DNA of 64,000 nt from Asterochloris sp. CNOR1. Taxonomy: Eukaryota; Chlorophyta; Trebouxiophyceae; Trebouxiales; Trebouxiaceae. Under the pieces are notes generated by a model. That model saw only the letters and a list, made by a program, of their open reading frames with translations, made no database searches and had not been told where the DNA came from. The stretch lies in contig OZ017765.1 of assembly GCA_963969365.1 (NCBI GenBank), positions 151,391 through 215,390 of the forward strand, read 5' to 3'. A program made the position numbers and the translations under genes. This document shows, piece after piece, positions 1-64,000 of this stretch. Position 1 is the stretch's first letter; each line of letters opens with the position of its first letter.

Positions 1-436
1 ATCAATTGTACCCTTGGGATGTAGCAACACTTGTAGCCAAAAGTAACACGGCCGGCTTTCTTCGGCGCACGTCTTTTTTTTTACCAGCAATCGGTATTAT
101 GTCCGAAGGAAAACTACAAAACGTAGAATAAGCAACACACTGTTTTCTCTTATTGCGTCGTACTTTCAAGCAAAGGTTTTAACAAGAGGTTAAGGGTATA
201 AATTTAGTAAAGAACAACGCTTTACTTGGCCTTACAATTACAAGAGGTTTAGAAAAGAAGGACAAACCTTTGGTCTTGCGTGCTTCTAACGATTTTTGCG
301 GACGTAAGCGCAAGCACGAGAAGAGCAAAAGAACGCAACTAGAAAAGTAAAGCAAATTACAGAAACAAAACATAATGATTTGTATAAATATAGACAATCC
401 AATTAAACCGAAACGAGACAATATGTAATAATCATC
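1..436. repeat. Spacer with dispersed repeats
   Basis: No gene seen. The first 50 bases carry an R2-type copy (tgtagccaaaagtaacac) next to a gggatgtagcaacac segment that recurs in many spacers. The rest is AT-rich with no recognisable coding pattern. Confidence 0.6.
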
Positions 437-522
437 GGAGCGAGAGGGATTCGAACCCTCGGTGCAGTTACCTACACACTCGATTAGCAATCGAGCTCTT
501 TCGGCCACTCAGACATCACTCC
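437..522 (-). tRNA. trnS(gcu): tRNA-Ser (GCU)
   Basis: An 86-nt class II tRNA with a long variable arm. The minus strand starts ggagtgatg and ends with the complementary ctcgctcc. The anticodon arm cgattgctaatcg places GCT at positions 34-36, and the T arm ggttcgaatcc is intact. It reads AGC/AGU serine codons and is the only gene on the minus strand before psbN. Confidence 0.95.
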
Positions 523-2954
523 TAGTTAAAAACTATTATAAAACTTATTGATCTTTCAGTAAACACTATTCCTGGAATTGTTTGACCTTTTTGCTTGTTT
601 TTACATGATGTGCTTGCAAAGCACTAATTTTGGCCCAACTGCGTTCGAGGTAAGCGTACCAACTCGTGTTGCGTCAACTTGCTTTCCACGTAGTGTGGCC
701 TTTGGCTACAAGAACAAAGGGTATAAGATCTAACTGCTTGCAAACCACTTTCTTGGCTGCAAGTAGGACGTAGAAACACCTTTGGTTAGCCCACGTCGAC
801 AAGTTCGCTTTGGTTACACGTCTACGAGCGAAGCGCGTCGCGTAAAAAGAGGTGCTCTGCTTTACGTTAGAAGCACTTTGGAACAACCAAATGGAGAACT
901 GACTAGAGGTCTTGATTCGCAGGAACACGTAGTGCTTCTAGTTTTGTGCTTACTTTGCACGCAAACAAACGTAAAAGCATAAACTGCTTGCGCGTACGTG
1001 TTGCGTTATCCTTTGCGTAGAAAGGGTACAATAACAAAGTATTGACTTTGTGTTGTCAGCCAAAGGTAACAGGTGTGCAAAGATCAGGGTATAGGTCTAG
1101 CAAGAGTATCCCCTCGCCCCCTTGTAACCAAAGGTATGCAAAACAATTAAACGGTGCAACACGTGATTATATCTTATAAAATCTCTGTTAAATACGCATT
1201 TCTTGTTTTCACTAATCTGGTACCTTACAAGGCGCATAACCCTGAACGCGTAGATTCGAACCCTACCCTCGCTACTACATTTACCGTTTCTAAGCTTTTC
1301 TTTGTTTTTGGTTGCATAGCAAGATTTGCTTTATACGCGGATTTTTACATCCCACGAATAGGTCTACTAACCAAAGGTTGTGTTGCTTTGAGCTACAAGT
1401 GGTTCGCTCGAAAGTGCTTTGCTTCACATGAGAAATAAGATTATTTGCTATTAATTAATTTTAACTACACGTTACGTAGCAAAAGATGTGGGCTTGTTAT
1501 GTTAGGTAATTTAGCTTACGTGTGAAGCGGATTCTAGATAAAACGTGAGCACAACAGTACAAGCGCAGTACATCTACTAACTAAAGGTCGTCCTTTGCTC
1601 CACGCCAAGCACATCAGAAGCAATTGTTGAACCGTAAGTAAAACAGCAAGAGTTGTACCTTTTGTCCAAAAAAAGACGCAACATGTGTTACGTCTATCTG
1701 TAATTTGTCTTGCTCTGAGTTCGCTTTGGTTACACGTCTACAAGCTTCCTTCGGTGCACGTGAGAAGCAAGTGTTTCGCTCGAAAACACAATACAAGAGT
1801 GCAACGGGATGGGCCCAAGGATGCACATAGTGTTTCACTCGCAAGTTTAGTAAAAGATGCAACGTTTTGTGTTGTCTTGCTTGGCACTTGTAGCCAAAGC
1901 GAACACATCCCAAAGAATAGGTTATAAGCTTACTACCTGTTGCATTTAAAAGATTTGTTTTGCATTACACGGGGTCTTGCTTTGCGGTCAAAGGTAAAGG
2001 TGAGTGCTTTGCAAAGGTAGGACGTACTTTGCATGAAAAGGGTACAAAATCTATATCCACATTTCAGGCAGCCCATTAACTAGATTGCTTTTGCTCCGTA
2101 TTTACCATAAAACTAGGACGTAACACTTGTGTAGAACCGAGTTAGTAACCAATTCCACTTGAAGCAACGTTTTTTTTAAGTTTGATGTGTATAAAAACAT
2201 CCAACCAGAATACAATATGTGTTGTTTCAGAAACATGTTGTTTTTGGCTACAACACGAACAAAGGTACAATCTTAACAAAAAACTAAAACATGTCTTTGC
2301 GTGTTACATATGTTTCATGTAAAATAACTTAAAAGAGATTTTTAAATCAATAAAGCTCTTGTGTACAAGTTAGTGAAAGTTTAATCTTTTTTAAAGAGTA
2401 TAAAATACGGACTGAGACAGACTGCTTAATATGTAACTTTTTCTTACATGTACTGGAAACTACTTGTACCCGTCTTACCTTCGATTTGGATGGCAACACT
2501 TGGTGCAAAACGCAGTTTTCAGCTTTGAAAGCATTGGTTGGCCAACAAAAGCAGTGTTGTTTGTGTTGCGTCTACCTACGGTTTTCAGCAAGTGCAACCA
2601 TTCCTTGATCGAAGATAGAACGTACCACGTCTTTTTTTTACCAGCACGTCTTGCTTTACCATCAGCATATTCGTAGAAAAGAACACAATTAACCGTGCTA
2701 CTTTGTCTTGCGCGTCCAAAGGACGTGTTGCTACAACCGAAGCGAGTGCTTTACATGGATAAGTTTACGAGATTCTTGTCGTGGCCAAAGGCAACACTTG
2801 GTGTCACGACCTATCCTTGATCGAAGATAGGACGTACCAAGACGCGCATGTTTTCCTGAACCGTAGAACCGTAGGTAGGACAAGCAAAAGGTACAAATCC
2901 AAGCATTTGCTTTGCACAAGTCACAAACTAAATAAAAACATTAAGGGGATAGTA
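523..2954. repeat. 2.4-kb spacer made of dispersed repeats
   Basis: No gene recognised. Short repeat modules follow one another: an R6 copy near 1743, R1 copies near 2603 and 2814, and R2/R3-like pieces around 690-870. Open frames here, such as 1154-1438, look like chance frames through repeats. The stretch 2300-2460 is less repetitive and contains gagtataaaat near 2396, a possible -10 region for chlL, with no convincing -35. Confidence 0.6.
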
Positions 2955-3848
2955 ATGAAATTAGCTGTTTATGGAAAAGGTGGGATTGGTAAATCGACCA
3001 CAAGTTGTAACATCTCAATTGCTTTGGCAAGGCGAGGTAAAAAAATCTTACAAATAGGATGTGATCCAAAACATGACAGTACTTTTACTTTGACCGGATT
3101 TTTGATACCTACAATAATAGATACCTTACAAGCAAAAGATTATCATTATGAAGACGTTTGGCCTGAGGATGTGATTTATCAAGGATATGGTGAAGTTGAT
3201 TGTGTTGAAGCAGGAGGCCCGCCGGCAGGGGCTGGGTGTGGCGGTTATGTTGTAGGGGAGACTGTTAAACTTTTAAAAGAATTAAATGCTTTTTACGAAT
3301 ATGACATTATTCTTTTTGATGTTTTGGGTGATGTGGTTTGTGGTGGTTTTGCAGCCCCTTTAAATTACGCCGATTACTGTGTAATTATTACAGACAATGG
3401 GTTTGATGCCTTGTTTGCAGCAAATAGGATTGTGGCTTCAGTTCGTGAAAAAGCACGTACCCATCCTTTACGATTAGCCGGTTTGGTAGGGAATCGAACA
3501 GCAAAACGTGATTTAATTGATAAATATGTTGAGGCTTGTCCAATGCCTGTTTTAGAGGTGTTACCTTTAATAGAAGACATCAGAGTTTCTCGAGTAAAGG
3601 GTAAAACACTTTTTGAAATGGCCGAGGTAGAAAGAGATTTGAATTACGTTTGTGATTTTTATTTAAACATTGCAGACCAATTGTTAGCTCGACCAGAAGG
3701 GGTTGTTGCTAATGAATTAGGAGACCGCGACTTGTTTACCTTACTTTCCGATTTCTATTTAAACCCTGGCGAAAATGAAAAGGCGGGAAAAGTGGGTTCT
3801 TCTGAAGGAAAACAAGAGTTGGAGAATTTAGATTTTATAATGATATAA
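2955..3848 (+). CDS. chlL: Light-independent protochlorophyllide reductase iron protein ChlL
   Basis: ATP-dependent reductase subunit that passes electrons to the ChlN-ChlB complex, which reduces protochlorophyllide in the dark. At 297 residues it has the usual family length. A P-loop GKGGIGKST lies at residues 7-15, and the two 4Fe-4S ligand cysteines are at 95 (GAGCGG) and 129 (DVVCGG). The ATG at 2955 fits the conserved [10 protein letters not shown] start; the longer in-frame extension upstream is repeat-derived. AGGGG is seen just upstream. chlN follows in the same direction after 462 nt. A three-subunit enzyme also needs chlB, which is not in this window. Confidence 0.97.
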
Positions 3849-5762
<1,914 letters not shown>

Positions 5763-6239
5763 GGTAATACAACCCAAGGTTCGCACGTACGGTAACTTGT
5801 GTAAAGCTGTTAGAGTACATGTTCTATAAAACGGGTACTGATCTCAAAAACCTTTTTTGGTACGAGTCAAGGTTTTTCTACCTCCTATCATGGTTTAATT
5901 ACATAACAAAACAAATTGTGTGCTATCTGAAACAAGATTAGACCCAACAAGTGTGCCCTTTAGTGGCGTGTATTGCTTGTTTCTGCTCGGCTACCATTAG
6001 GTAGTCTATAAAAAGGGGTTGTACCCTTCGGTACAACTCCATCGCAAAACAGAAAAACAAGAAAGTGAATTGCGTTCGAGTCGTGGGCAACAAAGTCTTG
6101 ATGCGTCTACTGCTACCTACTTGCTGCGCACAAGCAATTTTTTGACGAGTAGACTTTGCTTCACGAAAAAACTTTCTTGTTTTTGTTGTAAACTAACCTA
6201 TTACTTGGTCAAATTATTAGAAACTAAATCATTGTAAAA
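5763..6239. repeat. chlN-trnT spacer
   Basis: No gene recognised. AT-rich with scattered repeat pieces. Pyrimidine/purine-rich runs around 5850-5880 (aaaccttttttgg, aaggtttttc) could fold as a weak 3' stem for chlN. I see no strong hairpin. Confidence 0.45.
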
Positions 6240-6312
6240 GCCCCTTTAACTCAGTTGGTAGAGTATTTGCATGGTAAGCAAAAAGTCGCCGGTTCAAATC
6301 CGGCAAGAGGCT
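6240..6312 (+). tRNA. trnT(ggu): tRNA-Thr (GGU)
   Basis: A 73-nt cloverleaf. The acceptor gcccctt pairs with aagaggc, with one C-A mismatch at the fourth pair. The anticodon loop atggtaa gives GGT at positions 34-36. The T arm ccggttcaaatccgg is intact. It decodes ACC/ACU. Confidence 0.93.
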
Positions 6313-6412
6313 TTAATCCCAACATGTGCTTTTATTGTGCATTTCGTCCTACCTACGGTTCTACGGTTCTACCGTTCTACGATTCTATGGTTCTACGGTT
6401 CTACAATCTAAG

Positions 6413-6477
6413 AAGTGTTGCGTCGTGCGAAGCAAGTGTAACCAAAGCGAACTCTTGCTTCGCACGACGCAACACTT
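6413..6477. repeat. Perfect 24-bp inverted repeat
   Basis: Arms 6413-6436 and 6454-6477 are exact reverse complements of each other, separated by 17 nt. The core is the R3 sequence cgtcgtgcgaagcaag. As RNA it would form a long stem. It lies about 100 nt after trnT and could act in 3'-end formation, or simply reflect repeat insertion in both orientations. Confidence 0.85.
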
Positions 6478-6806
6478 GGTGCTTGACCCATCCTTGATCG
6501 AAGATAGGACGTAACAAGACGTGCAACTGTGACCTTGTTGTTATCGCTCTTTGTTCTGCAGGTTTTCTCACAAGCAAATTTGTCGCTACATATGATTTTG
6601 TTAATTAACGGGATACGTTTTGTTTACCTTTTCCCTTAACTAATCGTGTTGCATAAAAAGCAAAACAGTATCTGCATGTAGAGAGATTGTTTTGCTTGTG
6701 TAAAATTACATTCAGTGTAAAACAGTTGTTTGTGCGAGTTAACGACACATTGTTTCGTAAAAGGAAAGCAGTTGTAACTTGTTTTAAACGTAATTGCAAA
6801 AAGCCA

Positions 6807-6842
6807 TCATAGCTGCTGGTAAATTCGTCGAAGCAGCTATGA
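6807..6842. repeat. 11-bp hairpin
   Basis: tcatagctgct and agcagctatga form an 11-bp perfect stem with a 14-nt loop. No adjacent gene explains it. Confidence 0.6.
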
Positions 6843-7353
6843 AATGTGTTAATACGTGGTGTTACCTTTGGTCGCGGAGCAAACGGTACAAGACCTATTG
6901 CTTTGCACGATTAAAGATAGGAGTTACATTTAAAGGTAAGATTACACCATATGTAAAGTAGATGCCAAGCAAAAGTTGTTTTTCTTGTGCTACATCTTGC
7001 TTTGCACGCGAGCAGGTGTTGGTAGTAATCAAAGGTTTAGCAACACATGTTGCTTGTGTTGCCTTTGGCTACAAGTGGTTCGTTGGAAAGTGCTTTGTTC
7101 GAAAGTGCTTTGTTCTACGTCCAACAACGTTAGTGATTTGCATGAACAGGTACAAAAGAATCACATAAAACCAGAAACGGGTACCCAACCAAGTTTTGCT
7201 ATCTTCGGTCAAGCACAAAGTGTTTCACGTGTACGGTTAAACCAAGCAAGATTTAACTTTGTTGGTGCTTATGCTAAAGCACGAGATGATAGTAACAATT
7301 GGTTTTTTAGTAAAATCGAAACCACTTGATGCAGAGCAAAACTTTTGATCGAC

Positions 7354-7382
7354 TATTCACATTAATTGTGACCTGATATAAT
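7354..7382 (+). promoter_or_regulatory. Possible promoter of the atpH-atpF-atpA group
   Basis: TATAAT at 7377-7382 is a perfect bacterial-type -10. The -35 is poor (tattca at 7354, 17-nt spacing). It lies about 760 nt before atpH in one of the few repeat-poor stretches of this spacer. Assigning it to the atp genes is inference. Confidence 0.3.
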
Positions 7383-7949
7383 TTATTCAAGTTAAAGGTT
7401 TGTACTCGAATCTTTACAAGATTTTGTTTGATTTAAACGTTTCAGGTTGTTTGCCTAACCTAAAAGATTCTAACTTTTAAAGTTATTACAAATTTAAAAC
7501 AACCCTCTTACTTTTCTATCTGTTGGCTGGTTGTACAAAGCAGCCAAATATTGCTTTTAGCTTGGATTCTAAACAAAGCGTAATCGGATAAACAGAAACA
7601 AGCAAAAGTGCCATTGCTTGCTTGACATAACCGAACAAAAAAGAGTTGCGCTTACCCGTTTTTATTCTTGCGCGGAACAGACCCTACGCCACACCATTTT
7701 GTGTGAAGTGGCGGTGAAACAAACAACACCCAACAAAGGTTTGTGCAAAGCAAAAATGTTGTAACCTTTCTTTTTTAAGCCAACCACTTGTTGCAACCTG
7801 AACCGTAGACAAGTCTTGCTTTAGCACCAAGTTTTGCTATCTTCGGTCAAGCACAAAGTGTTAACTTTGGTTACAAGTAGAGTATGTACTTCGCAAAGCA
7901 AGTTTTTGCACAAAGTTTTTTTTGCTTTGCACCAACTCTTGTTAATTAG

Positions 7950-8393
<444 letters not shown>

Positions 8394-8964
8394 AGTTGTG
8401 CTTTGCGTTTAATCACTTTAACTTAAGAGATCTCGTGCTTGGTTTGCATGCAAAAAGTGGAAACGTTTTTGTTGTTGTTCGCGACATTGTCTTAGTGATA
8501 GCCCTGGAACGAAACTAGTATTCTGCGTGTTACGTGGTCTTTCAAAGGTTTGTTTTCTTGCATGTCAAGCAAGCGCAAAAAGCAGGAGTTAGGGCAAAGT
8601 TACTGGTTACAAACAAGCTTGCTTCTAACCTATTGCCTGCTCTACCTACTTGCTGCGATTACCTTCGGTCAAAGATTTATCCGTCAAACGCACTGCTTTG
8701 TGGCCTTTACGAACCAAGCACGTATTCCTACCGACAAACAAGAGATCGAGCAAAACTTGGTTAGTTCTTGTGCGTAGCAATTCCTTGACGAGTACAACAT
8801 GTAAAACGTAGGCGCACTAGTAACACCTCTTCCTGAACCTTGTGTTGCGTCGTGCGAAGCAAGAGTTCGCTTTGGTTACACGTCAAGGAATTGCTACGCA
8901 CAAGGCCCAAACACGTCTTGTTCGATGTTACAAGATTACACACGCTTAACAGACGGAGATTTTT
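8394..8964. repeat. atpH-atpF spacer with inverted repeat
   Basis: No gene recognised. Contains R3 near 8845 and a 24-bp inverted repeat with arms 8767-8790 and 8881-8904. A ribosome binding site acggag at 8953-8958 precedes atpF. Confidence 0.55.
8767..8904. repeat. Perfect 24-bp inverted repeat, 90-bp spacer
   Basis: Arms 8767-8790 and 8881-8904 are exact reverse complements (core gcaattccttgacg). They lie between atpH and atpF, so the stem would form inside an atpH-atpF transcript. Confidence 0.85.
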
Positions 8965-9525
8965 ATGATAGATTTCACCTTTTTGGCAGACCTGTCTGGT
9001 AATCTTGAAACTTTTTTTAGTTTACCTTTAGGGTCAGAGTTTGGTTTTAATACCAATGTTTTAGAGACCAATATTATCAATTTAGCAGTAGTAGTAGGGA
9101 TTGTAGTAACTTTTGGAGGAAATAACCTTCGTTCGTTACTTGAAAACCGAAGACAAACCATTTTAAATAACCTCCAAGAAGCTGATCAACGAGCAGTCGA
9201 AGCTCAACAGAAGTTGGAAAAAGCAAAGTCTCAACTCGAACAAGCCCAACTTAAAGCAGTTGAGATTAAAAAACAAGGTAGTGTAACTGTTGAAAGCGAT
9301 AAAGAACAAAGTGTTCGTGAAACTCAAAGTCAGATTAAACGGTTAGAAGAAAACAAGATAGAAACTTTAAAATTACAGCAACAAAAAGCCATTAATCAGG
9401 TTTCTCAACAAGTAATTTCTCGTGCTGTAAACAAAGTGCGATCTAAATTAAGCCGTTTAAACGAACCTTTTCACATATCACTCAATTACTCGAAGATTGA
9501 ACGCTTTGTGAAATACAAAGTGTAA
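8965..9525 (+). CDS. atpF: ATP synthase CF0 subunit I (b)
   Basis: A 186-residue peripheral stalk subunit. The N-terminal hydrophobic segment at about residues 36-50 (NIINLAVVVGIVVTF) anchors it in the thylakoid. The rest is charged coiled coil, starting with the family motif LENRRQTILNNLQEAD. There is no intron, unlike land plants. The ATG at 8965 has GGAG at 8955-8958. It lies between atpH and atpA. Confidence 0.96.
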   Translation: MIDFTFLADLSGNLETFFSLPLGSEFGFNTNVLETNIINLAVVVGIVVTFGGNNLRSLLENRRQTILNNLQEADQRAVEAQQKLEKAKSQLEQAQLKAVEIKKQGSVTVESDKEQSVRETQSQIKRLEENKIETLKLQQQKAINQVSQQVISRAVNKVRSKLSRLNEPFHISLNYSKIERFVKYKV

Positions 9526-11715
<2,190 letters not shown>

Positions 11716-12960
11716 GATGGTGTAAAAGACGGCTGAATCTCCCACTTGTAACCTTTCGTGCTTGCGTGTTCCCGTCCTACCCACTTTTAACCGAAGGAAA
11801 CACAAGTTGACGTAACAGGTGAATCCCAAGAAAATCGTTGCTTGTGCTTGCTGTGCATGGAAGGCAATCACCTACTTTTAAAAGCGAAATGTTTGCTCAC
11901 TTTTCTATGCAAAACATTAATTCTGTTCCCGTGTTGTTCCTTCTAGTGTTGCTAAACTTTTTGTCCTCTCTTTGCGACCTATCCTTGATCGAAGATAGGA
12001 CGTAGCAAAACTGAACACAAGCAAGAGGGTGATACGAGTTTGCTTTGGTTACACGTTTACCTACCGTTTTCAGCTATCAATTGACGTGCTGCTTCCTACC
12101 TGCTTGTGCTACGTCTTCTACCCTTTCTTGTGTTCCCTTCCTTGTGCTTCCTTCGGCTACAAGCAGTGCCTTTGGCCACAGGACGCAACACGAATTGCTG
12201 CGCACAAAGAGGGTTACAATAAGAAAGTAGTAGATGTGAGCCTATCTATGAACAGAGTTAGTGTTTTGCAACCACAAAAAGATTGTAGTACTGTTTTGTT
12301 CCACGTCAACGGTAGTACAAAGCAATTGTTTATACATTAACCAATTGCTTCTTGTGCAAAACACAAAGTGTTGCCTTTGTCTACAAGACGACAGGTAGGA
12401 CGCAGACGTGGTGTGCGGTGTGATACAAAGCGTCTCGTAGTAGTGCGAAAGATGCGGATCAAGCGGTGTAAAACAAGCAGTTGATAAACAGCTGTTATCA
12501 GGTTTGTTTGACAATTTGTCCTTGTAGTACGTGTAGTGTAAATCAAAAAGGTTTGTTGTAGTAACTGGAACAAAGTTAGGTCTACCAATCGGTTACACGT
12601 CTTACAAGCCAACCAAGTGCCCTGCTTGTCCTTGTTTGTTGTTTTGTGCTGCCTTCGGCTACAAGTGCAAAGCAAGACATGTTTTGCTTTTAGAAGTTGC
12701 TTTGCGCTTACGCGCTACGTTTTACCTGCCGTCTTATAAACAAAGGCAACACTTTGTGCTTTGCAAGTAGTTAGGTCAAGGAATTGTATCCTATGTGTTG
12801 TTTTTGGCTACTCGTCACGCAAAAACAACACGTTTGTCACTAAAACCCAGATCCGTTTGTCATGCGTTTACGTCTGCAGGAATTGGTTTGCACTGGAAGC
12901 ACGTGTTTCTTTGTTGCAAAACATCGCGTACCAATTTGTCACACAATACAAACATTTCTA

Positions 12961-13003
12961 ACCCTTGAGGCGCTTGTTAAAGATGTAATCATATTACATA
13001 CTT
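12961..13003 (+). repeat. 43-bp direct repeat, copy 1, upstream of psaA
   Basis: Matches 13371-13413 at 38 of 43 positions. It contains the inverted repeat tgtaat-cat-attaca, identical in both copies, flanked by ggcgctt and actt. It could be a protein-binding site or a duplicated leader. Confidence 0.75.
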
Positions 13004-13370
13004 ACTAACTTTCTCAAGTTAAATGTGTTGTTTTTGTTGCGTATAAAGTTTGTCGATTAAGACTTACTCTCTTGATTGCAAGGTAAAGTGGGTACTACTT
13101 GCAATCCAAGGAAACCTTTTCTTGTGCTATGTTCTACATGCTAATTTTGCTCCAGCAAAGATCAAAGGTTAAAGGTCTTGTTTTTGTTTGTGTTGGGTCG
13201 TGCGAAGCAAGTGTAACCATTCCTTGATCGAAGATAGGACGCAACTCGTCGTGTTGCTTTTGGCTACAAGGGTGCTACAATTCGTGTTGCGTTTTACCTG
13301 CTTGTAGCCGAAGGGAAAACAAGGCGTAAGGAAGGGTACAAGACGTAGCACAAGGTGGCAAACAGTTTTA

Positions 13371-13413
13371 ACCCCTAAGGCGCTTTTCAAACATGTAATC
13401 ATATTACATACTT
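13371..13413 (+). repeat. 43-bp direct repeat, copy 2, upstream of psaA
   Basis: Second copy of the element at 12961. It ends 187 nt before the psaA start codon. The palindromic core tgtaatcatattaca is unchanged while the flank has five substitutions, so the core may be under constraint. Confidence 0.75.
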
Positions 13414-13599
13414 GCTTTTTTTTCGACAAGATTGTGAAACTTTTGTTTGTCGTGATGCCAAGCAGCAAATTGTGGTAGGATTTACTATTTTAAAGTAAAC
13501 TACATTCCAGGTAATATAGAACCTTTTTTTGCTTTTTTTTGAATTACAAATCAGAGGTGATTTTGTTTTTATAGGTTTTGTTTTTTTAGGAGATATTCG

Positions 13600-15855
13600 A
13601 TGACAATTAGTCCACCAGAACGAGAAAGTGCAAAAGTTAAAGTTGTAGTTGATCGGAATCCAATAGAAACAAGTTTTGAAAGATGGAGCAAACCAGGCCA
13701 TTTCTCTAGAACTCTCTCTAAAGGCCCATCTACAACAACATGGGTTTGGAATCTTCATGCAGATGCACATGATTTTGACAGTCACACTACAGACCTTGAA
13801 GAGATTAGTCGAAAAGTGTTTAGTGCGCATTTTGGCCAGTTAGGAATTATTTTTATCTGGTTGAGTGGCATGTATTTCCACGGAGCCAGATTCTCTAACT
13901 ATGAAGCTTGGTTAAGTGACCCTACGCACATTAAACCTAGTGCTCAAGTGGTTTGGCCTATAGTGGGTCAAGAGGTTTTGAACGGTGATGTTGGTGGCGG
14001 TTTCCAGGGTATTCAAATCACTTCTGGTTTCTTTCAACTTTGGCGTGCAAGCGGGATTACAAGTGAATTACAGTTATACAGCACCGCAATTGGTGGGTTA
14101 ATTATGGCTGGCGCTATGTTTTTTGCTGGCTGGTTCCATTATCACAAAGCTGCACCTAAATTAGAGTGGTTTCAAAACGTAGAATCCATGTTAAACCACC
14201 ACCTTGCAGGCCTTCTAGGTTTAGGTAGTTTAGGTTGGGCGGGGCATCAAATACATGTCTCTTTACCTATAAACAAACTTCTTGATGCGGGAGTTGACCC
14301 AAAAGAGATTCCTTTGCCTCATGAGTTCTTATTCAACCGTGACTTAATGGCTCAACTTTACCCAAGTTTCGCAAAGGGTCTTACTCCGTTTTTTACTGTA
14401 AATTGGAACGAGTACAGCGATTTCTTAACTTTTAAAGGTGGATTGAATCCCGTTACTGGTGGTTTATGGCTAACAGACACAGCTCACCACCATTTAGCTA
14501 TTGCAGTTCTTTTCTTAATAGCCGGTCACCAATACCGTACTAATTGGGGAATTGGTCATAGTATGAAAGAGATCTTAGAGGCACATAAGGGTCCTTTTAC
14601 AGGTGAAGGGCACAAAGGGCTTTATGAGATTTTAACAACCTCTTGGCATGCACAATTAGCTATTAACTTGGCTTTGTTTGGTTCATTGTCAATTATTGTG
14701 GCTCATCACATGTATTCAATGCCACCTTACCCTTATTTGGCAACTGATTATGGTACTCAACTCTCTATTTTTACTCACCACAATTGGATTGGTGGCTTCT
14801 GTATTGTAGGAGCTGGAGCTCATGCAGGCATCTTTATGGTACGTGACTATGATCCAACAAACAACTACAACAATCTGTTAGATCGTGTAATTCGTCACAG
14901 AGATGCAATTATCTCTCACCTGAATTGGGTTTGTATTTTCTTGGGATTCCACAGTTTTGGACTTTATATTCACAACGACACTTTGAGTGCCTTAGGTCGT
15001 CCTCAAGACATGTTTTCTGACACAGCCATTCAACTACAACCTGTGTTTGCACAATGGATACAAAACACTCATTTCTTAGCACCTCAATTAACAGCGCCAA
15101 ACGCTTTAGCTGGTACAAGTGCGACATGGGGGGGTGACCTTGTAGCTGTTGGTGGAAAAGTGGCGATGATGCCAATCTCTTTAGGAACGGCTGATTTCAT
15201 GGTTCACCATATTCACGCTTTTACTATTCATGTTACAGTTTTAATCCTATTAAAAGGTGTTTTGTATGCTCGTAGTTCCCGTTTAATCCCAGACAAAGCA
15301 AATTTAGGGTTCCGTTTCCCTTGTGATGGACCAGGTCGAGGAGGCACTTGCCAAGTTTCTGCTTGGGACCATGTCTTCCTTGGTTTGTTTTGGATGTACA
15401 ACTCATTGTCGATAGCTATTTTCCACTTTAGTTGGAAAATGCAGTCAGATGTTTGGGGAACTGTAAGCGGTAACGGAGTTTCACACATTACTGGTGGCAA
15501 CTTTGCACAGAGTGCAAACACTATTAATGGTTGGCTTCGTGATTTTTTGTGGGCTCAATCTTCTCAAGTTATTCAATCTTATGGTTCTGCTTTATCAGCT
15601 TATGGTTTAATCTTCTTGGGAGCTCACTTTGTATGGGCCTTTAGTTTGATGTTCTTGTTTAGTGGTCGTGGATATTGGCAAGAACTTATTGAGTCAATTG
15701 TTTGGGCTCATAACAAATTGAAAGTAGCTCCTGCAATTCAACCAAGAGCCTTAAGTATTACACAAGGCCGAGCAGTTGGTGTTGCACATTACCTTTTAGG
15801 TGGTATAGCTACAACCTGGTCTTTCTTTTTAGCAAGAATAATTGCTGTGGGTTAA
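13600..15855 (+). CDS. psaA: Photosystem I P700 apoprotein A1
   Basis: A 751-residue core subunit that binds P700, A0, A1 and, with PsaB, the FX iron-sulfur cluster. The FX motif [12 protein letters not shown] is present, with many paired histidines in membrane helices for chlorophyll binding. The gene is one uninterrupted frame, unlike the trans-spliced psaA of Chlamydomonas relatives. The ATG at 13600 has AGGAG at 13588. psaB follows after 313 nt, as in most plastids. Confidence 0.99.
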
Positions 15856-16168
15856 ACCTTTATTCTCTGAATAGTTCTGCTTGCTTGTAAAGCAAAGGTA
15901 GAGCTCCACTTACGGCCTACATGCAAAGCAAAGGTCTTGCTTGTGTTGCCTTAACGTGTAACCAAAGGCAACACGTAGGACGTAACTCGTAGTGCCAAGC
16001 AAATTGACGGCAACAGGTAGGCGCAATCGGTTGGCTACTTGTACCCTTCGCCCTTGCTTTGCACGTGGCATTTGTTTCGCACGCACAAGATCGGTTACAA
16101 CAGTTCCAGCTAATGCGTGCGACGTTTTAAATTTGTGTTCAAAAACAAACAAAGGGTTTTAATAGATT
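15856..16168. repeat. psaA-psaB spacer
   Basis: A 313-nt spacer with R2-like and gcaaagcaa pieces. No separate promoter is apparent, so co-transcription of psaA and psaB is likely. Confidence 0.5.
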
Positions 16169-18373
16169 ATGGCAACAAAATTTCCAAAGTTTAGCCGGGG
16201 TCTTGCACAAGATCCTACAACTCGGCGAATTTGGTACGGAATCGCTACTGCTCATGATTTTGAAAGTCATGACCGTATGACTGAAGAGAATCTATATCAA
16301 AAGATTTTTGCTTCTCATTTCGGCCAATTAGCGATTATCTTTTTATGGACCTCAGGGAATCTTTTTCATGTGGCTTGGCAGGGTAATTTTCAGCAATGGG
16401 TAGTTGACCCTTTGCACGTTAGACCGATTGCTCATGCAATCTGGGATCCTCATTTCGGTCAACCAGCTGTTGAAGCTTTTACTCGCGGTGGGGCTTCTGG
16501 GCCGGTAAACATTGCAACTTCTGGTCTTTATCAGTGGTGGTACACTATTGGTATGCGTACTAACCAAGATCTGTACAATGGAGCTCTGTTTCTTCTTCTA
16601 GGTGCGGCCGCTTTTCTGTTTGCTGGTTGGCTTCATTTACAACCAAGGTTTCAACCTTCTCTGTCTTGGTTTAAGAATGCAGAATCTCGTTTAAACCATC
16701 ACCTTGCTGGTTTGTTCGGAGTAAGCTCTTTAGCTTGGACAGGTCATTTGGTTCACGTAGCTATTCCGGAAGCTCGTGGCCAACACGTTCGTTGGTCGAA
16801 TTTTATAACTACACCACCTCACCCAGAAGGATTAACTCCATTCTTTAGAGGCAACTGGGCAGTTTATGCACAAAACGCAGACACTCCAGCACACATTTTT
16901 GGTACTAGTGAAGGGGCGGGAAGTGCAATATTGACATTTTTAGGTGGGTTTCACCCGCAAACTCAAAGTCTTTGGTTGACTGATATTGCACACCACCATC
17001 TAGCTATTGCAGTTGTGTTTTTACTGGCTGGTCACATGTATCGAACTAACTTTGGTATCGGTCATAGCATGCAAGAGATCCTTAATGCGCACACACCTCC
17101 AGCTGGCGGTCTTGGTGCGGGTCATAAAGGTTTGTTTGATACTGTAAACAATTCATTACATTTTCAATTAGGTCTTGCTCTTGCATCAGTTGGAACGATT
17201 TGTTCTCTTGTTGCACAACACATGTATGCTCTTCCGCCATATGCTTTTTTAGCGCAAGATTTTACAACCCAAGCTTCACTTTACACTCACCATCAATACA
17301 TTGCTGGCTTTATTATGTGTGGTGCTTTTGCTCACGGTGCTATTTTCTTTATTCGAGATTACGACCCTGAGCAAAACAAGGGTAATGTTTTAGCTAGGGT
17401 TCTAGATCAAAAAGAAGCAATTATCTCTCATTTAAGCTGGGTTAGCTTGTTTTTAGGGTTCCACACTTTAGGCCTTTATGTGCACAATGACGTAATGCAA
17501 GCTTTTGGTACTCCTGAGAAACAAATACTTATCGAGCCGGTTTTTGCCCAATGGATTCAAGCTTCGCACGGAAAAGCTCTTTATGGGTTTGATCTTTTAC
17601 TGTCATCTTCAAACAGTCCAGCTTTTTCAGCCGGTCAAAGGTTGTGGCTTCCAGGTTGGTTAGATGCTATTAACAACAACAACAACTCTTTGTTTTTAAC
17701 AATAGGTCCTGGTGACTTTCTTGTACACCATGCTATTGCTTTAGGGCTTCACACTACTACTCTAATCTTAGTAAAAGGTGCTTTAGACGCCCGTGGCTCG
17801 AAATTAATGCCTGATAAGAAAGACTTTGGTTATACCTTTCCTTGTGATGGTCCAGGCCGAGGAGGCACATGTGACATTTCTGGATGGGATGCTTTCTACT
17901 TAGCAGTTTTTTGGATGTTAAACACTATTGGTTGGGTTACATTCTACTGGCATTGGAAACATCTTGGTATTTGGCAAGGCAACGTAAACCAGTTTAATGA
18001 ATCATCGACTTATTTAATGGGATGGCTTCGTGACTATTTGTGGTTAAACTCATCTCAACTTATTAACGGTTACAACCCGTTTGGTATGAACAGCTTGTCT
18101 GTTTGGGCCTGGGTTTTCTTGTTTGGACACCTTATTTATGCAACAGGTTTCATGTTTTTAATCTCTTGGAGAGGTTATTGGCAAGAACTTATAGAAACCC
18201 TTGCTTGGGCTCATGAAAGAACACCGTTGGCGAATTTTGTGCGTTGGAGAGACAAACCAGTTGCTCTTTCTATTGTGCAGGCTCGTTTAGTTGGGTTGGC
18301 ACATTTCTCTGCAGGTTACGTTTTAACTTATGCAGCCTTTCTAATCGCTTCCACTTCAGGCAAATTTGGATAA
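16169..18373 (+). CDS. psaB: Photosystem I P700 apoprotein A2
   Basis: A 734-residue partner of PsaA, of normal family length. It starts MATKFPKFS and carries the FX motif [12 protein letters not shown] followed by DISGWD, with 11 expected membrane helices. The only variable part seen is a short asparagine run (DAINNNNNS). The stop is TAA. Confidence 0.99.
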
Positions 18374-19181
18374 AAACAAAACATTAACCGATTGCTGCTA
18401 ACCAAAGGTTGTCTTGGTACGTCCGAAAGATAGTAAAACCTTGGGTTTTCAGCAAAAGGTACAATTGTTTCGCTTGAAAGTGCACCAACCGATTGCTTGT
18501 CCTACGTTTTGTACCCCTCGCTGAAAACGTGCCCGTCAACCGAATGCCAAGCAAGCACAAAAGGTCGAAGACTTGCTTTGCACTACGAGCTTCAACCGGC
18601 GCACGTCAACGTAACTTGTAGTTGTACTGTTGCGTCGTGCGAAGCAAGTGTAACCAAAGGTATAGCAACACATGTTGCTTGTGTTGCCTTTGGCTACAAA
18701 GGCGAAGGGTACAAATCTAGGAAGGTTTTAATAAGAAGTTGGTACTGTTGCGTCAACGTGCGCGTCCGATTGTACCCTTCGCTTCTGGTTGGCACACAAA
18801 ACGCAACACATGCTTCGTACGGCAAGTAGATAACTTCACAAGAAGGGTTCGTAATACTGCGCTCTACCTTTGGTTGAGGTAACACGGGCTATCTGCTATA
18901 TAGAAATCGGACAACTTATTTTACAACTTTTTCTATCTTGCTGTTTTTGGTTACTTTGCTTAAATTGAAGAAGGGCAGAGGTATATCATTCCAATTAAAC
19001 CCTTTTCCCACAAGAAACCCGTAAAACAGGCGTGATGCTTTTCGTTTTTTTCTTGTGTTGCGTCGTACCCTTCGCTTCTGGTTGGCACACAAAACGCAAC
19101 ACAAGGAAGGGTACACGTAGGTAGGGTTTGCTTTGTATGACGTCTAACTATCGGATTTCTTTTTCATAGATAAACTCACTT

Positions 19182-19470
19182 TTAGTGAAGACTCGGGGAG
19201 CACGTTTTTAAGTTTTTTATAAAAAAGTCGAGATGATCTGCGTGAAACACATACTCTTGCTTAGAATTATCTAAGTAACAATACACGCATTCTTTTCCAG
19301 ATAAAGAAGCTACCCATCGGGTAATTTGTTTTATTAAAACAAGATAAATTGTATTCTGTTAACACTAAAAAAACTCGGTTTTTTTACTGGAAAGGAAGAG
19401 TTTCAAACAAACGGATTTTGCACGGCAGAGTACCTCGGTATTGACGAAGAAAAGGTCGAAGAATATCCAT
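19182..19470 (-). pseudogene. Broken unrecognised coding stretch
   Basis: On the minus strand an ATG at 19470 opens a 28-codon frame (MDILRPFLRQYRG...) ending in TAA at 19384. A second frame is open from 19358 to TAA at 19182 for 58 codons but has no start codon (ITRWVASLSGKECVYCYLD...). Both look like protein rather than repeat translation, and together suggest one gene broken by an indel and a stop. CVYC followed later by HADH is faintly like an HNH endonuclease, but this is a guess. No plastid family recognised. Confidence 0.4.
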
Positions 19471-19920
19471 CTTTTGATTGGGATTAGAAATTAGGTTTCA
19501 TGGATAGGTCAGGTTGAACGTAAAAAGATGTTTGGAAACAAGAAAAAGATTAGTTTTTCTAACTTAAGGTAATAAAACCACATTTGCTAGAACGCAATTA
19601 ACACACGTTGTTCTTGTGCTACCCTAGCAAGACGTGCTGCGCTTGTAGGGCGAAGAGTGACATGGGCCGCTTCTTTTGGTACAAAAGATTACAAGTGTTT
19701 GATTTACACACGACTAAAGGTTATGCTACCTACTTGTAGCCGAAGGCAACACAAGGTAGGATTAACGGTTCGTGATTACGTGTTGCCTTTGACTACCACC
19801 TGTTTTGCTTTGTTTACCATCTCTACAAGCTTTGGTTTTGCCACTACCTTTTATATATCTTTTAATTGTAGGTGAAGATAGAAACGGTTTTTTTAACTTT
19901 GTGTTAATTCTGAAAATAGG

Positions 19921-19950
19921 TTGCCAATTAAGGGTGTGCGAGTATATAAT
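19921..19950 (+). promoter_or_regulatory. Promoter-like TTGCCA-18-TATAAT
   Basis: A good -35 (TTGCCA, 19921-19926) and a perfect -10 (19945-19950) with an 18-nt spacer. The next gene downstream is trnL(CAA) at 20183. No transcription evidence is available. Confidence 0.45.
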
Positions 19951-20182
19951 TTCTAGATACCAAGTTGCTTCACGCGTAAAATTTACCGTTTAAAGATAAC
20001 AACCAAGATAAGGAAACACCTCAAATCTCTGAAAAATCGATTGTGTCCAAAGGAATTGCTATAACACAGTTAGCACACAACTGGGTTGTATCAAACAGAT
20101 TGAAAAACAGCATCTACTTGTGTCCCCTTCCGCTACAAGAAGGTTTAATTTGGTACCACGTTCGAAGAGAAACAAGCACAAA

Positions 20183-20263
20183 GCCGTTATGGTGAAAAGG
20201 TAGACACATGACTTTCAAAAAGTCACGGAGAAATCCATGTCGGTTCAAGTCCGACTAACGGCA
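20183..20263 (+). tRNA. trnL(caa): tRNA-Leu (CAA)
   Basis: An 81-nt class II tRNA. The acceptor gccgtta pairs with taacggc. The anticodon loop ttcaaaa gives CAA for UUG. There is a long variable arm, and the T arm gtcggttcaagtccgac is intact. It has no intron. Confidence 0.94.
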
Positions 20264-21609
20264 TAATACACATATTTCTTATGTTGTTTGCTATGCTTTC
20301 TTCAGCGCAACAGCAAGACGTGTAACCATTCGTGTAAAGCAAGACAAGTACCCTCGACCGAAGGTAAGAAAAGCAATTCGTCTTGGTATGTGGTGGTAAA
20401 GCAAAGGTAACGGATAGGTCTACGAAGTTCTACCTAACTGCGTTCTAGGCAGGTGCACGTCCACGTAACTCGTGTTTTTGTTTTAAATTTATTAAAACAG
20501 TTCTGCTTCTGACGTGTAACCATTCTTTGATCGAAGATAGGACGTAACTGGTAAAGGTAGTGTTTTTTTCGAATGTTACCTTGTGTTTCAATCAAAGGTA
20601 TATAAAGCAATTCCTGTGGACGTAAGCACAAGTACGGACCAAGTGGTTTGCTTGAAGAACAGGTTTTGTATGGCAAACAGTATTAGCAGATTAAACCCTA
20701 GTTAAATCATTTGCCTTACTTATGCTTGTCTGGCAAGCTGTTGGTTTGTTTGTCAAGCAACACTTGCTCTTTCTTGTGCGCAGCAAGCACTTAGGGTCAC
20801 GTTACACGTGCAAAGCAATTGTTATGCACGACAGCAGGCCTTGCAAAGCACTAGCTTTGCTTGCATAATTAAAGTTGTTTTCCGTCCTATCTTTTTGCCA
20901 AAGAGACATCGTAAATGTCTTGCTTTGTGCTGCCTTCGGCTACAAGTGCAAAGCAATTCCTTGGCGAGTAGCCAACCGATTGTGCCTACGGGTTGCCTTT
21001 GATTACACTTGCTGAAAACCGTAGGTAGACGCAACACTTTTTAGACCATAGGACGGTAGGACGGTAAATAGGACGAAGGGTACAACAAGAAGCACGTGCT
21101 TGTAGCCAAAAGAAACACAAGAAAGGGTACAATTTGTGCTTGGCACGAATGGTTACACGTTAAATCAACTCTACAAACTTCTTGTTGTGGAAGCACGAAA
21201 AAGTGGTTTTTCCTAAGGAAGACGTGATACCAAGTACAAACTTCTTGTACCTTTTGGCAACACAAGTAGTAGTGTGAAACAAATGTTTTGTTGATTTTTG
21301 TTGGTAGCAAGCGGATTTCTTACCATGAGATTTAACTGATTACTAAATTAGTTGATCCTTTGTTGCCTCTTTAAGGGCAAGTCTACCTTTACTCAAAGTC
21401 CAACAACACGTCTTTTTTCTTTCCTCTTGTATCAAGCACTAACTTTGGTCGTAGGGTTAAAAACTATTCGTTCAGCAAGAGCGGCTGTTTTCCGTGATTG
21501 GAACGTTTCAACAAAGCAACAATTTTGTTAATTGAAACTTTTCACGAAGTGGTTTTAAAGATAAAATAATGTTGAGAAGACAATTTAAACTTAAAAAAAA
21601 CTGTTGATT
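20264..21609. repeat. 1.3-kb spacer upstream of petA
   Basis: No gene recognised. R1 near 20527, R2 near 20933. An R4 copy at 21190-21260 adjoins cctaaggaagacgtgatac. The segment ggacgaagggtacaac near 21070 is shared with 39315. The last 200 bases are less repetitive and probably hold the petA leader. Confidence 0.5.
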
Positions 21610-22716
21610 ATGCAATTCAATCTCTGCGAACCGTTTAAGCGAACCACCTCCACCCCCATCTCTACGTCTGCCTTCTTGCTAAGCACTAGAAGCACGTCTT
21701 CTTTGGAAAGAACCATCTCTTCTACGCACAAACCAAGACTTTTTTCTTTGAGTTTTACTACTACTTGCCGTCGCGTAGCACAACGTGCCCTGTTCTTAAT
21801 AATCGGATTACATCTCATTTGTTCTGATTTTGGTTGTTTAACTGGGCAAGCAAATGCGTATCCTATTTTTGCTCAGCAAAACTACGCAAATCCTAGAGAA
21901 GCAAATGGACGGATCGTGTGTGCGAATTGCCATTTGGCACAGAAATCGGTAGAGATTGAAGTGCCACAAGCAGTTTTGCCGGATACTGTTTTTGAAGCGG
22001 TAGTTAAAATCCCTTATGACCAACAAGTGAAACAGGTTTTAGGGAATGGGAAAAATGGAGGTTTAAACGTTGGTGCAGTTTTAATACTTCCGGATGGTTT
22101 TGAATTAGCTCCCAAAGATCGAATTCCTGAAGAAATGAAAAGCAAAGTAGGGAAACTTTATTTTCAACCTTATGCTCCTGATAACTCACATGTTTTAGTA
22201 GTTGGACCTGTACCTGGTAAGAAATACAGTGAAATGGTTTTTCCTATCTTGTCCCCAAATCCTTCTAAAAACAAAAACGTGTCATTTTTAAAATACCCTG
22301 TTTATTTGGGTGCAAACAGAGGGCGAGGACAGGTTTATCCAGATGGATCAAAAAGTAACAACACTGTTTATAACGCTTCTAAAAGCGGTTTGATTGAAAA
22401 GATTGAACCAATAGAATCGAAAGGTGGATATGAGATAACTATTAAAACATCGAACGGTGAACAAGTAGTAGACAAAGTACCCCCAGGGCCAGAATTGCTT
22501 GTTAAAGAGAATCAGTCAATTCAAGCAGATCAACCACTAACAAACAATCCTAACGTTGGAGGGTTTGGTCAAGTTGAAACGGAAATCGTGTTACAAAATC
22601 CTGCAAGAATTCAAGGTTTAGTTGCCTTCTTTGTTTTTGTAGTTTTAGCACAAGTTTTCTTAGTATTAAAGAAAAAACAATTCGAAAAAGTTCAATTGGC
22701 TGAAATGAACTTTTAA
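21610..22716 (+). CDS. petA: Cytochrome f
   Basis: Cytochrome b6f subunit with covalent heme c. The mature protein starts [12 protein letters not shown]; the heme site CANCH lies at mature residues 21-25 and the N-terminal tyrosine is the axial ligand. A membrane anchor near the C-terminus ([17 protein letters not shown]) is followed by the usual short stromal tail. The ATG at 21610 gives 368 residues. The presequence is about 83 residues against roughly 30-35 in most algae; its serine/threonine-rich first half has no counterpart that I know. A TTG two codons upstream is an alternative start. No clear Shine-Dalgarno. Confidence 0.95.
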
Positions 22717-23205
22717 TTAACAAGTTTAAACTTAAAGTAAAACTTCTAGCCAAAGGCAACACTAACTGTGATGGTACCTACGTTCTAGCAAGTCAACCTT
22801 GTGCTACGTTTTGTACCCTTTCTTGTGCCTTGCATTTCCTTCCGCTACAAGCAGGTAGAGATTGCTTTGCATAACATCAGCTTTGTTTTGCTACTTGCTT
22901 TGCAACCGAAGCGAGTACTTTGCATGCAAAAAGATTACAACGTGTCTTGGTACTCACAAGTAATTGGTTATACTCGCTTTGGTTACAAGAGCGAAGGTAA
23001 TGCAAAGAGATTGGTAGGTGACCCAAGTTAACCAGGCAAAGGCAGATATTGGATGCGTACCAAAATCTCGCCCTATCCTCTGGAAAAAAAAAACAAAAGT
23101 TCCTTAGATTTGCTGTTGGTGTTTTATAACAAAATCAATAGAATTGCTTTTGAGTTCACTCGATATATGCCTGTTTAGTCAATTAATATCTCATTTTTAC
23201 AACAT
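22717..23205. repeat. petA-petG spacer
   Basis: No gene. R2-like pieces around 22745 and 22840, then a repeat-poor AT-rich leader (23075-23205) before petG. Confidence 0.45.
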
Positions 23206-23325
23206 ATGGTAGAACCACTTTTATCTGGAATTGTATTAGGGCTAGTTCCTGTCACATTAGCAGGTTTGTTTCTTACTGCGTTTTTACAGTATCGGCGTGG
23301 TGATAGAGTTACCAGTGCTTTATAA
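23206..23325 (+). CDS. petG: Cytochrome b6f complex subunit V
   Basis: A 39-residue single-helix subunit needed for b6f assembly. Family motifs [13 protein letters not shown] and FLQYRRGD are present. It is two residues longer than the common 37, with a divergent tail (RVTSAL). It follows petA in the same direction by 490 nt. Confidence 0.95.
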
Positions 23326-24506
23326 AAATCTCTTGTTGTTTTTATGTACAACTGCTTATCTGATTAATTCGTTACCTCTGGTTTGATTTGTTCCTAGACC
23401 TGGTTGTTTAACCTTTGTATGTAATGTATTGCGTGGTTGCCAAGCACCTGCCAAACAACCATTTGGTTGTTGTTTCCTTATGTGCTTGTTAGATAAACGG
23501 TTGGCCCTATCAGCAAAGCAAAAGGTGTTGCTTAGTCTACGTGTTGCTACAACCAAAGCGAGTGCTTTGCATGGATAGGTGATAACTGCGTTCTAGGTAG
23601 GCGCATATGAAAAGCAAAGGCCACTCTTGCTGGACCGGAGGTAGCAAAAGGAAAATGTGGTCGATTTAAAGTTTTGCTTAACAACCGATTGTAACCAAAG
23701 GTTGTGTAACTAAAGGTAATTTTCCTTGTAACCAATCTTTGGCGAGTACCTTTCGTGTTTGCTTTGTGACCTATCCTTGATCGAAGATAGGACGTAGCAA
23801 CACGTACCGCAAACAATCAGTCTTGGTTTACACGGAATCAAGAAAAGTAAAACTTTGGGTTAGAAAGACCTTTCTCATTTAGTTGCTTTGCAATCGTGTG
23901 GTTTGGCACGTGGTGCTCGACTTACCTTTACTCTTTTCTTGGAATGCAACCGCTTAACCTCTAACAACCGATTACTTAGCACAACAAGGAAAGATAAGCA
24001 ACACTTTGTCCGTAGGATAGGTCTCTAGACGAGCCATAAATAAACAAGACCTGGAGCGCACCACGTCTTGCTTTGCACAAAACAGGTCAACAAACAAAAT
24101 GTTTATACGTGGTAGAACCAAAGGTGTTGTTTGACGGACGTCTACGAGTTACGTCCTATCTTCGATCAAGGAATGGTTACACTTGCTTCGCACGATGCAT
24201 AGTGTTTTATTCGACGTTAGTAGCAATCGGTTACATAACATGAGATGCTTGCGTAGATGTCTAAGATAGTTTATAACCCGAAACTTAGTAAAAACATTAC
24301 GCGAAATTTGTCCTTGGTAACAAACAACTACATAATCCATACAAAAAGCATAATTACCTAACAATAGCTGCTTAACCTTTCCAGACTTGTAGCTAAAGCC
24401 AACAGTTGTTTGGCATGACAGAACACAAGCAAAACTGTTTTTCCTACGGCCGTCAGTAATAAAAAAGGTCGTGTTTTGCATCCGTTTTTATTAAATTAAA
24501 AATATT

Positions 24507-24557
24507 ATGATTATAATGACTATTGTTGCTATTATTTTGGGAAAAATCCTTGGTTAG
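24507..24557 (+). pseudogene. Short hydrophobic frame beside petL, possible relic
   Basis: A 16-codon frame (MIIMTIVAIILGKILG) with a TAG stop that falls inside the start of a tandem array. Its leader and first codons (attATGATTA) resemble the start of petL 290 nt downstream. It may be a duplicated 5' end of petL or a small gene cut by the array. Too short to assign. Confidence 0.25.
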
Positions 24558-24618
24558 ACCCTCGGTTAGACCCTCGGTTAGACCCTCGGTTAGACCCTCG
24601 GTTAGACCCTCGGTTAGA
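24552..24618 (+). repeat. Tandem array, 12-bp unit ggttagaccctc
   Basis: About 5.6 uninterrupted, near-identical copies of ggttagaccctc. The array begins within the last codons of the short frame at 24507. Confidence 0.9.
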
Positions 24619-24796
24619 ACAAGAAACAGTCTTTAAAACCACTTGCTTTGCACGTACACACACACGTGTACCTTACAAAAGCAGTTCACTTTCTAGAAAA
24701 TGGTTAGCCACGTCTTTTATCGCAGGTTTAGCGCGTAGTAAGCGTAACTTGTAAAAAGTATCTTTCAAATGGTGGGCCTCTCAAAAATTAAATGTT

Positions 24797-24892
24797 ATGA
24801 TTACCATTATTAGCTTTTTGCTCTCACTTGTTCTTTTTTTTGTTATTACATTAACCGTTTATTTAGGTTTATTAAAAATCAAACTTATTTAA
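24797..24892 (+). CDS. petL: Cytochrome b6f complex subunit VI
   Basis: A 31-residue single-helix protein. The start MITIISFLLS and end YLGLLKIKLI match green algal PetL (typically 31 residues). It lies downstream of petG in the same direction. No obvious Shine-Dalgarno. Confidence 0.9.
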   Translation: MITIISFLLSLVLFFVITLTVYLGLLKIKLI

Positions 24893-25079
24893 AGTTTTTT
24901 CGTGTAAATCAGGTGTGTTTTTAAGTTTTTTGGTACACACATGTTATGTTAAGCAAGTTGCAAGGATAAGTCTACATCTTGCTTTGCACAAGAAACAAGA
25001 GAATGCAATAGCTGTTTCTCATTAATAAAAGGCTTTTAGTGGGTAGAAGTGTATATTCTTTAAAATTCAATATTAATAC

Positions 25080-25159
25080 CCTTCTCTTGCGGACTACCTT
25101 CAAGCTTTCGCCCGGAAGAACGTATAACGTTGCGCTTGAAGGTAGTCCGCAAGAGAAGG
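25080..25159. repeat. Perfect 26-bp inverted repeat
   Basis: Arms 25080-25105 and 25134-25159 are exact reverse complements (core gcggactaccttcaagc) with a 28-nt loop. A second partial direct copy of the loop edge (gaacgtataa) follows at about 25169. Confidence 0.9.
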
Positions 25160-25832
25160 TTGTACCTTGAACGTATAATATGCGCTTCTTATTGTAGCCA
25201 GAGGCAACACTTTGTGCTTTGCACAAGACGCACGATCCTCCTTTTTTATAATCGGCTGTCAAGTAAAGCACAAAGAATGCTTTGGATGACACTCAAATCC
25301 GACTGGATTAATCTTCTTCTACATGCTAACTTTTGTGCGGAGCAACAGCAAAGGTCTATCAAAACCCAAAAAGAAACCTTGTTTGCGAAGCACGTAACAT
25401 TCCTTTCCGATATGCAAAACACATGCATGAGCGGAGCTAATCCATGTTTTACCTGATAGATTTAATTGTACCTATCAAAACCTATTCTTTACTTAAAGCA
25501 AGGTCTGTTTTATAAACTCGTAGTTGCTTGTTTGTGGAAACATTTTAATTTTAATAGAAATATAAGGATCTTATCGCAACAAACATTAAAACTTTGTAAA
25601 AAATTATGGTATAATTTTTAAAAGATTTTGTACAAAAAACAAATTGTAAAGTGGTAAGTGTTATAAAGAAGATGTTGCTTGCGCTACTAACCAAAGGTTG
25701 TGTAACCAAGGGTAACTTTTTTTGATTGTCCTACGGACGCAAAGAAGGCGTGCTTTGCCCGTAAAACGAGGGTTGCAAAGCACAACCTTTTGTTTGTTAT
25801 GAAATTGCTCGTATCTCGTGCTATCGAAAACA

Positions 25833-25922
25833 GATGCTTTGCGATGCTTTGCGATGCTTTGCGATGCTTTGCGATGCTTTGCGATGCTTTGCGATGCTTT
25901 GCGATGCTTTGCGATGCTTTGC
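25833..25922 (+). repeat. Tandem array, 10-bp unit gatgctttgc, nine copies
   Basis: Nine perfect copies of gatgctttgc. The unit contains the ctttgca-like motif scattered through all spacers, so the array looks like local expansion of a dispersed repeat. Confidence 0.95.
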
Positions 25923-26123
25923 ATCTGCGTTAAACATCAATCGGTTGTGCTTTGCATGAGACTACAACCAGATTTTATAAAAAAAATCACTTGTGCTTAT
26001 ACTACGTACTACTTGCAATCTTGTAGCCAAAGGCGACACGAATTGCTTAACCTAGAAGGCAGTTAGGTCTTGCTTTGCATAAGGTGTGTTTTTTAAAAAA
26101 GGCTAATTAGTTTTGATTAGAGA

Positions 26124-26258
26124 TTAATCTTCATGGTCTTCAAAAGGGTCTCGTAATTGTTTCGATGGTGGGCCAAATCCCACATAAATTGAATACCCTG
26201 TAATGCTTAAAAGAAAGCACCATAAAAAAATAGTGTAAAAAAAAGCTGGATTTTCCAT
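26124..26258 (-). CDS. psbN: Photosystem II protein PsbN
   Basis: A 44-residue single-helix protein needed for PSII assembly. The hydrophobic N-terminal half is followed by the conserved tail [15 protein letters not shown], which matches PsbN well. It is on the opposite strand to psbH, as is usual for this pair, but psbB and psbT are about 19 kb away and the psbN-psbH gap is 1.2 kb. Confidence 0.93.
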
Positions 26259-27451
26259 AACAATCTGTTTTAAACTTGAAATAAAGTGTTACGTGTTGCC
26301 TTTGGCTACAAGTGTACCAATAGGAGGTAAGCTTTTCGTGGAACCAAAGATTTACGTAGTGCTGAAACAAAGATAATGAATAGGTCTTGACCGAAGGTAG
26401 TGTTGCGTCTTGCCTATGGCACGAGATAGGACAAGCAACTCGTCTTGTTTGTGGCCAGCAAAAATGTGGTTTTGGTAGAAAACCTTAAGGTTTAACTTGA
26501 TAGTTTCTATTTGTTAAATATTTAGAATAAGGAGATGTTGTTTATGTAAACGGATCGAGCGAAAGATTACAACTGTTTGTGTCAATCTAATACAAGCCAA
26601 TCTTATAGTAACGCACTTGTTATTTTTCTCACAACTTGTACAAACCAAGTGGTTTAAATCTCTACCTTCGACCTACGAGTAACCTTTGGTTACACGCCTA
26701 CGAGCTTCCTTCGGTGCACGTCAGAAGCAACCCTACTTGCGGTTTAGGACTCGAACGAAAAACAAAAACTCTTGTAATGAGTAGTTTGCAGCCATAGATA
26801 TACAAGTTACCGTTATTCTTTGTGAAAACCAATACGTTTTACGTGCCAAGTTCGTCAAGGAATAGTTGTTTGTGCTTTTGCTAATAAAAGCGATTTACAT
26901 GTTTTGCTTCGCACAGCAAACAAAAACAATCTGTTTGTGAAACTTAGTTAAATTGCTTTCCTTTCTACCAAAGTCCAGATGCTTATTAATTGGTATAAAC
27001 CAAAACACCTGATTTGTTTACTGAATGAGCAAAGCAGGTTACACAAGAGCATGATAGTAATTTGACACGCTTCGGGTTATACCTTTCCTGTAGACTAGAT
27101 CCTGTTTTCCACATTCTTACTTTTCCTCCAGATGTGAAAGGCCGGTTCGAGTTTTTTATTGAAGTTGTTGGCTTACAAACTCTCCTTTGACACTTGATCC
27201 TTTCTTAGCGATGAATCACCTGTTCTTGCAAAGCACGTAAAACAATCCATTTTTCTAGACCAAAATTGCTTTACCTATATGTTTGGTAGGCGATGCAAAG
27301 CAAGGCACGTGCAACTTCTCTTAGACGGCGGCAGGAATTGCTTGTGCGCACCAATTTGTGCCATAAGCAAGACGTACCACTTTTTTGGGGTACAAAACAA
27401 TAAAAACACAACATGACAGAAAGTAAACTCAAACTAAAACAATGGAAACTT
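26259..27451. repeat. psbN-psbH spacer
   Basis: R2 near 26295 and an R6 copy near 26700. At 26529-26549 a good aaggag and spacing lead to ATG immediately followed by TAA, like a leader that lost its gene. The stretch 26930-27240 is repeat-poor; no gene recognised. Confidence 0.5.
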
Positions 27452-27700
27452 ATGGCAACAAACAGCAACCGAGCATCAGTAGAAAAGAAGGACAAAAAGA
27501 AAGATGCAAAAACTAGTAAAGGAACTCCATTAGGTACTTTATTAAAGCCATTAAATTCCGAATATGGTAAAGTTGCTCCTGGTTGGGGAACAACAGTGTT
27601 AATGGGAGTTTTTATGGCACTATTTGCAGTTTTCTTAGTGATTATCTTAGAAATTTACAACAGTTCTGTTCTTCTAGATGAGGTTAAACCTGTTTTTTAA
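27452..27700 (+). CDS. psbH: Photosystem II phosphoprotein PsbH
   Basis: An 82-residue subunit next to CP47. The conserved core [21 protein letters not shown] is followed by one membrane helix and the tail [13 protein letters not shown] chose the ATG at 27452 (MATNSN) because it gives family length; an in-frame ATG at 27413 would add 13 residues. A 7-bp hairpin begins 9 nt after the stop. Confidence 0.94.
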
Positions 27701-27708
27701 ACTTCAAC

Positions 27709-27725
27709 CAACTTTGTTAAAGTTG
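27709..27725 (+). terminator. 3' hairpin of psbH
   Basis: caacttt-gtt-aaagttg, a 7-bp stem with a 3-nt loop starting 9 nt after the psbH stop codon. Probably protects the 3' end of the transcript. Confidence 0.55.
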
Positions 27726-29405
27726 ACTTCTACGTACTGGTGTAGCTAATGGATAGGTCTACCTGCTTGATTGGCACAAGAAGCAAAGGGTACAAAACTT
27801 GTTGCTCTGTTTCACGCCGAAAGGTGTACGGCACTCGCTTCTTGTGCCAATCAAGCAGGTAGACCTATCCTTGGGATATAGCAACACGTGTGCTTTTTTA
27901 AACCGCAGGTAAATCGCTTGGTATCAAGCGATCACAAAGAATCAAAAGAAAAGAAACTTTAACCAATCGATTGCGCCGAAGATAGGACGTGCTCGTAGCC
28001 AAAGGCAACAGTACGAGTCACGTCCTATCTTCGATCAAGGAATGGTTACACTTGCTGAAAACCGTAGGTGGACCCAACATTACGACTGAAGCACGTCCTA
28101 CCAAGTTTTGTTTTATTACCAGCTTGCTTTGTAAAACATAGTGATGGTTTACTATAACGGAGTGGCTTGTAAGTGTATATTATTAAGTATTAAACAAGGT
28201 AATACTTGTGCATAGCGAGACTCAAGGTAGATGCACGAGGTGCACGTGAAAGTAGAAAAACCTCTACCCTGAGAGTGTTACAAAGCAAGTGTTGCTTGTT
28301 TTTTACGTTTTGTTGTGTTAAAAGCACCAAAACTATAACTGCGTTGGTTGGTTTCTAGAAAGATGCCCGTATTCAAACAGAATTCTTAGTGATGTAATTC
28401 AAGTCTGTTTTTTGGCATCTCTTACATACTACTTGCTGTTAAGAACAGATTACAACATATGCAAAAGTAAGAGTTCGAGTCGACGTGCTTTGTTCCACCT
28501 CTACTCCTACATCCTGCCTATAGCACGAAAGGTTACAAGGATGTTGTTAGGCAACCCGTCGCCTTTGTGCAAAGTAAACGGATGAAAAGTGAATTTAATC
28601 GGTTTTGCTTATGTCTTGCTTTGCACTTGTGTGGTAATCTATCTTAGATATGTTACTTCGCAAACCACATTAGTGTGACTTTGGGTTGTAATTGGTTACA
28701 TCTCGTAAAACGTAATACTAACTTGGTTCGTGAAGCAATCTCTTACACGCCAAACAAAACAACAAGTAAAACCAACCTGTTTTTTCACAACAAATGTGTT
28801 TTAATCAAAAGGTTCTACTCAATTACACTTTGCTCTTGGAACCAAAAGTAACACGACCCAAGGTAGAAATGCCCCTGGCTTCAGACGGGAAACACGTGTT
28901 AGTTTTCTTTGGGGTCAGCTGTTACTTGTGTTGCCTTCGGCTACAATACCTTTACATACGAAAAAAACAACCTCCTTTTATCTTGGGTCTTAGTACGCCA
29001 CATATTGGTACTTGCTTTGCACTTGTAGCCGAAGGCAACACTTGCTTCGCACTTGCTTTGCTCCATGTTTTTACCCGTACGGCTCTACAAGAAATACGCC
29101 TTGTAACAAAGTATCAGCCGTTCGGTAGTAAGGTTGCCTCTTTTGTTTGAAGCCAAAGACAACACGGTAATAGCTAAATCTACCCACGCAAGCATTTTTT
29201 TTTGGACAATCACTGTTTTCCGTGCAAAACATCCTGTATTATCAGAGCTTGCCTTTGTATGCGTACCAACAACCAACACATGTGCTTTTTTTAAAGGAAC
29301 GCAACCTTGTGCTTGCAAAGCACGTGTTACCGGCCGAAAGAAGGGTACGACGTTGAAAAAAACGATTTTTATTAATTAACAGACTTTTTAGGAGATTTTG
29401 CTTTT
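27726..29405. repeat. 1.7-kb psbH-clpP spacer
   Basis: Holds a 34-bp inverted repeat (27751-27870), an inverted R1 near 28025 and several R2 copies (28935, 29025). No gene recognised. AGGAG about 14 nt before clpP. Confidence 0.55.
27751..27870. repeat. Perfect 34-bp inverted repeat
   Basis: Arms 27751-27784 and 27837-27870 are exact reverse complements (start ggataggtctacctgcttg) around a 52-nt loop. It is the longest perfect inverted repeat seen in the window and lies about 50 nt after psbH. Confidence 0.92.
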
Positions 29406-30005
29406 ATGCCGATAGGTGTTCCACATGTGCCATTTCAGTTACCGAATGAGGAGACAGAACAATGGGTTGATCTTTACAATCGACTTTTTAGGGAAAGGCT
29501 TTTGTTTTTATGTCAAAATTTAGACGATGAACTAGCTAATCAATTAATAGGTATTATGTTGTATGTAAGTGCTGAGGAGAGTTCGAAAGAGATTTTTATT
29601 TATATAAACTCAGCTGGTGGTTCAGTGCTTTGTGGAATTGGTGTTTATGACGCAATGAATTATGTGAAAGCAGATGTAACGACAATTTGTGTAGGTACAG
29701 CGGCATCAATGGCTTCTTGCGTTCTAGCTGGAGGAAGTCGGGGAAAAAGAATAGCGTTACCCCATTCACGCATCATGATTCATCAACCAGAAGGTGGAAG
29801 CGAAGGTCAAGCTTCCGAAGTGATTTCAGAATCCGAAGAAGTTATACGAATTAGGCGTCAAGTAGGAAAAATTTACGCAGAACGAACCGGACAACCCCTA
29901 AATCGAATTTCTAGAGATATGGACCGGGACCAGTTTATGTCAGCTCGAGAAGCTAAAGAGTACGGATTAGTTGACCAGGTGGCAATAGACAAATCGCAAT
30001 TATAG
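29406..30005 (+). CDS. clpP: ATP-dependent Clp protease proteolytic subunit
   Basis: A 199-residue serine protease subunit of the stromal Clp complex. Catalytic Ser101 is in GTAASMAS, His126 in [11 protein letters not shown], and an aspartate in the [15 protein letters not shown] segment (171-174). It has no intron or large insertion, unlike some chlorophyte clpP genes. AGGAG upstream supports the ATG at 29406. The stop is TAG. Confidence 0.97.
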
Positions 30006-32392
30006 TGCTACCGCCTTGTACCCTTCCTGCCATAGGCAAAACTTGCTTCGCACACAAGCAAGATCGACACAATTTTAGTTACTTTACCTTCCTTTGGCTA
30101 CAAGGCGGTGACCATTGTGTTACGCCCTACTTGTTGGTACGTGTTGGTACGTGTTGCTACGTGTTGCTGGAGCAAAGATAATGAATAGGTCTACGAGCTT
30201 CCTTCGGTGCACATCAGAAGCAAAGGGTACTCGTTTTGTGCCCTTTGTGCTCTCTTCGCGGCCCATCCTTGATCGAAGATAGGACGTAGCAAGACTTGCT
30301 TCGCACACGAAAGGTTATTTCTTTCGAAAAAAAAAGACAAGCAATACAAGTCAACTATAACGAGCCGTTGTATCTTGTTTTGCGCCTTGTTGCTTGATAT
30401 TCCGCTTTAGAACGCTTTATATGTTTTCCAAGCTTTGTCTAGAACAAGCCAAACATGTCTTGCTTTGCACGGGAAAGCAAGAACACCAATCGATCCGCTT
30501 ATTTGGTCCTTCTATACGAGAAAAGAGATATGCTTCTCGATTGGTTGCGTTACAAGACGTTTTGTCGGGGCAAGTAAGGGATTGAGTCGAAAGTAGGTGC
30601 AAAGCAAAAGGATAACCAAGTTACACCGGCAAAATACATGTACTCTAAAACTGGAGGTGTTGGTACGTGTGAAGGGTAGGTCTACCTACTTGCTTTGCAC
30701 AAGAAACAAAAGGTACAAAACCTCTACAAACTACTTTTAGTTACACGTCTACGAGCTCAGTATGTTCGAAACAAAACCTAGTAGTTGTGCGTAATCTTAA
30801 GCAAACTGCGTTTTTTCCTATAATAGCCACCTAAAACAAAAAAAAAGAGTTGGAAAACTAACCTTTAAAAAACACTCATTAAAGTTCTTTGAGTCACCTA
30901 CATTGCTTGATATCAGCGTCTACAAGGTGCTTTGCTCTACGTTGCGCGGCAAGAAGAAAGCTTTTGTTTAAGTTCCCTATTACTGTTGTTTCTAAAAACA
31001 CAGTGTTGTTAGTATTTGTGTGAGTACATTCGTGGCTTAATCTTATTAACTTTTCTAAGTAATGGTTGAAGTAGAGAAGCTCTTAAACGAGTTGATCTAA
31101 GTGGCCTGTTACGCCTTGAACTTTAAAGTTGAAATTGCTTATCCCAATTTCTCGATCAACCGTTTGTTATTGGGCCCAAACGTGTAGTTGTTGTTTTAAT
31201 GTTCTTAGTTACTATTTGGTGTTTATTTAGCAGAATTATCACATCTTACGGTTAATTAAGTGGACAAGTTTGGCACTTGCTGGTAAAAAAAAGACGTACT
31301 GCTTTTTCCTAAGGAAGACGTGATACAAAGCAAGATCTTCGGTTAGTGGTAGTGTTTTGCTCTAAACAAAGTACTTATCGCATTGCATGTGGTAGTCCAA
31401 AAAAATAACCCTCGCTATGTTAGTATTTTGTAAGGTAATCTTACCGTTCAGCCTAGGAGCTGATTTGTCAATGCACGCTATCCACTCGATTTGTTCGACC
31501 TACAACTAACGATAAAATGTTGATTTTACCTTAGAGTAACCTTTAAGTAGCCATTGTGAAGGCGTAATGCAATACACTTTGTAGTAAACCTGTTTTGGGT
31601 TTCTCTGTGTTGCTTGGCAATCTTGCAAATCAGTAAAAGCAAAACATCTTGTCCTACGAGTGACCTTTGATTACACGTTGACCTAACACAAAGATCATTT
31701 GTTCCTTGTTTTTGTTTTCTTCCGTAGAAAAGGATCACGTGTTTCTTGGCATAACCTTCTTGTACCCTACGTGCTGCCTTTGCGTAACTTTGCTACGCAC
31801 GCAAAATGTTTTTAAGCAAAGCATATAAAATCAATACCTCTTCTTATTGCTTTGCATGTAAGGGTAGCAATTCGTGTTGCTAAATGGTACAAGACGTAGG
31901 ACAATACATATAAACAGTTTTGCTAGTTGTAAGCCATGATAAAATCGAAGTTATACTCTTGACATATTTAATAAGTCAAAGTTATTATTAAAGAAATGGT
32001 ATTATTAAATTAGATTTTATCAAACAAATATATTGTTTTGCACAACTTACCCTGCAGACACAAGCAGTACAACTGTAGTTAACCGATTGCGCGTCAACCC
32101 AAGGAAGTGGCAAGTGTTGTTGTCTTACCTATTGTCTAGGAAGAGTACAAGTTTTGCTTGGCACGAATGATTACACGTTCAACACTTGGTGCTTGCTTGC
32201 CAATACCTTTGGTTGACGCGAAGTATAACGTCTTGTATCGTTGATGCAAGGCACTTGCTTTGCACTTACACGATTACTTGCGTGCCAAGCAAGTACTTTG
32301 CATCAAAGTAACAACGCAAAACAAGACAAAGAGCACAAGTTAAAACCGGGCAGAGTGTGTGATCGTAAAAGTTGTAATTTTATTTTTGGAAA
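30006..32392. repeat. 2.4-kb clpP-rbcL spacer
   Basis: R6 near 30203, R1 near 30268, an R4-linked cctaaggaagacgtgatac at 31305. 30980-31260 is repeat-poor and shows short open frames on both strands, none long enough to call. A strong promoter lies at 31959. The rbcL leader after it, about 400 nt, again contains repeats. Confidence 0.55.
31959..31988 (+). promoter_or_regulatory. rbcL promoter, TTGACA-18-TATTAT
   Basis: A perfect -35 TTGACA (31959-31964) and -10 TATTAT (31983-31988), 18 nt apart, within a 71-bp segment (31935-32005) repeated upstream of the ORF at 47896-48480. The next plus-strand gene is rbcL, whose leader would be about 400 nt. Confidence 0.65.
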
Positions 32393-33820
32393 ATGGCTCC
32401 ACAAACTGAAACAAAAACAGGTTCTGGCTTTAAAGCAGGTGTAAAAGAGTATAAATTAACTTACTATACTCCAGATTATCAGGTAAAAGAGACTGATATT
32501 CTTGCAGCTTTCCGTATGACTCCTCAAGCGGGTGTTCCTGTAGAGGAAGCTGGCGCAGCAGTTGCTGCAGAATCTTCGACCGGTACTTGGACTACTGTAT
32601 GGACTGATGGTTTAACTAGTCTAGATCGTTACAAAGGTCGTTGTTATGATATTGAACCTGTTGCAGGTGAAGAGAACCAACATATTGCTTACATTGCTTA
32701 CCCTTTAGATCTTTTTGAAGAAGGTTCTGTTACAAACCTGTTTACTTCTATTGTTGGTAACGTTTTTGGGTTTAAAGCTCTGCGTGCACTGCGTTTAGAA
32801 GACCTTCGAATTCCGCCAGCTTATGTAAAAACATTCCAAGGACCTCCTCACGGTATCCAAGTAGAGCGTGACAAACTAAACAAATACGGCCGTTCTCTTT
32901 TAGGTTGTACAATTAAACCAAAATTAGGCCTTTCTGCGAAAAACTATGGTCGTGCAGTTTACGAATGTTTACGTGGTGGTTTAGATTTTACTAAAGACGA
33001 CGAGAACGTAAACTCTCAGCCTTTTATGCGTTGGAGAGACCGTTTCTTATTCGTTGCAGAAGCGATCTATAAGTCTCAAGCAGAGACGGGTGAAATCAAA
33101 GGACATTACCTAAACGCAACTGCTGGTACTTGTGAAGAGATGCTTAAACGTGCAGAATCAGCTCGAGACTTTGGTGTTCCAATCGTTATGCACGACTACT
33201 TGACTGGTGGTTTTACTGCAAACACTAGTTTAGCACACTACTGTCGTGACAACGGTTTGTTGCTTCACATTCACAGAGCTATGCACGCTGTTATTGACCG
33301 TCAAAGAAACCACGGTATGCACTTCCGTGTTCTAGCGAAAGCTTTACGTCTGTCTGGTGGTGACCACCTTCACTCAGGTACTGTTGTAGGTAAACTAGAA
33401 GGTGAGCGTGAAGTAACATTAGGGTTTGTTGATTTGATGCGTGACGACTATATCGAAAAAGACCGTAGTCGTGGTGTTTATTTCACTCAAGACTGGGTTT
33501 CTCTTCCAGGAGTAATGCCAGTTGCTTCTGGTGGTATCCACGTTTGGCACATGCCTGCTCTAGTAGAAATCTTTGGAGATGATGCTTGTCTTCAATTCGG
33601 TGGTGGTACGTTAGGCCACCCTTGGGGTAATGCTCCAGGTGCAGCTGCAAACCGTGTAGCGCTTGAAGCTTGTATTCAAGCCCGAAACGAAGGTCGTGAC
33701 CTAGCTCGCGAAGGTGGTAACGTTATCAGAGCTGCTTGCAAGTGGAGTCCTGAACTTGCTGCTGCTTGTGAAGTTTGGAAAGAGATCAAATTTGAATTTG
33801 ATACTGTTGACGTTCTTTAA
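32393..33820 (+). CDS. rbcL: Rubisco large subunit
   Basis: A 475-residue form IB large subunit of the CO2-fixing enzyme. Active-site segments are intact: [11 protein letters not shown] (Lys175), [10 protein letters not shown] (carbamylated Lys201), [17 protein letters not shown] and the C-terminal EIKFEF. The ATG at 32393 gives [18 protein letters not shown]. Codon use is clearly optimised: regular ggt, cgt and tac. A 16-copy tandem array begins 65 nt after the stop. Confidence 0.99.
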
Positions 33821-34156
33821 TCCTTTAATTGGTCTTCCCTTATCAGTCGGAGAATTGTTTTCCGTCAATCAATTGTACCATTCCTAGACCGTAGGTAGAC
33901 CGTAGGTAGACCGTAGGTAGACCGTAGGTAGACCGTAGGTAGACCGTAGGTAGACCGTAGGTAGACCGTAGGTAGACCGTAGGTAGACCGTAGGTAGACC
34001 GTAGGTAGACCGTAGGTAGACCGTAGGTAGACCGTAGGTAGACCGTAGGTAGACCGTAGGTAGGGCGTCTATCCGTCCTACCTACAATCTAGAAAAAGTA
34101 CAATCAGAATCACGTGTTTTGCTTTATTTACCAACACTTTCATATATCTATTTTTT
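33821..34156. repeat. rbcL downstream spacer
   Basis: A short unique 3' region, then the 11-bp tandem array at 33886-34062, then AT-rich sequence leading to the unrecognised ORFs. No strong 3' hairpin seen directly after rbcL. Confidence 0.6.
33886..34062 (+). repeat. Tandem array, 11-bp unit agaccgtaggt, about 16 copies
   Basis: 177 bp of virtually identical agaccgtaggt units, running straight into gggcgtctatccgtcctacc. It shares the accgtaggt core with the array at 62506. Confidence 0.95.
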
Positions 34157-34351
34157 ATGCTCGAGTTTTGGAAAATACAATTGACAATTAGCGCAGCTGC
34201 GGTCGCGTGCACAAAATTTATTGAAGCTTTTTATGCTAGTGCTAACAAGCAAAATGAAAAACAAGAAATAACCGTAAGGTTGTATCAAACCTCGATCATG
34301 AAAGATCGTTCGTTCATCAGTGAAATGGTTAAATGTGAATCAAATTGCTGA
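34157..34351 (+). CDS. Unrecognised ORF, 64 residues, overlaps next ORF
   Basis: Starts at ATG 34157 (MLEFWKIQL) with a hydrophobic N-terminal stretch (IQLTISAAAVACTKF) then polar sequence. It overlaps the following frame by 32 nt. Near its end it reads ISEMVK, and the next frame continues KWLNVNQIADVL, so the two could be one gene with a frameshift, or be joined by frameshifting. No family recognised. The sequence is repeat-free, unlike the spacers around it. Confidence 0.4.
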   Translation: MLEFWKIQLTISAAAVACTKFIEAFYASANKQNEKQEITVRLYQTSIMKDRSFISEMVKCESNC

Positions 34352-34940
34352 TGTTTTAACTCAAGAAGAATGTGCTTTAATGGACAAAAAAGGTAGGTTT
34401 TGTTTTGAAGCACAAGTACAGCAGTCTATACTTCTTTTTGGAAAGAAGTTTGTTAAAACACATATACTCGGTTTTAAAGAGGGTAAAAAGAGAGCCAATT
34501 TTTTTGAACAAAATGGCCCGTTAGTTTTGGACGTTCCGAGGAACGTCTTTAAGAGTCATAGTCTTGTAATAGTAGGTGGAACAGGAAAGTGCGAAGTTTA
34601 TACCACAGCGACCAACCACCCCGAGATGGAGCCATATCGACTTGGTGAAAAACCTCATATCTATGATACCTACAAAAAACACATTACTGACTTTGTAGGC
34701 TGTAAATCAAATTGGGCATCCATCTCTACAGCACAAATGCGTTGGATTTATAGGAACAAATACAAGCAAAAACAAGAAGCCCAGCAAATTGAAAACTTAG
34801 AAAACCACGTACAAGATCAACTTAAAAATGAGCGACAATTACAATTTATACGGACAGAACCACCGATTTTTCCTAACAAGTATGACGCAGCAGGACGTAA
34901 CGTCCAATACGGGTCGATTGGGATTGGATTGGTCGCTTGA
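34320..34940 (+). CDS. Unrecognised ORF, 206 residues
   Basis: Opens after a TGA at 34299; the only available start is GTG at 34320. The protein is soluble-looking and mixed-charge, with FFEQNGPLVLDVPRN, SLVIVGGTGKCEVY and a glutamine-rich helical stretch (KYKQKQEAQQIENLENHVQD). It ends in TGA, the only candidate gene here to do so. A 13-bp hairpin follows at 35009. Coding looks real: long, repeat-free and between rbcL and trnfM. I do not recognise a function; phage or plasmid origin is possible. Confidence 0.5.
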   Translation: MKWLNVNQIADVLTQEECALMDKKGRFCFEAQVQQSILLFGKKFVKTHILGFKEGKKRANFFEQNGPLVLDVPRNVFKSHSLVIVGGTGKCEVYTTATNHPEMEPYRLGEKPHIYDTYKKHITDFVGCKSNWASISTAQMRWIYRNKYKQKQEAQQIENLENHVQDQLKNERQLQFIRTEPPIFPNKYDAAGRNVQYGSIGIGLVA

Positions 34941-35008
34941 TTTTTTACTTTTGCCTGCATATTGCGGCTAAACGAGGAGACTAGAAAAGAAAAAAAAGCT
35001 AATTCTTA

Positions 35009-35041
35009 TTGGTTTGCGTGACAGTGTATCACGCAAACCAA
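35009..35041. terminator. 13-bp hairpin between orf206 and trnfM
   Basis: ttggtttgcgtga and tcacgcaaaccaa form a perfect 13-bp stem with a 7-nt loop. It sits between convergent genes and could end transcripts from both sides. Confidence 0.65.
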
Positions 35042-35053
35042 GCGTTGGTCTAA

Positions 35054-35127
35054 TGGCGGGAGTAGGATTTGAACCTACGACCTCAAGATTATGAGCCTTG
35101 CGAGCTACCAGACTGCTCTATCCCGCG
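35054..35127 (-). tRNA. trnfM(cau): Initiator tRNA-fMet (CAU)
   Basis: 74 nt. The minus strand begins cgcgggatagagcag, the plastid initiator signature. The anticodon loop ctcataa gives CAT. The first base C faces C72, so the top pair is unpaired as needed for formylation. It lies downstream of the 23S rRNA on the same strand. Confidence 0.93.
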
Positions 35128-35223
35128 CTTAACACACAATTAATTTCTTAACCGCAAAACGTACTATCTTTGCTTACTTGACTGGTGTTCTAAGGTTTAA
35201 GTTGAACATTTTTTGTTGTTTTA

Positions 35224-35254
35224 AACCGGTAGCGAATAGATTTAGCTACCGGTT
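35224..35254 (-). other. Hairpin downstream of 23S rRNA
   Basis: aaccggtagc and gctaccggtt form a 10-bp perfect stem with an 11-nt loop, in the 247-nt gap between the 23S gene and trnfM. Likely RNA processing or termination. No 5S gene is seen in this gap. Confidence 0.5.
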
Positions 35255-35327
35255 GAAGACAACTTACAACAAAAGCTCTTTACTAACAAAACGTAAAAAA
35301 ACTGCTTCAAGTGTTGTTTGTAAGTAT

Positions 35328-35359
35328 ACCTGTTTAGCAAATTACCTTGCCAAACAGGT
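35328..35359 (-). other. Hairpin at the 23S rRNA 3' end
   Basis: acctgttt and aaacaggt form an 8-bp outer stem, with a possible inner gc pair of bases, starting about 15 nt beyond the predicted rRNA 3' end. Probably a processing stem. Confidence 0.5.
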
Positions 35360-35374
35360 TACAAACTTGTGTAT

Positions 35375-38973
<3,599 letters not shown>

Positions 38974-39013
38974 TAAATTGTTTGTGGTATGAAACAAATA
39001 GTTGTTAAAGTGT

Positions 39014-39037
39014 AAAACCTTTAATTAGAAAGGTTTT
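39014..39037 (-). other. Hairpin just upstream of 23S rRNA
   Basis: aaaaccttt and aaaggtttt form a 9-bp stem with a 6-nt loop about 40 nt before the rRNA 5' end. A candidate precursor-processing stem. Confidence 0.4.
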
Positions 39038-39228
39038 AAATGTAACAGTTTTTGATTCCTGCCGACTCCTAATATACCTTGTTTGTTGTTTACTGTCAAG
39101 TTGCCCCGCCTCTCTTTGTAATGTACCGATTGTGCAAATCAGCCAAACAAGCAAAACGTTAAATTGCCCTTACAAACACGTGTCGCGTCCTACCTACTTG
39201 TAGACAACCGATTGCGCGTCCTACCTAC

Positions 39229-39308
39229 GGTTCTACGGTTCTACGGTTCTACGGTTCTACGGTTCTACGGTTCTACGGTTCTACGGTTCTACGGTTCTAC
39301 GGTTCTAC
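39229..39308 (+). repeat. Tandem array, 8-bp unit ggttctac, ten copies
   Basis: Ten perfect copies. The unit is the reverse complement of gtagaacc, the core of the array at 62506, and it appears in degenerate form at 6354 and 60507. Confidence 0.95.
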
Positions 39309-39891
39309 GGTAGATAGGACGAAGGGTACAACAAGAAGCATCTGCTTGTAGCCAAAGGCAACGCTACAAGTTACGTTCTACGTGTTGCCGTCTTATCTAC
39401 TTGCAGTTGAAGGAAACACAAGGAGGGTAACACAAGGAAGGGTACAAGATTAAAAAAAACAAACAACAACACGTAAAACTTTGTATTGTACCCCTACCAT
39501 CCACGAGATAGTTTTCCATGCAAAGCATGACAAACAAACCCTGTCCATCTTCTTGTACCTTTGTGCAAAGCAATCGAGCACAACAGTAGGAGCGAAATAC
39601 GTTGCAAAGCACGTAAATTATGATTTGCAAAGCAAATAGAACGTGGACCATTGACTGAATTTAGAAGAAAGGCATTACTTGATCCTATTACTTGCTTTCC
39701 ACAAAGTGTTTTTTTTGGAGCCATTGCGCCAACGTGTAACCATTCCTTGATCGAAGATAGGACGTGACTCGTACTGTTGCCTTTGGCTATAAGCATTAAG
39801 GGTACGCACGAGAACACAACCAATTATCTTTTACTTTTTCTAAAACACACCATTGAGCCTTCTACTTAAAATGACATGCAAAACATACGCC

Positions 39892-40140
39892 TTATTCTGT
39901 AAAATTGGTTACCCCGCTCCCTAAAGAAGTCTGTTTATTGTTAGTAATAAACGTATCTTGCGTTGGCTGTTTAGAATCAAAACCCATAGTAGTTTTTTGT
40001 GGTATTTTGTTCAAAAACTTTTTCTTTTCTTCTTTTCCTTTTGTGATAGCTATCTTTTTTTGATTTAAAATACCTTTTTTCCAATTAGCTTTTCGAATGT
40101 TACTTTTAGATTTAGATTGACGTTTTTTTGGAACTGGCAT
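39892..40140 (-). CDS. rpl32: Ribosomal protein bL32
   Basis: Large-subunit protein. The N-terminal signature MPVPKKRQSKSKSNIRKANWKK is clear. At 82 residues it is longer than the usual 55-65; the extra C-terminal part (from about residue 53, GFDSKQPTQDT) is polar and unlike the family. ATG at 40140, TAA stop. Confidence 0.93.
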   Translation of the reverse strand: MPVPKKRQSKSKSNIRKANWKKGILNQKKIAITKGKEEKKKFLNKIPQKTTMGFDSKQPTQDTFITNNKQTSLGSGVTNFTE

Positions 40141-40615
40141 ACGTTAAAATCAAGTCTTTAATGTTTTTTATATAACTCCAATTAAAAATTTAACTGGATG
40201 TGTTGCTTTGCGCGTAGCAAGAGTAACCAAAGGCAACACGTAGGGTACAATTGCTTTGTTTTATCTGGTTTTTTTAAGCTTTCGTTTGTAACCAGTCTAT
40301 ACTTTAAATCCGTACACCTAAACCACGTGTTGGTACCTTTGATCGCGTAGCAAAAGGTACAAATGCATGTGTTTGCTCAACATGGCCTTTGGTTGTCTTT
40401 TATAGTTTCATTCTGCGGTTGATTTGGTGTAAGGCCAGCAAAAACAAACAAATTGAATCCAAGGTAAGAATTAAGTGGTATAGAGGCAATCACAACGTAA
40501 CAATAGATTTTAGCTGTAAAAAAAAGATGCCAAGTAACAAACCACGAAAAGTAGATACAATTGTTATGCATAGCAATTGTTATTTAAACTGGAAGTTTAC
40601 AAATTGTCAAATTAA
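40141..40615. repeat. rpl32-trnL spacer
   Basis: R2-like near 40225, then a repeat-poor stretch 40400-40610 with a short plus-strand frame (from 40389) that I do not consider coding. No gene recognised. Confidence 0.45.
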
Positions 40616-40697
40616 TGCCTTCGGTCGGACTCGAACCGACACGCCGTAAAGCACCGGTTCCTAAAACCGGCATGTCTACCAATTTCATCACGAAGGC
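40616..40697 (-). tRNA. trnL(uag): tRNA-Leu (UAG)
   Basis: An 82-nt class II tRNA. The acceptor gccttcg pairs with cgaaggc. The anticodon loop tttagga gives TAG. Long variable arm, T arm gtcggttcgagtccgac. It reads CUN leucine codons. Confidence 0.95.
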
Positions 40698-41185
40698 TTT
40701 TTTGTGATTATAAAGATTTTGCTTGTTGTTGTCAATAATTCGCTAAATCGATATGAATTTGCGTTTGATTACGATACAGCTTTCTTGCTTGTGTTGTTGC
40801 CTATGGCACAAAAGGTTACAAGAAAAGTTACACGACCTTTGGTTACACTATTTTTTTATCTTTGAAAAGAAAATTTTAGTCACTCTTTTTTTAAGTAAAA
40901 AAATTAACAAACCCTTGTTCTTGCGAAGCACGCAATTGGTAATTAACACTAAATCTTGTTTCAAAACCTGTTTATGGCATCAAAACATTGCTTTAAACGT
41001 GGTACTTGATGGCACATTACTTGCCTTATGAGCACACGACGTCTTGTTTGTGTACAAGTAGGTAGGAAAAGCAAACGGAATATAGAAGTGATTGCTTTGC
41101 ACAAGGTGAAAACATTTTAAACGTGGTAAAAAACATCTTCACCTTGTGCTGCGTCTTGCCTGTGGCACGAAGGGTACAAGTAAAT
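40698..41185. repeat. Spacer before the rpoC2 fragment
   Basis: Repeat-like gcctatggcacaaaaggttac near 40800 and gcctgtggcacgaagggtac near 41158; the second runs directly into the rpoC2-like fragment. No intact gene. Confidence 0.5.
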
Positions 41186-41395
41186 TCTGGTGCACGAAAA
41201 GGGTTAGTTGATACAGCGTTACGGACAGCTAACGCAGGTTATTTAACACGACGCCTTGTAGATGCATCTCATCATGTTATAGTTTCTCAGTTTGACTGTA
41301 AAACAAATCAAGGTATTTTCCTTACACCGTGGTTTGAGAACGGTAAAATTCGTCTACCCCTTGAAGCTAAATTACTAGTCTTTTTTATGTACTAA
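41186..41395 (+). pseudogene. rpoC2: Isolated fragment of rpoC2 (RNA polymerase beta'')
   Basis: About 69 codons match the conserved block near the start of plastid beta'': [20 protein letters not shown], then [13 protein letters not shown], a cysteine in [10 protein letters not shown], and [10 protein letters not shown]. It ends at TAA within 12 residues of this block. Upstream in the same frame (from 41123) the translation is a spacer repeat. No other beta'' sequence lies nearby, so this is a duplicated or fragmented piece; an intact rpoC2 may lie outside the window. It could also be one part of a split gene. Confidence 0.75.
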
Positions 41396-41748
41396 GTCGA
41401 CTTTAACACAACGTTAACAACCTAACAACTTGTGCAAGTTGCGAACCTTTATAAGGGGATTTAACCTATACCTGCTTGGGCGTCCCTTCGCACTAAAAAA
41501 AGTTTAACTACTTTTGGTAAAAGAGAAACGTGCCTTGTTTGTAAAATAAAAAAGCTTTAAGAGAAAAAATAAGGTACTTTTCTTCTTGCTTTGCGACCGA
41601 GCCAGACCTTTGCTTTTGCATGTAGGAGGTAGCAAGCCGCAAATTCCAATCCAAAAAGCATCCACTAATCCAAAACAAGCGTTAGTTTCTGCTAGACAGT
41701 CCACCATACGACCACTTGCTTTGCACTTGCTTACAGATTTAGACAAGT
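41396..41748. other. Spacer between rpoC2 fragment and psaJ
   Basis: Mostly AT-rich unique sequence with a few gctttgc pieces. A frame at 41504-41746 (minus) is open but antisense to another open frame (41586-41789, plus), and neither resembles a known protein. Confidence 0.4.
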
Positions 41749-41874
41749 TTAAAAGGAGAAAACTAGAGGGTCAGGAAAGAAGCGATTGATTTCGATTAAA
41801 AGTCCAGCTGTGAAAGTAAACCAGATCAAAGCCACTACAGGAGCTGTAGAAAGATAAGTTGCAAAGTTTTTCAT
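41749..41874 (-). CDS. psaJ: Photosystem I subunit IX
   Basis: A 41-residue single-helix subunit. The start [15 protein letters not shown] and the end [13 protein letters not shown] are diagnostic. ATG at 41874, TAA stop. trnW and trnP lie further upstream on the same strand, an association common in green plastids. Confidence 0.96.
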
Positions 41875-43724
41875 GATGTGTTCCTTTTTATATAGAATTG
41901 TTAACTACGCGTTTAGATTTAAAGTGTTACTGGGCCTACCATTTTTGTTTGTTGTTCAAAGCATCACCTTTAAAAATTACACCTAAACTCTTGTAACCTT
42001 TCGTGATTGCTTTTTACTACCTTCGGTTGACGTAATACAACCAAGTGTAATTTTTTCTTGTTACGTGCTTGCTGCGCATCAACTACCTGCAATCGAATTT
42101 ATACAAAGCAAAACTTAGATTGTGTTTTAAATACAAATCCCCTGCTTGCTTAGCACGCAAAACTTGATCTTACCAAGTATTGATTATCGTTACGTGTAAA
42201 ATTTATCCAACCTCGACGTGTTGCTTGTGTTACCTTTGGTTACACCCTTTCATGCAAAGCACTACTACTTGTGTTGCCAAAGGATGCAAGAAGTTTGTAC
42301 TTGGTATCACGTCTTCCTTAAGAAAAACCATTTTCTCGTGCTTCCTTTGGCAACAACAATAAGTTTGTACAGTTGCGTTCTATCTGCTTGTAGCCGAAGG
42401 AAGCACGAGAAAGGGGATTTGTCAAAGAATTGGTACGCACAAGCAAGTTTTCCTGCGGATCAGAAACAGTTACAACACCTAGAATAAGATTTGTTCTTAG
42501 ACCAGGTCAAAATTAAACAGCCGGTAAAGGAATTCTTTCCACTTAACGTCAACCACGACTCGGCTTTAAGAAAATACGTGCGAAGGAGTTGGGTATCAAA
42601 TAACAGTTTCACAAAGAGTAAAGTCTAATTATTTAAAGTATTATAAAGGTAAAAAAACAAAGAAACCAGTTTTATGAAAAGATCCCTTAATTTTTTTACC
42701 TTGCGCCTCTTGGTACGTCCTATCTTCGATCAAGGATAGGTCGCAAAGAGAGGACAAAAGGTTAGGGTGCAATAAAAAGCACGTTTAGCAGAAAACTATA
42801 TTGTTTGTGCTACGTGTTGTAGCCAAAGACGACACGAATTGTACCCTTCGTCCTACGTACGGTTCTACGGCCTACAAAGTGTTGCGTCTACCTAAGGTTT
42901 TCAGCAAGTGTAACCATTCCTTGATCGAAGATAGGACGTAACTCGTACTACCAAGCAAAAACCAAGGGTACAAGTAGGTAGGGTGCGACACGAGCAAGAT
43001 TTAAACGCGATGTTTCCGATAAAAAAAGTGTTACTGCGGATCGGAAAGAGTCATAATTTACGAGCCACCTAATTCTGGTTTAAATCAAGTTCTCATCAAT
43101 CGAGAAACTTATGACCACCTGCTTACCTTGTAAAGCAAAGTTTAACCAGCTTGTCTTGTGCAGAGCACAAAGCTTTTCTATGTGAAAAAAGATTTTGCCA
43201 TTTCAACAACGTGTAGTGAAAATTGAAATAGAAGTAAAACTGCAACTAGTTGATGCGCAGCAAGCAGGTAACGAGAAAAACAGTATTTCTTTTTCAAAAA
43301 AAAGCGTAAAAATACAACTCGAGGTGAAGGTGCTTCGCCTCACCTTCACCTTCATCTTCATCTTCACCTCCTCTTTCAACTGTAATCTTGTTGAACCGTA
43401 GGTAGGGCAGGCACCCAACAAAAAGGTTTCTAACTATGCATCTGCTATAAGAGTAAAGGTTAAAAAACAAAGAGCGGAAAAACCATTTGTGAAAAACAAC
43501 CAACCGGACAAACCCTCCCTTAACACTCCCTTGCTCAATACTTAAAGGACGATTGATCGGAATATCTTAAAGATTATCATTACTAAACCCTTTAACATCT
43601 TGTTACACCTTTTTGTCCTCTCTTTGCGACCTATCCTTGATCGAAGATAGGACGTACCAAGAAACAAGTATTAAAAATTCATACTAGAACCAATAACGAT
43701 TTGCGGCTGATATCTTAAGTAACC
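41875..43724. repeat. 1.85-kb psaJ-trnW spacer
   Basis: An R4 copy near 42296 with the adjoining cttccttaagaaaaacc, inverted R1 at 42720, R1 at 42918 and 43633, a low-complexity ttcatc/ttcacc tract near 43340, and short accgtaggt pieces. No gene recognised. Confidence 0.55.
43323..43350. repeat. 10-bp hairpin in a ttcacc-rich tract
   Basis: ggtgaaggtg and caccttcacc pair over 10 bp with an 8-nt loop; the downstream arm continues into a ttcatc/ttcacc microsatellite. Confidence 0.55.
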
Positions 43725-43797
43725 CACGTCCTGTAGGACTTGAACCCACGACATTAGGTTTTGGAAACCTACGTTCTACCAACTGAACTAAGGACGT
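43725..43797 (-). tRNA. trnW(cca): tRNA-Trp (CCA)
   Basis: 73 nt. The acceptor acgtcct pairs with aggacgt. The anticodon loop ttccaaa gives CCA. The T arm gtgggttcaagtcctac has a terminal G-C/U mix. With an unmodified CCA it reads UGG only, relevant to the in-frame TGA at 48424. Confidence 0.94.
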
Positions 43798-44227
43798 TTT
43801 GAAAGAATACGTGAAACAATATTGCTTTTTAAAAGGATTCTTTTACCCTATAAAGCAGTCTAGACTGTTTTGTTAAACATGACCCAAGGTTGTGCTACCT
43901 ATTTGTAACCGAAGACAACACAAGCAACACCTATTACAACCTGTTAATGCCACACAAAAGCTTTTGTTTGGCACGTAAAGTAGGTAAAGAGTAACATCGC
44001 TATCGTTTGCACGTTCTCTTTCGTTTCACCTGTGTTTCCTTACCTGCTTGTAGCCGAAAGAACCGCAAAAAAGGATTATAAGCAATTAACCTCACCCTAT
44101 GTAAACCAATCTTCTTACTACTAATAAAACCGCGTTAAACACTTGCAATTTTTCGTGCCATAGGCAAAACGTAACACAACCAATAAAAAACTTTATAAGC
44201 AAACATTAAACGGTTTTTCGAATTCCT
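43798..44227. repeat. trnW-trnP spacer
   Basis: Two R2-like copies (43895, 44050) and a gccataggcaaaacg piece near 44158. No gene. Confidence 0.5.
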
Positions 44228-44301
44228 TCGGGATGACAGGATTCGAACCTGCGACCTCCTGTTCCCAAAACAGGCGCGCTACCAAACTGCGCTACATCCC
44301 G
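44228..44301 (-). tRNA. trnP(ugg): tRNA-Pro (UGG)
   Basis: 74 nt. The acceptor cgggatg pairs with catcccg. The anticodon loop tttggga gives TGG. The T arm caggttcgaatcctg is perfect. Confidence 0.95.
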
Positions 44302-45076
44302 TTCGCTTGTATGAGATCACTTTACAGGGTGTAAAAAAGTTCTGCAATCTTTACAAAAAACAAATTTACCAAACCTAGTTGACATCTTTTTGTTTTTAGA
44401 GCGAAAACAAGAAAGTGATTTAATCTTCTATACCAAGTATGGGTCCAACAAAAATTAATACCAAGCAAATGTTAGTTTTGCTCAGCCTGACAAAGTGAGT
44501 TAAGCAAAACTAATACCTGCTGAACCGTAGACAGCACAACAAAAGGTTTTACATAAAACTTGAAAGTTGTTTGTCTTGTAACCTTCCTAGACTTGTAGCC
44601 AAGGGCAACACGCAGGACGGAACACAAGCAAAACCTTTTGTTGCATTGCCTACGGTTCAGCAAGTACAAGTTGATGATAAAACTGTTTTTTTATTGCTAC
44701 AGAAACTTACCCTTCAAGGCAAGGGGGGCTTCGCACAAGGTAGTATACCAAGTGGTTTTGTTTAACGACCCTGTGCTACCTGCTTGTACCCTTGGTCCTT
44801 GTAGCCAAAGGCAACATTACAAGTTACGTCCTATCTTCGATCAAGGAATGATTACACTTGCTTCGCGCGACGGCAACACAAGCAAAACCTTGTGCTTGCA
44901 AAACAGGCAACCGTTCCAGGTAGAACGAGAAATCAAACCATCAATTCGAGTGTTTTCTAAGCACTTACCTTGGATCTACTTTCGAAGGAAGGGTATTGGT
45001 TAGAAGCGTAGTTTGCACAGTTTGAGCCGTTTTGTGATTATATAAAAACCTTTATGTCCAAAAAATCTCAAGTTTT
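44302..45076. repeat. trnP-psbT spacer
   Basis: R2-like near 44590 and 44800, inverted R1 at 44830 adjoining a variant of R3, and a direct repeat aaccttttgttg / aaaggtttta around the 44540-44640 region. No gene. Confidence 0.5.
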
Positions 45077-45172
45077 TTATTTAATAAGTTTTGGAGGTTC
45101 TCTAAAGAAGATTGCAAAGAAAATAATACCTAATGTACCTATTAATAAGAAAGTATAAACTAAAGCTTCCAT
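45077..45172 (-). CDS. psbT: Photosystem II protein PsbT
   Basis: A 31-residue single-helix PSII subunit. [15 protein letters not shown] and FFREPPK are diagnostic. It lies downstream of psbB on the same strand after 434 nt; psbN and psbH, normally next, are at 26-27 kb instead. Confidence 0.96.
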
Positions 45173-45606
45173 AGTGGAAATTTAAATCGATAAGATGATA
45201 TTTTGTCAAAGTGAACGGGTAAAACTACGTGTTGTTTTAACCTAGTCGGTAAGAAAAGCAACGGTGTTGTAACTTGTTGCTGCAATATGGTAAGCCAGTT
45301 AAAGAGATGCTTGTGCTGGTACATCCAAAGAGTAGGTCTTTCTCTCGTTCTCGGCAAAGGGTACAAGTCTTACAACCCAACGTAGAGATAGAGTTGGAAC
45401 CAAGTACCTACAAATCATAAATGTTACAGAAATGGAGCCTCTGCCGTCCTTATGATTTGCAACAATAACTTTTCGTTAACGAGTACCCTTTGCTGAGAAC
45501 GAGAGAAAGATCTATCTTTTAAACTTACCAACACGTAAGGGTATATGTGAAAAAGAGAAATTACATATAGTTAACTTGCGTTTCGCGTGCAGGCGAACAA
45601 ACACCT
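45173..45606. repeat. psbB-psbT spacer with a 28-bp inverted repeat
   Basis: Arms 45337-45364 and 45483-45510 pair over 28 bp with one mismatch and contain R5. A 10-bp inner pair, caaatcataa (45411) and ttatgatttg (45450), nests inside. A large stem could form in a psbB-psbT transcript. Confidence 0.65.
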
Positions 45607-47133
45607 TTAAACTGATTGTCGTCGGGTAGTCACGTCACCTAATTTCTGATATGCACCAAATTCAACTTGGTCGTCAAGGTCTGGGTCAATTCCAGCAAAA
45701 ACATCTCGGAAGATTGCTCTTGCACCATGCCAAATGTGCCCAAAAAAGAACAACAAGGCAAAACACAAATGACCAAACGTGAACCAGCCTCGTGGACTGC
45801 TCCTAAAAACCCCATCTGATTGAAGAGTAGCACGGTCAAATTCAAAGATCTCACCCAATTGAGCTCGACGAGCGTATTTCTTAACAGTAGCAGGGTCATT
45901 AAAAGAAACTTGGTCTAACTCACCACCATAGAAAGTTACAGAGACACCAACCTGTTCCACACTGTATTTTGACTCAGCTCGACGGAAAGGAACGTCAGCC
46001 CTTACAACTCCATCTTTATCGATTAAAATAACAGGGAATGTTTCAAAGAAAGTAGGCATACGACGAACAAAGAGCTCATTTCCGTCTTTGTCTTTGAAAA
46101 CTGCGTGCCCTAACCACCCAACAGCAATACCATCTCCACTGTTCATTGCGCCGGCACGGAAAAGACCCCCTTTCGCAGGGTTGTTACCGATATAATCGTA
46201 GAAAGCTAGTTTTTCCGGTATTTGTGACCAGCTTTGAGAGGGGGTTGATCCCTCAGACAAACTGATTTGTACTCGCTTTTCAATCTCTTGTTGGAAGAAA
46301 CCTAAATCCCATTGATAACGAGTCGGTCCGTATAATTCAATTGGAGTAGCGGCAGATCCATACCACATAGTCCCTGCTACTACAAAAGCTGCCCAGAAAA
46401 CTGCTGCAATACTACTAGATAACACAGTTTCAACATTACCCATTCGTAACCCGTTATAAAGGCGTTGAGGTGGGCGAACACACAAATGAAACAAACCAGC
46501 TAAAACGCCTAGAATACCTGCCGCGATGTGATGAGCCGGAATCCCACCAGGATTGTAAGGGTCAAAGCCCTCCGCCCCCCATGACGGTGCAACGGGTTGA
46601 ACACTTCCAGTAATACCATAAGGATCAGAAACCCAAATACCAGGGCCAAACAAACCTGTTACATGAAAAGCTCCAAAGCTAAAACATAACAAACCAGAAA
46701 GGAAAAGGTGAATCCCAAAGATTTTTGGCAAGTCTAAAACAGGGTCTCCAGTTCTCGGGTCACGGAACAACTCAAGGTCCCAAAAAACCCAATGCCAGAT
46801 TGACGCAAAAAACAATGCACCAGACAACAAGATATGAGACGTAGCTACTCCCTCATAACTCCAAATACCTGGATTGGTCGCTGTTTCACCACTAATCGTC
46901 CAACCGTTCCATGATTGGGTAATTCCTAAGCGAGTCATGAAAGGAAGAACAAACATTCCTTGTCGCCACATTGGGTTTAAAACAGGGTCAGAAGGGTCAA
47001 AAACAGCTAATTCGTAAAAAGCCATCGAACCCGCCCAACCTGAAACAAGAGAAGTGTGCATCAAATGAACGGCAATCAATCGTCCAGGATCATTTAATAC
47101 TACTGTATGGACACGATACCAAGGTAATCCCAT
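45607..47133 (-). CDS. psbB: Photosystem II CP47 chlorophyll apoprotein
   Basis: A 508-residue core antenna with six helices. I chose the ATG at 47133 because [19 protein letters not shown] is the conserved start; the frame extends 17 codons upstream without similarity. Paired histidines ([43 protein letters not shown]) are all present. psbT follows. TAA stop. Confidence 0.98.
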
Positions 47134-47845
47134 AAGAATTTCATACAAAAAAAGGCCAATTTTGGTGCAAAGCAAAAAGAGCAATTGATAACCGTTCTCT
47201 AAAACAACACATCTCGTTTGTTGTGACTTTGTTTAGTAGACCAATTGCAAAGCATCTGTTGCCTTTGGCTACAAATTTTGGTTACACAACAATTAAGAGT
47301 TTTTATGTGAAGTTGAAAACTTAAAAAAGTTCAATATACAAATTCAAGTTTTGGTTAAGAAAACATTTTACTTTGCACTTGCAAAACCTCCTTTTAAGTG
47401 GTTTACTTTCTTTCTTTTGAATAATGTTATTTAAATTATATCATAAAACAGTTGGAAAGTAGAACCGTTTTCAACAGATTCAGCACATGTAACGGTAACA
47501 ATGTAAGTAATTGATAAGTAATGACGAAAACAAACTCTAGTTACTCTTGCGTGCCAAACAAGTGTTGCCTTCGGCTACAAATGCCAAGCAAGTAGGTAGA
47601 CGTGAGCCGAAAAGATTTTACGAGCTTCTTATTGTACCCTTTGCCAAGAACGAGAGAAAGACCTATCCTTGATCGAAGATAGGACGTAGCAACACGTCCT
47701 TCAAACGCGCACGTTATGCGTACCAAGAAGTGCAACCAAAGATAGGGCGTAATTGCCTTTGCCTACAACCCTTCTCTGACAAACAAGGAATACAATAAGA
47801 AGCACGCAATCGTTTTTAGATAGAACAAAGTAAGTAACTAAGTCC
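47134..47845. other. Spacer upstream of psbB
   Basis: 47185-47520 is AT-rich and probably holds the psbB promoter (TATAAT read on the minus strand at 47435-47440). 47550-47820 is repeats: R2 at 47566, R5 at 47640 and R1 at 47668. Confidence 0.5.
47435..47440 (-). promoter_or_regulatory. Possible psbB -10 box
   Basis: TATAAT on the minus strand, about 300 nt before the psbB start. A weak -35 (TTCTAC) lies 18 nt upstream. Assignment to psbB rests on position only. Confidence 0.4.
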
Positions 47846-47877
47846 TTGCCTGCCATGTGTTCTCACTTGGCAGGCAA
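47846..47877 (-). terminator. 10-bp hairpin after the unrecognised ORF
   Basis: ttgcctgcca and tggcaggcaa form a perfect stem with a 12-nt loop, 19 nt beyond the stop codon of the ORF at 47896-48480. Its position fits a 3'-end stem for that ORF. Confidence 0.6.
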
Positions 47878-47895
47878 ATAGTAAAAGTTGTTACC

Positions 47896-48480
47896 TTAAA
47901 AATCTCTTTTTTGTTTTCTAAACCTGTTTAAAAGTTTCAAGATAAAATTACTAGTTACCTTCTTGTTTTTTTGTTTCACTACCTTTCGCAACCGTTCAAC
48001 TTTTTGCATTAAAAGAGGAAGTGGGTTCTCAAAAGTCAATTTGCACGACAATCTAACAAATCGCTCGAACATTTTATCTAGTCTATGTTCAATAATTGGA
48101 TGGAATTGGTTGTCCGGGATAGAACATATTTCCTCCAGCAGCTTTTTTACGGCTAGCATCTCTGCTATTAGCTCCCAATCTTTCCTTTGAGTTGCTTCGA
48201 CAACATCCAACCCAATTTCTCCACTATTTTTAAGTAGAGCTTCTTTATAAATAGCAGCTTTTTTTTCTTCCTCAGAAAGCTCTTTTATTACTTTAAAAGC
48301 TTTTACTTCGAGTGCTTCCATTAACTTTTCAAGCTTACGCCTCTCCACTTCTCCTTCAGAAGGAGATTTACGGAGGGCGTTCTTTACATCGTCTAATTGG
48401 ATTGCAAGGTCGAGTAGTTGACTTCAAAAAGGTTCTGAAAGGTTTTTATATTTTTGCAGGTAAAAAGAAAAATTTTTCAT
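47896..48480 (-). CDS. Unrecognised ORF, 194 codons with one in-frame TGA
   Basis: ATG at 48480 with an excellent AAGGAG 5 nt upstream. The frame reads MKNFSFYLQKYKNLSEPF, then TGA at 48424-48426, then continues without stops for 175 codons to TAA. The downstream part is charged and helix-rich (EERRK-like runs: VERRKLEKLMEALEVK, ELSEEEKKAAIYKEALL, MQKVERLRKVVKQKNKK). A GTG at 48348 could restart a 150-residue version but lacks a ribosome binding site. The upstream DNA copies the rbcL promoter segment and a hairpin follows. I do not recognise a family. It may be a recently broken gene, or be read through. Confidence 0.55.
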
Positions 48481-48535
48481 AAATTCTCCTTACTAATAAG
48501 TTAAAAAAAATATATTTTATAATACCATTTCTTTA

Positions 48536-48565
48536 ATAACAACTTTTGCTTACTAATAGTGCCAA
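48536..48565 (-). promoter_or_regulatory. Promoter of the unrecognised ORF, copy of the rbcL promoter
   Basis: The 71-bp segment 48519-48589 (minus strand) matches 31935-32005 at about 62 of 71 positions. The -35 is TTGGCA (48560-48565) and the -10 TGTTAT (48536-48541), 18 nt apart; both differ by one base from the rbcL copy. It lies 56 nt before the ATG. Confidence 0.6.
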
Positions 48566-48589
48566 AAGTATAACTTCGATTTTATCATG

Positions 48590-49788
48590 TTTCATAACTA
48601 GCAAAGCTGTTTGTATGTTTTGTTCCACGTGTTGTATTGTTTGGCAACACAGTTTTGTACCCTAGCAACACAAGCGATTTGTGTACCGTAGACCAGAGGT
48701 AGTGTAGCCAAAGGGTACAATAAGAAACACGTGTTGCGTCTCAAGGAAGGGTTATCAAGGGTACAAGAACGTAGAACAAGCAAGTAGTAAAACAAAACGA
48801 TTTTCCACTTGCTAGTTACGTTCAAGTTAAGCACCTGTAAAAAAAGAGTTGCAAAGCATAATCTTTACAAGCCAACCATTTTATCGTTCGTAGGGTGATA
48901 GTTTTCCACGTTTCTTTTTTTAACTAAGTTAGTACCCTCAGTGCAAGTTCTTTCTCAATGTAGTTGCATAGAAAAAAGAGCATATTCGACGGAATCCATC
49001 CACGTTGCACAAAAACAGCAAAAAAGGCAGCACAGTTAACAAACAAAACCCAATTGTTTTCCAAGTAATATCACAGGCGCGTGTATTTAGCAAACAAGGA
49101 GATTAACTCTTGTATTGCACAAACTAACGTTTTGAAAACAATCGTAAGGTTGGAGGTACAGGTAACATTCTGTGCGAAAGAAACAGATCGCTTTTCTATC
49201 AAAAACTCTACTCGTGTTGGTAGGTGATGCTTTGTATGGATAGGTCTACGAACAAAGCAGGTTAAAAGCAAAAGGTTCAAAACCAAAGGTCCTGCGTCTA
49301 CTTACGAACGGTTACTCATAACCGTAGAACCGTAAAACCGTAGAACCGTAGAACCGTAGGTAAACCTATTCTTTGAACGTACTGTTTTGCAAGTACGACA
49401 GGCTCCACGTCTATGTCAACCGATTGGTTCGATTTGCTTTGCACGTAAGCAAAGCAACCAGATAATCGTGCTTCGCTCGAAAGTGCCGCTTTCTAATTGC
49501 TCGTCCTACCTACTTGTAGCCGAAAGCAACACAAGGAAGACGTGCTGCGCTCTACCTTTGATTGACATGATGCCAAGTAAGACCTTACTTTACCCCAAGG
49601 CAACACAAGTAGTAGTGTTGTTACCTCCCAAGGTAGATCTGTCCATACAAAGCATCACGTACCAACACGTACCCTACAAGTAGGTTGCACTAAAAACAAA
49701 ACCTTTGTGGAAAGTTAAAAAACTTTTAAATTGTGTTATACTTGTTGTTATGTTATAAATGAAACAATAAAGTACAACTAAAATTATT
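48590..49788. repeat. 1.2-kb spacer before trnK
   Basis: R2-like pieces (48710, 49515), a degenerate aaccgtaga run (49320-49360), and a promoter-like pair at 49731. 48850-49200 is repeat-poor with no recognised gene. Confidence 0.5.
49731..49759 (+). promoter_or_regulatory. trnK promoter, TTGTGT-17-TATAAA
   Basis: -35 TTGTGT (49731-49736) and -10 TATAAA (49754-49759), 17 nt apart, ending 29 nt before trnK. Confidence 0.5.
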
Positions 49789-49860
49789 GGGTTGGTAGCT
49801 CAGTGGTAGAGCATTCGGCTTTTAACCGACTGGTCGAGGGTTCGAATCCCTCCCAACCCA
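49789..49860 (+). tRNA. trnK(uuu): tRNA-Lys (UUU)
   Basis: 72 nt. The acceptor gggttgg pairs with ccaaccc. The anticodon loop cttttaa gives TTT. The T arm gagggttcgaatccctc is perfect. No intron, as expected for chlorophytes. Confidence 0.96.
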
Positions 49861-50539
49861 TATTTGGAACTACGTAGGTTAAGTAAAACGTATGGTTGCT
49901 TATCACTTAACAAAGTTTACGAGTAATTCGTGAAGACGGAACAAGTACGATATTGTTGTTTGCCTAATACCAAACAAAAACAAATACATAATGTTTTATC
50001 TACCTTATTTCTAACGTGTAACCAAAGGTAACTTCATAGAGGTTCTACCAAGTCATTGAACCAATAAAGGGTAATTAATTTACAAAACACCAGATGTTTA
50101 TGCTTGCTTCGCACAAACAAGACAAGTAAAATGTAACTTTTCCTGTTTTGAAGGCCAATTACTCGTAATTTACTGAACCTTTTTAAAAAAAGCAAGATCA
50201 AATCTTGTCGTGGTAATCAATTTACTTTGCTTGGTAACATGCTTTCCTTTAGAAGGTAAAGATCTTGTGAATTCTTTCACACTACTACTTGTGTGGTCAA
50301 AGGGTACAATATATAAATAAACTCTTTTTTAGGAGAAACCACTTTCTCGTGCTTCCTTTGGCCACAACAAGGGGGTCGTACTGTTGCGTCGACGTTTAAC
50401 CATTCCTTGATCGAAGATAGGACGTAACTCGTACTGCTAAGCAAGTTTGAAGAAGCTACTCGTCAAAAAACAAGAAATTGGTACGCACCAGAATCAAAAT
50501 TCAAAAGAAACGGCCAAAACTTTTAAAGGTAATTAATTG
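49861..50539. repeat. trnK-tilS spacer
   Basis: A module gaaaccactttctcgtgcttc near 50336 is shared with 42330. R1 near 50405. No gene recognised. Confidence 0.5.
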
Positions 50540-51796
50540 TTACGGAATAACGAAAAGAAACCCTTTTTTTGGAAGAAAAATCATTTTTAAAGGAGATTTC
50601 TTGTGCGCAGAAAAAGTAAAAAAAGTTTTTGAGTTATTACTTCTAGTAAAGAATTGATTTCTTGATTGACCGTAGATAGAAAAGTTATTTAAATTACGTG
50701 TTTTACAAATCAAAAAAACCATACTGCCAAGCAATCGGCTGGTTGGCAGAATGTGATTGAACTTTACTGTTCTATATTGTTTGAAAAAGTGCGTGCCAAA
50801 CAATTGGTTGCTTTTTTTATTTTCGTACATGTTTCTGGTGCTTGCTTGGCACAAAAAAGTGATCGCGGTACAAAGTATCTCGAGAATGGTCGACTGATAA
50901 CAAGTGCTTTGAAATCTGGTTGTTCGACACAATCTTATTCCTTCCCACAAGCAACAGACGCAGAGAAAGTGCGCCATGATTCGTGAGTGATCGATTTGTG
51001 CCATATTTAATATGTTGCAATAGATGCAGTTGTTAGGCATATGTAAAACAACATGCAAATTATGGTTATCAGTTTTTCTACCATGTACAAAAATAGAACT
51101 GTTTGATTTGATTCGATATGAATCAATCATTTTAGTTTTGTTTTTGTACATTTTTAACAGGTGTTCGATGTGATAAGATCTTATCTGTTTTGTTTCAACA
51201 ATAAAACAAGATTGAGCTTGGGTTGTTCCCCCATCAAGTCTTGGAACAACTTTCTCTAAAAACAATTTAACAACTCTTCGAGTAAGGGGCAATGGAAGAC
51301 GAGCAATTAAATACGTATTTAAAATCAACCATTTTTGATTGTTTGTCATAATTACATTTAAGAGACGGTTTGTTAAAAAAGACAAGTATTGTTCTTCAAC
51401 ACTTGTTATTTCAATAAATTGATAAATAGCATAATCAGTTTGTGGGTTGAAAAACAATCGTAAAACGGGTAATACTTGTTTTCGAATTCTGTTACGAGAA
51501 AAATGGGTGTTTTGATTGCTTTTGTCGGGTTGCAGGGGTAAACCCCAACGGCTAGAAAGGATTGTAATTTGAAAACGATTTATGCTTAGCAACGGCCGAA
51601 CAATTAGAATAACACCGGTAGACCAACAATGATTGCTTTGGGTTGAATAAAAAAAATTGTATTGATTTTTATTGTTTTCCTTTTGGGTGACAAACCAATA
51701 CTTTACAAGATAGTTTTTTCTTTGTAGTTGGTTATTCATAAACATGTCGTGCGAAACAAGTGGTGGGTACAACGCGAAAGCCAAGCAACCGGCCAT
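50540..51796 (-). CDS. tilS: TilS-like tRNA(Ile)-lysidine synthetase, N-terminus missing
   Basis: TilS modifies the CAU anticodon of tRNA-Ile2 to lysidine. This 418-residue frame has the second half of the catalytic domain: IVRPLLSINRF at about 65-75, then DKSNQNTHFSRNRIRK at 91-106, a hallmark of the family. The ATP-binding SGGxDS loop that should precede it is absent from this frame. The first 20 residues are repeat-derived, and the adjacent minus-strand frame (51736-51936) reads FFHRLAETELEREGF, which could be the displaced upstream part. So the gene is either frameshifted or expressed in pieces. Confidence 0.65.
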   Translation of the reverse strand: MAGCLAFALYPPLVSHDMFMNNQLQRKNYLVKYWFVTQKENNKNQYNFFYSTQSNHCWSTGVILIVRPLLSINRFQITILSSRWGLPLQPDKSNQNTHFSRNRIRKQVLPVLRLFFNPQTDYAIYQFIEITSVEEQYLSFLTNRLLNVIMTNNQKWLILNTYLIARLPLPLTRRVVKLFLEKVVPRLDGGTTQAQSCFIVETKQIRSYHIEHLLKMYKNKTKMIDSYRIKSNSSIFVHGRKTDNHNLHVVLHMPNNCIYCNILNMAQIDHSRIMAHFLCVCCLWEGIRLCRTTRFQSTCYQSTILEILCTAITFLCQASTRNMYENKKSNQLFGTHFFKQYRTVKFNHILPTSRLLGSMVFLICKTRNLNNFSIYGQSRNQFFTRSNNSKTFFTFSAHKKSPLKMIFLPKKGFLFVIP

Positions 51797-53726
51797 TTAA
51801 AAGAGAATCCTTCTCGTTCTAACTCTGTTTCAGCAAGACGATGAAAAAACCTCTTCTTTTTCTTTACCCCTAAATGGTTTATTTCAGTCAAGACCAAATA
51901 CAACTCTTTTAGGGGGCATTTACCACACAACGGCAAAACTGTTTTCCGGTTATGTCATCTGCCCTCCCTGGCGAAGATTTGACCAAAAGTCAAAATTGTT
52001 TCTAATAAACTTCGGGCCCAAGCACCCCCCTTTTACAGCCAAGTAGAACGTTTCTAGCAAGCAGCACACAACCTTCAACTTTTTCACAACGTACCCAATT
52101 TACGAAGTCACACGTTGACAGGGTTGTACCCTTGGTGTTTGCTTTGCACTCGCTTTGGTTGACGTATCACAAGGCCGCAAAAAGGGATTAAAAGTTGTCG
52201 CTTAACTTTGATTGGAATCCCTTCTGTAAAGATGGAAACTGGTTTTTTCAAAGACAATGAACTGCTTTAATCATTCTTGTGCTTGTAAAACACGCAAACG
52301 GTCCAGGTAACGGCAACAAGGAGTTGAAGCCAGGCAAAGGCACGGCGCAACTCTACGTTTCACAAGTTTAGGACGTAACACTGGCTATGCGTGTGTCTTG
52401 CTCTTTCTTGTCTTTTTAGTGGAAAGCAAGACTTGTACCCTGTGTCGTTTTTGGCTACAAAACGTTTACTTTCTTACTTGGCACTAGAAGTAAAACGAGT
52501 TTTATTTATAGGGCATAAGACCCTACATTTTTCGTTTTGTGCTATCTATGATTTAGCAATTGGATAACAAGACGATCGTTACAAATAGGTAAGATAAGGT
52601 TACACGTAGTCTTAACGTAATAAAGGTAAGCGCAGTTCTTGACCCAACTACTCGCATGCAAAGCAAGAACAAGACAGGACGTAAAACAAGCATTTTTTTT
52701 GGGTAACAACTTTAGCAAGTAATCAAAAAGGGTGAACCCTCTCATTCTGACTGGCTTGCTTTGCATAAAGTAATTGTTTTTCAAGATCTAAGATCTCCAA
52801 AGGCGTGATAACTTGCGTCTAATCTCTGCTATAGTAAAGAGATTTGAGAAGACATTTGCTCGTTTTTGAGTCTACGAACAGGCGTCCCAACTGATGTCTG
52901 TTTAGTGGCTGTGAGTCAAGCAGGCTAAACACCTCTTGATAAAAACTTGTTGAGACTTTTAATAGTAGGTAGAAACCTCTTTTTTATTGCTTCAACAACG
53001 TATTAAGAAAAGGTTGGCCAATCGAATTTATGTGTTTTAACTTCGACTCACCCAAACAACAGGGTAGATACAATTTTTTGGTCTCCTGCCAACTTGGTTT
53101 CCTAATTACGGTGACCCTTTTGACCGCAGGTAGGCGTGGAGCAAAACACCTTGTAGAGAATTGAAAAGTAAACGGTAACAAGGTTTTAAAGTTTCGTTCC
53201 TTGTTTTACAGGGTGTGCCGAAGAAAGCTCCACGTCTACTAACCAAAAGTTGTGTTGCCTTCGGCTACAAGTGGTTCGCTCGAAAGTGCTTTCCTCTACG
53301 TCTATTTACGGTCAAAAGCAACGGTGATGTAAAACTAGAATGGGTTATGTTATTTGTCATAAAATCTAACATTCTCTAACAATTTTTTGTTTTTGTCTCT
53401 CCAATTACCCCATATTGTAATAAACACAGGTTTAAAGGCATACAACGTTTTTTATTAAACACGTGCCTTTACTTCGCCAAAACTGTTTGATCAAGTCTTT
53501 CAAAATGTTGACAAAAGGAGAAAACTTTAATAAAATTACAAACATTACCCCTTAAAAACAATTTACAAGTGATTACAAACCACTTTTCAAAAAGCATCAA
53601 ACAAAACAACAGGAGTTAGAGTAAAACTATTACACGTGATCGTGCTTTGCTGGAAGTCTGAAAGATAGGTACAAGACCTACTACTTGTTTTATCGATATA
53701 CACACTATCAGGTTTGTTTACACTAA
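51797..53726. other. 1.9-kb spacer, may hold broken tilS 5' sequence
   Basis: 51797-52060 (minus) is open in a frame offset from tilS apart from one TGA. It reads LLETILTFGQIFAREGR, TGA, HNRKTVLPLCGK and on to FFHRLAETELEREG. I could not find an SGGxDS motif here. 52100-53350 is repeat mosaic with R2 near 53255. 53390-53720 is AT-rich and leads to trnD. Confidence 0.4.
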
Positions 53727-53800
53727 GGGGCTGTAGTTCAATTGGTAAGAGCACCGCCTTGTCACGGCGGAAGTTGCGGGTTCAAGTCCCGTCAGTCTCG
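53727..53800 (+). tRNA. trnD(guc): tRNA-Asp (GUC)
   Basis: 74 nt. The acceptor ggggctg pairs with cagtctc, with two G-U pairs. The anticodon loop ttgtcac gives GTC. The T arm gcgggttcaagtcccgt is intact. Confidence 0.95.
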
Positions 53801-55012
53801 ACATTAATCTTTTTAACTGTATGGCCAGTGAACAGTTGCAGGATAGGAATTATAAAACACACCTTGAGCGGAGGTACAACTATTACCAACGATTTCCATG
53901 CAAAAAACGGCAATGTTTTCAATATTGGTTTTTTATTCTGCACTACGTGGTGGTGGAGGTGAGGTAATGGGTAGGTGTATCTTTTTACGGGATGTTTACT
54001 GGCATCCAAAGGCAACACAAGCAACAACCTTTTGTCGTGCTTTGCATCGAAAGCACTTAAGCGTACCAACACGTAATCGACCGGGTTGCTTCTGGTACTA
54101 CTAACCCTTGGTTGTGTAATCAAGGAGAACTTTCCCTATAACCTTTTGTGCTTGCTTTGCATTACCTTCGGATGTAGAGCTTCGTTGATAAGCATAATTC
54201 ACTTTTGTATAGCACCAAGTTGTCCTTTGCAAACAGAATTAGTGGTTTAGTTTGCATCGAATAATATACTATTTAGGGTTACATATTAATTAGTTTTTTT
54301 GTACGTATCCACCTTCCTAACTACAATTTTTTCTATCGCTTTGAGCGAGTAGAGATAATGGTAATGTTGATTCGAGTAACGAGATGAGAAAATACTGATT
54401 AAAAGCACATTTGCGTATTGCTTGCAAAGCTACATAAGGAAAGACCGGAACAAAAACCTGCCCCCTTTAAGAAGAAACCAAACCACAACCAGTTGTAACA
54501 AAAACAAAAGAAAGACAAAACACAACCGAATGTTGCTTTACGAGCTTCTTATTGTGGCCAAAGGCAACACCTCCTAGACCGTAGTAGAACCAACTGTAGA
54601 ACGCGCACGTCACGCAGCAAGAGGAATTACCGTTGGTTCTACGACCGTTGACATAAGCAAAGCGGATAATGGTTGCTATTTATACGATCGTGTTGCTTGT
54701 CACATTCTTTGACTAGATAACATATCATGGTCTATTGTTTCGCGACTTGCTTATGACGTGCTTTGTTTGTAGACGTGTAACCATTCCTTGATCGAAGATA
54801 GGACGTAACTTGTCGACGTGCGTGAAAAGTAAAGACAAGATAGTAAAGTTAGAATAATTTACGTGTGCCTATCACGTGCAAAGCAACATATAATGCTTAG
54901 AATACAGTTTATAACACAAGGTTACAATTGTTTTGTATGTGCTTCACCGTGCCTGTTTGGTTTTAGACGAAGAATTGGTGTTTTTCCTACGGCAACCAAT
55001 TGCGAAACAAGT
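53801..55012. repeat. 1.2-kb trnD-minD spacer
   Basis: R1 near 54786. R2-like near 54550. 54190-54420 is repeat-poor and AT-rich. No gene recognised. Confidence 0.5.
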
Positions 55013-56719
55013 CTACCCAAAAAACAATTCTTGTACTTTTTGAAACACCCCTTTGTAAGGGGTAGACAAATCTATAAAATAATCTTGTTTTCCTATTAAA
55101 CGACGAGCTGCATTCTCAAAAGCAATACCGGATAATGTTAATTTTTTTTTTAAAACTAACGGTTCACCTCGATTTGTTGAGATGATTACGTGATTATCTT
55201 CAGGGATTGCACCCAGCAAAGGTATTCCTAGCATCTCTTGAACATCACGAACAGACATCATATCGTTTTTTTGAATCATGTCCGGCCGAACACGATTCAC
55301 TAAAAGCTTTACGTTATAAATACCGTTTGCTTCTAAAAGGCCGGCAACTCGATCGGCGTCTCTTATTGCAGTAATTTCAGGAGTTGTTACAATAAGAGCC
55401 TCTTGGGCTGGCGATATTGCGTTTATAAAACCCACATCTATACCAGCAGGGCAGTCAATTAGAACAAATTGATAACCAAGTAAACCAATCGATTTCACCA
55501 AATTCTCCATATTTTTACGAGTTACGTTATACCTCTGTCGATTCTTTGAAATCGAAAGAAGTGAAAGGTTTTTCCAACGTTTGTCTCGTATAAGTGCTTG
55601 GTCAAGCCTACACTGCCCCTCTAAAATGTCCATTGCGGTATAAAGAATACGATTTTCTAACCCTAATAAAAGATCAAGGTTTCTCAGTCCTATATCGGCA
55701 TCGATCAGAGCTACTCGATACCCAAGGCGTGCGATTGACATGCCTAAATTGGCCGTACCTGTTGTTTTACCAACACCCCCTTTCCCTGAAGTTATAACTA
55801 TTGTTCTAACACTTGACACACTGTTTACAACCAGTTCCTGATCAAGGTGTTGCACGTGGTTTTGAGAACCACTTTCACCTTCTGTCTTTGATATCGAAGA
55901 AACACCACAAGCGCAGCACGTAGTGTTTCTTCCGAGAGTATTGAATTCAATTTTTTGGGCAGATACGCCATTTACTGTATGTTTCACACTATTGTTTTGC
56001 GTGCCAATTGCTTGGCTTACTTTGACTAAAGAGGATCCTACCTTCGGTCTATAAAGTGCTTTGCGGCAGAAGAAAGTAACAAGTTGGCCCGTAGAACACA
56101 TATAATTCGTCCCAAGGAAAACGTTTTCCGTCCGTAAGAAAGGACGCGAATCATCTCGTACTGCTTTAGCACTAGCAATAGCCCTTACCTTTTGAAGCTC
56201 GCCCCTTTGACTAGTTCGAGTGATTGATCGAAAACTCGTTCCACTGAATGCTTTGTTTTTGTAGTAACCATTTGCCGGTGAAAATACTGCGGAGCAACTT
56301 GCTTCAGGCATTGACGCTAAGCACCACCTACTTGTTTCAGTTAAAAGATTGGAACTGCAAAACTGATCCTTGTTAAATTGTTTGCCAAACAATTTATTCG
56401 CGAACAAAGTGCGTGTTGGTTGGTATTGCATTTGTGCATCTTGCTCTTGGTGTTGCTGTTGGTCTACTAACCAAAGGTGAAAGTGGTTTGCTTCAGGTCC
56501 AATAGCAAGGCGATCGTTTATGCAAGTAACAAAAGTTGCTTTAATAGGAAACGTGTGTTTTGGGGTGAAAACAAAATCAAAGCAAAGTTGATGGGTCAAG
56601 TAAGAGGAGTTGTTTTGAGCGTACAGTTTGCACCATTTATCAAACACTACGAGGTGCTTTGCTCCACGTAGTGTGTGAAAAGATAAACAAATAAAAGGTT
56701 TTAAACAAAATAAAAACAT
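55013..56719 (-). CDS. minD: Septum-site determining protein MinD with a long N-terminal extension
   Basis: Membrane-associated ATPase that positions the plastid division ring. The last 265 residues form a complete MinD: deviant Walker A SGKGGVGKTT at 311-320, ALIDADIGLRNLDLLLGL, FVLIDCPAGIDVGF, TTPEITAIRDADR, and the C-terminal amphipathic segment YKGVFQKVQELFFG. The preceding roughly 302 residues have no MinD similarity and include translated spacer repeats. No ATG lies close to the domain; a GTG sits about four codons before VRTIVITSGK. True start uncertain. The stop is TAG. Confidence 0.93.
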   Translation of the reverse strand: MFLFCLKPFICLSFHTLRGAKHLVVFDKWCKLYAQNNSSYLTHQLCFDFVFTPKHTFPIKATFVTCINDRLAIGPEANHFHLWLVDQQQHQEQDAQMQYQPTRTLFANKLFGKQFNKDQFCSSNLLTETSRWCLASMPEASCSAVFSPANGYYKNKAFSGTSFRSITRTSQRGELQKVRAIASAKAVRDDSRPFLRTENVFLGTNYMCSTGQLVTFFCRKALYRPKVGSSLVKVSQAIGTQNNSVKHTVNGVSAQKIEFNTLGRNTTCCACGVSSISKTEGESGSQNHVQHLDQELVVNSVSSVRTIVITSGKGGVGKTTGTANLGMSIARLGYRVALIDADIGLRNLDLLLGLENRILYTAMDILEGQCRLDQALIRDKRWKNLSLLSISKNRQRYNVTRKNMENLVKSIGLLGYQFVLIDCPAGIDVGFINAISPAQEALIVTTPEITAIRDADRVAGLLEANGIYNVKLLVNRVRPDMIQKNDMMSVRDVQEMLGIPLLGAIPEDNHVIISTNRGEPLVLKKKLTLSGIAFENAARRLIGKQDYFIDLSTPYKGVFQKVQELFFG

Positions 56720-58121
56720 AAGCTATTAAAATTGTGAATAAGTACACTTCTCAAATGTTTTTGCGAAACAATTTGTGCGGAGCAAGACGGAAGGTAGGAC
56801 GTGAAAGTGATTCGCTCGAAAATGGTTAGCAAGGTTGTCAACCAAGATTAATAACCTTTTACCAGGAACAAAGTTAGGTCCAGCAAGAAGTTACGTGTGG
56901 TTAGAAAACATTATGTTTTGTTTGTCTGGTTACACCTTGTTTTAAAAGTTTATGTTGTATGAGTCAAAACCTTGTCTTGTCCGCAGCAAAAGCGAAGCTT
57001 GTCTAAGATAAAATTATTGCAACGCATTCTCCTGACCTTAAATAGGCTCACCATCGTTAGCTTTACAAGCCGTTGTGTAACAACATGTGCTTTTTTTTGT
57101 AACTAAATCGCTTGTGTTGCTAACAGCCAAAGGTTGTGTTGGCTTCGGCTACAAGCGCTTCGCTCGATAGTGGTTGGTTCGAAAGTGGTTCGCTCGACGT
57201 CCAACAGATTTAGTGTTTTGCATCAATAACTACAAAACGTGTTGCGTTTGATTGCTTTGCACAAAGGTACAAGTGTTTCATTACAAGGCGACAACATACA
57301 AAACAAGGATCAAGAGACCTTTCGTGTTGCTACAACCGGAAACAATGCTGATCCTTTGGTTTTCAGCAAAGGGTACAATACGTAAGCAAAGCAAATATTG
57401 TAATTCTGTGAAAAAAGGTTTTTGCTTACGCCGAGCAAAGTACCATTCAAAAGAGGATACAAAACACAACTTAAAGTTTGTGTTAAAGGTGTTTGGTTGG
57501 CACGGAAGTACGTGCCTCCAACAGTATAACAAAAACAAAATCAAAAAACTCTACTGTTCGAATTTGGTTGGATGGTTGCAGTTTAAATTTTAAAGTTTGC
57601 TTTCTCAGCAGATCTACTTTATCAAACTCCAAGACCCAAAGTTGATGGCTCGTACTACGCACAACCATTTACAAATTGTCTTGTACCTCTTTGTAAGCAA
57701 AGGTAACACAACCAAGTCGTGAATTTGTTTCATACGCCCTGACTCGTAACCAAAGGGAACACGTTAGACAAAGACTCTATCCAAGTAGTGTGTAGAGCAA
57801 TTGTTTTACGAGCAAAACACTAGCCAAAGGGTACAAGAAGTTTGTACTTGGTATAACCTCTTCCTCAGGAAAAACCACTTTCGAGCCGACCACTCTCGAG
57901 ATGCTTTGTTTCACGATCACCTTCTTGCACCCTTCGCCCTTGTAGCCTTTGGCAACAGTACGAGTTATCTTTGGTAATACGTTGTCTACAAGACGTAGGA
58001 CGCAACACTTGCTTGGCACGCATGCAAAGCAAGTCAAGGACAATATGCGGTACAAAACCTAATGGTTGGAAATGCCAAACATGTGCTTCAACAAGAGATT
58101 TTTATAGGATATAAAGGTAAG
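56720..58121. repeat. 1.4-kb minD-trnR spacer
   Basis: R2-like near 57135, R4 at 57840-57890 with cctcaggaaaaaccac, and runs of gttcgctcgaaagtg around 57160-57200. A 57252-57593 frame is open but reads through repeats. No gene. Confidence 0.5.
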
Positions 58122-58195
58122 TGAGCAAGGAGGGATTCGAACCCCCGACACCGTGGTTCGTAGCCACGTGCTCTAGTCCACTGAGCTACAAGCCC
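58122..58195 (-). tRNA. trnR(acg): tRNA-Arg (ACG)
   Basis: 74 nt. The anticodon loop ctacgaa gives ACG. The T arm gggggttcgaatccctc is intact. The acceptor (gggcttg against cttgctc) has two U-U mismatches; mismatches at the same positions are known in plastid trnR(ACG). Confidence 0.93.
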
Positions 58196-59253
58196 TAACC
58201 CTAATTTACAATAGATTGTATCGTAATTCCAAATTAATTACAATTCTTCCTGTAGGTGTTGCTTCGCACAAGAGTTAGTACCATATGCAATGGTTTTCAC
58301 CACAGACCTTTGCTTGGCATTTAATCTTCCCATCAAACAAAACAGAACCAAAACATTGCTTTTAATTTGTCATCAATTTTATTACGCCAACGTTCTATGC
58401 AACCTGTACAAGTTACGTCCTATCTTCAATCAAGGGATGGTTACACCTCTTCTGCTGGACAACCAAGAAAAGGTAAAACCCAAAGAAAACACTACTTTTT
58501 GTACCTGGTAAAAAAAGTTTCACTATCTGATCACTTTAACTCGTTCTTGTAATCAGATTGATAATCTATAAATGCGGATACAAGATCATTGTTACGTGCA
58601 GCTATTCCATTCTTTTTTTTGATATACATTTAGTTTTGATGTGATTGCCGTTATTGGTTATGCTTTTGACAAGTTTAAACAAAATCACTAAAAAATTAAA
58701 CTTGTATTGGCTCTGTTTGTATTGTCTACGAATGAAGCTCTAATAAAAAACAACTGTTTAAAGTTGTTTGTTGTGTTACCTTTCGTTACAAGAGTGTTAG
58801 TGTGTTCACGTTGCGAACAAATTTCTGGTAGTGATAATCGAGAACTAAACCGCTTGTTACAACCAAACTTTTAAAACAAAACGTCTTTTGATCTGTGTTA
58901 CCTTTGGCCACAAGACCAAAGTGGTTCCAGAAAATAGAAATTAAAAACATTATCGTCAACCGATTGCCTGTCCAAAGGAAGACGTGCGTTTAGGTGTTGC
59001 CGTCAACTTGCTTGGCACTACGAGTTACGTCCTATGTGTTGCCTTTGGGACGAAATGCAAAGCAAGGCGCAACACTTAGGGCCTAATTCCTACCTTTGGT
59101 TACACCCCTACTAACTAAAGGTCCTGTAACCAAGGGTAACTCCACGTCGACCTTTGGTCAACTAGTTGTGTTTTTTCTAATGTAGGTAAGTGTTTTACAG
59201 TACCAGATGGGCATTCATCACGCCTGTTTTTCAATGCAACACCAGAATATAAG
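58196..59253. repeat. 1.06-kb trnR-accD spacer
   Basis: A variant R1 (inverted) near 58418, R2-like near 58770 and 58905, and gtccaaaggaagacgtgcg near 58972. 58560-58760 is repeat-poor; no small photosystem gene found on either strand. Confidence 0.5.
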
Positions 59254-60393
59254 CTAAACAGGTTTTTGGTAGGCTTTTTTGGTAGTTCTGGTTTGTTTAC
59301 CAACCATGTTTTTAGCCTCACGTTTTTGTCTCAGATGGTATCTAATGGATTCATTTTCTTTTTCTATCTTTTGTTGAACCAAGTGTTGCCTTTGGCTACA
59401 AGCATGTGTTAACTTGCGAGTGATCTTTCGGCGTGTTTTCTCTTCCGTGATACCAACAATGTTTTGTTGAATACTATACGGGATGTGACCAGATTTTCTA
59501 AAAGGTGCATCTTTATAAAGAGTAATAGTTTCAGACAAAGCTTGTTTTAAAAAAGAACGTGAAACAATAAAATCTAACAAACCGTGATGTAATAAATACT
59601 CTGACGTTTGAAAGTTATCGGGTAATTTCTTTTCTTGTAGTGTTTGCTCAATAACCCGTCTACCTGCAAAACCTATTAAAGCTTTGGGCTCTGCAAATAT
59701 CAAGTCACCCAACATACCAAAGCTTGCAGTTACACCACCTGTTGTTGGGCTTGTTAGAACTGAGATATAAAGCAGATTGGCAGATGATTGATGAATTTGT
59801 AAAGCTGCTGAAACCTTTGCCATTTGCATTAAACTTAAAATCCCTTCTTGCATCCTTGCACCACCAGAAGCAGAAACCAAAACAAGCGTTAATCCTTCAA
59901 CAGTAGCATACTCTATAAGTCGAGTAATTTTCTCCCCAACAACCGAGCCCATCGTACCCGCCATAAAATTGAAATCCAATACCCCAAGAGCGATTGGAAT
60001 ACCGTCTAACATTCCTGTACCGGTTTGAACAGCATCTCGTAGACCTGTCTCAGTTTGTACGGCAATCAATCTTTCTGTATAACTCTTTTTATCGCGAAAC
60101 TCTAAAGAATCTACAGGTGAAACCCTGTTGTCTAAAGGTCTCCAACTTTTAACATCAATCAAATCCTTTATGCGCTCATTGCTATTCATATCAAGATAAC
60201 AACCACATTTAAAACAAACATGGTGATGTTGTCGTTGAGTTCTAATATAAATTGTTTCTTTACAATTCTCACAATGAGTCCACATATCTGAAAGTGCAAG
60301 CTCAGGGTCTTTTTTAACAGAAGAGGCTTGTCTTTTGGTACTTGGGTTTTTTGTTGATGTGGAATGCTCATCAAACCACTCTAGAATAGTCAT
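59254..60393 (-). CDS. accD: Acetyl-CoA carboxylase carboxyltransferase subunit beta
   Basis: Makes malonyl-CoA for fatty acid synthesis in the stroma. 379 residues. The four-cysteine zinc finger is at 41-63 (CENC and CFKC). The carboxyltransferase core includes [37 protein letters not shown] and [10 protein letters not shown]. Past about residue 300 the sequence leaves the family and contains a translated R2 element ([10 protein letters not shown]) at 59378-59406, followed by a lysine-rich tail. It starts at ATG 60393 and stops with TAG. Confidence 0.96.
59378..59406. repeat. R2 element inside the accD coding region
   Basis: The plus strand reads aagtgttgcctttggctaca within the C-terminal part of accD, identical to R2 copies in spacers. 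The reading frame stays open, adding about ten residues. Confidence 0.85.
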
Positions 60394-61245
60394 TTTATTT
60401 ATATTCCTTATATGTTTTTATTTAAAAGGTTTTTAAAACCAATATTAAAACAACGTACAAAACAATAGAACCTACCCCACTACGCCAACCGATTGCGCGT
60501 CCTACCTACGGTTCTATGGTTCTACCGTTCTACGGTCTAGGAGGTGTTGCCTTTAGCTACAAGTGTTGCTACATCCCAAGGATAGGTCTTTCTCTCGTTC
60601 TTGGCAAAGGGTACTCGTCAAGGAATTGATTCGCACAAAGAGTTGATAATATTGCCGTCCTACCTGCTTGTAGCCGAAGGCAACACAAGGAAGGAAACAC
60701 AAGGAAAGGTACAATAAGAAACTCGACCTACGCATGATATACATTAGCTGGAGCGTTTCTAGCTCCAGCACAACCTAGCAACAGCAATTGGCTACAGAAA
60801 GACATAAACGTAGGTCGAAGTGTTGCAAAGCAGGCAATACGGGAGGCCAACTCGAGTGTAGGTAGTTTCAAATATTTGAAAGGGTTAATGTTTTGCCTTT
60901 TCTGGATCTAACTTTTATCTACGCGATCCACTTAGTTCATAACGGTAGAACAAGGAAATACAAAGCAACAAAAGTACCATCTGATCAAAAAAGAATACAA
61001 ACCATTTATAAAGGTACCGGTTTGCAATGCTCCAAACATACAAATTTCTAATGAGTTTGTATCAAAAAAAACAAGTAGGCAAAAAACATATGTACAAACA
61101 ACCAGGATGAAAGAGTAATCACTCTAAAAGAGTAATTTTGTTGTTGCTTTGCACGCAGTGTTACCTTTGAGTACAAGGGCGAAAGGTACAACACTTTTTG
61201 TTAATTTTTTTTAAAGATCTGGCTTTGTACAGCCTTACACGAGAA
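60394..61245. repeat. accD-psbZ spacer
   Basis: Degenerate ggttctac run at 60507-60536, R2 at 60549, R5 at 60591, R2 again at 60670. 60950-61120 is AT-rich and repeat-poor without a recognised gene. Confidence 0.5.
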
Positions 61246-61434
61246 TTATACCACAAAAGAATTTAGTAAGCCAACAGCAAATACTAAAAGTAACCATAAA
61301 CTCAAGCCTGAAAAAACAGTACGCTTGTTTTGAGTCCAACCTTCAGGAGAAGCAAAAACTACAGGTACCCCTACAACTAAAAGAAAAGAAAGTGCAACTA
61401 GTGCAAGAAGAGTTAATTGAAAAATAAAAGTCAT
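61246..61434 (-). CDS. psbZ: Photosystem II protein PsbZ
   Basis: A 62-residue, two-helix protein at the PSII-antenna interface. [20 protein letters not shown] and [15 protein letters not shown] are diagnostic. ATG at 61434, TAA stop. Family length is exact. Confidence 0.97.
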
Positions 61435-62715
61435 ACTTTATATATATTCGAAGTAAAAAGCCAAAAGGTTTTCTTTGTGGGCCCAAGCAAGCCGTCTAGA
61501 ATTGAACCCAGTTTACAGGATAAAAGCTAATTAGATTGTCATGTGACACTTGTTTGAAAGAAAGGTTTATCCTAACCGATTGGTCACTCGATCTCTAATT
61601 CAAAACGTGAAGTTATGTCAACCGATTGCGCCAACCGATTATACCCTTCGCCCTTGTACCGAAAGGCAATGCAAAACACCACCTGCGTGTCTGTAAAACA
61701 CGCAATTGCTTTACCTGTTTCTATTTGTTTCTACAATAAAAAGGTTGCTCGTAGTAAAAAAAGGTTTTCCTTGTTCTTTGCAAGCAATTAGGTCTTGCTT
61801 CTGCCGGTAGGTAGATGTGTAACCAAAGGTAGGTGGTAGCAAAACAAACTTAAAACTTTACAAAACAACCTTTCTGCTTGCAAAGCACTTTCGAGCAAAG
61901 CACTGTTACTAACCGATTGCGTGCTTTTTATTGTACCCTTCGTGGTGTTTCCTTCCTTGTGTTGCCTTCGGCTACAAGCAGGTAGGACGCAACACTTGGT
62001 GCTTGACCCATCCTCGATCGAAGATAGGACGTAGCAAGTGATATTACTTTTTTTGTATCTACTGCTTGTTTAGTACCCCTTCAGACACAAACATTTAGTT
62101 AATGAATTAAACTAAAGCAAATGAGCAATGCACTAGCTACCTTAACGTACTTGTTACAATTTTTTTGTAGAACCTGCTGATCAAGTATTGTGATTTGTAT
62201 CAACTACTGGTCGTGCTTTGCAGGCAGTCAACTCGACTTGTACAAGTAACTTGGTCCTGTACCCTTTGCTTTAATTTGCTGAAAACCGAAGAGAAACTTA
62301 TCCATTATCTTCGCTCCGGTACGACGTAGTAAGCAAAGCAATTTGTGTACCGTGTTGCGTCAACTTGCTTTGCACGCAGTGTTGCCTTTGGGTACAAGGG
62401 TGAGGGGTACAATTGATTGACCTATCCATTACCTTTGCTCCACCACCAGGTAGCAACACGAATTGTTACATAACCTTTGATTAGTAGAAACACTTCCTAG
62501 ACGGTAGAACCGTAGGTAGAACCGTAGGTAGAACCGTAGGTAGAACCGTAGGTAGAACCGTAGGTAGAACCGTAGGTAGAACCGTAGGTAGAACGCATTG
62601 CTTTGGACGAGACGGTGTTGCTGTAAATGAAGATGTTTCTGTTTTGGGTGAATTTCACTTTGTGTGTCACCTAACATTTTTACCAAGACGTTGTGCTTGC
62701 AAAGTACGTAATTAG
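61435..62715. repeat. 1.3-kb psbZ-psbI spacer
   Basis: R2 near 61962, R1 near 62015, R2 near 62383, and the tandem array at 62506. The segment gaattgaacccag at 61499 resembles a T arm but no cloverleaf can be drawn. No gene recognised. Confidence 0.55.
62506..62593 (+). repeat. Tandem array, 12-bp unit agaaccgtaggt, about seven copies
   Basis: Uninterrupted agaaccgtaggt units. Shares the accgtaggt core with the 11-bp array at 33886. Confidence 0.95.
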
Positions 62716-62832
62716 TTAATTAGAATCTTTTTGTCCTGGGTTTCTACCTGGGTCGTTAGATAGGAATCCAAAGAAAAAGATAGAAACAAAAAAACTCACT
62801 ACAGTATATACGACAATTTTTAATGTTAGCAT
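62716..62832 (-). CDS. psbI: Photosystem II protein PsbI
   Basis: A 38-residue single-helix PSII subunit. It starts [12 protein letters not shown] and ends with [14 protein letters not shown] plus two residues. ATG at 62832, TAA stop. Confidence 0.96.
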
Positions 62833-62881
62833 AAGATTTGTTTTTAAGGTTGATAAGTTTTATAGACTACTTTTAAATTTT

Positions 62882-62912
62882 ATTATACCATATATGAGAA
62901 TATATAGCTCAA
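62882..62912 (-). promoter_or_regulatory. Possible psbI promoter
   Basis: Read on the minus strand: TTGAGC (62907-62912), 19 nt, TATAAT (62882-62887), about 50 nt before the psbI start. The -10 is perfect. Confidence 0.5.
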
Positions 62913-63122
62913 ATATTTGTCTTGGTAGGTGATCAACAAGCCATAATATCAGGTAATTTTTGATTGTTTGTAGGAAACAAATCGTTATTTAGGTGTTTTA
63001 TTCACAATAAAACTTAAACCTACTACTTTTTTTATACTAATCTGTTTAAATCAACCTGTTCAAACCATCGTCCCGCCTAATGTTTAAGCTTCCCTTTCGC
63101 TACCCGACCTGCTTTGCTTGTA
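62913..63122. other. AT-rich spacer
   Basis: Repeat-poor AT-rich sequence between the psbI promoter and the tandem array. Nothing recognised. Confidence 0.5.
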
Positions 63123-63282
63123 GAGCATTCGAGCATTCGAGCATTCGAGCATTCGAGCATTCGAGCATTCGAGCATTCGAGCATTCGAGCATTCGAGCAT
63201 TCGAGCATTCGAGCATTCGAGCATTCGAGCATTCGAGCATTCGAGCATTCGAGCATTCGAGCATTCGAGCATTCGAGCATTC
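63123..63282 (+). repeat. Tandem array, 8-bp unit gagcattc, 20 copies
   Basis: Exactly 20 perfect copies of gagcattc (160 bp). Since 8 is not a multiple of 3, all three frames are used in turn and open frames exist on both strands; none is a gene. Confidence 0.97.
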
Positions 63283-64000
63283 TTTAGGTTTGAGCAGCTA
63301 TTCGTGCCAAGCAAGTGTTGCCTTCGGCTACAAGTGCCAAGGCCCATTAACTTGGTTTGCATGCCATGCTTTTAAACAACTTAGTATCAAGGTAGCAACA
63401 CGCCAAGCAACAGCTACTGGTTTGCACGTGTTTCTAAAAACAAAAGCTTACGGGTAGATAAAATATAGAACAAAGTTGTAATTTAAGGACAAACCGTGAT
63501 TGCTATCTTAAACTGATCTTTAAAAGTAAAATTTATGCTTAAATTAACTAAATGTTTATCTAACATTGTGCTTGCAAAGCAGGGTCGAAGATGGATATAG
63601 TACCAAGCAATTGCATTTAATTTTGCAAGTGGGTTTACTTTAACACTTTCAGGTTCTAATATTATAAACAAGCAAAACCAACCAGTAGGTACTCCTAGGT
63701 GTTGCGTCAACCGATTCCTTCAGCGCAAGCACAAAGGGTGCAAGACTTAACTGTGTTCCAAGTAGGTCTACCTTTGGTTGGCGCACTTTCGAGCGAAGCA
63801 CTACTACCAACCAAAAGTCTTACTTGGTATCAGGGCAGAAACAATTTGGTTGGTAGCACAAAAAGAGTAATATTTACCAGCTACTAACTTGTAAAAATAA
63901 AAAAAAGGTGATACTTTAAATATCAGGCATCTAGTAAATAAAAAAAAAAGCCAAGAATTTATTTATGTTGACTACAAAGCAGCATAAGCAAGAGATAAAC
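63283..64000. repeat. End of window: repeats and a doubtful minus-strand frame
   Basis: R2 near 63318. A minus-strand frame 63483-63710 (TTG start; NPLAKLNAIAWYYIHLRP, then NFTFKDQFKIAITVCP) looks partly protein-like but includes a repeat piece, and I cannot assign it. 63890-64000 is A-rich with no gene. Confidence 0.35.

Follow-up and report, generated by a model that had tools for sequence, protein, structure and literature searches.

A gene-like cassette in the plastid of the green alga Asterochloris sp. CNOR1, in which a TGA interrupts the reading frame shortly after the start codon, is probably a nonsense-mutated and decaying paralogue of a plastid gene that has been touched by gene conversion. 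The window analysed here is a stretch of 64,000 nt (C21:151391-215390), part of the 215,390-bp contig C21 in a genome of 56.4 Mb and 21 contigs. Pfam matches in the window are to NifH/frxC, a nitrogenase-like reductase, ATP synthase alpha/beta, cytochrome f, a PSII protein, ParA/MinD and a carboxyl transferase, and from their translations we take genes of the window to be chlL, chlN, atpA, psaA, psaB, petA, rbcL, psbB, minD and accD. The Pfam matches and the recognised translations together mark the contig as a green-algal plastid. A 206-codon frame terminated by TGA also lies 3' of rbcL (34320-34940, plus strand); it has no match in Pfam or NCBIfam and no clear paralogue within the readable plastid.

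The layout that the earlier note had read on the minus strand, from the AAGGAG and the ATG through 18 codons, the TGA and 175 open codons to the TAA and a 10-bp stem, was located in full (Table 1). Over its 194 codons, this frame, called copy a here, holds a single stop and no frameshift. When the 175 downstream residues were searched against all six frames of the genome, they matched copy a itself and three more places, each of them in the plastid (copies b, c, and d). The same four places were recovered with copy d as the query, and no family member was found on the other 20 contigs among the matches listed from the searches with either copy. A sensitive local search extends copy b in the 5' direction, where residues 6-53 of copy a match C21:74383-74225 (45%, E 2e-6), and the 5' part of copy b carries four indels that break the frame; the copy also has a TGA. 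Copy c, over the stretch matched by the copy d query, contains two TAG and one TAA, and it ends about 0.8 kb 5' of the ATG of copy d on the same strand. Copy d is open over its first 206 codons (C21:122906-123523), and its frame continues to C21:122501, the limit of the stretch read; a frame of 2,032 codons given for this copy includes bases beyond that stretch, and we do not adopt this figure for its length. The visible stretch after copy d is weakly resembled by C21:128523-128849 (27%, E 0.003), possibly another relic.

Table 1. Positions of the cassette, its paralogues and its upstream elements. Positions are those of the window unless preceded by C21.
Feature	Position	Strand	Remarks
Copy a of the four-copy plastid ORF family	47896..48480	-	ATG (48480-48478), 18 codons, TGA, 175 codons, TAA (47898-47896)
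In-frame TGA of copy a	48424..48426	-	aligned position in copy b is a sense (Arg) codon
AAGGAG	48486..48491	-	5 nt ahead of the ATG
3' hairpin	47846..47877	-	14-nt arms (47846-47859 / 47864-47877) 93% complementary, 10-bp perfect stem; within the tract common to copy b
Tract homogenised with copy b (C21:73.7-74.1k)	47776..48198	-	422/423 identical, with an abrupt edge at 48199; gene conversion probable
Upstream module	48507..48663	-	about 80% alike to the stretch 5' of rbcL (31861-32018, +), same sense
Decayed 21-nt core of the copy a module	48545..48565	-	7 mismatches to the form identical in rbcL and copy d
21-nt core 5' of rbcL	31959..31979	+	quasi-palindrome beginning TTGACA
21-nt core 5' of copy d	C21:123745-123765	-	identical to the rbcL core
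Copy b	C21:73812-74189		92% over residues 52-175, E 1e-66, one TGA
Copy c	C21:124323-124643		43%, E 3e-18, one TGA, one TAG and one TAA
Copy d	C21:122951-123277		31%, E 8e-10, no stop

We compared the residues that stand at the TGA in the sister copies. The surroundings are near-identical in copies a and b (P-F-stop-S-Q-L-L in copy a and P-W-R-S-Q-L-L in copy b), and the sense codon of copy b at this position indicates that the codons ahead of the TGA were coding in the family. Copy d has Arg at this site in two of three alignments, one of them with Arg pre-entered in copy a, and Pro in the third; copy c is ambiguous here, and copy b alone is firm. The earlier note had allowed for homologues that start at the GTG at 48348 with nothing upstream, but the alignment with copy b runs through the TGA and takes in about 13 codons ahead of it, so the gene did not begin at this GTG, and copy d also has an upstream part.

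The 3' parts of copies a and b are far more alike than the rest. Beyond the edge of the shared tract, from 48200 to 48730, 410 of 514 aligned bases are identical, plus gaps. Judged from these sequences, the 3' parts of the two copies were probably made alike recently by gene conversion or an equivalent recombination. Because copy b is broken by indels in its 5' part but has a clean 3' part that matches copy a, conversion of copy b by copy a is the most likely direction.

We next consider selective constraint and the age of the break. The NG86 dN/dS ratios are 0.49 for a-d, 0.31 for c-d and 0.58 for a-c, where dS is high, the protein-made alignments lower dN and the a-d ratio spans the whole history. 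The differences between copies a and b in the 5' part fall on the three codon positions at 30/90, 20/90 and 17/89, with no third-position excess. At 66 scored a-b differences, the outgroup copy d agrees with copy a at 26 and with copy b at 15, and copy c agrees with copy a at 23 and with copy b at 14 of the 60 differences scored for it. Since both side more often with copy a, copy a changed more slowly, and it was probably kept longer than copy b. In neutral simulations of the full length of copy a, P is about 0.002, assuming that the 3' part is copy a's own; for the independent 5' part, P is 0.067 at half of the a-b divergence, 0.19 at a third and 0.28 at a quarter. A fully neutral history of copy a is thus disfavoured over the whole length, and weakly so for the independent 5' part at the value for half of the divergence. 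The one-stop frame, the slow change and the well-placed ATG and AAGGAG are in keeping with a copy that was constrained until a short time ago, or that still yields a product.

The module upstream of copy a resembles the stretch in front of rbcL, and similar modules precede copy d (80%) and copy b (77%). A fifth place, C21:80376-80485, matches in the outer part only (85% over 110 bases), and a longer four-way alignment of the module gives 72-79% identity. Outside the 21-nt core, the rbcL and copy d modules are alike at 138 of 199 sites, while the core itself is identical over all 21 nt. Copy b has 4 mismatches to the core, and a search of the readable plastid allowing up to 4 mismatches found, beyond rbcL and copy d, the copy b place only. 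A generic promoter scan did not single out the core of copy a. On this pattern, the core looks retained in front of open genes and lost in front of broken ones, and it is a putative promoter.

A model of copy a in which Arg replaces the stop, built on a two-sequence alignment of copies a and d, consists of helices only (pLDDT 72, pTM 0.49). When this model was compared with PDB structures by Foldseek, 253 matches had E <= 10 and none reached E <= 0.001, the best being 0.085; since no structural match is significant, no function follows from the fold. A sequence search of the PDB gave 2 matches (E 0.52 and 0.65), NCBIfam gave nothing at E <= 0.1 for copy a or copy d, and copy a reaches no cut-off of Pfam or NCBIfam. 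The likeness of copy a to the immunity protein CdiI_ImmP (PF24172), a weak match (E 0.001 and 0.00077; 19.8 and 20.1 bits, cut-off 33.2), was rejected and is treated as chance, as the homologous copies c and d are unmatched. In addition, no relatives were matched in phages and plasmids, and none were confirmed among the stretches that fitted the pattern in viral contigs (14 with copy a and 8 with copy d as the query) or in GTDB genomes (66, with copy a only). According to PMC4524492, trebouxiophycean plastids carry free-standing ORFs, some in non-identical copies within one genome, and copy a, an unusual ORF of a green-algal plastid in several non-identical copies, is like them in this respect. 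It is unlike the ORFs tabulated there, which resemble DNA- or RNA-acting proteins, in falling below every Pfam and NCBIfam cut-off.

Whether the in-frame UGA acts as a stop depends on how the plastid uses this codon. In 8 conserved genes of the window, 4,133 codons include no UGA and 96 UGG. We then surveyed the readable plastid, leaving out C21:117001-122500, for TGA in frames bounded by TAA or TAG with at least 100 codons and a codon score above 0.06. One to three TGA were present in 13 frames, a count that lies apart from frames with four or more TGA other than psaA and from divergent genes below the filter. The translations of 10 of the 13 were inspected; the other three are copy b and two frames antisense to tufA and atpA. 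In the inspected frames that we take to be tufA, atpI, psbE, atpE and rpl20, the TGA lie only 5' of the start, as do all four TGA of the psaA frame, and three inspected frames were not recognised as standard genes. The other two inspected frames, recognised by their translations as chlB (C21:58945-60522, minus strand) and ycf4 (C21:45288-46118, minus strand), terminate at UGA, and in chlB a TAG comes directly after it. Thus, no UGA was found at conserved positions inside conserved genes among the 8 clean window genes and the 10 of 13 TGA-holding frames inspected. The 29 tRNAs listed (10 in the window and 19 in other pieces, with C21:117001-122999 outside the scan) include trnR ACG, CCG, and UCU, and trnW CCA, the anticodon that the earlier note had given, and none has a UCA anticodon. 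Two tRNA-Tyr(GTA) genes are also predicted in the plastid (L018:2775-2857 and L025:798-880). The missing internal UGA, the ends of chlB and ycf4 and the missing UCA tRNA indicate that UGA is a working stop, and on the same three grounds a change of the plastid code was rejected as the main reading.

The earlier suggestion that the TGA is read found no positive evidence. If the UGA were read as an amino acid or edited, the full 194-residue protein would be made, with Arg as the residue expected from copy b and partly from copy d. There are precedents in UGA=Arg, proposed for Trentepohliales plastids (PMC8692980), and in chlorophyte plastids with UGA reassignments and a putative dual UGA and a peDinoflagellate plastid with UGA edited to Arg (PMC12574857). 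Copy a is like the Trentepohliales case in that its in-frame UGA faces Arg in a paralogue. However, the reported Trentepohliales UGA lies inside standard genes, whereas here the conserved genes examined are without it, the stop is in one copy and two other copies are broken. With the use of UGA in this plastid also against it, we regard reading or editing of the codon as very improbable. A double meaning, in which UGA would be a stop in chlB and ycf4 and would be read (perhaps as Arg) or edited in the cassette as an expression switch of a lineage-specific protein under the rbcL-like module, likewise seems highly improbable. One in-frame stop in an otherwise clean frame could also stem from a fault in the assembly, or from mixed plastid genomes among which the TGA is one variant, and the near-identical stretches of copies a and b could mislead an assembler. 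However, the 423-bp near-identical tract ends 226 bp short of the TGA, and the adjoining bases also differ from copy b, so the TGA is not one isolated change; we consider such an artefact or mixture very improbable.

We also weighed whether the frame owes its length to chance alone and had never been a gene. The earlier note had called this unlikely, and on length alone the claim proved weaker than stated, as 5 open runs of at least 175 codons occurred in simulated intergenic DNA (30 x 40 kb). The codon-usage score of copy a (0.083) is only marginally gene-like, the 99th percentile of 1,068 overlapping pieces of intergenic DNA being 0.078; one antisense frame of the same stretch scores higher (0.0996), and the training set of the score is partly mis-framed (1 TGA and 15 other stops among the 12 genes given). 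The absence of a third-position excess points the same way. The claim is borne out, however, through homology to the three further plastid places, with protein-level similarity to copies c and d and dN smaller than dS in the pairs a-c, a-d and c-d, which leaves a chance frame hardly credible. A shortened protein from an internal start, either the GTG at 48348 (residue 45) or the ATG at 48321 (residue 54), by direct initiation or re-initiation after the UGA, is unlikely, although it has points in its favour: 150 codons are open from the GTG, GGAG stands just ahead of it, and the regions of copies c and d matched in the genome searches lie 3' of both candidate starts. Against it, the GGAG is merely 2 nt from the GTG, and copy b aligns through the upstream part, which indicates a longer ancestral protein. 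Such a start would also cut the predicted helix 18-38 and part of helix 44-89 of the modest-confidence model, and the 21-nt core ahead of copy a is decayed.

We therefore return to the decaying paralogue as the probable reading, for which we infer the following order of events. An ancestral gene, of which copy d would be the open representative, may have been duplicated within the plastid together with the module also found before rbcL. Copy a would have stayed open longer than copies b and c before it gained the premature UGA at codon 19. If the plastid reads this UGA as an ordinary stop, only an 18-residue peptide would come from the ATG, and copy a would have lost its function as a nonsense pseudogene, probably a young one. 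The 3' parts of copies a and b would have been homogenised recently. Of the earlier suggestion that the gene was broken very recently, the break is upheld by the broken copies b and c, the sense codon in copy b, the decayed core in copy a and the UGA that ends chlB and ycf4, but "very recently" is not.

On this reading, the apparent recoding becomes an example of the decay of a plastid gene family: within one plastid, some copies have decayed further than others, and a sharp tract of probable conversion lends a presumably dead copy an intact look at one end. It also cautions that a single in-frame stop is insufficient to infer recoding. A decaying duplicate is ordinary in kind and useful as an example, and the most interesting leftover is the 21-nt element common to rbcL and copy d. 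Exact before rbcL and one open family copy, and lost before two broken copies, this element is a candidate for a plastid regulatory site that can be tested.
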